From assembly GCF_014696345.1 (NCBI RefSeq), contig NZ_JACJPY010000039.1:1-37488 (forward strand): 37,488 nt of DNA. Direction: 5' to 3'. This DNA comes from Pseudanabaena cinerea FACHB-1277 (GTDB taxonomy: Bacteria > Cyanobacteriota > Cyanobacteriia > Pseudanabaenales > Pseudanabaenaceae). A program made the translations under genes and the position numbers. Below the pieces are notes generated by a model. The model saw only the letters and a list, made by a program, of their open reading frames with translations, made no database searches and was not told the DNA's origin. The first letter of the stretch is position 1. The number at the start of each line of letters is the position of its first letter. Shown here one piece after another: positions 1-37,488 of the stretch.

Positions 1-2
1 TT

Positions 3-143
3 GTTCGTCCATTTCGCGGTATCCATAAAAAGTATCTGCATCTCTATGTAGCCATGTTTGAGTGGGCTTACAATTTACGTTGGATTGATTTTGACTTCCT
101 CCGCCGTCTTCTTGTCCCTCCTTTCACCTATTTACCCACATGA
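3..143 (+). pseudogene. C-terminal end of an IS1595/ISXO2-type transposase (cut by window edge)
   Basis: A reading frame open from the window edge to a TGA at 141-143 encodes 46 residues. It contains the stretch KKYLHLYVAMFEWAYNLRWI followed by FLRRLL and PTYLPT-like ending. This resembles the conserved C-terminus of ISXO2-like (IS1595 family) DDE transposases, which end with a KYL-LY-A-F-W-YNL segment and a short FLRALL tail. Only the tail lies in the window, so whether the element is intact cannot be seen. No terminal inverted repeat or target duplication was recognised downstream. The frame overlaps the start of the small ORF at 58-285, which suggests the element inserted into or next to that gene. 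Confidence 0.6.
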
Positions 144-285
144 GCGAAAATATTATGATGACCAAAATCGCAACTTAATCTCCCAACTCTCCAAAATGCT
201 ACCACCAAAGGGACGAGAAGCAATTTGGGAAAAGCTGCAAACACAAAAAGCAAAACTTCACGCCAGACCAGAAATTTTAGTATGA
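58..285 (+). CDS. Small hypothetical protein, possibly the antitoxin-like partner of the next gene (5' end uncertain)
   Basis: The frame opens at a TTG (58) and ends at a TGA that overlaps the ATG of the next gene (ATGA, 282-285), the usual arrangement of coupled two-gene modules. The first ~28 codons coincide with the transposase tail in another frame, so the true start is doubtful; the first in-frame ATG is at 196. The C-terminal half (LSKMLPPKGREAIWEKLQ and following) is charged and helical. No known domain is recognised. The gene may have lost its original 5' end to the upstream insertion element. The role as antitoxin is inferred only from overlap and size. Confidence 0.35.
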   Translation: MSGLTIYVGLILTSSAVFLSLLSPIYPHERKYYDDQNRNLISQLSKMLPPKGREAIWEKLQTQKAKLHARPEILV

Positions 286-677
286 TTTTTTTGGTTGATC
301 ATAATATTGAAGGTCATGCCTTGCTTTTGGCAGGAAGACTCACCAATCAAGGCCGGTTGGATTTATTACCTATTCGTTTTGCATTATTAGAAGATGTGGG
401 ATTACCAGTAAATAGCAGCGATCGCGTAGTTTGGCGATTTGCTCAAGCAAACCAAATGCTCTTGCTAACCGCCAATAGGCGAATGAAAGGGAAAGACTCA
501 CTAGAAGAAGTATTGCAAGAAGGAAACACCTCTACCTCTCTGCCCGTTGTCACAGTTGGAGATGCTAAGCGAATTTTAACTGATAGTAATTATCGATATC
601 TTTGTCTAAACCGCCTTCTAGAAACAGTTCTATATCTAGATAATTATTTAGGGACACGCCGAGTTTTCATACCATAA
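282..677 (+). CDS. DUF5615/PIN-like small protein, possible toxin-type component
   Basis: The 131-residue protein begins MIFLVDHNIEGHA, with an early aspartate as in PIN-like (DUF5615/Mut7-C-type) proteins, and later has LLLTANRRMKGKDSLEEVL, where a PIN-like fold would place a second acidic cluster. Related cyanobacterial proteins are often labelled ACP S-malonyltransferase, which I believe is a mis-annotation. The start at 282 overlaps the stop of the preceding ORF and fits the fold; a longer frame from 225 is possible but would overlap it extensively. A toxin-like nuclease role is inference from fold and pairing only. Confidence 0.5.
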   Translation: MIFLVDHNIEGHALLLAGRLTNQGRLDLLPIRFALLEDVGLPVNSSDRVVWRFAQANQMLLLTANRRMKGKDSLEEVLQEGNTSTSLPVVTVGDAKRILTDSNYRYLCLNRLLETVLYLDNYLGTRRVFIP

Positions 678-686
678 TTTTTATCA

Positions 687-756
687 GCGATCGCCTATTC
701 CATCAAAAATAACTTTAGCGATCGCCTATTCCGTCAAAAACATATTTAGCGATCGC
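687..756. repeat. Three HIP1 octamers at exact 31-bp spacing
   Basis: GCGATCGC occurs at 687-694, 718-725 and 749-756, exactly 31 bp apart. The first two copies share the longer unit GCGATCGCCTATTCC-TCAAAAA, and the second and third are preceded by TTTAGCG. The third copy diverges after the octamer. The unit lies in the 223-bp gene-free gap between the toxin-like gene and tRNA-Val. Confidence 0.75.
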
Positions 757-900
757 ATGAATAAACCTGATGACAAAAATATTCCGACCGATACATTTGA
801 TAGTGGATAGTGATCTGCAAGTAGTGGTAAAGCTAATTGCTTAACCAGCATAGTTTTCGTAGAATGTTTACTAACATTGACTGAGAGGAAGTATTAAATA

Positions 901-974
901 TGAACGCAAATGGACTCGAACCATCGACCCCCACGATGTCAACGTGGTGCTCTAACCAACTGAGCTATGCGTTC
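901..974 (-). tRNA. tRNA-Val (GAC anticodon)
   Basis: On the minus strand the sequence begins GAACGCA and the 3' acceptor strand is TGCGTTC with discriminator A, giving a perfect 7-bp acceptor stem. The D arm (AGCTCAGTTGGTTAGAGC) and the T arm with GGTTCGAGTCC are canonical. The anticodon stem CCACG/CGTGG encloses TTGACAT, so the anticodon is GAC, valine. CCA is not encoded. Confidence 0.95.
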
Positions 975-1032
975 TGACGGACTAATAATATAACATAATG
1001 GGGATAAATTCAACAGAGGTATCTCAAAATCT

Positions 1033-1290
1033 ATGAAATTAATTTTGTATAGTAAGCAGGGCTGTTGTTTATGTGAGGGTTTGCTAACAAAATTACAACA
1101 GGTCAAAAATGTGGAATTTGAGTTGGAAACTAGAGATATCACCACTAACTCAGAATGGTTCGATCGCTACCAATATGAGATCCCTGTCCTGTGCTTGGTC
1201 AATGCTCAACAGCAAGAGCAGGAGTTACCCCGCCTATCACCGCGATCGCCCATAGAAAAACTAGAGAAACTACTTAAAAACGCAGCTTAA
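1033..1290 (+). CDS. Glutaredoxin-family (DUF836-like) small thiol protein
   Basis: The 85-residue protein starts with a beta strand (MKLILYSKQG) followed directly by CCLC at residues 11-14, a CxxC redox motif at the N-terminus of a helix, as in glutaredoxin-like DUF836 proteins. It later has a cis-Pro segment (YEIPVLCLV) typical of the thioredoxin fold. The expected role is cytosolic thiol-disulfide exchange. The physiological substrate is unknown. It stands alone between tRNA-Val and the ProA-like gene, which points the opposite way. Confidence 0.75.
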   Translation: MKLILYSKQGCCLCEGLLTKLQQVKNVEFELETRDITTNSEWFDRYQYEIPVLCLVNAQQQEQELPRLSPRSPIEKLEKLLKNAA

Positions 1291-1338
1291 AACTACAGTA
1301 CTTTGCCCTGTCAGGGTTACTGGTTTTACGGCACAGCC

Positions 1339-2646
1339 CTAAACCTTATGTCCGTTGTGATAGGAAAGTTGACTAGTTAGCACCTGCTTAGTTGTCGTGA
1401 GCGCATAGATGTCAATCATGCCAGGATATCTAGATGCGCCCCTAGTTTTGAGACTCGACATTCCCAAGGCAATTTTCATATCACCACTATCTCCAAGTCG
1501 GGCGCAACGCTTAAAGCGACTATGGGCATTCACAAAAATGCTGCTGCTGTTGACCTGACCCACAAAGTGATCGCGTTCCGATAGCGAGTCAGTCAGGATG
1601 ACATCCGCATGACCACTACTATATTGATTGATCCAAGCGATCGCCTCCTGAATATCCTCCACAATTTTGATAGCGATCGTCTCATCTAAATAAGAACTAC
1701 CCCAAATATCCTCAGACTCAATTGCCAGATCATGAAAACTCTGCCCCAGAGACTCATTCTGCAAAGACTCTAACCATTGCCGAAAGAATGCTGTTGTCGC
1801 AGGACAGCCCCGCACCCGCAAGCCCTGTTTTTTCAACCGACAAATCCATTCTCCCAAGCCGCGCTCTAGCCATGACCGATGGATTACCACCTTATCGATC
1901 GCGTTGACTGCATCAGGATCGCCCTTACGACTTTGCAAAATCACGTCTTGGGCAAAATCTAAGTCCCCTGAAGGGGCTAAATACAAATAGCAGTTCCCCA
2001 TAGCCATTGGCAAAGCCGAGATCGTTGCCTGTTTGCTAATTTGATGCACAAAACTAGGACGACCATAGGAGATCACTAGCCGTAAATATTTTTCCTGCAC
2101 AACTAGTTCCTTCAAGGTCACACCCATGGGCAGTACAGTCATACAGGCTTCAGAAAAGCCCTGCTCAACCAAAACATTGCGTGCAATATTAGCGATCGCC
2201 TGTTGAGTATGACTGCTCTCAGTTCCCCCTTTCAAAATGATTGTATTGCCCACCTTTAGACACATTCCTGCCGCGATCAGCCCCAAATGCGGAAAACCTT
2301 CATATACAAAAGCCACTACCCCCAAAGGCACACGCTGATAGCCATTAAGCCCCCCTTGCAATGTCAATGGATCGGATAAGCTGGCAATCTGCTTAAGACC
2401 ATCAATTATATTATTGAGCCGATCTGGAGTGAGTTTGAGCCACTCTAAAAGCAGTTCAGGCACAGCCATCTCGCGACTTGATTCCAGATCTAAAGTATTT
2501 GCTTCTAAAATCAGGTTTTTATGATGTTTGACCGATTCGGCAAGCTTTAGCAACAAATTATCGCGTACATGGCTAGAGGTTTGTCCTAGTTGCAATGCTG
2601 CGACGTGGGATTTATAAAGGAAGCCTGTTAGGTCTTCTGGTGACAT
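1339..2646 (-). CDS. ProA-like glutamate-5-semialdehyde dehydrogenase paralogue lacking the catalytic Cys
   Basis: The 435-residue protein has the length and layout of gamma-glutamyl phosphate reductase (ProA, proline synthesis): RVPLGVVAFVYEGFPH, a NAD(P)-binding region with GNTIILKGG, and a C-terminal VNAHSRF segment. In ProA the nucleophile lies in the motif (P)AxCNAxET. Here the matching stretch is DPDAVNAIDK, residues 243-252, with Val247 (codon GTC at 1908-1906) where Cys is expected and Lys for the Thr. The C-terminal consensus (VNASTRF-DGxxFGxGAE) is also altered. It is therefore probably a non-catalytic or repurposed paralogue; cyanobacteria often carry a second, canonical proA. Fold assignment is firm, activity is not. 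Confidence 0.75.
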   Translation of the reverse strand: MSPEDLTGFLYKSHVAALQLGQTSSHVRDNLLLKLAESVKHHKNLILEANTLDLESSREMAVPELLLEWLKLTPDRLNNIIDGLKQIASLSDPLTLQGGLNGYQRVPLGVVAFVYEGFPHLGLIAAGMCLKVGNTIILKGGTESSHTQQAIANIARNVLVEQGFSEACMTVLPMGVTLKELVVQEKYLRLVISYGRPSFVHQISKQATISALPMAMGNCYLYLAPSGDLDFAQDVILQSRKGDPDAVNAIDKVVIHRSWLERGLGEWICRLKKQGLRVRGCPATTAFFRQWLESLQNESLGQSFHDLAIESEDIWGSSYLDETIAIKIVEDIQEAIAWINQYSSGHADVILTDSLSERDHFVGQVNSSSIFVNAHSRFKRCARLGDSGDMKIALGMSSLKTRGASRYPGMIDIYALTTTKQVLTSQLSYHNGHKV

Positions 2647-2666
2647 ATTTTGTTCTCAATTATTTC

Positions 2667-3092
2667 CTAAAAATCTCGATGACGCAGCAAGACAATTCGC
2701 CATACCAACAAGCCTATGATCGTAAACAATAATATGACTAGGGGGACAATTAAAACTGATTTGAGGTTGAGCGCCCAGAGCATAATTAATGCGAAAAATA
2801 GACAAGACATCCCATAAATTAGGGCTGTTTCTAGGAAGGGATATGGCTGCTGCTGCTGGTCATCGCGAATTGGTTGCCACTTGCCAATCCACTGCCAAGT
2901 GTGGCGATGGTGATCTAGTCCACCAACCTGCAATATTTTATAGCCATCTTCTTCTAACTCAAATAGTAAAGAGCAACGATCGCAGCCGAAGGCATCGGTA
3001 AGAGCGATGGGCATCAGGTTGCCACGCCTGCGAGGGCAGGGGCAGGGGTAAGTTTGCTCTAGATCGATTTTCTGTGGCTGGAGTTTAGGCAC
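2667..3092 (-). CDS. Conserved hypothetical membrane protein with N-terminal Cys motifs
   Basis: The 141-residue protein starts at a GTG. The N-terminal part holds a CPC at residues 17-19 and CDRC at 37-40, a pattern that could bind one zinc ion. A middle soluble part follows (HHRHTWQWIGKWQPI), then two closely spaced hydrophobic segments (about residues 88-105 and 112-132) with a basic end. It looks like a small inner-membrane protein with a cytoplasmic zinc-ribbon-like head. It lies 20 bp upstream of the ProA-like gene on the same strand and may share its transcript. Function unknown. Confidence 0.65.
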   Translation of the reverse strand: MPKLQPQKIDLEQTYPCPCPRRRGNLMPIALTDAFGCDRCSLLFELEEDGYKILQVGGLDHHRHTWQWIGKWQPIRDDQQQQPYPFLETALIYGMSCLFFALIMLWALNLKSVLIVPLVILLFTIIGLLVWRIVLLRHRDF

Positions 3093-3130
3093 TTAATTTG
3101 GCGATCGCTGACGCAAATAAATTTTTTTAT

Positions 3131-3160
3131 TATTTATTATTATTTATTATTATTTATTAT
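3131..3160. repeat. Three exact tandem copies of TATTTATTAT in an AT-only tract
   Basis: TATTTATTAT is repeated three times without change at 3131-3160 and is flanked by runs of T, making about 50 bp of almost pure A/T between the GTG-start gene and tRNA-Leu. Slippage-prone low-complexity DNA; a promoter or UP-like role for tRNA-Leu is possible but not shown. Confidence 0.8.
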
Positions 3161-3231
3161 TTTTTTTGATCATGCTGCATTTTAACAAATTTGTTGTATA
3201 GTGTTATTCGGTCATAATTGAACACACCAAA

Positions 3232-3312
3232 GCGGATGTGGCGGAATTGGTAGACGCGCTAGATTTAGGTTCTAGTATCTTTGATGTGAGAGTTCGAGTC
3301 TCTCCATCCGCA
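3232..3312 (+). tRNA. tRNA-Leu (UAG anticodon)
   Basis: The sequence opens GCGGATG and closes CATCCGC plus discriminator A, a 7-bp acceptor stem. The D arm has GGCGGAATTGGTAGACGC as in leucine tRNAs. The anticodon stem CTAGA/TCTAG encloses TTTAGGT, anticodon TAG. A short class II variable arm precedes AGTTCGAGTCT. Length is 81 nt without encoded CCA. Confidence 0.95.
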
Positions 3313-3336
3313 TAAAAGTCAGAACCGTAACAAGAA

Positions 3337-3369
3337 CCATAAAAGCAGGGCTTAGCCCTGCTTTTATGG
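3337..3369. terminator. Rho-independent-type hairpin after tRNA-Leu
   Basis: A perfect 15-bp inverted repeat (CCATAAAAGCAGGGC / GCCCTGCTTTTATGG) encloses a TTA loop and is followed by TTTT. It lies 25 bp after the tRNA and is the likely terminator of the tRNA transcript. Confidence 0.75.
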
Positions 3370-3438
3370 TTTTGCACCCATGCAAAGCTCTAAATGACCT
3401 GATAAACTTGGTGATAGCTGTAAGCCTAGGTAACAACT

Positions 3439-4434
3439 ATGTCAAATTCTGGGAATGAAAACTTGGTATTGGGCTTGAGCATTTTGCTGACCGCAGGTGT
3501 GGCAGGGGGCGGTTATTGGTTTTTCTCGCAAGCAAATCAGGCAAATAAATCAGCAACAGTCACATCTGCCCCATCAACTACCACACCAGCGATCGCCAGT
3601 CCTAATATTACTGCTAGTCCCAGCAAGCCGTCCGCCAACCCAATGCAAGACATTGAGGTATCTCTGCCCAATCCCAAAGAAATCAACATGGATGGCAGTG
3701 TCACGATGGTGCGCCTAATTAAGCAATTCCAAGTGGGCTACTCTCAGAAAAATCCAGCGATCCCAACGACCTTTGGTATTCCCGATGGGAAACCTAACGG
3801 CACAAATAAAGGTTTAAAGGCTTTAGCTGATCGCCAAATTGTCATTGCTGCCAACTCGCGATCGCTAACTCCTGAAGAGATCCGCCAAGGTATTCGCGCT
3901 ATTCCCATTGCTCGCGATGCCCTCGCCGTTGTCATCGGTGTCAAAAATCCTTTTCAAGGCAGCTTGAGCATGGCACAGCTAAGGGATATTTATCAGGGCA
4001 AAATCACTAACTGGTCGCAGGTGGGCGGAGCCGATGCCCCCATTAAAGTAATCAACCGCGCCAATGCCAGTGGCACACAGTCACTATTTAGGAGCGTGGT
4101 GCTATTAGATGAACCCTTTGCCCCTGATGGAGCTAATTTTGTAACATGGGAACGGGATGAAACCACCGCCATTTTGCAAAGGCTGGGGGATGATGGCATT
4201 AGCTACACAACCGTATCCCAAGCAGTGGGGCAAGAAATTGTGCGAATTGTGCCAATTAATGGGGTAATGCCCACCAACCTTGAAGATATCAGAAATGGCA
4301 ATTATCCCATTAGTCGCACGATTTCCCTTGCGGTCAATCGTCAAATTAGCCCTGCCGTTAAGGAGTTTATTGACTTTGCCCTATCGCCCCGTGGTCAAGA
4401 ATTTGTAAGTAGTTCGGGATTTGTACCGCTCTAG
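3439..4434 (+). CDS. PstS-family phosphate-type substrate-binding protein, membrane-anchored
   Basis: The 331-residue protein has an N-terminal hydrophobic segment (about residues 8-30, LVLGLSILLTAGVAGG) acting as uncleaved anchor or signal, then a Ser/Thr/Pro-rich linker (35-70). A periplasmic binding domain follows, with the PstS-type signatures FQGSLSMAQLRDIYQGKITNW and NRANASGTQSLFR. PstS-like proteins capture phosphate for an ABC importer, or act as sensors. No pst transporter genes are adjacent, so it could instead be an orphan receptor for another oxyanion. The ORF is complete and ends at 4434. Confidence 0.8.
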   Translation: MSNSGNENLVLGLSILLTAGVAGGGYWFFSQANQANKSATVTSAPSTTTPAIASPNITASPSKPSANPMQDIEVSLPNPKEINMDGSVTMVRLIKQFQVGYSQKNPAIPTTFGIPDGKPNGTNKGLKALADRQIVIAANSRSLTPEEIRQGIRAIPIARDALAVVIGVKNPFQGSLSMAQLRDIYQGKITNWSQVGGADAPIKVINRANASGTQSLFRSVVLLDEPFAPDGANFVTWERDETTAILQRLGDDGISYTTVSQAVGQEIVRIVPINGVMPTNLEDIRNGNYPISRTISLAVNRQISPAVKEFIDFALSPRGQEFVSSSGFVPL

Positions 4435-4449
4435 GCGCTCTGAATACTA

Positions 4450-5055
4450 TTAATCCATCCAACCGATATTTTTATTATTGATCTTCTGCAACTGCTCATT
4501 TGACCCTGTGGGACGGGCATAGGGGTTGCGATCGCGGTGGGGATAGGGTTGTTCAACGGGTTGCTTGCGTGGGGTTGCCCGATGATTGGGGGCAGGCTGC
4601 ACGGCTAACTGGGCGGAATCAACTTTATTTAAAGTAACTGCGGGTTGAGCTTCTAAAGATTTAACCTGTTCTGATAATTGAATGTTCGTTTCGGCTAGGC
4701 GGAGATTATCGCGCTTGACTTCTACCAACTGCTGCTCTAGGTCACTCTTGAGGGTCTCGATCGCCGTTAATGACTTTTGCAAAAGTTCCACATTGGTTTT
4801 ACTAAATTGCAATTCCTTTTGCAGGTCGGCTTCACGGCTTTGGGATGCAGCGAGGGCAGACTCTAGGGCATTAACTTGGGCTAGGGCGGCGGTCAATGGG
4901 TCTGCCTTAGCAGCAACATTAGCAGGGGCAGAGACTACGGGAGCAGCTTGCTCATTAACAACTTCGGCTTTGATCTCAAGGATTGACTCATCAGTGCCTT
5001 TTTGTGCCTCATCGCGCAACAAATCTGAAATTCCAACTTTTTTCTTAACTGACAT
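4450..5055 (-). CDS. Coiled-coil partner protein of the adjacent ParA (candidate cargo adaptor)
   Basis: The ATG at 5055 is preferred over the in-frame GTG at 5064, giving 201 residues. The N-terminus is a short basic peptide (MSVKKKVGISDLLRDE) followed by an acidic/Ala-rich stretch. A long coiled coil follows (about residues 60-140), rich in L, E, Q, K and S, then a disordered Pro/Arg/His segment (HRATPRKQPVEQPYPHRDRNPYARP) and the tail NNKNIGWMD with a tryptophan third from the end. It lies just downstream of parA on the same strand. A basic N-terminal peptide that stimulates a ParA ATPase, coiled coil and C-terminal Trp recall McdB and other ParA adaptors, but I cannot confirm homology. 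Confidence 0.6.
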   Translation of the reverse strand: MSVKKKVGISDLLRDEAQKGTDESILEIKAEVVNEQAAPVVSAPANVAAKADPLTAALAQVNALESALAASQSREADLQKELQFSKTNVELLQKSLTAIETLKSDLEQQLVEVKRDNLRLAETNIQLSEQVKSLEAQPAVTLNKVDSAQLAVQPAPNHRATPRKQPVEQPYPHRDRNPYARPTGSNEQLQKINNKNIGWMD

Positions 5056-5080
5056 ACTATTCACAAATGATCAAGAGATT

Positions 5081-5111
5081 AGTAAATAGGTTGCGAAGCA
5101 ACCTATTTACT
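5081..5111. terminator. Perfect 14-bp hairpin with GCGAAGC apex at the parA stop
   Basis: AGTAAATAGGTTGC / GCAACCTATTTACT encloses GAA, so the apex is GCGAAGC on the plus strand. It overlaps the parA TAG stop codon (5112-5110) and sits between parA and its partner gene. There is no clear T-run on the minus strand, so it could modulate or partly terminate the two-gene transcript. Confidence 0.6.
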
Positions 5112-5799
5112 ACAAAATATCGCGGCGCAACTCATCAACCACCCGCCGATAGTCTGCCTCCGCTTCCTTAGCGTTTTTGCCCTTCCACTCAGTCACCAAT
5201 TTGCCCTCAAGTGCCGCCCGCTCATGGGCTTTATAGGCTCGCACAAAGGCATGGAATACAGGTACGCCCACTTCCAAGAGGGTATTTTGCGCCTCCAGAG
5301 CCTCATTGATGCAACGGGGATCGACACGGGTTAGCAATACACGGTGCTTAACCTGGGCGGGGCGCACCGTACTTTTGACCGTATCAATGAGGGCGGTTAA
5401 GTCCATCGGTGCAGGGGGGCTAGGCAAAACTAAATAGTCGGCGATCGCCACTACGGTTGCGAGGGCATGGGAATGTAAGGCTGGCGGTGTATCTACCAAT
5501 ACTAGATCGTAACTGCTCAATTTCGGCAATTTTTTAAGATGGGTGGGATCGATCTCTTTGGCAATATCAAAACCCATACCCCGATCGCTACGGCTCACCC
5601 ACCAAGACAGACTCCCCTGCACATCAGCATCCACCACTAACACCTTTGCCTCCTGTGCCAAGATACCCGCTAGGGCGATCGTGGTGGTAGTTTTGCCAAC
5701 GCCACCCTTGCCATTGGTAATTACAACTATTTTTGGGCTGGAGCTATTGTTTGCAGAATTCGATTCTGGGGCGGGGGATGATTTGGTGGGTTTAGGCAT
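5110..5799 (-). CDS. ParA/MinD-family ATPase (McdA-like candidate)
   Basis: The 229-residue protein has a ~22-residue Ser/Pro-rich leader, then the deviant Walker A motif NGKGGVGKTTTT (signature Lys31 and Lys36), Walker A' VVDADVQGS (about 55-63) and Walker B LVLVDTPP (about 99-106). These residues define ParA ATPases that dimerise on ATP, bind DNA non-specifically and position cargo such as plasmids, chromosomes, chemoreceptors or carboxysomes. The immediately downstream coiled-coil gene is the probable partner. No parB-like DNA-binding gene and no parS repeat is nearby, which speaks against plasmid partitioning and for cargo positioning. MinD is unlikely because a C-terminal amphipathic helix is not evident. 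Confidence 0.85.
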   Translation of the reverse strand: MPKPTKSSPAPESNSANNSSSPKIVVITNGKGGVGKTTTTIALAGILAQEAKVLVVDADVQGSLSWWVSRSDRGMGFDIAKEIDPTHLKKLPKLSSYDLVLVDTPPALHSHALATVVAIADYLVLPSPPAPMDLTALIDTVKSTVRPAQVKHRVLLTRVDPRCINEALEAQNTLLEVGVPVFHAFVRAYKAHERAALEGKLVTEWKGKNAKEAEADYRRVVDELRRDIL

Positions 5800-5827
5800 G
5801 GCGATATCTAAATTATGGATGGGGGGA

Positions 5828-6379
5828 TTAGGGAAGCATTAGCGCCGATTCGAGGGTTTGCAAGGCAACTTCTAGATCATCATTAACAATGGTTAAATCA
5901 AACTCTGCCGCCGCCGCAATTTCTATCTGGGCATGACTGAGCCTTTTGACGATTTGAGCTTCACTATCGGTGCTGCGATCGCGGAGTCTGGTTTCTAAAA
6001 CTGCCATTGATGGCGGGGCAATGAAAATGCGCCTTGCACTAGGGAATGACTGCGCCACCTGACGCGCCCCTTCTAACTCAATTTCTAAAATTATAATTTG
6101 CCCATTGGCGATCGCCTGCTCGATGGGTTGGCGGGGAGTGCCATAGAGATTGCCAGCATATTCCGCCCATTCCAAAAATTCTCCCCCAGCAACCTTTGCT
6201 TCAAATTCTGCCCTTTGCCAAAACCAATATTCCCGCCCATGCTCTTCTCCAGTTCTAGGCGATCGCGTAGTTGCCGAAATCGAAAAGGTGAGGCGATCGG
6301 GATAGCGCTCTAGTAAATTGCGTAATAAAGTACCCTTGCCGACACCGCTCGGTCCTGTAACCACGATCAACTTACCCAT
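5828..6379 (-). CDS. gmk: Guanylate kinase
   Basis: The chosen start (6379) is preceded by GAGGAG at a 6-nt spacing and begins MGKLIVVTGPSGVGKG, with the P-loop at residues 9-16. The GMP-binding segment RSPRTGEEHGREYWF and the lid region with RLRDRSTDS are present. Length (183 residues) is typical. An upstream in-frame ATG at 6466 would add 29 residues that do not resemble the family. The enzyme phosphorylates GMP to GDP in the cytosol. It lies 28 bp upstream of parA on the same strand and may be cotranscribed with it. Confidence 0.93.
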   Translation of the reverse strand: MGKLIVVTGPSGVGKGTLLRNLLERYPDRLTFSISATTRSPRTGEEHGREYWFWQRAEFEAKVAGGEFLEWAEYAGNLYGTPRQPIEQAIANGQIIILEIELEGARQVAQSFPSARRIFIAPPSMAVLETRLRDRSTDSEAQIVKRLSHAQIEIAAAAEFDLTIVNDDLEVALQTLESALMLP

Positions 6380-6567
6380 AGCTAACTCCTCACGGTCTGC
6401 GGCTATGTTATTTCCTGCGTCACATTGTTCTATGTCAAATTTTTCTGTGGTGATTGCCGATTGCATCTGGTCTTACAGCCTGTTGCGGTTTTGAGTAGTA
6501 CAGAAATATTTTTGATTATTAGCGCAAGCATTGATAACCAAAAATATTTCTAGAGTTTAATGTAACC

Positions 6568-8166
6568 CTAACCAATATGAACTGGGGTTTTAATGCCCCT
6601 GACCTCATAGGCGGCAGTTTCTAACAAAGAAACTCCTGTCATTTCTTCAGGTTGGGGCAGTTGTAAAATCTGCAAAATAGTGGGAGCTATGTCGGCGAGG
6701 CGACCGCCTGACTGGCGCAACTGCACATCGGCTCCATGACCATAGATTTTGCGTTTTTCTCCTTCCACCAAAATAAATGGTACAGGGTTACTAGAATGCG
6801 CTGTCCAAGGATTACCCTGCTCATCCCACATATATTCAGCATTGCCATGATCGGCGGTAATGAGGGCTGTACCTCCTGCTCTAGCGATACTCGCCAGCAG
6901 ATTACCCAAACAGCGATCAACGTGTTCTAGGGCTTTGACGGTGGCGGCAAAGTTGCCAGTATGTCCCACCATGTCGGGATTGGCATAGTTGATCACGATT
7001 AGGGAGTAAATGCCCTTAGCGATCGCGGCGGCAGCTTTTTCGGTCACTTCTGTCGCCGACATGGCGGGTTCTTGATCATAAGTGGAGACTCTGGGGCTAT
7101 TCACCAACATCCGATCATCCCCCTCACTTGCTTCCTCCATGCCGCCATCAAAAAAGTAAGTGACATGGGCATATTTCTCGGTTTCGGCTAGACGCAGTTG
7201 CTTGAGTCCATGGCGAGAAACCACCTGACCGAGTAAATTAGTCAGATTTTGGGGCAGAAAGGCAACGGGTACGGGCAGGGAACTGTCGTACTGCGTAAAA
7301 GTGGCATAGGCAAGGGGCGTAATTAGTTCGCGCTCAAAGCCTGAGAAATTTGGGGCAACGAGGGCTTGGGTAATTTCACGGGAGCGATCGGGGCGGAAGT
7401 TAAAGCAAATTACGCCATCATTAGGAGCGATCGCGCCTGAAGCGATGCGGGTAGGCGGCAGAAATTCATCGGTAATGTTTTCCTTATAGGCGGCGGTAAG
7501 AACATCGGCGGCGGCGAGTTCGCTGGTAATTTGATTGTTAGTCATTACTTCGTATGCTTTCTGCACCCGATCCCAGCGCTTATCGCGATCCATCGCAAAA
7601 TAACGCCCGCTCATGGTGACGATGCGACCAACGCCAATCTTGTTGAGATGTGCTTGTAACAGCTTAATGAAATTGATCCCTGAGTGGGGGAGGGTGTCGC
7701 GTCCATCGGTAATGACATGAATACATACATCGCTGATTTGCTGCACCTTGGCGAGATCCAGCAATCCCAAAAGATGATCAATGTGGGAATGTACGCCACC
7801 ATCGGAGCAGAGTCCGATTAGGTGCAGTTTGCCATCGGTGGCTTTGACCTTTTCACAAACTGTAACTAAGGCTGGGTTTGACAATAGCGAACCATCATCG
7901 ACAGCATCAGAAATTCTAACTAATTCTTGAGGGACGACCCGACCTGCACCGATGTTTAAATGACCAACCTCTGAGTTGCCCATTTGCCCCTTTGGCAAAC
8001 CAACGTCTTTCCCTGAGGCTTGGAGGAGAGTTTTGGGGTAAGTACTCCACAGGCTATCCATGACGGGAGTATTTGCTGCGGCGATCGCATTGCCCTCGGT
8101 ATCTTCTCTATGTCCCCAGCCGTCCAGAATGATCAAAACTAGTGGAGAAACAGACCCCATTTGCAT
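6568..8166 (-). CDS. gpmI: 2,3-bisphosphoglycerate-independent phosphoglycerate mutase
   Basis: From the ATG at 8166 (AAGGAA about 9 nt upstream) the protein has 532 residues, the usual size. LIILDGWGHRED gives the first metal ligand, and MGNSEVGHLNIGAGR carries the phosphorylated Ser65. Later motifs CSDGGVHSHIDH, VITDGRDT, GRYFAMDRDKRWDR, NYANPDMVGHTG and ITADHGNAE match the Mn-dependent alkaline-phosphatase-superfamily enzyme. It interconverts 3- and 2-phosphoglycerate in glycolysis. A longer frame from 8223 lacks a ribosome binding site and is less likely. Downstream of it the strand carries gmk and parA. Confidence 0.95.
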   Translation of the reverse strand: MQMGSVSPLVLIILDGWGHREDTEGNAIAAANTPVMDSLWSTYPKTLLQASGKDVGLPKGQMGNSEVGHLNIGAGRVVPQELVRISDAVDDGSLLSNPALVTVCEKVKATDGKLHLIGLCSDGGVHSHIDHLLGLLDLAKVQQISDVCIHVITDGRDTLPHSGINFIKLLQAHLNKIGVGRIVTMSGRYFAMDRDKRWDRVQKAYEVMTNNQITSELAAADVLTAAYKENITDEFLPPTRIASGAIAPNDGVICFNFRPDRSREITQALVAPNFSGFERELITPLAYATFTQYDSSLPVPVAFLPQNLTNLLGQVVSRHGLKQLRLAETEKYAHVTYFFDGGMEEASEGDDRMLVNSPRVSTYDQEPAMSATEVTEKAAAAIAKGIYSLIVINYANPDMVGHTGNFAATVKALEHVDRCLGNLLASIARAGGTALITADHGNAEYMWDEQGNPWTAHSSNPVPFILVEGEKRKIYGHGADVQLRQSGGRLADIAPTILQILQLPQPEEMTGVSLLETAAYEVRGIKTPVHIG

Positions 8167-8432
8167 AAAAGACAGTTCCTTGTTAAGTACAATCTCACCC
8201 TTGCTACTTGGCTTGAATACCATTGGATAGCATTTAGGACGAATTTACAGATTATTTTACGGATTATTTTAAACAATACTTGGCAATTCGTTCGATCGCA
8301 ATGTATCCCAGAAAACTTTTAATGGTTTACAAAAAAACTTTGAATATTACAACGGCTAAATTTTTTGTCTGATGTGATTTTTAAGCGAATGAGCCTGATT
8401 TTGCCAATTCTGGCATCACTGTTAGAAATATA

Positions 8433-9404
8433 ATGATAAGAAATTTCTGTAAGATATTTAAAAAAGTCTTGTATTTTTACAAAAGTAAAGCAGCCTCCAA
8501 GTGTCCCATATCTATGACAAAACGCTTTTCAATTCCGACTACTTGGAATACGTCAGACCATTGCAATAAATTGTTCGAGCTATGGGATCAAATTTCTCAA
8601 CTGCCATTAAAAAACAATCTACACATTGAATTTGATTTTCATGAATGTAAATTCTTAAGTCATAATGGAGTTGCTTTTCTCGGTGGGCTAGCACATTTCA
8701 TAGAGGATAACGGAGGAAAGGTCATATTTATGTGGAATACACTTGATCCCAAGATACGCATGAACTTAGCCCAAAATGGTTTTCTGAATTGTTTTGGTGA
8801 AAGTCAAGAATCTTGGGATGGCAATTCTATTCCTTATCGAAGAGACTCCCAACAAGATAAGTCAGTGATTATGGATTATCTTTTAGACAAATGGCTGGGT
8901 AGGGGATGGCTCAGGATTAGTCCGCAATTGCAAGATGTAATAGTAGGTCAGGTATCTGAAATCTATGGTAATGCTTTTGAGCATAGTCAGTCCGAAATTG
9001 GAATATTTAGTTGTGGGCAACATTATCCAACAAAAGGATGTCTAGAGCTTTCAGTAATTGACTTTGGCGTTGGCATCCCCACTAAAGTTAGATCTTTACC
9101 TAAAAATTCATGCTTGTCATCAGAAGACGCTTTAAAATGGGCGCTTAAGGCTGGCACTAGTACAGTCCCTGATATGTGCAGAGGCTTAGGGCTAAGTCTG
9201 CTCCAAGAATTTGTCAGATGTAATCAGGGTATTCTCAGAATTTTTAGTAATGACATTTATGTCAAGATCGAACATAATGGGATTAAATATAAAAAACAAA
9301 AAGTTAATTTTTCGGGAACACTCATTAATATCACCCTGAAATGTAGTGAGACTTATTACTGCCTTGATTCTGGAGTTTCAGAAAATAGCAGCATCAGATT
9401 TTAA
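8433..9404 (+). CDS. STAS-like N-terminus plus GHKL (HATPase_c) ATPase, first gene of a three-gene unit
   Basis: The 323-residue protein has two parts. Residues ~45-125 resemble a STAS-type fold (IEFDFHECKFLSHNGVAFLGGLAHFIE, then GGKVIFMW). Residues ~150-290 hold GHKL ATPase boxes: N-box EIYGNAFEHS with Asn180, G1 box VIDFGVGIP with Asp210, and G2 box RGLGLSLLQEF (250-260). No phospho-accepting His box, transmembrane or sensor domain is seen, so it is not a classic sensor kinase; it resembles anti-sigma/RsbW-SpoIIAB-like serine kinases. The start is uncertain; ATG at 8514 (MTKRFSIP) is an alternative because the first 27 residues are basic and lack family features. The next gene begins 16 nt later. 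Confidence 0.75.
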   Translation: MIRNFCKIFKKVLYFYKSKAASKCPISMTKRFSIPTTWNTSDHCNKLFELWDQISQLPLKNNLHIEFDFHECKFLSHNGVAFLGGLAHFIEDNGGKVIFMWNTLDPKIRMNLAQNGFLNCFGESQESWDGNSIPYRRDSQQDKSVIMDYLLDKWLGRGWLRISPQLQDVIVGQVSEIYGNAFEHSQSEIGIFSCGQHYPTKGCLELSVIDFGVGIPTKVRSLPKNSCLSSEDALKWALKAGTSTVPDMCRGLGLSLLQEFVRCNQGILRIFSNDIYVKIEHNGIKYKKQKVNFSGTLINITLKCSETYYCLDSGVSENSSIRF

Positions 9405-9419
9405 TTAGGGAGAATAATC

Positions 9420-9770
9420 ATGCTTTATAAGGTATACGACATTACAGGCAAGTTTGCTACTGATTGTGATAGTGGACAAGAGTTATATGATCTTATCTAT
9501 CCTCAGTTAGAGCAAGGTAAATCTGTAGAGCTAGACTTTACGGATGTTGGAGTATTTGCTTCTGCTTTTTTTAACTATGCGATCGGTCAACTTTTACAAC
9601 ATAAGATTGTTGTTGACCAACTGAACCATCTGTTGACTTTCAAAGCTCTCTCTCCTATGGGGCATAACGTCCTCAAGCGAGTTGTTGACAATGCAAAGCA
9701 GTACTACGCCGATCCGCAGTCTAGACAGGCTGTGGATACTGTACTTGAGGAGTATGCTGCTAGCCTCTAG
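9420..9770 (+). CDS. STAS-like DUF4325 protein
   Basis: The 116-residue protein follows GGGAG at a proper distance. It has the small alpha/beta pattern of STAS-like DUF4325: a strand and helix (GQELYDLIYPQLEQGKSVEL), DFTDVGVFASAFFNYAIGQL (the loop and helix at which SpoIIAA-type proteins carry the phospho-Ser), then a C-terminal helical part. Ser48 equivalents cannot be fixed by eye; the FASAFFNYAIG segment is the likely partner-binding site. It lies between the GHKL ATPase and the PIN gene. A partner-switch role (bound or phosphorylated by the ATPase) is inference from context. Confidence 0.75.
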   Translation: MLYKVYDITGKFATDCDSGQELYDLIYPQLEQGKSVELDFTDVGVFASAFFNYAIGQLLQHKIVVDQLNHLLTFKALSPMGHNVLKRVVDNAKQYYADPQSRQAVDTVLEEYAASL

Positions 9771-9772
9771 TT

Positions 9773-10471
9773 ATGCCATCAATTCAACTCAATGTCCAAG
9801 CAGAAGTAATTGACATTACAACTGATACCCCACAGCCAAACGAATCTTTTTTGGTAGATACCAATGTTTGGCTGTGGCAGACTTATTCCAGATTTTCTGT
9901 GCCACATCTTGCCCGTTCTGATTTTGCTAGATTCTCAGATCCAAGCCCTCAGAGAGCAAGAAATGAAGCGGAGAAAGTACAAATTAAAATTGGTAAGTAC
10001 ATTCCCTATATTAAAAAAGCCCGTATTGCTGGGGCGAAAATCTTTTACTCAGGTTTAATTCTTGCAGAACTTGCTCATCTAATAGAAAAGACCGAATATG
10101 AGATCTACAAGAATAAAAATCGTCAACCATCGTTAACGCTCAAGCAATACAGACATACTTTGCCCAGCGAACGAGCTAATGTTATTGCTGAAGTTCAGTC
10201 GGTTTGGAGTCAGGTAGAAGGTCTCGGAATATCGGCTGACTTCACTATAAATAGTGAGGCAACACAGGCATTTCTGGCTAGATTTCAAACTCAGGCTCTA
10301 GATGGATACGATCCGTTTCTTCTTGAAGCTATCAAGTACTCAGTATCTGGACAAATTCAAGTTATTACGCATGACATGGACTATGTAACCGCAGATAATA
10401 TTTTAGTATTTACTGCTAACGGTGAGTCTCTCTCAGAAGCACAAAGACTTGGCAAGCTGCTGGTAAGATAG
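9773..10471 (+). CDS. PIN-domain nuclease-like protein, third gene of the unit
   Basis: The 232-residue protein begins 2 nt after the preceding stop, so translation is probably coupled. PIN-fold acidic residues are visible: SFLVDTNVWLW (Asp29), GLILAELAHLIE (Glu99), DGYDPFLLEA (Asp180, with Glu185) and VITHDMDYV (Asp201, Asp203). It is longer than typical VapC toxins (~130-140), with an inserted region at ~40-90 (SDPSPQRARNEAEKVQIK) and a Lys/Arg-rich stretch at 107-135. PIN proteins are Mg/Mn-dependent RNases. No small antitoxin is next to it; the two upstream proteins may supply the control. Confidence 0.8.
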   Translation: MPSIQLNVQAEVIDITTDTPQPNESFLVDTNVWLWQTYSRFSVPHLARSDFARFSDPSPQRARNEAEKVQIKIGKYIPYIKKARIAGAKIFYSGLILAELAHLIEKTEYEIYKNKNRQPSLTLKQYRHTLPSERANVIAEVQSVWSQVEGLGISADFTINSEATQAFLARFQTQALDGYDPFLLEAIKYSVSGQIQVITHDMDYVTADNILVFTANGESLSEAQRLGKLLVR

Positions 10472-10570
10472 CTCTCGCGATCATAGCAATCATTTAGTCT
10501 CTAGATCTTTATAGCGATCGCAGTCTCAAATGTATGATAGGTAAACTGGATTGTAAGATTTCTCTAACGA

Positions 10571-12400
10571 ATGGCGTTAATAGTTCAAAAATATGGTGGC
10601 TCATCTGTAGCCGATGCCGATCGCATTAAAGCAGTGCGCGATCGCATCAAACGCACAGTTGATGCAGGTAATCAAGTGGTGGTCGTGGTTTCAGCGATGG
10701 GCAAAACTACGGATGGTCTAGTTGCCCTCGCCAATGCAGTTTCAAATTCGCACCTGAGCCTGTCGACAATGGCGGCGCAAGAGCGCGAGATGGATTTGCT
10801 GCTAGCGACTGGTGAGCAGGTGACAATTGCTCTTTTGAGTATGGCTTTGCAAGCGGTGGGACAGCCCGCGATCGCCATGAATGGTTCACAGGTGCGCGTG
10901 GTCACTGAGGCAAATCACACCCGTGCGCGAATTTTGTATGTAGAGCCAGAGGCAATTCAGGCGGCATTAAATTTGGGTAAGGTCGTGATTGTGGCAGGTT
11001 TTCAGGGTGTGGCAGTCGATCCCCAAACAGGGAAACCGAGTACAGAGATTACAACTTTGGGGCGTGGCGGTTCTGATACTTCGGCTGTGGCGATCGCGGC
11101 GGCTATCAAAGCTGATATTTGCGAGATCTATACCGATGTACCAGGCATTTTAACCACTGATCCCCGCATCGTGCCGAAGGCGCAACTGCTCACCGAGATT
11201 ACCTGTGACGAGATGCTAGAGCTTGCTAGCTTGGGAGCAAAAGTATTGCACCCACGTTCTGTGGAAATTGCGCGGAACTTTGGGGTAAAAATGTGTGTGC
11301 GATCAAGTTGGCTGGAGGATGCAGGCACGGTAATCACGGCTCCTCGTCTGAGTACGGGCAATCTCGAAGCCTTGGAGGTCAATCGCTTTGTGGAGGGTAT
11401 ATCCATTGATTATGACCAAGTAAAAATCGCCCTCTTGCAGGTTCCCGATCGCCCAGGCATCGCCTCACAGTTATTTCAATCTCTAGCATCGCAGGGGGTG
11501 AATGTGGACTTGATTATTCAAGCTGTGCAGGAAACTGAAGGGGTGAATGATATCGCCTTTACAATCCCCCAAAGTCATTTGCAGATGGCGGAGGTGGTCA
11601 GCCGCAGTTTAGAGATTGGTGCAAGGTCGGTAACGGTAGATTCTAACGTTGCCAAAATTAGTATTGTCGGCGTGGGCATGATTGGTCGTCCGGGGGTGGC
11701 GGCACAGATGTTTAGCGCCCTTGCCGATGCGGGGATCAATATCCAAATGATCTCCACCTCAGAAATAAAAATTAGTTGTGTAATTGCCGCAAATGATGGC
11801 GAAGCGGCGATCGCTGCCATGCAGACCGCCTTTAATGTGCCAGTGCAGTCTTCCCATCGTGCCTGTGAATTTTCGCAATCCACAGATGATCACCATGCAC
11901 CAGTGTGCGGCGTGGCACTAGATCGGCATCGTGCCAGAATTGCCGTGGAGCAGGTTCCTGATCGCCCAGGCATGGCTGCCGAGATCTTTGAGCAGTTGGT
12001 GGCGCAAAATATCAGCATTGATACGATCGTCCAGTCTCAGTCTGATCGCGATGTTAATGAAATTGCCTTCACGGTGGCGATCGCGGATGTTGACAAAGCC
12101 GAAACTGCTCTCAAAAATTATGCCCCAATTTTGGGCTATGGCGCTGTCACTAGCGATCGGCATATCTGCAAAGTTAGTATTGTCGGCGCAAATATGGTTC
12201 ATCAGTCAGGGATCGCGGCGCGAATGTTTAGCGCCTTAGCCGAAGCAGACATTAATATTGAGATGATTGCCACCTCGGAAATCAAGGTCAGTTGTGTTGT
12301 GCGTGAACATCAAGCCGAATCTGCTCTCAAACTGATTCACCAAGAGTTTGGACTATCAGGCGATCGCGCCATTGAAGTTCCTAGCGCCACCAAACCTTGA
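10571..12400 (+). CDS. lysC: Aspartate kinase with four ACT domains
   Basis: The 609-residue protein starts MALIVQKYGGSSVAD, the aspartate-kinase N-terminal motif, followed by LLATGEQVT, TLGRGGSDTSAVA and the DVPGILTTDPRIV region. After the ~245-residue kinase domain come two tandem pairs of ACT domains. Each pair begins VPDRPG(I/M)A and contains a VGxxM-(R/H)-(S/P)GxAA-MFSALA-A-INI-MI-TSEIK segment. The duplicated regulatory block is the form seen in cyanobacteria and explains the length beyond the usual 400-450 residues. It catalyses the first step to Lys, Thr, Met and Ile and is expected to be feedback-inhibited by Lys and/or Thr. It appears monocistronic. Confidence 0.95.
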   Translation: MALIVQKYGGSSVADADRIKAVRDRIKRTVDAGNQVVVVVSAMGKTTDGLVALANAVSNSHLSLSTMAAQEREMDLLLATGEQVTIALLSMALQAVGQPAIAMNGSQVRVVTEANHTRARILYVEPEAIQAALNLGKVVIVAGFQGVAVDPQTGKPSTEITTLGRGGSDTSAVAIAAAIKADICEIYTDVPGILTTDPRIVPKAQLLTEITCDEMLELASLGAKVLHPRSVEIARNFGVKMCVRSSWLEDAGTVITAPRLSTGNLEALEVNRFVEGISIDYDQVKIALLQVPDRPGIASQLFQSLASQGVNVDLIIQAVQETEGVNDIAFTIPQSHLQMAEVVSRSLEIGARSVTVDSNVAKISIVGVGMIGRPGVAAQMFSALADAGINIQMISTSEIKISCVIAANDGEAAIAAMQTAFNVPVQSSHRACEFSQSTDDHHAPVCGVALDRHRARIAVEQVPDRPGMAAEIFEQLVAQNISIDTIVQSQSDRDVNEIAFTVAIADVDKAETALKNYAPILGYGAVTSDRHICKVSIVGANMVHQSGIAARMFSALAEADINIEMIATSEIKVSCVVREHQAESALKLIHQEFGLSGDRAIEVPSATKP

Positions 12401-12498
12401 CTCCACCAAAGTTCTTCTAAAATCCCACCAAAATCCTAAATTTTGTAACTTAGCTCTAAGATAGTCTTACATTCCTGAAGCAGCTTCAAACATATCCT

Positions 12499-13179
12499 AT
12501 GTCCTCCGATAAATCCAGCGATCGACCTAAGCCTCAGCATCCCCCCTCATTGCCAGAACAAGAGCCAAAGCCCTCGCTCAAGAATTTCTTGGTAGACAAT
12601 CTACCAACGGTGGCAGTGGCGGTTTTGTTGGCTGTGGGGGTGCGGATTTTTATCGCGGAGCCACGCTTTATTCCGACCACATCCATGGAGCCGACCCTGT
12701 TGGTAGATGATCGGCTAATTATTGACAAGATCTCCATGCGCTGGCAAAAACCTGAACGTGGCGAAATAATTGTTTTTAACCCGCCCGTTAATCCTGTTGT
12801 ACCTGATGCTTCTAAGGTATACATTAAGCGTGTAATTGGTTTACCAGGCGATCGCATCAGTATTCGAGATGGCAAAGTTTTCATTAATGATCTCCCCCTC
12901 AATGAGCCTTACATCGCTGAGCCAATTAAATATACTTTGCCCACCGCAGATGATGCCCTCTGTTCTGGCTGTTTTCGCCCTAGGGATATTCAATCGCGTG
13001 ATGGACAATCCTATTTCACTGTACCCAACAATCAATATTGGGTAATGGGAGACAATCGCAACAATAGCCTGGACTCCCATGCTTGGGGATTTTTGCCAGA
13101 AGAAAATTTAGTGGGTCGGGCAGTGTTTCGTTACTGGCCTCTTGATAATCGTGCTGGTGTATTGGCACGTCCGCAGTAG
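12499..13179 (+). CDS. lepB: Signal peptidase I (first of a tandem pair)
   Basis: The 226-residue protein has a Pro-rich cytoplasmic leader (1-30), one transmembrane segment (~34-53), then the family boxes: FIPTTSMEPTL with catalytic Ser62, DRLIIDKIS, YIKRVIGLPGD with general base Lys110, and MGDNRNNSLDSHAWGF. It cleaves signal peptides at the outer face of the plasma and thylakoid membranes. A 15-residue insert with two cysteines (ALCSGCFRP, ~154-160) distinguishes it from the next gene. The second copy starts 19 nt after its stop, so both are likely cotranscribed. Confidence 0.93.
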   Translation: MSSDKSSDRPKPQHPPSLPEQEPKPSLKNFLVDNLPTVAVAVLLAVGVRIFIAEPRFIPTTSMEPTLLVDDRLIIDKISMRWQKPERGEIIVFNPPVNPVVPDASKVYIKRVIGLPGDRISIRDGKVFINDLPLNEPYIAEPIKYTLPTADDALCSGCFRPRDIQSRDGQSYFTVPNNQYWVMGDNRNNSLDSHAWGFLPEENLVGRAVFRYWPLDNRAGVLARPQ

Positions 13180-13198
13180 GTTTTATTAGGTTTTATTC

Positions 13199-13774
13199 AT
13201 GTCAACGCAAACACAAACTGATTCTTCTGTAGTTACAAAATCTTGGTGGCAAAAATACGGCGATACGATCACCATCTTTGCGATCGCTTTGGTGGTTGCC
13301 ACGTTATTGCGGACTTTTGTAGTGGAGCCGCGTTTCATTCCCTCTGGCTCAATGGAGCCGACTTTGCAAGTGGGCGATCGCATTCTCGTTGACAAGATTT
13401 CGGCAAATTGGCAACCACCCCAATATGGCGATATTCTCATTTTTTATCCACCTGCCTCTTCCGCCATTGACGACAACAGCAAAGCCTATATCAAGCGCTT
13501 GATTGGTATGGGCGGCGATCGCATTGCCATTGTTAACGGTAAGGTCTATCGCAATGGCGTACCCCTCGATGAGCCTTACATTGCCGAGCCACCTTTTTAC
13601 AATATGCGGACGGTGACAGTACCTCAGGGCTATTACTGGATGATGGGCGACAATCGCAATCACAGCAATGATTCCCATGTGTGGGGTTTTTTGCCGCAGC
13701 AAAATGTAATCGGTAAGGCTGTATTTAGGTTTTTCCCCTTAGGCGATCGCCTAGGCGCGATCGATAGAAGCTAG
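13199..13774 (+). CDS. lepB: Signal peptidase I (second of a tandem pair)
   Basis: The 191-residue protein has one membrane segment (~23-41) and the same catalytic boxes: FIPSGSMEPTL with Ser51, YIKRLIGMGGD with Lys99, and MGDNRNHSNDSHVWGF. It lacks the cysteine-bearing insert and the long Pro-rich leader of the upstream copy. The pair resembles the multiple signal peptidases of cyanobacteria, where copies can be specialised for thylakoid or plasma membrane substrates; which does what cannot be told from sequence. It ends with a HIP1-dense stretch inside the coding region. Confidence 0.93.
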   Translation: MSTQTQTDSSVVTKSWWQKYGDTITIFAIALVVATLLRTFVVEPRFIPSGSMEPTLQVGDRILVDKISANWQPPQYGDILIFYPPASSAIDDNSKAYIKRLIGMGGDRIAIVNGKVYRNGVPLDEPYIAEPPFYNMRTVTVPQGYYWMMGDNRNHSNDSHVWGFLPQQNVIGKAVFRFFPLGDRLGAIDRS

Positions 13775-13821
13775 AGCATTGCATCCAACTCTCTAAATAC
13801 TAAACTATAGTATTCTCCAAT

Positions 13822-14568
13822 ATGTCCCATCAAACTTCAGGTAATCAAAAAAACTGGCTTTACTTTGCCCTTGGCTCAGGCTCAATGCTAGTTATTGGTG
13901 CAGTTGCCTTAACTGCATTTAACTTCTTGGGTAAATCTGCACAGTCACAGATAGCAGGAACTTGGAAAGTAGAAGCCAATGATGCTCCCGCAGGCACGCC
14001 AGCGATCACGATTTTGATTGACAATGACGGTAAAATCACGGCGCTAAACCCTAGTAACGAAAAAGAAACGCTCGAACTGGGCAAAATTACCAGAGTATCT
14101 GATGTTGCAATTTTGCCTGAGGATGCCAATGTGCAGGCTAATCCCTCTGCCAATCAAGCCAACAAAGCTAGACAATCAGAAGCCAAAACCTATGTGGGTG
14201 CTATGAATAGAGGGCAGCAAGCGCATTTTTTAGAAAGAAATAGATGGGGGAAAACAATCGACGAAATTGGCATTGGCATTAAGTCAGAATCGGAGGACTA
14301 TCGATATACAATAAAAATTGTTGACTCAATTAAAACGATCAACACTAAAAATTATGTGGGTATAGCTGTAAATACAGCGATCGCAAAAAAAGATGGACTC
14401 AAGAGCTATGTTGGTGTCGTTTATCTCAGCAATTCTGGAGCGGCGGCTGAGCTTTCTTCTTTAGGGATTCTTTGTGAATCTCAACAGCCCTCCACTAAGG
14501 AGAGCGGCTTACCAGAATTTGATGGTAAACAAGTTAAATGTCCCAATGATTACGTGTCGTTACAATAA
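13822..14568 (+). CDS. Type IV pilin-like G/H family protein
   Basis: The 248-residue protein has an N-terminal membrane segment (~13-33). A lipocalin-like stretch follows (AGTWKVEANDAPAGTPAITILID), and then SEAKTYVGAMNRGQQAHFLERNRW with IDEIGIGIKSESEDYRYTI. The last block matches the conserved part of cyanobacterial pilin-like G/H (Slr1046-like) proteins, which otherwise follow a type IV pilin N-terminus. Here the pilin Gly-Phe-Thr-Leu-xE cleavage motif is absent, so it is probably membrane-anchored or exported by another route rather than assembled into pili. It lies 47 bp after lepB2. Confidence 0.7.
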   Translation: MSHQTSGNQKNWLYFALGSGSMLVIGAVALTAFNFLGKSAQSQIAGTWKVEANDAPAGTPAITILIDNDGKITALNPSNEKETLELGKITRVSDVAILPEDANVQANPSANQANKARQSEAKTYVGAMNRGQQAHFLERNRWGKTIDEIGIGIKSESEDYRYTIKIVDSIKTINTKNYVGIAVNTAIAKKDGLKSYVGVVYLSNSGAAAELSSLGILCESQQPSTKESGLPEFDGKQVKCPNDYVSLQ

Positions 14569-14573
14569 TTACA

Positions 14574-14622
14574 AGCGAAGATGTTAAAAGTGTTGCTTTG
14601 CGACGCTTTCAACATCTTTGCT
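14574..14622. terminator. Long near-perfect hairpin after the pilin-like gene
   Basis: AGCGAAGATGTT-A-AAAGTGTTGC pairs with GCGACGCTTT-C-AACATCTTTGCT around a TTT loop: about 22 pairs with three G.T wobbles and one A.C mismatch. It starts 6 bp after the stop. A probable terminator or processing hairpin; its GC-NNN-GC apex resembles other hairpins in the window. Confidence 0.6.
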
Positions 14623-14708
14623 AGATTTAGGTATGAGCGCAAAGCACTCTAGGATTGCTATATGATGTATAGCGACAAAGCAATCAAGTCTTTAGCAAAT
14701 TTTTTAGA

Positions 14709-15935
14709 ATGCCCTCAAGTATCGATCCTCAAACTGCTCCTCAAACACAGGCGACCCTCTTAGAAAGAGGTGTCGTTGAAATATTCCCTAATAGTGAATC
14801 GGAAAACCTGAGCGATCGCCTCGCTAAAAGGGATCGCCCCCTGCGGATCAAATTGGGGATCGATCCCACCCGTCCTGACTTGCATCTAGGTCATACAGTG
14901 GCATTGCGGAAATTGCGTCAATTTCAGGATGCAGGACATAAGGCAGTTTTAATTATTGGTGACTTTACCGCCCAGATTGGCGACCCCACAGGACGCTCTG
15001 AGGCACGCCCCCGCCTCACGCCCGATGAGGTGGCTTACAACGCCGAAACCTATTTAGAGCAAGCCAAAAAAATCTTAGATTTCTCCAGCGATCGCTTCGA
15101 GTTGCGCCGCAATGGTGAATGGTTAAACAAACTAGACTTGCAGGATATTATTAACTTGCAAGCCAGTATGACCGTGGGACAGATGCTTGCCAAAGAAGGA
15201 TTTAGCGATCGCTACGACAAGGGCAATCCCATTTATCTCCATGAATTTCTCTATCCTCTATTGCAAGGCTATGACTCCGTAGCGATCGCTGCCGATGTGG
15301 AGCTAGGCGGCACTGATCAAAAATTTAATATTTTGGTGGGACGCGACCTGCAACTAAAAGATTCCCAGCGTCAGGGCAAACCTGCTCAATTTGGACTATT
15401 GCTACCTTTGCTAGTGGGCTTAGATGGCGTGCAGAAAATGTCCAAATCCCTCGGCAATTATGTGGGGCTTACCGATGAACCTTTGAGTATGTATTCTAAA
15501 CTCGAAAAAGTCCCCGATGCCCTAGTTGATAAATATTTTGAGTTACTCACCGACATCGATCTGACCACCCTGCCCACAAACCCACGGGAAAAGCAAAAAC
15601 AACTGGCTCTAGCGATCGTTGGTCAATATCACAGCCCCGAAGCCGCCCTGCAAGCTCAGCAGGATGCCGAAAAGATCGTGCTGGCTGGCAATACCGATGA
15701 TCTTGGCGATATCCCTGAATTTGATCTCACTCAAATTAATTTCCCTGCCCCCTTGCATTACCTAGTCAAAGCATCAGGACTCTGCAAAAGCAACAGCGAG
15801 GCCCAAAGCCAAATCAAAAATGGCGCAGTCAAACTTGATGGCGAAAAACTAGGCGATCGCACCTTTAATGACCGCACCGAACTTGTGGGCAAAGTTTTAC
15901 AGGTCGGTAAAAAGAAATTTTTGCGACTACTCTGA
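14709..15935 (+). CDS. tyrS: Tyrosyl-tRNA synthetase
   Basis: The 408-residue class I synthetase has the HIGH-type motif HLGH at residues 59-62, [14 protein letters not shown], the specificity region [26 protein letters not shown] and KMSKS at 243-247. The C-terminal ~65 residues form an S4 RNA-binding domain ([27 protein letters not shown]). The layout is that of the TyrZ-type bacterial enzyme. It charges tRNA-Tyr. The gene is followed by a convergent hairpin terminator. Confidence 0.95.
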
Positions 15936-15947
15936 TTTGATCTAAAA

Positions 15948-15978
15948 AAAAGAGACTGTGCTATGCACAGCCTCTTTT
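15948..15978. terminator. Bidirectional hairpin terminator between tyrS and a convergent gene
   Basis: AAAAGAG-A-CTGTGC / GCACAG-C-CTCTTTT surrounds TAT. The single A.C mismatch on the plus strand becomes a G.U wobble in minus-strand RNA. Runs of A and T flank both sides, so it can serve tyrS and the opposing secreted-protein gene. Confidence 0.8.
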
Positions 15979-15997
15979 CTTGCATTGAGTATGACTA

Positions 15998-16456
15998 CTA
16001 GTCCACTTGCGCCCTTAGATTTTTGAGCACATTTGACAACTCCTGAAGTTGAGAGATCTGCGAAGGCGTAAGACTGCCAAGGAATGATGGTGTTAAAGAT
16101 CTGTTAAAGGCAGCGATCGCACTACCAAGATTGTTAATATTGATCGATACTGTAGCTCCTTCAGCAATAGGCGAAGTAATAGGGAACAATAGATTTACTA
16201 CCCCTTGCAGAGTGGGACCGAAACTGCCATTTCTAAAGGCAACGATACTGGCGCTGAGTTGAGTCGCAGTAGCCGGACTAAGCGTAACTGAGTACACAAT
16301 GTTACCCGAAGGCGTTGTAAATTGGAATATGGTTCCAATACCAGTGCCAGCTGGTGCAGTTGAAGAACCACCCACAGGATTAGGACCCGCAAAGGCAGGT
16401 AAAGCTGAACCTAAGCAAAGGACAGAAGCAAGCAATGAACTAAGGACTTTTTTCAT
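15998..16456 (-). CDS. Small secreted hypothetical protein
   Basis: The 152-residue protein opens with a clear signal peptide (MKKVLSSLLASVLCLGSALPAFA, cleavage after AFA at ~23) and a Gly/Ser/Thr-rich start to the mature part. The remainder has strand-like stretches (FQFTTPSGNIVYSVTLSP) and a C-terminal helical segment (LTPSQISQLQELSNVLKNLRAQ). No catalytic motif is seen. It is probably periplasmic or extracellular. It shares orientation with the next upstream beta-rich exported protein (107 bp away). Confidence 0.65.
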   Translation of the reverse strand: MKKVLSSLLASVLCLGSALPAFAGPNPVGGSSTAPAGTGIGTIFQFTTPSGNIVYSVTLSPATATQLSASIVAFRNGSFGPTLQGVVNLLFPITSPIAEGATVSININNLGSAIAAFNRSLTPSFLGSLTPSQISQLQELSNVLKNLRAQVD

Positions 16457-16563
16457 GGATTTGAAACTGGGTTAGTTGATTAGTGTTGAGAAACACCATC
16501 GTCAAGACGCGCAACAGATGGTGTTATGGTTCCCCAATGTGAGCGCGATTTTACTTGCCAACT

Positions 16564-17622
16564 TTACTTACCAATAAAGTTAGCGCCGTAGCTGATACCG
16601 AGAATAATCTGTGTACCTGCATCACTATTGTTGGTTACATCGGAATAGGTCAAGGTAATGTTTAGGGGCAAGGTGCGATCTGGCAAAAAGCCTAAGCCAA
16701 AATTCAAGCCTTGACCTGACCATGCAGTGCTAACCCCCCACTGTGGGTCAAACTGATAGCCCAAGTTAGCAAATATGCCAACGCCGTCTCTAGCAGTAGA
16801 TTTGCGATAGATACCACCACCAACGCCAAGAGTGGCAACTAAGGGTTTAGGATTTTCTAAGCTTTGAGGATCGGTTAATTGGGAATATGTTGCTGCCCCA
16901 TAGACTGAGGAGCGAGTGCCGCCAGAGTCTTTACCGTAGTTAGCGAAGTTTGTCCAGCCAACTGCCACAGCCACTTGCTTGTCTGCATCCTCGTAAACAT
17001 TACGGTGCACCTTAACATCAAAAGTACCATTTTCGGCAAAGCGGCGAATACTGTTAATGTTATATACACCTTCAACACCAAAATATTCCTTGGCATCACC
17101 CAAGCCCAAACCCATGGAGATACTGCCATCGACGGTATCTCTGTTCCGACCTGCGGTGGAGCCATTTAGACTGATGAAGGCATCACCCATTTGTAAACCA
17201 AAAGCGACAGGCGTACCCGCATTGAGAGAGGGGGTATACACTCTTCGCACAAATACATTTTTGGTTTGACCGTCAATGGGGCGGATGAGAAGTTGATTGC
17301 GAAGAATGTCTGGGGAGTTAGATGTACTACCGCCAGACTGAGCGATGAGCGTAGCATTAGCACTGCCAGGCTTAGCTGCGTCAACGAAACTAGAGCCAGT
17401 GTCTGGGGACAAAGCAATGCTGTCGCTAGGCTTAAAAGTTAGGGGAAGATCGGTAGCAGTTGGCGCATAGGAGCGCAGATCCTTTGCCGATTGATTGACT
17501 TTGGCTTCAGCAACGGTTGACTGTGCAGCAACAGGGTTGACTGCGCCACTGCTGCCCATACTGATCGCAGTGCCTGTTAGAGCTAATAGTAAACCGTTTA
17601 ATCTAGATATTTTGAATGTCAT
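16564..17622 (-). CDS. Exported beta-rich protein, possibly outer-membrane barrel
   Basis: The ATG at 17622 is preferred: GAGGA lies about 11 nt upstream and it gives a signal peptide (MTFKISRLNGLLLALTGTAI..., likely cut near VAAQS), 352 residues in all. A longer frame from 17682 adds 20 basic residues. The mature part alternates short strands and glycine turns (VGGGIYRKSTARDGVGIFANLGYQF, WSGQGLNFGLGFLPDRTLPLNITLTY) and ends LGISYGANFIGK, a beta-barrel-like close. It resembles conserved cyanobacterial proteins of unknown function. An outer-membrane location is inference. Confidence 0.6.
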   Translation of the reverse strand: MTFKISRLNGLLLALTGTAISMGSSGAVNPVAAQSTVAEAKVNQSAKDLRSYAPTATDLPLTFKPSDSIALSPDTGSSFVDAAKPGSANATLIAQSGGSTSNSPDILRNQLLIRPIDGQTKNVFVRRVYTPSLNAGTPVAFGLQMGDAFISLNGSTAGRNRDTVDGSISMGLGLGDAKEYFGVEGVYNINSIRRFAENGTFDVKVHRNVYEDADKQVAVAVGWTNFANYGKDSGGTRSSVYGAATYSQLTDPQSLENPKPLVATLGVGGGIYRKSTARDGVGIFANLGYQFDPQWGVSTAWSGQGLNFGLGFLPDRTLPLNITLTYSDVTNNSDAGTQIILGISYGANFIGK

Positions 17623-17885
17623 TTTAGCTAAATTCCTCACCCAAGAGCTTCTCTTACTAAATTTCCGAATCCTGATAGTCACTGAGTTAAATAACCTAAT
17701 TTAAGAATTAATGCTTTAAATTTAAGTTTTGATTTGATAAATTTTAAGTTTTTAAGTCTTAGTTAGGATATTAAGTGGCTAGCATTACTTAAAATAATAT
17801 ACCTTATTTTTCGGTTCTGACTAGTAGCTAATTTTGCTTAAATCTTTTATGTGTGGTTAATGTCTGTACAGTTTTATTCTAGAGA

Positions 17886-18905
17886 ATGCAATTTACCAAG
17901 CTACTAAGAACTAAATTAAATTTGGTGATGCGATCGCCCCTGTCCCTACTACCCCAAAACACATCACCAGAACCTAAGATTTTAATAGCAGTATCGGGGG
18001 GGCAGGATTCGATTTGTTTGGCAAAGCTTTTGCAAATGCAGCAGGCTAAGTTTGGCTGGCACTTAGCGATCGCCCATTGTGATCATCGGTGGCGCGAAGA
18101 CTCTCAAGCTAATGCCGATCATGTGGCAAGGTTTGCCCAAGATTTAGGCTTAGATTTTATTTTGAGAACGGCGGATATAGTGCCTAAAAGTGAGGCATCG
18201 GCTAGGCATTGGCGCTATGAGATGTTGGCAGAAATGGCAAAAAAACATGATTGCGGCTATGTGGTGACGGGGCATACCCGCAGCGATCGCGTGGAGACTT
18301 GCTTGTATAATTTGATGCGTGGCAGTGGAGCCGATGGTTTGGCGGCATTAAGTTGGCGGCGATCGCTTACCGATGGCATTGAGTTGGTGCGTCCACTATT
18401 AAATGTGAGTCGTGCCGAAACCGCAGGCTTTTGTATGGAAAATCAGATTGCTATTTGGGAGGACAGTACGAATGCGGATTTGAGCTATCGGCGTAACCGT
18501 TTACGTTTAGAAACAATTCCCTATTTGCAAGCAAATTTTAATCCGCAATTGGAAGTAGCGATCGCGCAAACCGCCGAGTTATTGCAGGAGGATGTGCGGT
18601 ATTTGGAGAATCAAGCTCAGAACTTTTTTCAAGAAAATATTACTGTGGTGTGGAATGAGCCGCCGCGATTGCAATGTGAATTGTTGCGAGAACAGCCCTT
18701 AGCACTACAAAGACGCATTGTGCGGCAGTTCCTAGGGCGCTATTTAAAACATCAGGTCAATTTTGAGGATGTCGAACGCTTTTTAAATTTATTAACTGTC
18801 CAAAACCGATCGCAGAGTTCACCATTTACGGGTCAGCTTGTGGCAATGCTAGAGCATCCTTGGATTGTGTTGCAAAGTAGATTAGCAAACAATCATGACA
18901 CCTAA
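17886..18905 (+). CDS. tilS: tRNA(Ile)-lysidine synthase
   Basis: The 339-residue protein has the PP-loop motif AVSGGQDSICLAKLL (SGGQDS at 37-42), HCDHRWREDSQ and the region GHTRSDRVETCLYNLMRGSGADGLAAL, all diagnostic of TilS. It modifies the wobble C of the CAU-anticodon isoleucine tRNA to lysidine using ATP and lysine. The length is at the short end, matching cyanobacterial TilS that lack the full C-terminal domain. It is preceded by ~200 bp of AT-rich non-coding DNA with no recognised element. The same reading frame continues open after the TAA (see the next feature). Confidence 0.92.
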   Translation: MQFTKLLRTKLNLVMRSPLSLLPQNTSPEPKILIAVSGGQDSICLAKLLQMQQAKFGWHLAIAHCDHRWREDSQANADHVARFAQDLGLDFILRTADIVPKSEASARHWRYEMLAEMAKKHDCGYVVTGHTRSDRVETCLYNLMRGSGADGLAALSWRRSLTDGIELVRPLLNVSRAETAGFCMENQIAIWEDSTNADLSYRRNRLRLETIPYLQANFNPQLEVAIAQTAELLQEDVRYLENQAQNFFQENITVVWNEPPRLQCELLREQPLALQRRIVRQFLGRYLKHQVNFEDVERFLNLLTVQNRSQSSPFTGQLVAMLEHPWIVLQSRLANNHDT

Positions 18906-19316
18906 ATACAGTACAAATTTCCTATTGATATTGATGGCGCTGTATTTTCCAGCGATCGCCGTTCCACATTTTTTTGGACAAGTTTAGATGGAGCAACTAG
19001 TGCGACTGTAGCGGGGATTAATTTTGATGGAGGTCTAGGTTATGAGACTATTATTGTGGGTAGCCAAGCACATAATCAGAATTTTGGCATTATTTCGGAT
19101 GATCGTATTCAGATCCCAGGAGAAGTACAGAGCGAATCCGTATTCTTAAAAGCCAGAGACATTATCAATCAAGGCTCAGTCATTGCGGGTAATGTTACGG
19201 CTGAGTTTAGCAATAGTTATAGTGATAATGCCGATGCTAAAATTATTGGCATCAATGGCGGTAATATTTTGTTGAATGGCGGGAAAACTGGAGATATAGC
19301 AGTAACTGGTCAGTAG
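18906..19316 (+). pseudogene. Relic of a filamentous-haemagglutinin-like surface protein, in frame with the tilS stop
   Basis: Directly after the tilS TAA the same frame stays open for 136 codons to a TAG at 19314-19316. There is no ribosome binding site or start codon at the beginning; the first ATG is internal (19056 is GTG). The product has repeats of strand-turn character (FLKARDIINQGSVIAGNVTA, IIGINGGNILLNGGKTGDI), similar in style to two-partner-secretion exoproteins and their repeat regions, which in cyanobacteria are long. Length and lack of a start argue for a decayed fragment. Family identification is by style only. Confidence 0.4.
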
Positions 19317-19325
19317 ATTCAGACT

Positions 19326-19988
19326 ATGAGTATAGAAACCACAGAGAAACAAGTAATCTCAAAGCAGAGAGTGACCGATCATGGTGAGGTGTTTACTAAC
19401 CAGCGTGAGGTGAAAGCGATGCTAGATTTGGTAAAGCAGGAAACTGAGCGGATTGAGTCGAGATTTTTGGAGCCAGCCTGTGGAACTGGTAATTTTTTGG
19501 CGGAGGTTTTGGATCGAAAATTGCAAGTTGTGCAGATGCGCTATGGCAAGGTACAGCTAGAGTATGAACGGAATGGGGTTTTGGCGATTTCTTCGATCTA
19601 TGGAATTGATATTTTAGAAGACAATGTGCAGGAATGTCGCGATCGCCTATTCAATATATTTGATCAAAAATATACGGAGCTTTTTGGAGATTTAGCGAAT
19701 GATGATTGTCGGGAGGCGGTACGCTATATTCTCAGCCGCAATATTATTCATGGCGATGCGTTGACTTTAAAAACGGTGGGCGATCGTCCTGAGCCGATCA
19801 TTTTTTCGGAATGGTCGCCTGTAAATGGCAGCATGATCAAGAGGCGCGATTTTAGTTTTAAGGAGTTATTGCACCATGAGAGCATGATGGAGTTGCCTCT
19901 GTTTGCGGATACGGGTGAGGATGTGTTTATCCCGACTCCGATTGAGGATTTTCCTGTGGTGCATTTTTTGAGAGTAGGATGTATGTAG
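19326..19988 (+). CDS. Methyltransferase-like protein with SAM motif I but no NPPY
   Basis: The 220-residue protein has GEVFTNQREVKAMLDLV, typical of the N-terminus of DNA adenine methyltransferases, then FLEPACGTGNFLAEVL (SAM-binding motif I, residues 47-62) and SSIYGIDILEDNVQECRDRL (motif II). There is no (N/D)PP(Y/F) motif IV, and the C-terminus ends with WSPVNGSMIKRRDFSF and FPVVHFLRV. Similar proteins are found beside Eco57I-type methyltransferases and GIY-YIG helicases, so it may be a full-length accessory subunit rather than a truncation. It is the first gene of the restriction-like island. Confidence 0.65.
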   Translation: MSIETTEKQVISKQRVTDHGEVFTNQREVKAMLDLVKQETERIESRFLEPACGTGNFLAEVLDRKLQVVQMRYGKVQLEYERNGVLAISSIYGIDILEDNVQECRDRLFNIFDQKYTELFGDLANDDCREAVRYILSRNIIHGDALTLKTVGDRPEPIIFSEWSPVNGSMIKRRDFSFKELLHHESMMELPLFADTGEDVFIPTPIEDFPVVHFLRVGCM

Positions 19989-20043
19989 ATAGCGGCGCTT
20001 TGTGTTGCCTGTCCTACATATCACTGACCAAACGAGGTTATTT

Positions 20044-20280
20044 ATGTTACTTGAAGAAATTACGGAAAAAGTGGTTTTGCTGTCGCCTAGTGATCTTTTA
20101 AGCTTAATGGAGATTATTGTTTCAGCACTAAAGACAAAACAAAATTCTGAGCAGCAAGGCTATGTAACAAAATTGCGCCAGAGTAAGTTTATTGGTTGTT
20201 TTGATGGTGATCCTGATTTAGCTGCTAACTCAAAAGCGAATTTTCAAAAAGTTATGGACGAAAAACATGATCCTCGCTGA
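20044..20280 (+). CDS. VapB-type antitoxin candidate
   Basis: The 78-residue protein starts at an ATG with CGAGG about 8 nt upstream. It has a leucine-rich helical N-terminus (EEITEKVVLLSPSDLLSLMEIIVSAL) and an acidic-basic C-terminus that would contact the toxin (GDPDLAANSKANFQKVMDEK). The stop overlaps the next gene's start by 14 nt, the usual coupling of a VapBC pair. The N-terminal DNA-binding fold is not certain. The extension to 20002 shown by a GTG-like upstream start is unlikely. Confidence 0.6.
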   Translation: MLLEEITEKVVLLSPSDLLSLMEIIVSALKTKQNSEQQGYVTKLRQSKFIGCFDGDPDLAANSKANFQKVMDEKHDPR

Positions 20281-20686
20281 TACTGGTTTCTTCATTGCTT
20301 TGGGTAATAAGCAAGATCGTTTTCATAAAAGTGCAGTCCAAGCTGTTACTAATCTAAATGAATTATTGATTACAACCTATCCTGTAGTTACGGAAACTAG
20401 CTATTTACTGGCAAGAGATGCGGGATTAGTAGTGCAGTTTAATTTTTTAGAAGAAGTTGCTAATGGCTCTTTTTCTATTTTTGACTTTCAGAGTCATCAC
20501 ATAACCCGCATGGTTGAGCTAATGAGACGCTATGCTGATTTACCTATGGATTTTGCCGATGCTTCTTTGGTAGTTTTAGCAGAACATTTGAATGAGGGGA
20601 GAATTTTAACTAGCGATCGCCGTGATTTCAGTATTTATCGATGGAATAATACAAAGTCTTTTGAAAATTTGTTAGTACTAGAGTAG
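20267..20686 (+). CDS. VapC-type PIN-domain toxin
   Basis: The 139-residue protein has the PIN signature: MILADTGFFIAL (Asp5), VVTETSYLLA (Glu), DLPMDFADASLVVLAE (Asp, Asp) and RILTSDRRDFSIYRW (Asp). All four acidic positions look intact. Such toxins cleave tRNA or rRNA when free. It overlaps the antitoxin gene by 14 nt, and the next methyltransferase gene begins 12 nt after it, so the pair may be transcribed with the restriction island and act as an addiction module or abortive arm. Confidence 0.8.
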   Translation: MILADTGFFIALGNKQDRFHKSAVQAVTNLNELLITTYPVVTETSYLLARDAGLVVQFNFLEEVANGSFSIFDFQSHHITRMVELMRRYADLPMDFADASLVVLAEHLNEGRILTSDRRDFSIYRWNNTKSFENLLVLE

Positions 20687-20698
20687 CAATGTATAAGT

Positions 20699-22210
20699 AT
20701 GCTTAAAAGTAATTACAATCCTGATGTGTTAACTTGTTTGGCGAATTTGAGCAATGATGAGGTGTTTACGCCGCCGAGTTTGGTGAATCAGATTTTGGAT
20801 TTGTTGCCTGCGGATTTATGGTCAAATCCTGATGCAAAATTTCTTGATCCTGTGTGCAAGTCGGGGGTGTTTTTGCGGGAGATGGCGAAGCGGTTGATTG
20901 TGGGGTTGGAGCCTGTGTTTCCAGATTTGCAGGAACGGGCTAATCATATTTATAAATATCAGCTTTTTGGGTTGGCGATTACGGAGTTGACGGGGTTGTT
21001 GTCGCGGCGGAGTGTGTACTGCTCGAAGGTGGCGAATGGGAGGTATTCGGTATGTTCGGATTTTGAGGATGAGCAGGGTAATATTGTTTATGCGCGTGTG
21101 GAGCATGATTGGCGCGGCGGCAAGTGTGGGTTTTGCGGCGCGAGTCAGGAGGTCTATGAGCGCGGCGATGCGTTAGAGTCTTATGCTTATCAATTTATCC
21201 ATGCTGATGATCCTAGTTGTTTTTTTAAGAATATGAAGTTTGATGTTATTGTCGGTAATCCTCCTTATCAGTTAGAAGATTCTGGCTTTGGTAGAAGTGC
21301 TAGTCCTATCTATCATAGATTTGTAGAACAGGCGAAAAAACTAAATCCTAGATATCTATCCATGATTATTCCTGCCCGTTGGTACTCTGGTGGAAAGGGA
21401 TTAGATGAGTTTAGAGAAGAAATGCTTAATGATAATAGAATTAGGTATATTGGAGACTTCCCAGAAGCTATTGATTGTTTTCCGGGGGTACAGATAAAAG
21501 GAGGAGTTTGTTACTTTCTTTGGGATAGAGATAATGAAGGCAATTGCAAGGTTATTACTTTAAGAAAAGGTCAAGTTGTTTCTGAAATGGAAAGACCTTT
21601 GTTAGAGAAAGATTGTGATACTTTTATTAGATTCAACGAAGCTATATCAATTCTAAACAAAGTCAAGGCTTTTAATGAACCATCCTTAAAGAGTCTAATA
21701 AGCTCAAGTAAACCATTCGGGTTAAGAACTAATTTTAAAGGTAAAAAATCTACGTTTCCTAACGCTGTAACTCTCTATCAAAATGGAGGAATAGGTTATG
21801 TAAAGCATGAAGAAATTTTATCTAATCATTCTATTATTCCAAATTTTAAAGTGCTAATTGCTCCTTTAGGTAGTGGAAGCGATTCATTCCCCCATCCAAT
21901 TCTAGCTAAACCATTTGTTGTACCTCCAAATAGCGCTTGTACTGAGACTTATCTTGTAGCTGGAGTTTTTGATAATGAAAAAGAAGCGTATAACTTAGCA
22001 ACATATTTAGCTACTAAATTTTTAAGATTTCTAGTTTTGCTTAACAAGCCAGCCCAACACGCTACAAGTAAAGTATATACTTTTGTTCCAATACAAGACT
22101 TTTCAGAATCTTGGACAGATGAGAAACTTTATAAAAAATATGGATTAACTGCGGAAGAAATTGCGTTTATTGAGTCGATGGTGCGATCGATGGAGTTAGA
22201 TAATCCTTAA
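20699..22210 (+). CDS. Eco57I-type N6-adenine DNA methyltransferase
   Basis: The 503-residue protein has DEVFTPPSLVNQILDL, a motif I region KFLDPVCKSGVFLREM (residues 48-62, with Lys54 where Gly is usual) and motif IV VIVGNPPYQL (NPPY at 187-190). The SPIYHRFVEQAKKLNPRYLSMIIPARWYSGGKGLDEFR block is typical of this restriction-modification family. An insert before NPPY has GKCGFCG (Cys143, Cys146) and two other cysteines (Cys108, Cys119), possibly binding zinc. The C-terminal half (~320-480) has the look of a target-recognition domain. It would methylate adenine in the recognition sequence; with only one nuclease-type partner downstream, the locus resembles a type II/III hybrid. Confidence 0.85.
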   Translation: MLKSNYNPDVLTCLANLSNDEVFTPPSLVNQILDLLPADLWSNPDAKFLDPVCKSGVFLREMAKRLIVGLEPVFPDLQERANHIYKYQLFGLAITELTGLLSRRSVYCSKVANGRYSVCSDFEDEQGNIVYARVEHDWRGGKCGFCGASQEVYERGDALESYAYQFIHADDPSCFFKNMKFDVIVGNPPYQLEDSGFGRSASPIYHRFVEQAKKLNPRYLSMIIPARWYSGGKGLDEFREEMLNDNRIRYIGDFPEAIDCFPGVQIKGGVCYFLWDRDNEGNCKVITLRKGQVVSEMERPLLEKDCDTFIRFNEAISILNKVKAFNEPSLKSLISSSKPFGLRTNFKGKKSTFPNAVTLYQNGGIGYVKHEEILSNHSIIPNFKVLIAPLGSGSDSFPHPILAKPFVVPPNSACTETYLVAGVFDNEKEAYNLATYLATKFLRFLVLLNKPAQHATSKVYTFVPIQDFSESWTDEKLYKKYGLTAEEIAFIESMVRSMELDNP

Positions 22211-22249
22211 AAATTAGAAAAATAATATGTAAATCTGGAAATCTCATTT

Positions 22250-23383
22250 ATGAAAAAACTAGATGTTTTAATTAATCTTATTAGTGATACTCAGTCATTC
22301 TTTAAACAGCAAGTCCAAAAACAAGTAAACATTGGATTAACTTTGCGTAATTTGTTATTTGGCTTTTATATTGTTGAATACGAACTTAATGGGTCTGATA
22401 GGGCTGAATATGGTACTAGACTATACAAAGAAATAGAAAAAAGATTGAAAACAATAGGAGTTCTGCAAATTAGAGAAAGACATTTATATCTTTGCAAAGA
22501 CTTTTATCTAGCTTATCCCAACATATTGCGGTCAGCGATCGCAAAATCTTATCTTATTAATTTTAAACAGTTAAACAGCTTAGAGTCAGCAGTAACAAAA
22601 ATGAATAAAACTAATGATAAAAGCATGATTGAAATTGAAAAACTCATCAATCAACTAAGTTTTACTCACTTTGTAGAACTAATTAAATTATCTGATCCCA
22701 CACAAAGAAATTTCTATGAATGGCAAAGCATTAGCAACAACTGGTCAGTCAGAGAACTAAAACGAGCAATAAACAGTATGCTCTATGAAAGAACTGGATT
22801 AAGTAAAGACAAACTAGGAATAATAGAAAAATATAACCAACAAGAAAAACTCTTACCAGAAGATGTATTTCGAGATCCTTATATATTAGAGTTTTTAGAA
22901 TTAAAAGAAGAACATGAATATACCGAACTAGAATTAGAGCAAGCAATTATTAATCATTTACAAATCTTTTTATTAGAACTAGGAAAAGGGTTTTGTTTTG
23001 AGTCACGACAAAAACGTATCACGTTTGATAACACTCACTATTACATTGATCTAGTTTTTTATCATCGAATTTTGCGGTGCAATATACTAATTGACTTGAA
23101 ATTAGGCGACTTTAATCATGCTGATGCAGGACAAATGAATGTTTATTTAAATTATTACAACGAAAACGAAAAGAATGAAGGTGATAACCCTCCAGTTGGA
23201 ATTATTCTTTGTGCCAATAAAAATGAAAGTTTAGTCAGATATGCCACAACAGGTTTATCACAGCAGATTTTTGTATCTAAATATTTGATTAATCTCCCTG
23301 ACGAAGACCAGTTAAAACAAATTATCATGGAAGAACAAAGAAAAATATTATCAACATCACCTAATAGCAAAAAGGAGAATTAG
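22250..23383 (+). CDS. DUF1016/YhcG-type PD-(D/E)XK nuclease (first copy)
   Basis: The 377-residue protein has an N-terminal helical DUF1016 part (~25-180, LRNLLFGFYIVEYEL and ISNNWSVRELKRAINS) and a C-terminal nuclease core: YYIDLVFYH with Asp267, then ILIDLKLGDF with Asp282 and Lys284, and GQMNVYL (Gln295). The D-X-K pair with Asp instead of Glu is within the PD-(D/E)XK range. YhcG proteins occur in restriction and mobile regions. It lies 40 bp after the methyltransferase. Its AT-rich, low-GC composition differs from housekeeping genes in the window. Confidence 0.8.
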   Translation: MKKLDVLINLISDTQSFFKQQVQKQVNIGLTLRNLLFGFYIVEYELNGSDRAEYGTRLYKEIEKRLKTIGVLQIRERHLYLCKDFYLAYPNILRSAIAKSYLINFKQLNSLESAVTKMNKTNDKSMIEIEKLINQLSFTHFVELIKLSDPTQRNFYEWQSISNNWSVRELKRAINSMLYERTGLSKDKLGIIEKYNQQEKLLPEDVFRDPYILEFLELKEEHEYTELELEQAIINHLQIFLLELGKGFCFESRQKRITFDNTHYYIDLVFYHRILRCNILIDLKLGDFNHADAGQMNVYLNYYNENEKNEGDNPPVGIILCANKNESLVRYATTGLSQQIFVSKYLINLPDEDQLKQIIMEEQRKILSTSPNSKKEN

Positions 23384-23384
23384 A

Positions 23385-23411
23385 AATTGTCTCGACACTG
23401 TAGAGACAATT
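23385..23411. terminator. 9-bp hairpin after the first YhcG gene
   Basis: AATTGTCTC / GAGACAATT surrounds a 9-nt loop and begins right after the stop codon at 23383. No long T-run follows, so termination is only possible. Confidence 0.4.
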
Positions 23412-23413
23412 AA

Positions 23414-23512
23414 TTAGCCGAATACTTTACAATTTTACCATCCAGAGAAATCCTGCTAGATAAGTTGCATAAGGCGATCGCGCAAAATAATCTATTTAAT
23501 CAAGGTAAATAA
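23414..23512 (+). pseudogene. Remnant of the C-terminus of a third DUF1016 protein
   Basis: The frame 23414-23512 encodes LAEYFTILPSREILLDKLHK and ends AIAQNNLFNQGK then TAA. It has no start codon, and a stop precedes it at 23411. The pattern aligns with the C-terminal tail of the first copy (VSKYLINLPDEDQLKQIIME). It is probably what remains of a deleted paralogue. Short length limits certainty. Confidence 0.45.
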
Positions 23513-23543
23513 CCATACTACAAAAGCGGAGGACAAATAATTA

Positions 23544-24554
23544 ATGGAAATCGAGAACATACAGCAATTATTTATTATTGAAATCAAGCAAAAAGTACGC
23601 CAAGCTCAATATGAAGCCCTCAAAGCTGTAAACGTGCAATTGATTAACCTATATTGGGAGCTAGGCAAAGCAATATCTGAAAAACAATCTGAAAACTGGG
23701 GTAAAGCGATCGTGCCAACACTCTCTAAAGAATTGCAGAAAGAGTTTCCAAAAATGAGTGGATTCTCGACTACAAACCTATGGCTCATGGCACAGTTTTA
23801 CAGTGAATATCACAGCGCTGAAAATCTCCAGCCATTGGTTGGAGAAATTAGTTGGACAAAACATATTGTCATACTTAATAAATGTAAAGACAGCCTAGAG
23901 CGTCAGTTTTACATACTAGCCACAAAAAAATTCGGCTGGACAAAAAACGTCTTAATTCATCAGATTGAAAATAAAACCTACGAAAAATATTTACTCAATC
24001 AAACCAACTTTGAGCAGACATTACCAGAAAACATCAAAAATCAAGCCCACCTCGCAGTCAAAGACGAATACACCTTTGATTTTCTTAACCTTGCCGAAGA
24101 ACATAGCGAAAGCCAATTAGAAAACGCTTTAGTTCAAAATGTGCGTAATTTTTTATTAGAAATTGGACATCAATTCGCCTTTATTGGAAACCAATATAAA
24201 TTACAAGTTGGCGAAAAAGAATACTTTATTGATTTGCTGCTTTATCATCGGCAATTGCAATGCCTCGTAGCGATCGAGTTAAAAATTGGTGAATTTATAC
24301 CCGAATATAAAGGCAAGATGGAATTTTATCTCACCGTGCTCAATGACACCATCAAACTAGCCCATGAAAATGATGCGATCGGGATTATTATTTGCAAAGA
24401 AAAAGATCGTACCGTTGTCGAATACTCACTCAAATCCAGCAATATGCCTATAGGCGTAGCCACTTACAACACTAGCGCCAAATTACCAAAGCAATATCAA
24501 GAATTACTTCCAGATCGCGAAGAAATAGCAAAAAAAATCAACGAATATTTTTAG
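23544..24554 (+). CDS. DUF1016/YhcG-type PD-(D/E)XK nuclease (second copy)
   Basis: The 336-residue protein has the canonical DUF1016 N-terminus (VNVQLINLYWELGKAISEKQ, then GFSTTNLWLMAQFY and ISWTKHIVILNK). Its nuclease core includes EYFIDLLLYHRQLQC with Asp230, LVAIELKIGEF with Glu245 and Lys247, and KMEFYL. It is much closer to the E. coli YhcG type than the first copy, so the two are not recent duplicates. The next gene starts 11 nt after its stop, so it is likely cotranslated with the helicase gene. Confidence 0.88.
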   Translation: MEIENIQQLFIIEIKQKVRQAQYEALKAVNVQLINLYWELGKAISEKQSENWGKAIVPTLSKELQKEFPKMSGFSTTNLWLMAQFYSEYHSAENLQPLVGEISWTKHIVILNKCKDSLERQFYILATKKFGWTKNVLIHQIENKTYEKYLLNQTNFEQTLPENIKNQAHLAVKDEYTFDFLNLAEEHSESQLENALVQNVRNFLLEIGHQFAFIGNQYKLQVGEKEYFIDLLLYHRQLQCLVAIELKIGEFIPEYKGKMEFYLTVLNDTIKLAHENDAIGIIICKEKDRTVVEYSLKSSNMPIGVATYNTSAKLPKQYQELLPDREEIAKKINEYF

Positions 24555-24565
24555 AAAAAGCCTAT

Positions 24566-27088
24566 ATGAATAACGAATTCTTCCCACCTAGACCCGAAAT
24601 TAAGCCCACAATTTACGCCTACAAAGACACCCATCCCCAATACAAAGGACTCCTCAAAATTGGCTATACCACTAGAGACGCGAAAACTCGTGTAGCCGAA
24701 CAATATCCCGTTATTCGCCCAGGGGAATCACCTTACAAAATACTCCTCGAAGAATCCGCAGTCTATTCAGAAACTTATAAAAATGGTAGTACTTTTAGTG
24801 ACCATGACGTACATCGCTATCTCCGCAAACAAGGCTTTAAAAATCCTGATGGTGAATGGTTTCAATGCACCGCTAAAGATGTCAAAGCTGCCATAGTAGC
24901 CATTAAAAATGGTGCAGAAAATGTCGAAAATCGTACCCTTGATTTTGGGATGCGTCCTGAACAACAGGCGGCAGTGGATAAAGCGATCGCCTATTTCAGC
25001 AGTTTCAAACAAGAGAACCCCGACAAAACGCCACACTTCCTTTGGAATGCCAAAATGCGCTTTGGCAAAACCTTTGCCACCTATCAACTCGCAAAAAAAA
25101 TGGGTTGGACAAAAATCCTCGTTCTCACCTTTAAACCCGCAGTTCAAAGCGCATGGCAAGAGGATTTAGAATCGCATATTGATTTTAAAGGCTGGCAATT
25201 TATCTCGCGCAATGGATTAGAGTTTGAGAATGCCGACAAAAATAAGCCCTTAGTTTGCTTCGGCTCATTTCAGGACTATCTCGGCAAAAATAGCGCAGGG
25301 GGCATCAAAGCCAAAAATGAATGGGTGCATTTAACAAATTGGGATTGTGTCATATTTGATGAGTACCATTACGGCGCATGGCGCGACAATGCCAAGGAAC
25401 TCTTTGAAGCAGAAGGCAAGAAAGAACTAGAATTTGGTGAAGGTGAGGGCATCGATTATTTCGATGAAAGCATTATCCCGATTACCACTAACGCCTATTT
25501 GTATTTGTCGGGTACACCATTCAGAGCGATCGCCTCTGGTGAATTTATCGAAGAACAGATCTATAACTGGACATATTCCGATGAGCAAAGAGCGAAGGAG
25601 TTATTTGCTTCTCAGGGATCAGGAGAAAATAATCCCTATGCTGCCTTGCCGCGTATGGTGATGCTCACCTATCAGTTACCCGACTCGATCCGCGAGATTG
25701 CGATGAAAGGGGAGTTTAACGAATTTGATTTGAATGTATTTTTCTCAGCTACAGGCAACGATAAAAAAGCTAAATTTACCTATGAGAATGAAGTTCAGAA
25801 ATGGCTTGATTTGATTAGAGGAAATCATCTAGAAACAGCGATCGACAATCTCAAACTCGGAGCCAAGAAGCCACCCATGCCCTATTCCGATACTAGATTG
25901 CTGAACATCCTCTCCCATACATTCTGGTTTCTGCCCACCGTTGCCTCTTGCCACGCCATGCGAAACCTGTTAGCCCAAAAGCAAAATAAGTTCTATCACG
26001 ATTACAAAATTATTGTCGCCGCAGGAATTAGTGCAGGAATTGGTGTGGAAGCATTACCACCCGTTTTACAAGCAATGGATAACCCATTGCAAACCAAAAC
26101 CATCACCCTTTCCTGCGGCAAACTTACCACAGGCGTATCCGTCAAGCCTTGGACAGGGATCTTTATGTTGCGAAATTCCTCTAGTCCTGAAACCTACTTC
26201 CAAGCCGCCTTTCGAGTCCAAACACCTTGGACAATCAAAAATCCTGATAGTAATTCCCCCAATCAAGAAGAAATCATCAAACAGGAATGCTACGTTTTTG
26301 ACTTTGCCCCCGATCGCGCCCTTAGACAAATAGCCGATTACAGTTGCCGCCTCAATGTCGATGAGTCAAATCCAGAGAAAAAAGTCGAAGAATTTATTCA
26401 TTTCTTACCTGTGCTTGCCTATGACGGTAGCTCGATGAAACAAGTTGATGCCGCAGGAATTCTCGACATGGCGATGAGTGGCACAACGGCAACATTACTA
26501 GCCAGACGTTGGGAAAGCGCCTTATTGGTGAATGTCGATAACAATACTTTGGAGCGCTTGATGAAAAATCAAGAAGCAATGCAAGCCCTCGAAAATATCG
26601 AAGGTTTCCGTAACCTCAATCAAGACATTGAAACGATCATAAATAAATCCGATGCAGTCAAAAAAGCGAAAAAAGAAGCTAATGAGAGGGACTTAACCAA
26701 AGAAGAAAAGAAAGAACTCACCGAGGCGGAAAAGGAGTACAAAAGTAAGCGCAAACAAATTCAGGAAAAATTAATTAAATTTGCGACCCGCATTCCTGTA
26801 TTTATGTATCTCACCGATTACCGCGAAAGAAGCCTTAGAGATGTGATTACTCAACTCGAACCCGCATTATTTAAAAAAGTAACAGGTTTAATCGTGAGAG
26901 ACTTTGAGCTATTGGTAAGTTTAGGTGTATTCAATAGTGCCTTGATGAATGATGCAGTTTACAAATTTAAGCGTTATGAAGATGCCAGTTTAGAGTATGT
27001 GGGATTTAATCGGCATGAAGGTGAAAATATTGGGTTGTATGACACGGTGTTGAGTCCTATGGATATAATTTCAAATAACTACCCTTAA
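24566..27088 (+). CDS. GIY-YIG (T5orf172/Mug113-like) nuclease fused to a superfamily 2 helicase
   Basis: The 840-residue protein begins with a GIY-YIG-type domain (IYAY at ~16-19, LLKIGYTTRDAKTRVAEQYP at ~29-48, and DVHRYLRKQGFKNPDGEWFQ near 81-100). The helicase follows: NAKMRFGKTFATYQL (Walker A-like, Lys168), CVIFDEYHYG (DEYH, 265-268), YLYLSGTPFRAI (motif III) and GKLTTGVSVKPWTGIFML with QAAFRVQTPW (motifs V/VI). A charged coiled stretch lies at ~700-750. Such proteins serve as the restriction and translocation subunit next to Eco57I-type methyltransferases. Its stop overlaps the convergent FGE gene by 18 bp. Confidence 0.85.
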   Translation: MNNEFFPPRPEIKPTIYAYKDTHPQYKGLLKIGYTTRDAKTRVAEQYPVIRPGESPYKILLEESAVYSETYKNGSTFSDHDVHRYLRKQGFKNPDGEWFQCTAKDVKAAIVAIKNGAENVENRTLDFGMRPEQQAAVDKAIAYFSSFKQENPDKTPHFLWNAKMRFGKTFATYQLAKKMGWTKILVLTFKPAVQSAWQEDLESHIDFKGWQFISRNGLEFENADKNKPLVCFGSFQDYLGKNSAGGIKAKNEWVHLTNWDCVIFDEYHYGAWRDNAKELFEAEGKKELEFGEGEGIDYFDESIIPITTNAYLYLSGTPFRAIASGEFIEEQIYNWTYSDEQRAKELFASQGSGENNPYAALPRMVMLTYQLPDSIREIAMKGEFNEFDLNVFFSATGNDKKAKFTYENEVQKWLDLIRGNHLETAIDNLKLGAKKPPMPYSDTRLLNILSHTFWFLPTVASCHAMRNLLAQKQNKFYHDYKIIVAAGISAGIGVEALPPVLQAMDNPLQTKTITLSCGKLTTGVSVKPWTGIFMLRNSSSPETYFQAAFRVQTPWTIKNPDSNSPNQEEIIKQECYVFDFAPDRALRQIADYSCRLNVDESNPEKKVEEFIHFLPVLAYDGSSMKQVDAAGILDMAMSGTTATLLARRWESALLVNVDNNTLERLMKNQEAMQALENIEGFRNLNQDIETIINKSDAVKKAKKEANERDLTKEEKKELTEAEKEYKSKRKQIQEKLIKFATRIPVFMYLTDYRERSLRDVITQLEPALFKKVTGLIVRDFELLVSLGVFNSALMNDAVYKFKRYEDASLEYVGFNRHEGENIGLYDTVLSPMDIISNNYP

Positions 27089-28531
27089 GCCAATATCGTT
27101 ATAGCGATCGCCTTGCCAATGCCAATCGCGACTTGCTGCGCGACATAACTTTGCCTCATTGCTCCAAGAGCCGCCCCGCCTCACCCTGCGCCCATAGCCC
27201 TCGCCATCGATCCATGCTGAACCATCGGCAGGTGCGCCGCGATAGCTATCATGCCAGACATCTTCACACCATTCCCAAACGCCACCATGCATCTCATGCA
27301 GTCCCCAAGGATTGGGGATCTTTTTGCCAATGGGTTGCGATCGCTGATTGGCATTACCCTTAAACCAAGCATAGTCGGGCAGTTGATCGGCGCGATCGCC
27401 AAAATGATAAGCAGTACTAGTGCCAGCACGGCAGGCATATTCCCATTCTGCCTCACTAGGTAAACGGTAAGTATATTTATAGGTAGATTTGCTCGATAGT
27501 TTTTGGCAAAATTCCTTTGCTTCTAACCATGAAATATTTTCGATGGGGGCTTGGAGATCCTCCCGAAAGATGGCAGGGTTGCTGCCCATAACTGCCGCCC
27601 ATTGTTCCTGAGTCACCACGAATTTTGCCATATAAAAGGTTGACACATTCACTTCTATCATCGGCGATTCATGATCCCTGCGCTCTAATTCAGTCATTGG
27701 CGAACCTAGCTTAAATCTTCCCGATGGAATCTGTACCATTTCCATATAAATGCCATTGCCAAAATTATCTCGAAAAGCTTTGTCTTTATTTTGAATTGGA
27801 TCTAGGGGTGGTTCAGGAATAGGGGCAGATGTAACTATAGTTAAAGGCTGCGGTTTGGGTTTGGGACTTGCAAATAGTAAGGCAATGGCAAACCCCGCGA
27901 TTGCTGCGCCGCTATGGGTCAACATTTGACGACGATTAATAGAAATTTTCGATAAAGTGGAGATGAATCTAGTTTGCCAAGAATTATCATTTGCTGATGA
28001 ATGGAGGCTTTGAAGCGCTTTAACAGTCGATAATTCAGAAATAGTGATTGATTTAGCAGGTTCACTTGAGCTATTGAGATAATCCTGCAATAAATCTTTA
28101 AATTCGGTTAGATATTGATAATGCTCTTGGTAGTCTCGGACTAAGTAATAGTCTGACTCTAACTGCAAAAAAGCCTGTACCTTTGGAGCAAGATTATAGC
28201 TTTGGGACAATTGATAAAGCCTTTGAGAGAGATCTTGAGAAATATTTTGAGAAAGATCTTGGAAAAGATTTATGGCGATCGCCTGAGAATTAATCCTTTC
28301 GGTAGATATTTGTGAATCTAGTTCCACAAGCCGCCATTGATAAATCACGCAAAGGGGATGGGGCATGATGGGAATTTCGAGATTTTCTGCTAGATAAATT
28401 GAGATGGCGATCGCTAAGCTCTGAGCGCCTTCCCCTTGGATATCACCACAATTACCTAGCTCGATTATTTCTTCCGTATGCAAACACTTACAGATAGAAT
28501 AACGCTGATGGAGAATATCATCTATTTGCAT
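27071..28531 (-). CDS. FGE-sulfatase (formylglycine-generating-enzyme) domain protein with membrane segment
   Basis: The chosen ATG (28531) gives 486 residues; a TTG frame from 28564 is less likely. Residues ~1-180 are helical with DDILHQRYSICKCLH at the N-terminus, reminiscent of the start of cyanobacterial Ser/Thr kinases, but no kinase motifs follow. A transmembrane segment lies at about 205-222. From ~260 on, an FGE-sulfatase fold is clear: SGRFKLGSP, YRLPSEAEWEYACRAGTSTAY, GLHEMHGGVWEWCEDVW and RRVRRGGSWSNEAKLCRAASR. The periplasmic domain may not be a true formylglycine enzyme; most such cyanobacterial domains have other, unknown roles. The gene overlaps the convergent helicase gene by 18 bp. 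Confidence 0.75.
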   Translation of the reverse strand: MQIDDILHQRYSICKCLHTEEIIELGNCGDIQGEGAQSLAIAISIYLAENLEIPIMPHPLCVIYQWRLVELDSQISTERINSQAIAINLFQDLSQNISQDLSQRLYQLSQSYNLAPKVQAFLQLESDYYLVRDYQEHYQYLTEFKDLLQDYLNSSSEPAKSITISELSTVKALQSLHSSANDNSWQTRFISTLSKISINRRQMLTHSGAAIAGFAIALLFASPKPKPQPLTIVTSAPIPEPPLDPIQNKDKAFRDNFGNGIYMEMVQIPSGRFKLGSPMTELERRDHESPMIEVNVSTFYMAKFVVTQEQWAAVMGSNPAIFREDLQAPIENISWLEAKEFCQKLSSKSTYKYTYRLPSEAEWEYACRAGTSTAYHFGDRADQLPDYAWFKGNANQRSQPIGKKIPNPWGLHEMHGGVWEWCEDVWHDSYRGAPADGSAWIDGEGYGRRVRRGGSWSNEAKLCRAASRDWHWQGDRYNDIGLRVVI

Positions 28532-28647
28532 AGGGCGATCGGAAAGTAATGGAAACAGTAACAAGAATTACAGAATTTAATATGGGGATCGTCAAGATGT
28601 TGTTAGTCAATTGACTGACTTATTAATGAAGTGTTAAGGAGGAGTCT

Positions 28648-28857
28648 ATGTCTAATATCCCAACTGGCGGTCAAATGTTATGGAAGTTAGAAGATGATGG
28701 CGAGCGGAGCTTGCATTTGCGTCACAACCCCTCAGAAGAATGGCGGCATTACGAAGAGTTCCCTGAATATGCATTGCAAGATCCCATTGGTTTCTCTAAA
28801 GGCATTGCCACATTTATGTCATTGCTAAAGAAGGATTGGACAGCAATTAAGTCCTAA
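28648..28857 (+). CDS. Small conserved cyanobacterial protein, unknown function
   Basis: The 69-residue acidic protein follows a strong AAGGAGGAG site. It reads MSNIPTGGQMLWKLEDDGER and then HNPSEEWRHYEEFPEYALQDPIGFSKG with a basic C-terminus. No signal peptide or membrane segment is seen. The even composition and strong ribosome binding site make it a believable gene. It stands alone before cbiD and ends with a hairpin. Confidence 0.7.
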   Translation: MSNIPTGGQMLWKLEDDGERSLHLRHNPSEEWRHYEEFPEYALQDPIGFSKGIATFMSLLKKDWTAIKS

Positions 28858-28860
28858 TTT

Positions 28861-28896
28861 ATTATAGCGGTTTCGCCATAGCAAAACCGCTATAAT
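28861..28896. terminator. Perfect 13-bp hairpin between the 69-residue gene and cbiD
   Basis: ATTATAGCGGTTT / AAACCGCTATAAT surrounds a 10-nt loop. It starts 3 bp after the stop. A similar half-site TATAGCGGTTTT appears at the CDF gene's stop (33560-33570). Confidence 0.6.
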
Positions 28897-28923
28897 CTGA
28901 CTGTTTAAATCTGTTGTGCCTTC

Positions 28924-30057
28924 ATGAAATCTGGTTATACGCTGCCTGTATTTGCGATCGCTGCTGCCAAAGCCGCAATCATCACATTGCAGAATCTCCG
29001 AAAATCGCAAGTTCTAGAATCGATTACTTCCGTAGAAATGGATTTGCTGGAGGCGGGGCATGGGCATATTCCCATTGCACAGGTTGCTATTATTGATTAT
29101 CAAATCAATCAACAAACAGCCCTCGCGATCGCCTTGAGCGATCCTGGGGATAATCTGGATTTGACCGCAGGTATGCCGATTTGGGCATGGGTAAGCTTAG
29201 AAGCGCATGGCTTAGCTGATGAGATTTTGTCGCCTAATTCCATATCTATTTCTGAAAGACTGATTTTAGAAGGCGGTGAAGGCTTGGGTAAATCTGTTGA
29301 TGGTAAACCTGCTATCTATCAATTGGCACAAAATCTCGCGCAAGCAAACCTTTTACCGCTATTATCGCCAGAATTATTATCGCCCGAATTGCCCAATCAA
29401 TTAGCAAGGGTGCGATTCATTCTCCCTGAAGGTCGCGCCTTAGCAAAAAGGACATCCAATGCTGCCTTTGGCATTCTTGAAGGACTATCTCTATTGGGAA
29501 CTTCTGCCATATCGCAACCGCTTTCAGTGGAAGATAAATTGGAAGAATTTCGCACCGATCTGCGGGATAAAGCGACTGATACACAGGCGATCGCTTTTTA
29601 CATTGGTGCGAATGGCTATCAAGTCGCTCAGGGTCTAGGCTTTAGCGATCGCCAATTGGTGCAGACCGCCAACTGGATCGGCGCGATGTTAATAGAAGCA
29701 GCACTGCTAGGCATCAAAGAAATTACTTTGATTGGTTATCATGGCAAGCTATTAAAATTAGCAGGTGGCATTTTTAACACTTCCAGTCACTTAGCCGATG
29801 CGAGGATTGACATTTTAGTAAGAGCCGCAGTCCATCAAAACTTGCCGATGGAATTAATTCAAAAAATCGAGCGATCGCCCACCGCCGAAGCTGTGCATAA
29901 TTTACTAGTTGCCAATAACAGCGATCAACCCGTCTTTGCCCACATTACCGATCAAATCAACCAACGGGCGATCGCCTATATCCAAAAATACAGCGATCGG
30001 CAAGTTGCCGTTAAAACCATTCTTTGCGATCGGCTAGGAAAATTAGTTCTAGGATAA
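28924..30057 (+). CDS. cbiD: Cobalt-precorrin-5B C1-methyltransferase
   Basis: The 377-residue protein starts MKSGYTLPVFAIAAAKAA, the CbiD N-terminal signature in cyanobacterial form, followed by ALSDPGDNLDLTAGMPIWAW. Later it has ILEGGEGLGKSVDGKPAI, ARVRFILPEGRALAKRTSNAAFGILEGLSLLGT and LIGYHGKLLKLAGGIFNTSSHLADAR. The enzyme adds a methyl group at C1 in anaerobic-type cobalamin synthesis. It lies ~36 bp upstream of cobM, and the two form a short cobalamin operon. No cobalamin riboswitch is recognised upstream; the gap is too short. Confidence 0.93.
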   Translation: MKSGYTLPVFAIAAAKAAIITLQNLRKSQVLESITSVEMDLLEAGHGHIPIAQVAIIDYQINQQTALAIALSDPGDNLDLTAGMPIWAWVSLEAHGLADEILSPNSISISERLILEGGEGLGKSVDGKPAIYQLAQNLAQANLLPLLSPELLSPELPNQLARVRFILPEGRALAKRTSNAAFGILEGLSLLGTSAISQPLSVEDKLEEFRTDLRDKATDTQAIAFYIGANGYQVAQGLGFSDRQLVQTANWIGAMLIEAALLGIKEITLIGYHGKLLKLAGGIFNTSSHLADARIDILVRAAVHQNLPMELIQKIERSPTAEAVHNLLVANNSDQPVFAHITDQINQRAIAYIQKYSDRQVAVKTILCDRLGKLVLG

Positions 30058-30088
30058 GATAGTTTGCGCTTCGCACAAACTATCTTAT
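30054..30088. terminator. Hairpin with GCTTCGC apex overlapping the cbiD stop
   Basis: ATAAGATAGTTTG / CAAACTATCTTAT is a perfect 13-bp stem; the enclosed CGCTTCGCA adds a GC/GC pair and TTC loop at the apex. It contains the cbiD TAA and ends 4 bp before cobM. No T-run follows. It could reduce expression of cobM or act as an RNA-processing site. Confidence 0.5.
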
Positions 30089-30092
30089 TGGC

Positions 30093-30869
30093 ATGAAATT
30101 AATGAATCCTACTAATCCTATTTATATTATTGGCGCGGGACCCGGAGATCCTGATTTAATTACGGTGAAAGGGCGGCAACTTCTCGAAAAAGCCGATGTC
30201 GTGGTCTATGCCAATTCCCTAATTCCAGACTCAATGCTGCAATATTGTCGTGCCGATGCTGAAATCATTCCCACCGCCAGCCAGTCCCTAGAAGAGATTG
30301 TGGCAATTATGATCGAAAAAGTGCGATCGCAGAAATTAGTCGTGCGCCTCCATGATGGCGATCCTGCTCTCTATGGCGCAATCCAAGAACAGATGACTGC
30401 CCTCATTGCCGCTAATATTCCCTTTGAGATTATTCCAGGGGTGAGTGCTTTCCAATTAGCCGCCGCCAGATTGCAAACCGAACTGACAGTTCCCCAATTA
30501 GTCCAGACAATTATTCTTACACGCATCAGTGGACGCACTCAAGTTCCAGAACGGGAAGAATTATCCAGCCTTGCCGCCCATCAAGCATCACTATGCCTCT
30601 ATCTCAGCGCCCATCATGTGGAGAATGCTCAAGCAAAGTTAATGGAACATTATCCATCGGATACCACCGTTGCTATTTGCTATCGCTTGGGTTGGGAAGA
30701 TGAGCAGATTATTACCGTTCCTCTGGCAAATATGGCATTTACGACCATCGCAGAAAACTTAACGAGAACGACTTTATTTGTAATTAGTCCTGCGTTAAAT
30801 CATAATCAGAAAAGTAATCAAGAGCGATCGCAGTTGTATAGTTCTCACTATAGCCGACTCTTTCGTTAA
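30093..30869 (+). CDS. cobM: Precorrin-4 / cobalt-precorrin-4 C11-methyltransferase
   Basis: The 258-residue protein has IYIIGAGPGDPDLITVKGRQLL, the SAM-binding N-terminus of the tetrapyrrole methylase family, then VVRLHDGDPALYGAIQEQ, IIPGVSAFQLAAARL and TVAICYRLGWEDEQI. These match CobM/CbiF. It methylates C11 of the corrin ring in cobalamin synthesis. An internal ATG nine bases later gives a shorter, equally plausible start. It follows cbiD in the same direction, separated only by the hairpin. Confidence 0.93.
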   Translation: MKLMNPTNPIYIIGAGPGDPDLITVKGRQLLEKADVVVYANSLIPDSMLQYCRADAEIIPTASQSLEEIVAIMIEKVRSQKLVVRLHDGDPALYGAIQEQMTALIAANIPFEIIPGVSAFQLAAARLQTELTVPQLVQTIILTRISGRTQVPEREELSSLAAHQASLCLYLSAHHVENAQAKLMEHYPSDTTVAICYRLGWEDEQIITVPLANMAFTTIAENLTRTTLFVISPALNHNQKSNQERSQLYSSHYSRLFR

Positions 30870-30918
30870 ATCGAGACTACTGCTTCCCCCTTATTACCGT
30901 AATACTAAAAAATGAATT

Positions 30919-31917
30919 ATGCCTTGGATAGAATTGATCGTTGATACGACTGATGAGGCGGTGGACTGGGTTTATACCCTGTTGGCACAGGCGATCGCTG
31001 CTAATGATATCCATATCCACAAATATGAAGCCAGCGATAACGAAATACAATCAAGTTCTCAATGGAACTATACAATCCAAATATATTTAGCAAAAAATGA
31101 TCAAATTCATCAACGTATTGACGCGATCGCCGCGATGATTGCGCCACTACAACGCACGGGGCTGATCAATGAATTGCAAACTTTTGTTGTGACAGAGCGT
31201 CCTATAGATCGTGATTTGGAAGAGAATCCGACCAAATTTTTAGTGAGACGCATTGGCGATCGCTTCGTGGTGGTATCCGCAGATGCCAATTATCAAACCC
31301 GAAGTCCTCAAGAAATAGTCCTGCACTTGCAAAACAGTCTCGCCTTTGGCAGTGGCTTACATCCCGCCACGATTTTGAGTTTGCGCCTGATTGAAAAATA
31401 TTTCCACAATTGGCATAAGCCAAATAATGAGCCGATCTATGCCCTCGACCTTGGCTCTGGCTCTGGTATCCTCACGGTGGCGATGGCAAAATTAGGCATC
31501 GAAGTTCTTGCCATTGACAACGACCCGATCGCAGTGGCGGCAACTGAAGACGCGATCGCCCGCAATCAGGTAAGCGACGTGGTGACAGTTAGCAGTGCCA
31601 GCCTTGGCACTGCCAGTCAGTTGGGGCATTGGTTAGGAAGCGATCGCCCTGCCTCCACAACTGCGATCGCGGCGGCGGGGCAGTTCGATCTGATTGTGGC
31701 AAATATATTTGCAAGGGTGCATATTTCCCTAGCGGCTGAATTTGCACAGGCACTTAAACCCCCTAGTGCAACAACTAGTTCACCGCGCCTCTTGATTACC
31801 GCAGGCTACACCAGCGATCGCGCCGATGATGTAATTGCGGCGATGCAAGCGGTGGGTTTTCAGTTGGGCGATCGCCAACAAATGGACGAATGGACAGCGA
31901 TCGCGTTTCAAAAATAA
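30919..31917 (+). CDS. prmA: Ribosomal protein L11 methyltransferase
   Basis: The 332-residue protein opens MPWIELIVDTTDEAVDWV, the PrmA N-terminal domain, and has FGSGLHPATILSLRLIE, ALDLGSGSGILTVAMAKLG (SAM motif I, residues ~174-192), VLAIDNDPIAVAATEDAI and DLIVANIFARVHISLA. These define PrmA, which trimethylates lysines of L11 on the ribosome. The length is slightly greater than the usual ~290-300 residues because of linker insertions. It lies 50 bp after cobM. Confidence 0.92.
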   Translation: MPWIELIVDTTDEAVDWVYTLLAQAIAANDIHIHKYEASDNEIQSSSQWNYTIQIYLAKNDQIHQRIDAIAAMIAPLQRTGLINELQTFVVTERPIDRDLEENPTKFLVRRIGDRFVVVSADANYQTRSPQEIVLHLQNSLAFGSGLHPATILSLRLIEKYFHNWHKPNNEPIYALDLGSGSGILTVAMAKLGIEVLAIDNDPIAVAATEDAIARNQVSDVVTVSSASLGTASQLGHWLGSDRPASTTAIAAAGQFDLIVANIFARVHISLAAEFAQALKPPSATTSSPRLLITAGYTSDRADDVIAAMQAVGFQLGDRQQMDEWTAIAFQK

Positions 31918-32012
31918 CCATATAATTAATTGGGCTAATTATTTGGGCTTAGCGCAAAGCGCTGTAAAATTTAGATAAATTCTGTTAGATAAATTTTGAG
32001 GAGCATAACTTC

Positions 32013-32654
32013 TTGGGTATTGATTTACGCAGCTATGTCTATCTAGATAATCTTCAACGCCAACACGCCGCATACTTAGGAACAATTGCCCAAGGTTTTT
32101 TGCCATTGCCAGGGGATACTTCTCTTTGGATTGAGATTTCCCCAGGAATTGAAATTAATCGCATTACCGATGTCGCGCTCAAATCTACCTCAGTGCGCCC
32201 AGGGGTACAAATTGTTGAACGTTTGTATGGATTATTAGAAATTCATTCTGCAAGTCAAGGGGAAACCCAAGCGGCTGGACGCGCCATTTTGCAAATGCTC
32301 GGCGCAACCGAAGAGGATCGCATCAAGCCGCGATTGCTCTCTAGTCAAATTATCCGTAATGTCGATGCCCATCAAACCCAATTAATCAATCGCTTTCGGC
32401 GCGGACAAATGTTGCTATCAGGTCAAACCCTCTACATCATGGAAGTGGAACCTGCCGCCTATGCTGCCCTCGCCGCCAATGAAGCCGAAAAAGCCGCTTC
32501 GATTAATATTCTGGAAATTGTGGCAGTGGGTAGTTTTGGACGCTTATATTTGGGGGGGGAAGAGAGGGACATTATGGCGGCGGCAACTGCCGTGTTGAAT
32601 ACGATCAATAATATTCGTGGTCGAGATATCTATGGTGGCGATCGCAATGAATAG
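32013..32654 (+). CDS. ccmP: Carboxysome shell protein CcmP (tandem BMC domains)
   Basis: The 213-residue protein starts at a TTG with GAGGAG 8 nt upstream. It has [40 protein letters not shown] and [22 protein letters not shown] in the first half. The second half has [43 protein letters not shown] and [15 protein letters not shown]. Two BMC folds in one chain with this wording is diagnostic of CcmP, which forms stacked hexamer-like trimers with a gated pore in beta-carboxysome shells. It is an isolated copy here, as in many cyanobacteria where ccmP lies apart from the ccmKLMN cluster. The next gene begins 3 bp later. Confidence 0.93.
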
Positions 32655-32657
32655 AAC

Positions 32658-33563
32658 ATGAAAAATAAAGGCGAGCCACGTTCGGCAAGTTATTACGGTT
32701 ACTTATCGATCGCAGGAGCGATCGCCACCATCGCGCTCAAATTAGGGGCATATTTACTCACCAACTCAGTGGGATTTCTCTCCGATGCCCTTGAGTCGGG
32801 GGTGAACTTAGTGGCAGCCATCATTGCAGTGTGGGCAATTAACTATGCCGCCAAGCCCCCCGATGCAGAGCATACCTATGGACATTCTAAAGCCGAATAT
32901 TTTTCCAGTGGCTTTGAGGGCGCTTTAATTTTAGTTGCTGCCCTTGGCATTGCGATCGCCGCCATACCGCGCCTAATTAATCCCCAACCCTTAGAACAGT
33001 TAGGAATCGGGTTAGTTTTATCTTTAATCGCCGCCGCAATTAATGGCGCGATCGCCATGATTTTATTAAAAGCCAGTAAGCGCCTCCGTTCCATTACCCT
33101 GCGTGCCGATGCCCATCATTTACTCACCGATGTCTGGACATCCTTTGGGGTATTGATTGGTATTGGTTTAGTCGCTTGGACAGGTTGGCAAATCCTTGAT
33201 CCCATATTGGCGCTGTTAGTCGCGGTGAATATTCTCTGGACTGGCATTAAATTAATTACCGAAAGCGGTTCGGCACTCCTTGATGCGGCAATGCCTGCGG
33301 CTGAACTAGAAGTAATTAACCAAATCCTCAGCAATTATGATCGCCGCCAAATCCAATTTCATGCCATTCGTACCCGCGTTGCAGGGGCAAAAAGGTTTGT
33401 AACTTTTCATATTTTAGTGCCTGGGGCTTGGTCTATCCAGAGTGGACATGATCTCTGTGAGGAATTAGAGACAGCGATCGCCCAAGCTTTACCAAATACG
33501 AGTGTATTTACGCATTTAGAACCCCTAGAAGATCCAAAATCATGGACAGATCAAGACTTATAG
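32658..33563 (+). CDS. Cation diffusion facilitator family metal transporter
   Basis: The 301-residue protein has six membrane segments in the CDF pattern, with TNSVGFLSDALESGVNLVAA in helix II (Asp and Asn at metal-site positions) and ADAHHLLTDVWTSFGV in helix V (His...Asp, the second half of the site). A C-terminal metallochaperone-like domain (~210-290) ends THLEPLEDPK. It exports a divalent metal such as Zn, Mn or Fe in exchange for protons. The metal cannot be assigned; helix II differs from the usual DxxxD. It starts 3 bp after ccmP, so the two are likely cotranscribed. Confidence 0.88.
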   Translation: MKNKGEPRSASYYGYLSIAGAIATIALKLGAYLLTNSVGFLSDALESGVNLVAAIIAVWAINYAAKPPDAEHTYGHSKAEYFSSGFEGALILVAALGIAIAAIPRLINPQPLEQLGIGLVLSLIAAAINGAIAMILLKASKRLRSITLRADAHHLLTDVWTSFGVLIGIGLVAWTGWQILDPILALLVAVNILWTGIKLITESGSALLDAAMPAAELEVINQILSNYDRRQIQFHAIRTRVAGAKRFVTFHILVPGAWSIQSGHDLCEELETAIAQALPNTSVFTHLEPLEDPKSWTDQDL

Positions 33564-33604
33564 CGGTTTTCACCTTATTGGAAGCATACTTTATCGCCTG
33601 CACC

Positions 33605-34429
33605 CTAAACCCGAAGACGTTCTTGGCGCTTGATTTCATACAGCTTGACTAAAATATCCTGCCAATCATCGGGGGTCAAAGGTGATTTATGTTCGGCAAT
33701 TTCTGAATGCGGCTCCAAGTTGTCGCCATCATTTTGTTGAATTCTCTCTTGTAACTCAGCTTGCAAATCCCCTTGTAATTCTGACTGCAACCTCTCTGCC
33801 AACCTTTTCTGGGCAAGCCAAACACGAGCGCGAATTGCCAACACCTCATCATTACACCCCATCAAATTAAACTGCACCTGAATAGCCGATCGCCATACTT
33901 TGCGCTGAGGATCAATGGCGATCGCCAAGGATTCTAACCCCACCACAGCCGCATAGCGCACGACCCATTCTTCATCCTGCTGTGCCACAAACAGCAAAGC
34001 CTCCAACGCCTCTTCCTGAGCTACCTCTCGTAAATCATCAGGAAACCAAGCCCATTGCATCGTGCCTAAACCCTTAACCGCAGCACGGCGCACACTCATA
34101 GCAAAATCAGCCGTTGCCACCCCCAATAAAGTTACTAACCCTCTGGGATCACCAATGCCCGCCAAGGCTCTAATCGCCCACGATCGCGCTGTGTAATTAT
34201 GTTGGTCTAACAGTTGCAAAAGTGGAGGCACAGCCGCATTGCCCAAGCGAATTAAACCATCAACGGCGGCAACTGCTGCTCCTGGATTGTTGTAGCTCAG
34301 TGCCTCAATTAAAGTCGGAATCGCTCCATCCAATTGCGCTTCAGCCAAATTTTGCACTGCTTCTAGCAACAGTTTGGAGGAGTCCGCCTCTTCTACAGTC
34401 TGAATGAGTTTGGATAGGCGATCAGTCAT
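33605..34429 (-). CDS. cpcF: HEAT-repeat phycobilin lyase subunit, CpcF-like
   Basis: The 274-residue protein opens with LIQTVEEADSSKLLLEAVQN, then IPTLIEALSYNNPGAAVAAVDGLI, LLQLLDQHNYTARSWAIRALAGIGDPRG and FAMSVRRAAVKGLGTMQW. This pattern of HEAT-like repeats is characteristic of CpcF, the partner of CpcE in attaching phycocyanobilin to alpha-phycocyanin Cys84. It is longer than the ~210-residue CpcF because of a C-terminal acidic/Gln-rich extension (ERLQSELQGDLQAELQERIQ). No cpcE or cpcBA gene is in the window. PecF or another E/F-type lyase subunit is the main alternative. Confidence 0.65.
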   Translation of the reverse strand: MTDRLSKLIQTVEEADSSKLLLEAVQNLAEAQLDGAIPTLIEALSYNNPGAAVAAVDGLIRLGNAAVPPLLQLLDQHNYTARSWAIRALAGIGDPRGLVTLLGVATADFAMSVRRAAVKGLGTMQWAWFPDDLREVAQEEALEALLFVAQQDEEWVVRYAAVVGLESLAIAIDPQRKVWRSAIQVQFNLMGCNDEVLAIRARVWLAQKRLAERLQSELQGDLQAELQERIQQNDGDNLEPHSEIAEHKSPLTPDDWQDILVKLYEIKRQERLRV

Positions 34430-34541
34430 AATTTAATTTTTTTATTTATAACAATACAGCGCTTTGAGATCACTTAAAACCCAGAGAAACTTTTAATTGA
34501 CATGAAGGGCAGATCAAAATAATCCTGATATTTTTGCGACT

Positions 34542-34808
34542 TTGGTGATTGCTAATAAAGACTTGGCGATCGCAACGGCTAAGGCACTTAAGTGGAATAA
34601 GATTGAGCTAGAACAACGCGCCGCCCAGCATGGGCGCACCATCGAACTTGAAATTAAAGCAATTCTCAAAAGTGTATTAGCACCTAAAAAGTTAGGCAAT
34701 ATTGACCTCGCTACCGCCATTAATAGACGCTTTGCAGACTTTGGAGATTTTGAAATCCCCGAAATTCCTAGAGAACCCATGCGTCCCTTACCAACATTTG
34801 ATCTATGA
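34542..34808 (+). CDS. FitA-type ribbon-helix-helix antitoxin, start unclear
   Basis: The 88-residue frame starts at TTG (34542); the in-frame sequence upstream (from 34506) has no ATG. It carries a segment QRAAQHGRTIELEIKAIL that is typical of FitA/StbC antitoxins, and a C-terminal acidic/Pro tail (FGDFEIPEIPREP) for toxin binding. The N-terminal strand (ATLVIAN) belongs to the ribbon-helix-helix fold but the following stretch is unusual. The toxin gene downstream is broken, so this gene may be degenerating too. Confidence 0.5.
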   Translation: MVIANKDLAIATAKALKWNKIELEQRAAQHGRTIELEIKAILKSVLAPKKLGNIDLATAINRRFADFGDFEIPEIPREPMRPLPTFDL

Positions 34809-34816
34809 AATGATCT

Positions 34817-35098
34817 ATGAAAATTGTTCTTGATACCAACGTCCTGTCAGAACTGATGTAACCCCAAGGTTCGCAAACAGTCAAATCTTGGGTTGCTGCT
34901 CAGCCTAGAGCAAACCTATTTACCACCAGCATTAACCAAGCCGAGATCCTTGGTGGCATCGCTATCATGCCAGAAGGTAAACGCAGCTAAGCTTTACAAG
35001 AATCTGCACAAGCTATGTTTACTGAAATCCTTGGGACTATTGAGCGATCGCTGGTGTATTTGGGTTTTGATTTAGGCGATCGCTATACTAAAAGGTGA
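34817..35098 (+). pseudogene. FitB/VapC-type PIN toxin with two in-frame stops
   Basis: From ATG 34817 the frame reads MKIVLDTNVLSELM, the PIN N-terminus, and then a TAA at 34859. It continues in the same frame with SWVAAQPRANLFTTSINQAE and ILGGIAIMPEGKRS, then a second TAA at 34988. The remainder is ALQESAQAMFTEILGTIERS and a short tail to a TGA at 35096. The whole frame is ~94 codons, shorter than a full toxin (~135-140), so the C-terminus with the last acidic residues is also lost. This is a dead toxin next to a possibly surviving antitoxin. Confidence 0.75.
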
Positions 35099-35237
35099 AT
35101 TATCTACCCGTTGAAGGGGCGATCGCTAAGTTTCTAAACTGAGATAAAAAGCGATCGCTAATGCCTACGGCGATCAGCATTTTGTCTGTTCTTGTTTACC
35201 CTTGGAGGCATACAAAGACTAGTATTTCAAATATCTT

Positions 35238-35954
35238 TTACCAAACCCTTGGCTGAAAGTCTGGGCTATTCGCAATAATTGCCGAATCCCCTGCGGGTTG
35301 AATTAGAAATAGCCCTTCTTGGATGGCATATTCATTAACTCTTTCATCGATTTTAATACCCGCGACTGCTCCATAGAGTCTGTCATTTTTGCGTTTAGGA
35401 AATGCTTTCTTAAAACGTTCTAGGGTTTCTAAAAATCGCTTGACATCACGAACTTCCAAATGCGATTTTACTTCAATTGCCACAACCTCAGTGGTGTTTT
35501 CCACTAACACATCAATTTCGATGGAACCTTTATCATCTTGACCTGTAACTCGCTGTGCTGTGAGATGAACTTCAATACCTTTTTCTTGAAATAGTCTTGC
35601 GGCGGCGGGTTTGATCAAGTTTTCCACAAATTCTCCCCATCGGCTAGTTAGCCCTCCTACTTGTTTGTTGGTTTGGGCAACTTGTTTGTTTGTTTGAGCA
35701 ATTTGTTTACTAGTCTCTTCAACGGTTTCACGCAGTTTAGCCATTTCTCGTTCAGCAGTTTGACGATACTGCTCGAATGCTTGTTGACGTTCCTCGAATG
35801 CTCGTTGACTTTGCTCGAATGCTTGTTGACTTTGCTCGAATGCTCGTTGACTTTGCTCGAATGCTTGTTGAGATGTGCGCTGAAATTCCTTTCGTTCTTG
35901 TTCGCTTTCACGGAAGAGGGCAAAGATGTCGTCTAGGGTAATAGGTTGGCTCAT
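35238..35954 (-). CDS. Coiled-coil PD-(D/E)XK-like protein (DUF3782 type) with heptad repeats
   Basis: The 238-residue protein has five copies of a 7-residue unit like AFEQSQR (residues 31-65), then a coiled-coil stretch with QTNKQVAQTNKQ. The C-terminal domain carries SIEIDVLVENTTEVVAIEVKSHLE, the Asp and Glu-x-Lys of a nuclease-like fold, followed by RDVKRFLETLERF. Proteins of this kind are common in cyanobacteria and are generally of unknown role. The coiled coil suggests oligomerisation. The gene is alone between the FitAB relic and ppk2. Confidence 0.75.
   Translation of the reverse strand: MSQPITLDDIFALFRESEQERKEFQRTSQQAFEQSQRAFEQSQQAFEQSQRAFEERQQAFEQYRQTAEREMAKLRETVEETSKQIAQTNKQVAQTNKQVGGLTSRWGEFVENLIKPAAARLFQEKGIEVHLTAQRVTGQDDKGSIEIDVLVENTTEVVAIEVKSHLEVRDVKRFLETLERFKKAFPKRKNDRLYGAVAGIKIDERVNEYAIQEGLFLIQPAGDSAIIANSPDFQPRVW
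35760..35864. repeat. Five near-identical 21-bp units encoding an AFEQSQ heptad
   Basis: Within the coiled-coil gene the plus strand shows repeated (GTTGA-TTTGCTCGAATGCTT/C) units, five heptads in all (AFEQSQR, AFEQSQQ, AFEQSQR, AFEERQQ, AFEQYRQ). The first three are nearly identical in DNA as well as protein, indicating recent expansion. Confidence 0.75.
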
Positions 35955-36050
35955 AGTTGTTTACATTCTTGTACTTCAAATTCTAGCGTTATTAGACTTG
36001 TTGAGTAATAAGCTCAAAAGTCCTTTAAAACTGATTAATTGCTGATCCTC

Positions 36051-36068
36051 AACCCGTTGAGACGGGTT
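36051..36068. repeat. Short hairpin in a 323-bp gene-free stretch
   Basis: AACCCGT / ACGGGTT with a TGAG loop, followed by TTAGCTTTCAGC. It resembles hairpins found at the ends of IS200/IS605-type elements, but no second end or transposase is visible. The gap 35955-36277 otherwise contains the interspersed repeat at 36141-36171. Confidence 0.35.
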
Positions 36069-36140
36069 TTAGCTTTCAGCACGTAATTTATTGCAGGGTA
36101 TTAAGTTAGGCTTGTGTGTACAAGCTAGCTAAGGTAGCCC

Positions 36141-36171
36141 TATTGGGGAGAAGGGCTAGGGGTGAGGGTTT
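36141..36171. repeat. Interspersed G-rich repeat (GGGGAGAAGGGCTAGGGGTGAGGGTT)
   Basis: The sequence at 36141-36171 (TTGGGGAGAAGGGCTAGGGG then TGAGGGTTTTC) matches in style a widespread G-rich intergenic repeat in cyanobacteria, seen elsewhere as CCCTCACCCCCAACCCCTCTCCC. Only one copy is in the window. Its function, if any, is unknown. Confidence 0.4.
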
Positions 36172-36277
36172 TCGCAATTTCTGCGTAACTCCTAACTTTC
36201 TTAACTTTTATTGATTGGGTTTGAGAGTAAAGCGCTGTACGATGAGATACCTTTAATATCAAGATCGGTAAACCGTT

Positions 36278-37204
36278 ATGGCAAAAGATAAAAAGTCTAA
36301 GGATCATTCCGCTAAATCCCATTCCAAGAAAGATAAGAACTCACTGGATTTTCCAACTTCTGCACAGGAATCTAGCCAATTTACGCAGGAAAATGATCAA
36401 GCGATCGCCGTCATCCCCAAACTGTCGAAAAAGACCTATGAGAAGGAACTCGCAAAGCTAGAAATAGAACTAGTCAAGTTGCAAGAATGGATCAAGCAGC
36501 AGGGCTTGAAAGTGGTGATCATTTTTGAGGGACGGGATGCCGCAGGCAAGGGGGGCGCGATAAAAAGTATTACTCAATGCCTGAATCCGCGTCTCTGTCG
36601 GGTGGTTGCCTTGGGTAAACCATCTGACTATGAGCGCACCCAATGGTATTTTCAGCGCTATACGGCGCAGCTACCTGCGGCTGGAGAAATGGTGCTGTTC
36701 GATCGCAGTTGGTATAACCGCGCTGGTGTGGAACACGTTATGGGCTACTGCACCCATGAAGAATATGTGGAATTTTTGCGCTCTTGCCCAGAATTTGAAG
36801 ATATGATTCAGCGATCGGGCATTACTTTGATCAAATATTGGTTTTCGGTCAGCGACAATGAGCAGGAAATTCGTTTCCGCGATCGCATCAAAGATCCCCG
36901 CAAACGCTGGAAATTCAGCCCCATGGATCTCGAAGCGCGGGCAAGATGGGTGGAATATTCCAAAGCCAAGGATGATATGTTTAATGCCACCGATACGCAG
37001 CTATCGCCTTGGTATACGATCAATGCCGATGATAAGCGCCGCGCTCGCCTGAACTGTATTAGCCATTTACTAGCCAAAATTCCCTATGAGGATGTTTTAC
37101 CCGCAGCGATCGAGCTACCGCCCATCCAAAATAATATGGTTTACGTGCGTCCACCGATGCATCTGCAAAATTTTATTCCCGATGTTACGGGCAATTTGCG
37201 GTAG
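36278..37204 (+). CDS. ppk2: Polyphosphate kinase 2
   Basis: The 308-residue protein has a Lys/Ser-rich N-terminal leader (1-25), then FEGRDAAGKGGAIKSI (Walker A, residues 83-98, Lys91), LGKPSDYERTQWYFQRY, LFDRSWYNRAGVEHVMGYC (Walker B region, FDRS at 141-144) and KRWKFSPMDLEAR. This is the PPK2 pattern; PPK2 enzymes transfer phosphate from polyphosphate to GDP or ADP. It has no near partner in the window. It is preceded by the 323-bp gene-free gap and followed by a hairpin terminator. Confidence 0.93.
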   Translation: MAKDKKSKDHSAKSHSKKDKNSLDFPTSAQESSQFTQENDQAIAVIPKLSKKTYEKELAKLEIELVKLQEWIKQQGLKVVIIFEGRDAAGKGGAIKSITQCLNPRLCRVVALGKPSDYERTQWYFQRYTAQLPAAGEMVLFDRSWYNRAGVEHVMGYCTHEEYVEFLRSCPEFEDMIQRSGITLIKYWFSVSDNEQEIRFRDRIKDPRKRWKFSPMDLEARARWVEYSKAKDDMFNATDTQLSPWYTINADDKRRARLNCISHLLAKIPYEDVLPAAIELPPIQNNMVYVRPPMHLQNFIPDVTGNLR

Positions 37205-37230
37205 GGATTGGAGCTAACTTCAGACCGAGC

Positions 37231-37267
37231 AAACTAAAGAACGACGCTTCGCGCCGTTCTTTAGTTT
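37231..37267. terminator. Terminator between ppk2 and tRNA-Pro with GCTTCGC apex
   Basis: AAACTAAAGAACG / CGTTCTTTAGTTT is a perfect 13-bp outer stem; inside, A.C is mismatched on the plus strand (U.G wobble on the minus strand) and C-G, GC/GC pairs close a TTC loop. It is followed by TTTA and serves ppk2 on the plus strand; it can also act on the minus strand after tRNA-Pro. Confidence 0.75.
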
Positions 37268-37292
37268 TTATTTAAGCGCAAGGCATCAAAAG

Positions 37293-37366
37293 TCGGGATG
37301 ATAGGATTCGAACCTACGGCATCCTGCTCCCAAAGCAGGCGCGCTACCAAGCTGCGCTACATCCCG
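37293..37366 (-). tRNA. tRNA-Pro (UGG anticodon)
   Basis: On the minus strand it begins CGGGATG and ends CATCCCG with discriminator A, a perfect 7-bp acceptor stem. The D arm is AGCGCAGCTTGGTAGCGC. The anticodon stem CCTGC/GCAGG encloses TTTGGGA, anticodon TGG. The T arm carries GGTTCGAATCC. CCA is not encoded; length 74 nt. Confidence 0.95.
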
Positions 37367-37488
37367 TTGCGATTTACTATGTTACTACAGAAACTACAAA
37401 ATGTGCAAGTAATATCAAAAAAATATTGATACGTAGCTGTCGCCAAGGGTACTAGGACATAAAAACCAAGAATTGCGTGGCGGCGCTC

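What the first reader, a model, noticed from the sequence alone, without database searches (positions are those of the whole stretch)
8433..10471. Three-gene unit: STAS-GHKL ATPase, DUF4325 STAS-like protein and a PIN nuclease
The sequence shows three tightly spaced genes (gaps 15 and 2 nt). The first joins a STAS-like half to a GHKL ATPase with clear N, G1 and G2 boxes but no histidine kinase phospho-acceptor. The second is a STAS-like DUF4325 protein. The third is a long PIN protein with intact acidic residues. In known partner switches (SpoIIAA/AB, RsbV/RsbW) a GHKL kinase and a STAS protein control a sigma factor. Here no sigma factor is near, and a nuclease takes that place. Inference: an ATP-dependent switch that holds an RNase inactive and releases it on a signal, such as phage or stress. 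I know of no described system with this exact set.
Basis: partly seen in the sequence, partly recalled or inferred. Interest (0 to 1): 0.78.

Follow-up and report, generated by a model that had tools for sequence, protein, structure and literature searches.

The report
Cyanobacterial VapKSC kinase-gated toxin operon
These three cyanobacterial genes are a member of VapKSC, a recently described bacterial self-defence switch in which a kinase is thought to release an RNA-cutting toxin from its inhibitor when DNA is damaged or a phage attacks.

Summary
In detail: three same-strand genes (gaps 15 and 2 nt) encode a STAS-half + GHKL ATPase, a DUF4325 STAS protein and a PIN nuclease. 21 of 22 relatives found in genome contigs of several phyla carry all three in the same order. 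The proposed switch is essentially right but not undescribed: it is VapKSC (Chambers et al., EMBO J, June 2026, PMC13373217). The window's STAS and PIN proteins match only Escherichia VapS and VapC (PDB 9z7o) among solved structures at E <= 0.01 (6e-17 and 1.5e-27), and the key residues are present. The site is empty in 19 of 19 inspected genus relatives, so the operon was probably acquired. What may be new concerns the family in cyanobacteria: many loci keep VapS+VapC without an intact VapK; intact VapC was never seen without VapS (21 of 21 evaluable); and VapS Ser48 is lost only where no VapK was found (13 of 45 such loci, 0 of 53 others), a pattern that is borderline once relatedness is allowed for (p about 0.05; sign test not significant).

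The parts
8433..9404 (+). VapK: degenerate N-terminal STAS-like half + GHKL ATPase/kinase domain, no HTH match. ORF from ATG 8433; possible start ATG 8514 (296 aa)
   Evidence: kinase motifs; AlphaFold2 model, SpoIIAB among the matches; STAS half from homologue
8652..8654 (+). Codon of the VapK aromatic residue (Phe, ORF residue 74) in the position that fits Escherichia VapK F54 / CapK W68, the proposed ssDNA contact
   Evidence: Aromatic in 33 of 33 aligned VapK rows: F16, W13, Y4. Equivalence to F54 inferred from position and context; the Escherichia VapK sequence was not obtained
8958..8984 (+). VapK N box E-I-Y-G-N-A-F-E-H
   Evidence: N and H in 33 of 33 rows, E in 32 of 33
9060..9074 (+). 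VapK G1 box D-F-G-V-G
   Evidence: Asp in 29 of 33 rows; Asn in the 4 Gastranaerophilales rows
9183..9194 (+). VapK G2 box G-L-G-L
   Evidence: Both Gly in 33 of 33 rows
9420..9770 (+). VapS: DUF4325 STAS-like antitoxin with C-terminal extension
   Evidence: PF14213 E 1.6e-14; Escherichia VapS 9z7o_A E 6.3e-17, aligned over residues 10-113
9561..9563 (+). VapS Ser48 codon, predicted phospho-acceptor
   Evidence: S/T in 33 of 33 cyanobacterial loci with intact VapK and in 29 of 29 loci from plasmid, phage, viral and genome contigs
9773..10471 (+). VapC: PIN-domain toxin nuclease
   Evidence: Escherichia VapC 9z7o_C E 1.5e-27; fold model nearest to VapBC toxins; D29, E99, D177, D180, D201, D203 in 73 of 73 intact cyanobacterial VapC
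8335..10555 (.). Stretch absent from the gpmI-aspartate kinase spacer of 19 genus relatives (approximate borders of the acquired segment)
   Evidence: tblastn and blastn against loci L220-L238

Best explanation
The three genes are a cyanobacterial vapKSC operon, a kinase-gated toxin-antitoxin and anti-phage unit. At rest VapS (9420-9770) binds VapC (9773-10471) and its C-terminal helix blocks the PIN site. When single-stranded DNA from damage or phage infection binds between the two halves of VapK (8433-9404), VapK spends ATP to phosphorylate Ser48 of VapS; VapS lets go and VapC cuts RNA, stopping growth. Shown in print for the Escherichia homologue: VapC toxicity, neutralisation by VapS, the VapS2C2 structure, loss of binding and of neutralisation with S48E, and phage protection that needs D28, S48 and F54. 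Inferred even there: VapK kinase activity, its ssDNA activation and the RNA target. For the window copy everything beyond sequence, residue and fold conservation is inference by homology.
For: Gene set, order and strand match the published definition. Window VapS and VapC each have one PDB sequence match at E <= 0.01, Escherichia VapS E 6.3e-17 and VapC E 1.5e-27; family profiles give 1.4e-30 and 1.3e-50. VapK model pLDDT 90.5, GHKL half similar to SpoIIAB. Trio in 21 of 22 genome-contig relatives. VapS Ser/Thr48 in 33 of 33 VapK-intact cyanobacterial loci; PIN acids 73 of 73 and VapK aromatic 33 of 33. VapC-first search: of 22 intact VapC, 21 have intact VapS, 1 is cut by a contig end, none lacks it, whereas of those 21 VapK is intact in 11, not intact in 9 and cut in 1: what an antitoxin and a dispensable trigger predict.
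Against: Nothing here measures toxicity, phosphorylation or phage defence for this copy. VapK itself has no close solved relative (best sequence hit E 0.0079), and the Escherichia VapK sequence was not obtained, so the VapK link rests on gene order, domains and motifs. Four Gastranaerophilales rows (three distinct kinases) of otherwise full trios carry Asn for the G1 Asp. Forty of 72 evaluable VapS loci with intact VapC in the cyanobacterial sample have no intact VapK; two of the forty have under 1000 bp upstream. So kinase gating is not universal in the family. The window copy is not in an evident defence island.
Confidence: 0.88

Rival explanations
1. The unit is mainly a selfish addiction or stress toxin-antitoxin module; VapK tunes it to general stress, and phage defence is incidental in cyanobacteria.
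For: Patchy in the genus (VapC in 3 of 26 genomes), insertion between housekeeping genes, frequent decay, carriage on a plasmid and phages, no evident defence island at the window copy.
Against: The Escherichia homologue gives about 2-log protection against phage Bas42; 103 of 289 published operons lie within 10 kb of a defence gene; the copy in genus member G561 adjoins DUF3780 and DUF499 genes of PADLOC, though its VapK is in two pieces (256 and 42 aa).
Confidence: 0.3
2. A CapK+CapS-type transcriptional switch: the STAS protein is a DNA-binding repressor of an adjacent operon and the PIN gene is a neighbour.
For: Same kinase and STAS domain pairing; CapK and CapS are described in the same paper.
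Against: CapK has an N-terminal HTH and CapS a C-terminal wHTH; the window kinase has no HTH match at E <= 1 and the STAS protein is 116 aa with no second domain matched above cut-off. The PIN gene travels with both across phyla.
Confidence: 0.04
3. A classical sigma-factor partner switch (SpoIIAB/SpoIIAA-like) that by chance lies beside a PIN gene.
For: Similar kinase fold and phospho-acceptor position.
Against: Order with PIN kept in 21 of 22 genome-contig relatives; [quoted passage not shown]
Confidence: 0.02

Closest known systems
VapKSC of Escherichia sp. E4736 (Chambers et al., EMBO J 2026, PMC13373217; VapS-VapC in PDB 9z7o)
   Same: Gene content, order and domain make-up; direct sequence matches for VapS and VapC; phospho-acceptor Ser48, PIN acids, N-terminal tail of VapC.
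   Different: Host belongs to another phylum; VapC is 232 aa, with an insert around residues 45-68 that is poorly modelled and, by eye, also present in genus member G561. Nothing has been tested at the bench.
CapK+CapS regulators (same paper)
   Same: STAS-GHKL kinase and STAS substrate with a conserved Ser.
   Different: CapK has an HTH and CapS a wHTH and represses transcription; no such domain was matched in the window proteins.
VapBC toxin-antitoxin systems
   Same: PIN-domain toxin of VapC-like fold.
   Different: The antitoxin is a STAS protein, not a VapB, and a kinase is present; the published VapS does not displace the catalytic Mg2+.
SpoIIAB/SpoIIAA and RsbW/RsbV partner switches
   Same: GHKL kinase fold and Ser on a STAS partner.
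   Different: Controlled partner is a nuclease; no sigma factor in the unit.

Membership tests
VapKSC | Three-gene operon: STAS-GHKL kinase without HTH, small STAS protein, PIN protein, in that order | tested here: met
   the STAS-like half of the kinase is shown on the Deinococcus homologue
VapKSC | STAS protein homologous to VapS, with Ser/Thr at position 48 and the C-terminal region | tested here: met
   9z7o_A E 6.3e-17, aligned over residues 10-113 of 116; residue 48 is Ser
VapKSC | PIN protein homologous to VapC with intact acidic site | tested here: met
   9z7o_C E 1.5e-27; D29, E99, D177, D180, D201, D203 present
VapKSC | VapK aromatic residue equivalent to F54 at the proposed ssDNA site | tested here: inconclusive
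VapKSC | VapC toxicity, VapS neutralisation, release by Ser48 phosphorylation, phage protection | not testable with these tools
   Bench assays; published for the Escherichia copy only, with direct kinase activity of VapK not shown there
CapK+CapS | HTH on the kinase and wHTH on the STAS protein | tested here: not met
   No HTH family match at E <= 1 in either protein; STAS protein only 116 aa
VapBC | DNA-binding VapB-type antitoxin | tested here: not met
   Partner is DUF4325 STAS-like; no VapB-type match at E <= 1

The most novel reading that the evidence does not exclude
In cyanobacteria VapS has a second life. After VapK is lost, VapS-VapC pairs persist as ordinary two-gene toxin-antitoxins, and some genomes keep a solitary VapS whose phospho-acceptor has become Ala or Pro. 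Such a VapS could not be switched off by any VapK, so it may act as a constitutive immunity (anti-addiction) gene against VapKSC of other elements.
Probability: 0.2. Interest if true: 0.55.

Novelty: new member of a known kind. Interest (0 to 1): 0.36.

Why it matters
It puts a function on a Pfam domain of unknown function (DUF4325 matches VapS; the main text of the VapKSC paper does not use that name), documents a months-old defence system in cyanobacteria and several other phyla, and gives independent evolutionary evidence for its logic: antitoxin present wherever toxin is intact, kinase dispensable. The solitary, apparently non-phosphorylatable VapS genes give a cheap test of the phospho-switch and of toxin immunity.

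Tried and rejected
Undescribed system: rejected after full-text search found VapKSC. Searches for prior description: 'DUF4325' (2 papers; of the Francisella phage paper PMC7924643 I saw passages, of the other the listing), STAS/PIN/GHKL/defence terms, partner switch/PIN/STAS, VapKSC or CapK (186 papers hold one of the terms; among the 15 listed VapKSC occurs only in PMC13373217), PIN/STAS-like/cyanobacteria terms, annotation names. Of PMC13092281 and PMC7159879 I saw passages only; they held no such trio there. Supplements could not be read, so I do not know whether cyanobacteria are among the 289 published operons.

Defence island at this copy: tested on 10 neighbours with PADLOC; only weak matches (ParA-like, guanylate kinase, a methyltransferase-like ORF). 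The adjoining genes 6571-8223 and 10571-12397 and those at 12499-15932 were given to Pfam only.

Tree control for loss of Ser48: the raw count (13 of 45 versus 0 of 53, with 1 locus set aside as cut) is weakened by shared ancestry. One parsimony reconstruction gives 7 losses, all on branches with VapK absent, and 1 regain; those branches are 65.5% of tree length, so p is about 0.05 (a crude estimate). The independent-pair sign test is not significant (median p 0.5). The tree has few columns, 44 of 93 inner branches are open, and its longest-branch row (L198_4261) was not removed.

Rows dropped: of 107 distinct VapS loci (distinct VapS DNA; identical VapS in different genomes merges) 8 with under 85% VapS coverage were dropped before the Ser48 count. 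G048 and G064 copies with identical VapS DNA were merged and scored by the better copy, which hides a shortened VapC in G048. The 16 weakest places (E 5e-9 and weaker) were not fetched for themselves. 'Intact' means at least 85% of the profile in one open frame; 'absent' means no profile match in the flank held (usually 1500-3000 bp). VapC was counted only downstream of VapS: one of the 8 loci scored as having neither partner (second VapS of L198) in fact follows a VapS-VapC pair. One search lists 35 places and returned loci for 30; L083 and L090 are two pieces of one locus.

Sensitivity: the genome-contig scan used two short peptide patterns, so its 22 loci are a lower bound.

Full report
WHAT IS THERE. 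Gene 2 is DUF4325 (E 1.6e-14). Gene 1 has only a weak HATPase_c match (E 0.0022) and gene 3 no PIN match in three libraries, so both needed other evidence. AlphaFold2 models from alignments of relatives are confident (VapK pLDDT 90.5, VapC 89.2). The first matches GyrB best and SpoIIAB among the next (1tid, TM 0.68 on the target, E 3e-4); the listed matches do not show a STAS protein, and the STAS-like first half is taken from the Deinococcus homologue, which passes Pfam's STAS cut-off. The second is nearest to VapC toxins (3zvk, probability 1.00, though E is only 5e-3). The genome holds one copy of gene 1.

DISTRIBUTION. In 386 genomes drawn from the phylum, 22 have a gene 1 match, 27 a gene 3 match and 28 a gene 2 match. 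Three of the 22 (L020-L022, E about 1e-7) match only part of the GHKL domain inside longer frames and are probably other ATPases, and several are broken copies. A scan of species genomes found 22 relatives of gene 1; 21 have all three genes in the same order and strand and 1 runs off its contig. In one of the 21 (L042) the PIN gene is in two pieces, and in another (L051) it is cut by the contig end. By their record titles they include Pseudomonadota, desulfobacterial groups, Bacteroidota, Brocadiaceae, Spirochaetes, Riflebacteria and Gastranaerophilales. The trio is also on Deinococcus gobiensis plasmid P5 (annotated there as ATP-binding, STAS-like and PIN proteins), on an unannotated faecal phage contig, in a streptococcal prophage whose PIN gene is not annotated, and in 4 of 5 viral contigs, the fifth ending inside the locus.

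IDENTITY. Full-text search led to PMC13373217 (EMBO J, 9 June 2026), of which I read the abstract, sections 11-14 and part 1 of 3 of the methods, and passages. It names this operon vapKSC. The window's VapS and VapC have one match each among PDB chains at E <= 0.01, Escherichia VapS (6.3e-17) and VapC (1.5e-27), both of entry 9z7o. The paper's key residues have counterparts: VapS Ser48 is residue 48 here too; the PIN Asp is D29; a Phe stands at the likely F54 position.

RESIDUE CONSERVATION. VapK: N-box Asn 33 of 33, Glu 32 of 33 (the other Asp), G1 Asp 29 of 33, both G2 Gly 33 of 33, aromatic residue 33 of 33 (32 distinct rows). The four G1 exceptions are all Gastranaerophilales. VapC acids: 73 of 73 intact cyanobacterial copies; in 28 others 27 or 28 depending on the position, the gaps being in the broken L042 and the cut L051. 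VapS position 48: Ser or Thr in 29 of 29 loci from plasmid, phage, viral and genome contigs.

EVOLUTIONARY TEST OF THE MODEL. I classified 107 distinct VapS loci from the phylum sample and 217 genomes of one family, 99 with at least 85% of VapS. Searching from VapC so as not to presuppose VapS, 22 of the 30 VapC loci returned are intact; 21 have an intact VapS, 1 is cut by a contig end and none lacks it; VapK is intact in 11, not intact in 9 and cut in 1 of those 21. This asymmetry is what toxin, antitoxin and trigger predict. Position 48 is Ser/Thr in 33 of 33 loci with intact VapK and 20 of 20 with VapK fragments, but Ala, Pro or Arg in 13 of 45 with no VapK match; the remaining locus is cut. 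Eight VapS genes have neither VapK upstream nor VapC downstream and 7 of these have lost Ser48; leaving out the one that follows a VapS-VapC pair, 7 are truly solitary and 6 have lost it, which is about 3 events on the tree. Allowing for relatedness the link to VapK loss is only suggestive (p about 0.05; sign test not significant).

SURROUNDINGS. In the window the operon lies between a phosphoglycerate mutase gene (6568-8223) and an amino-acid kinase gene with ACT domains (10571-12400, aspartate kinase in my reading). In 19 of 19 genus relatives whose flank was returned (26 genomes searched, own included; the other 6 were not inspected) these two genes are neighbours without the operon. Similarity breaks at about 8321-8342 in 18 of them (8223 in L238) and resumes at 10555-10567, with one further short match at 10494-10540 in L237. 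VapC occurs in 3 of 26 genus genomes. G561 and G193 have theirs elsewhere: G561 beside DUF3780 and DUF499 genes known to PADLOC, with its VapK in two pieces; G193 as VapS-VapC without VapK. So the operon appears to be gained and lost often. Its window copy shows no evident defence island.

MECHANISM. Best explanation as stated above: VapS clamps VapC; ssDNA-activated VapK phosphorylates Ser48 and frees it. For Escherichia the clamp, the phospho-mimic release and phage protection are shown; kinase activity, ssDNA activation and RNA target are inferred by its authors too. For the window copy all function is inferred.

VERDICT. Correct and perceptive reading of a real unit whose kind was published in June 2026. 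New member of a known kind. The kinase-less pairs and the Ser48-less solitary VapS genes are the parts I found no mention of in the sections and passages read; they deserve follow-up.

Noticed in passing
L129 4595-4942, L130 2880-3227, L176 2966-3313, L170 3017-3364, L174 2940-3341, L177 2990-3343, L179 2942-3343: Solitary VapS genes with no VapK or VapC match in the stretch held; 6 of 7 have Ala or Pro in place of Ser48 (all but L130). L129 and L130 lie directly beside uvrB.
   Followed up: partly
L198 2590-4590: A VapS-VapC pair (Pro48) followed by a second, Ala48 VapS; the first VapS has a long N-terminal extension.
   Followed up: no
L125, L126, L201-L214: A separate clade of kinase-less VapS-VapC pairs in several cyanobacterial genera that keeps Ser48 although no VapK is found nearby (L203 is cut upstream); a kinase in trans or another role for Ser48 is possible.
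   Followed up: partly
L016, L017, L055, L056: Gastranaerophilales VapK with Asn for the G1 Asp and Thr for the second G1 Gly in otherwise full trios; perhaps weak or dead ATP binding.
   Followed up: no
L029 4735-6579: Phaeobacter plasmid: a distant GHKL relative directly after a gene with a weak HEPN/RES N-terminal match (below cut-off), perhaps another effector under a similar ATPase.
   Followed up: no
L032 3578-4767: Streptococcal prophage with GHKL and DUF4325 genes but no PIN match, near its lysin end.
   Followed up: no
L031 5158-5688: PIN ORF (E 1.4e-21) not annotated in the phage record, beside the integrase; HTH and M78-peptidase genes lie upstream of the trio.
   Followed up: no
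L243 3107-10783: G561 vapKSC flanked by DUF3780 and DUF499 genes and a protein with a weak capP match.
   Followed up: partly
window 19326-22210: ORF 19326-19988 with weak matches to Type II / MmeI-like methyltransferases, followed by three closely spaced same-strand ORFs; possibly a broken restriction-modification gene.
   Followed up: no
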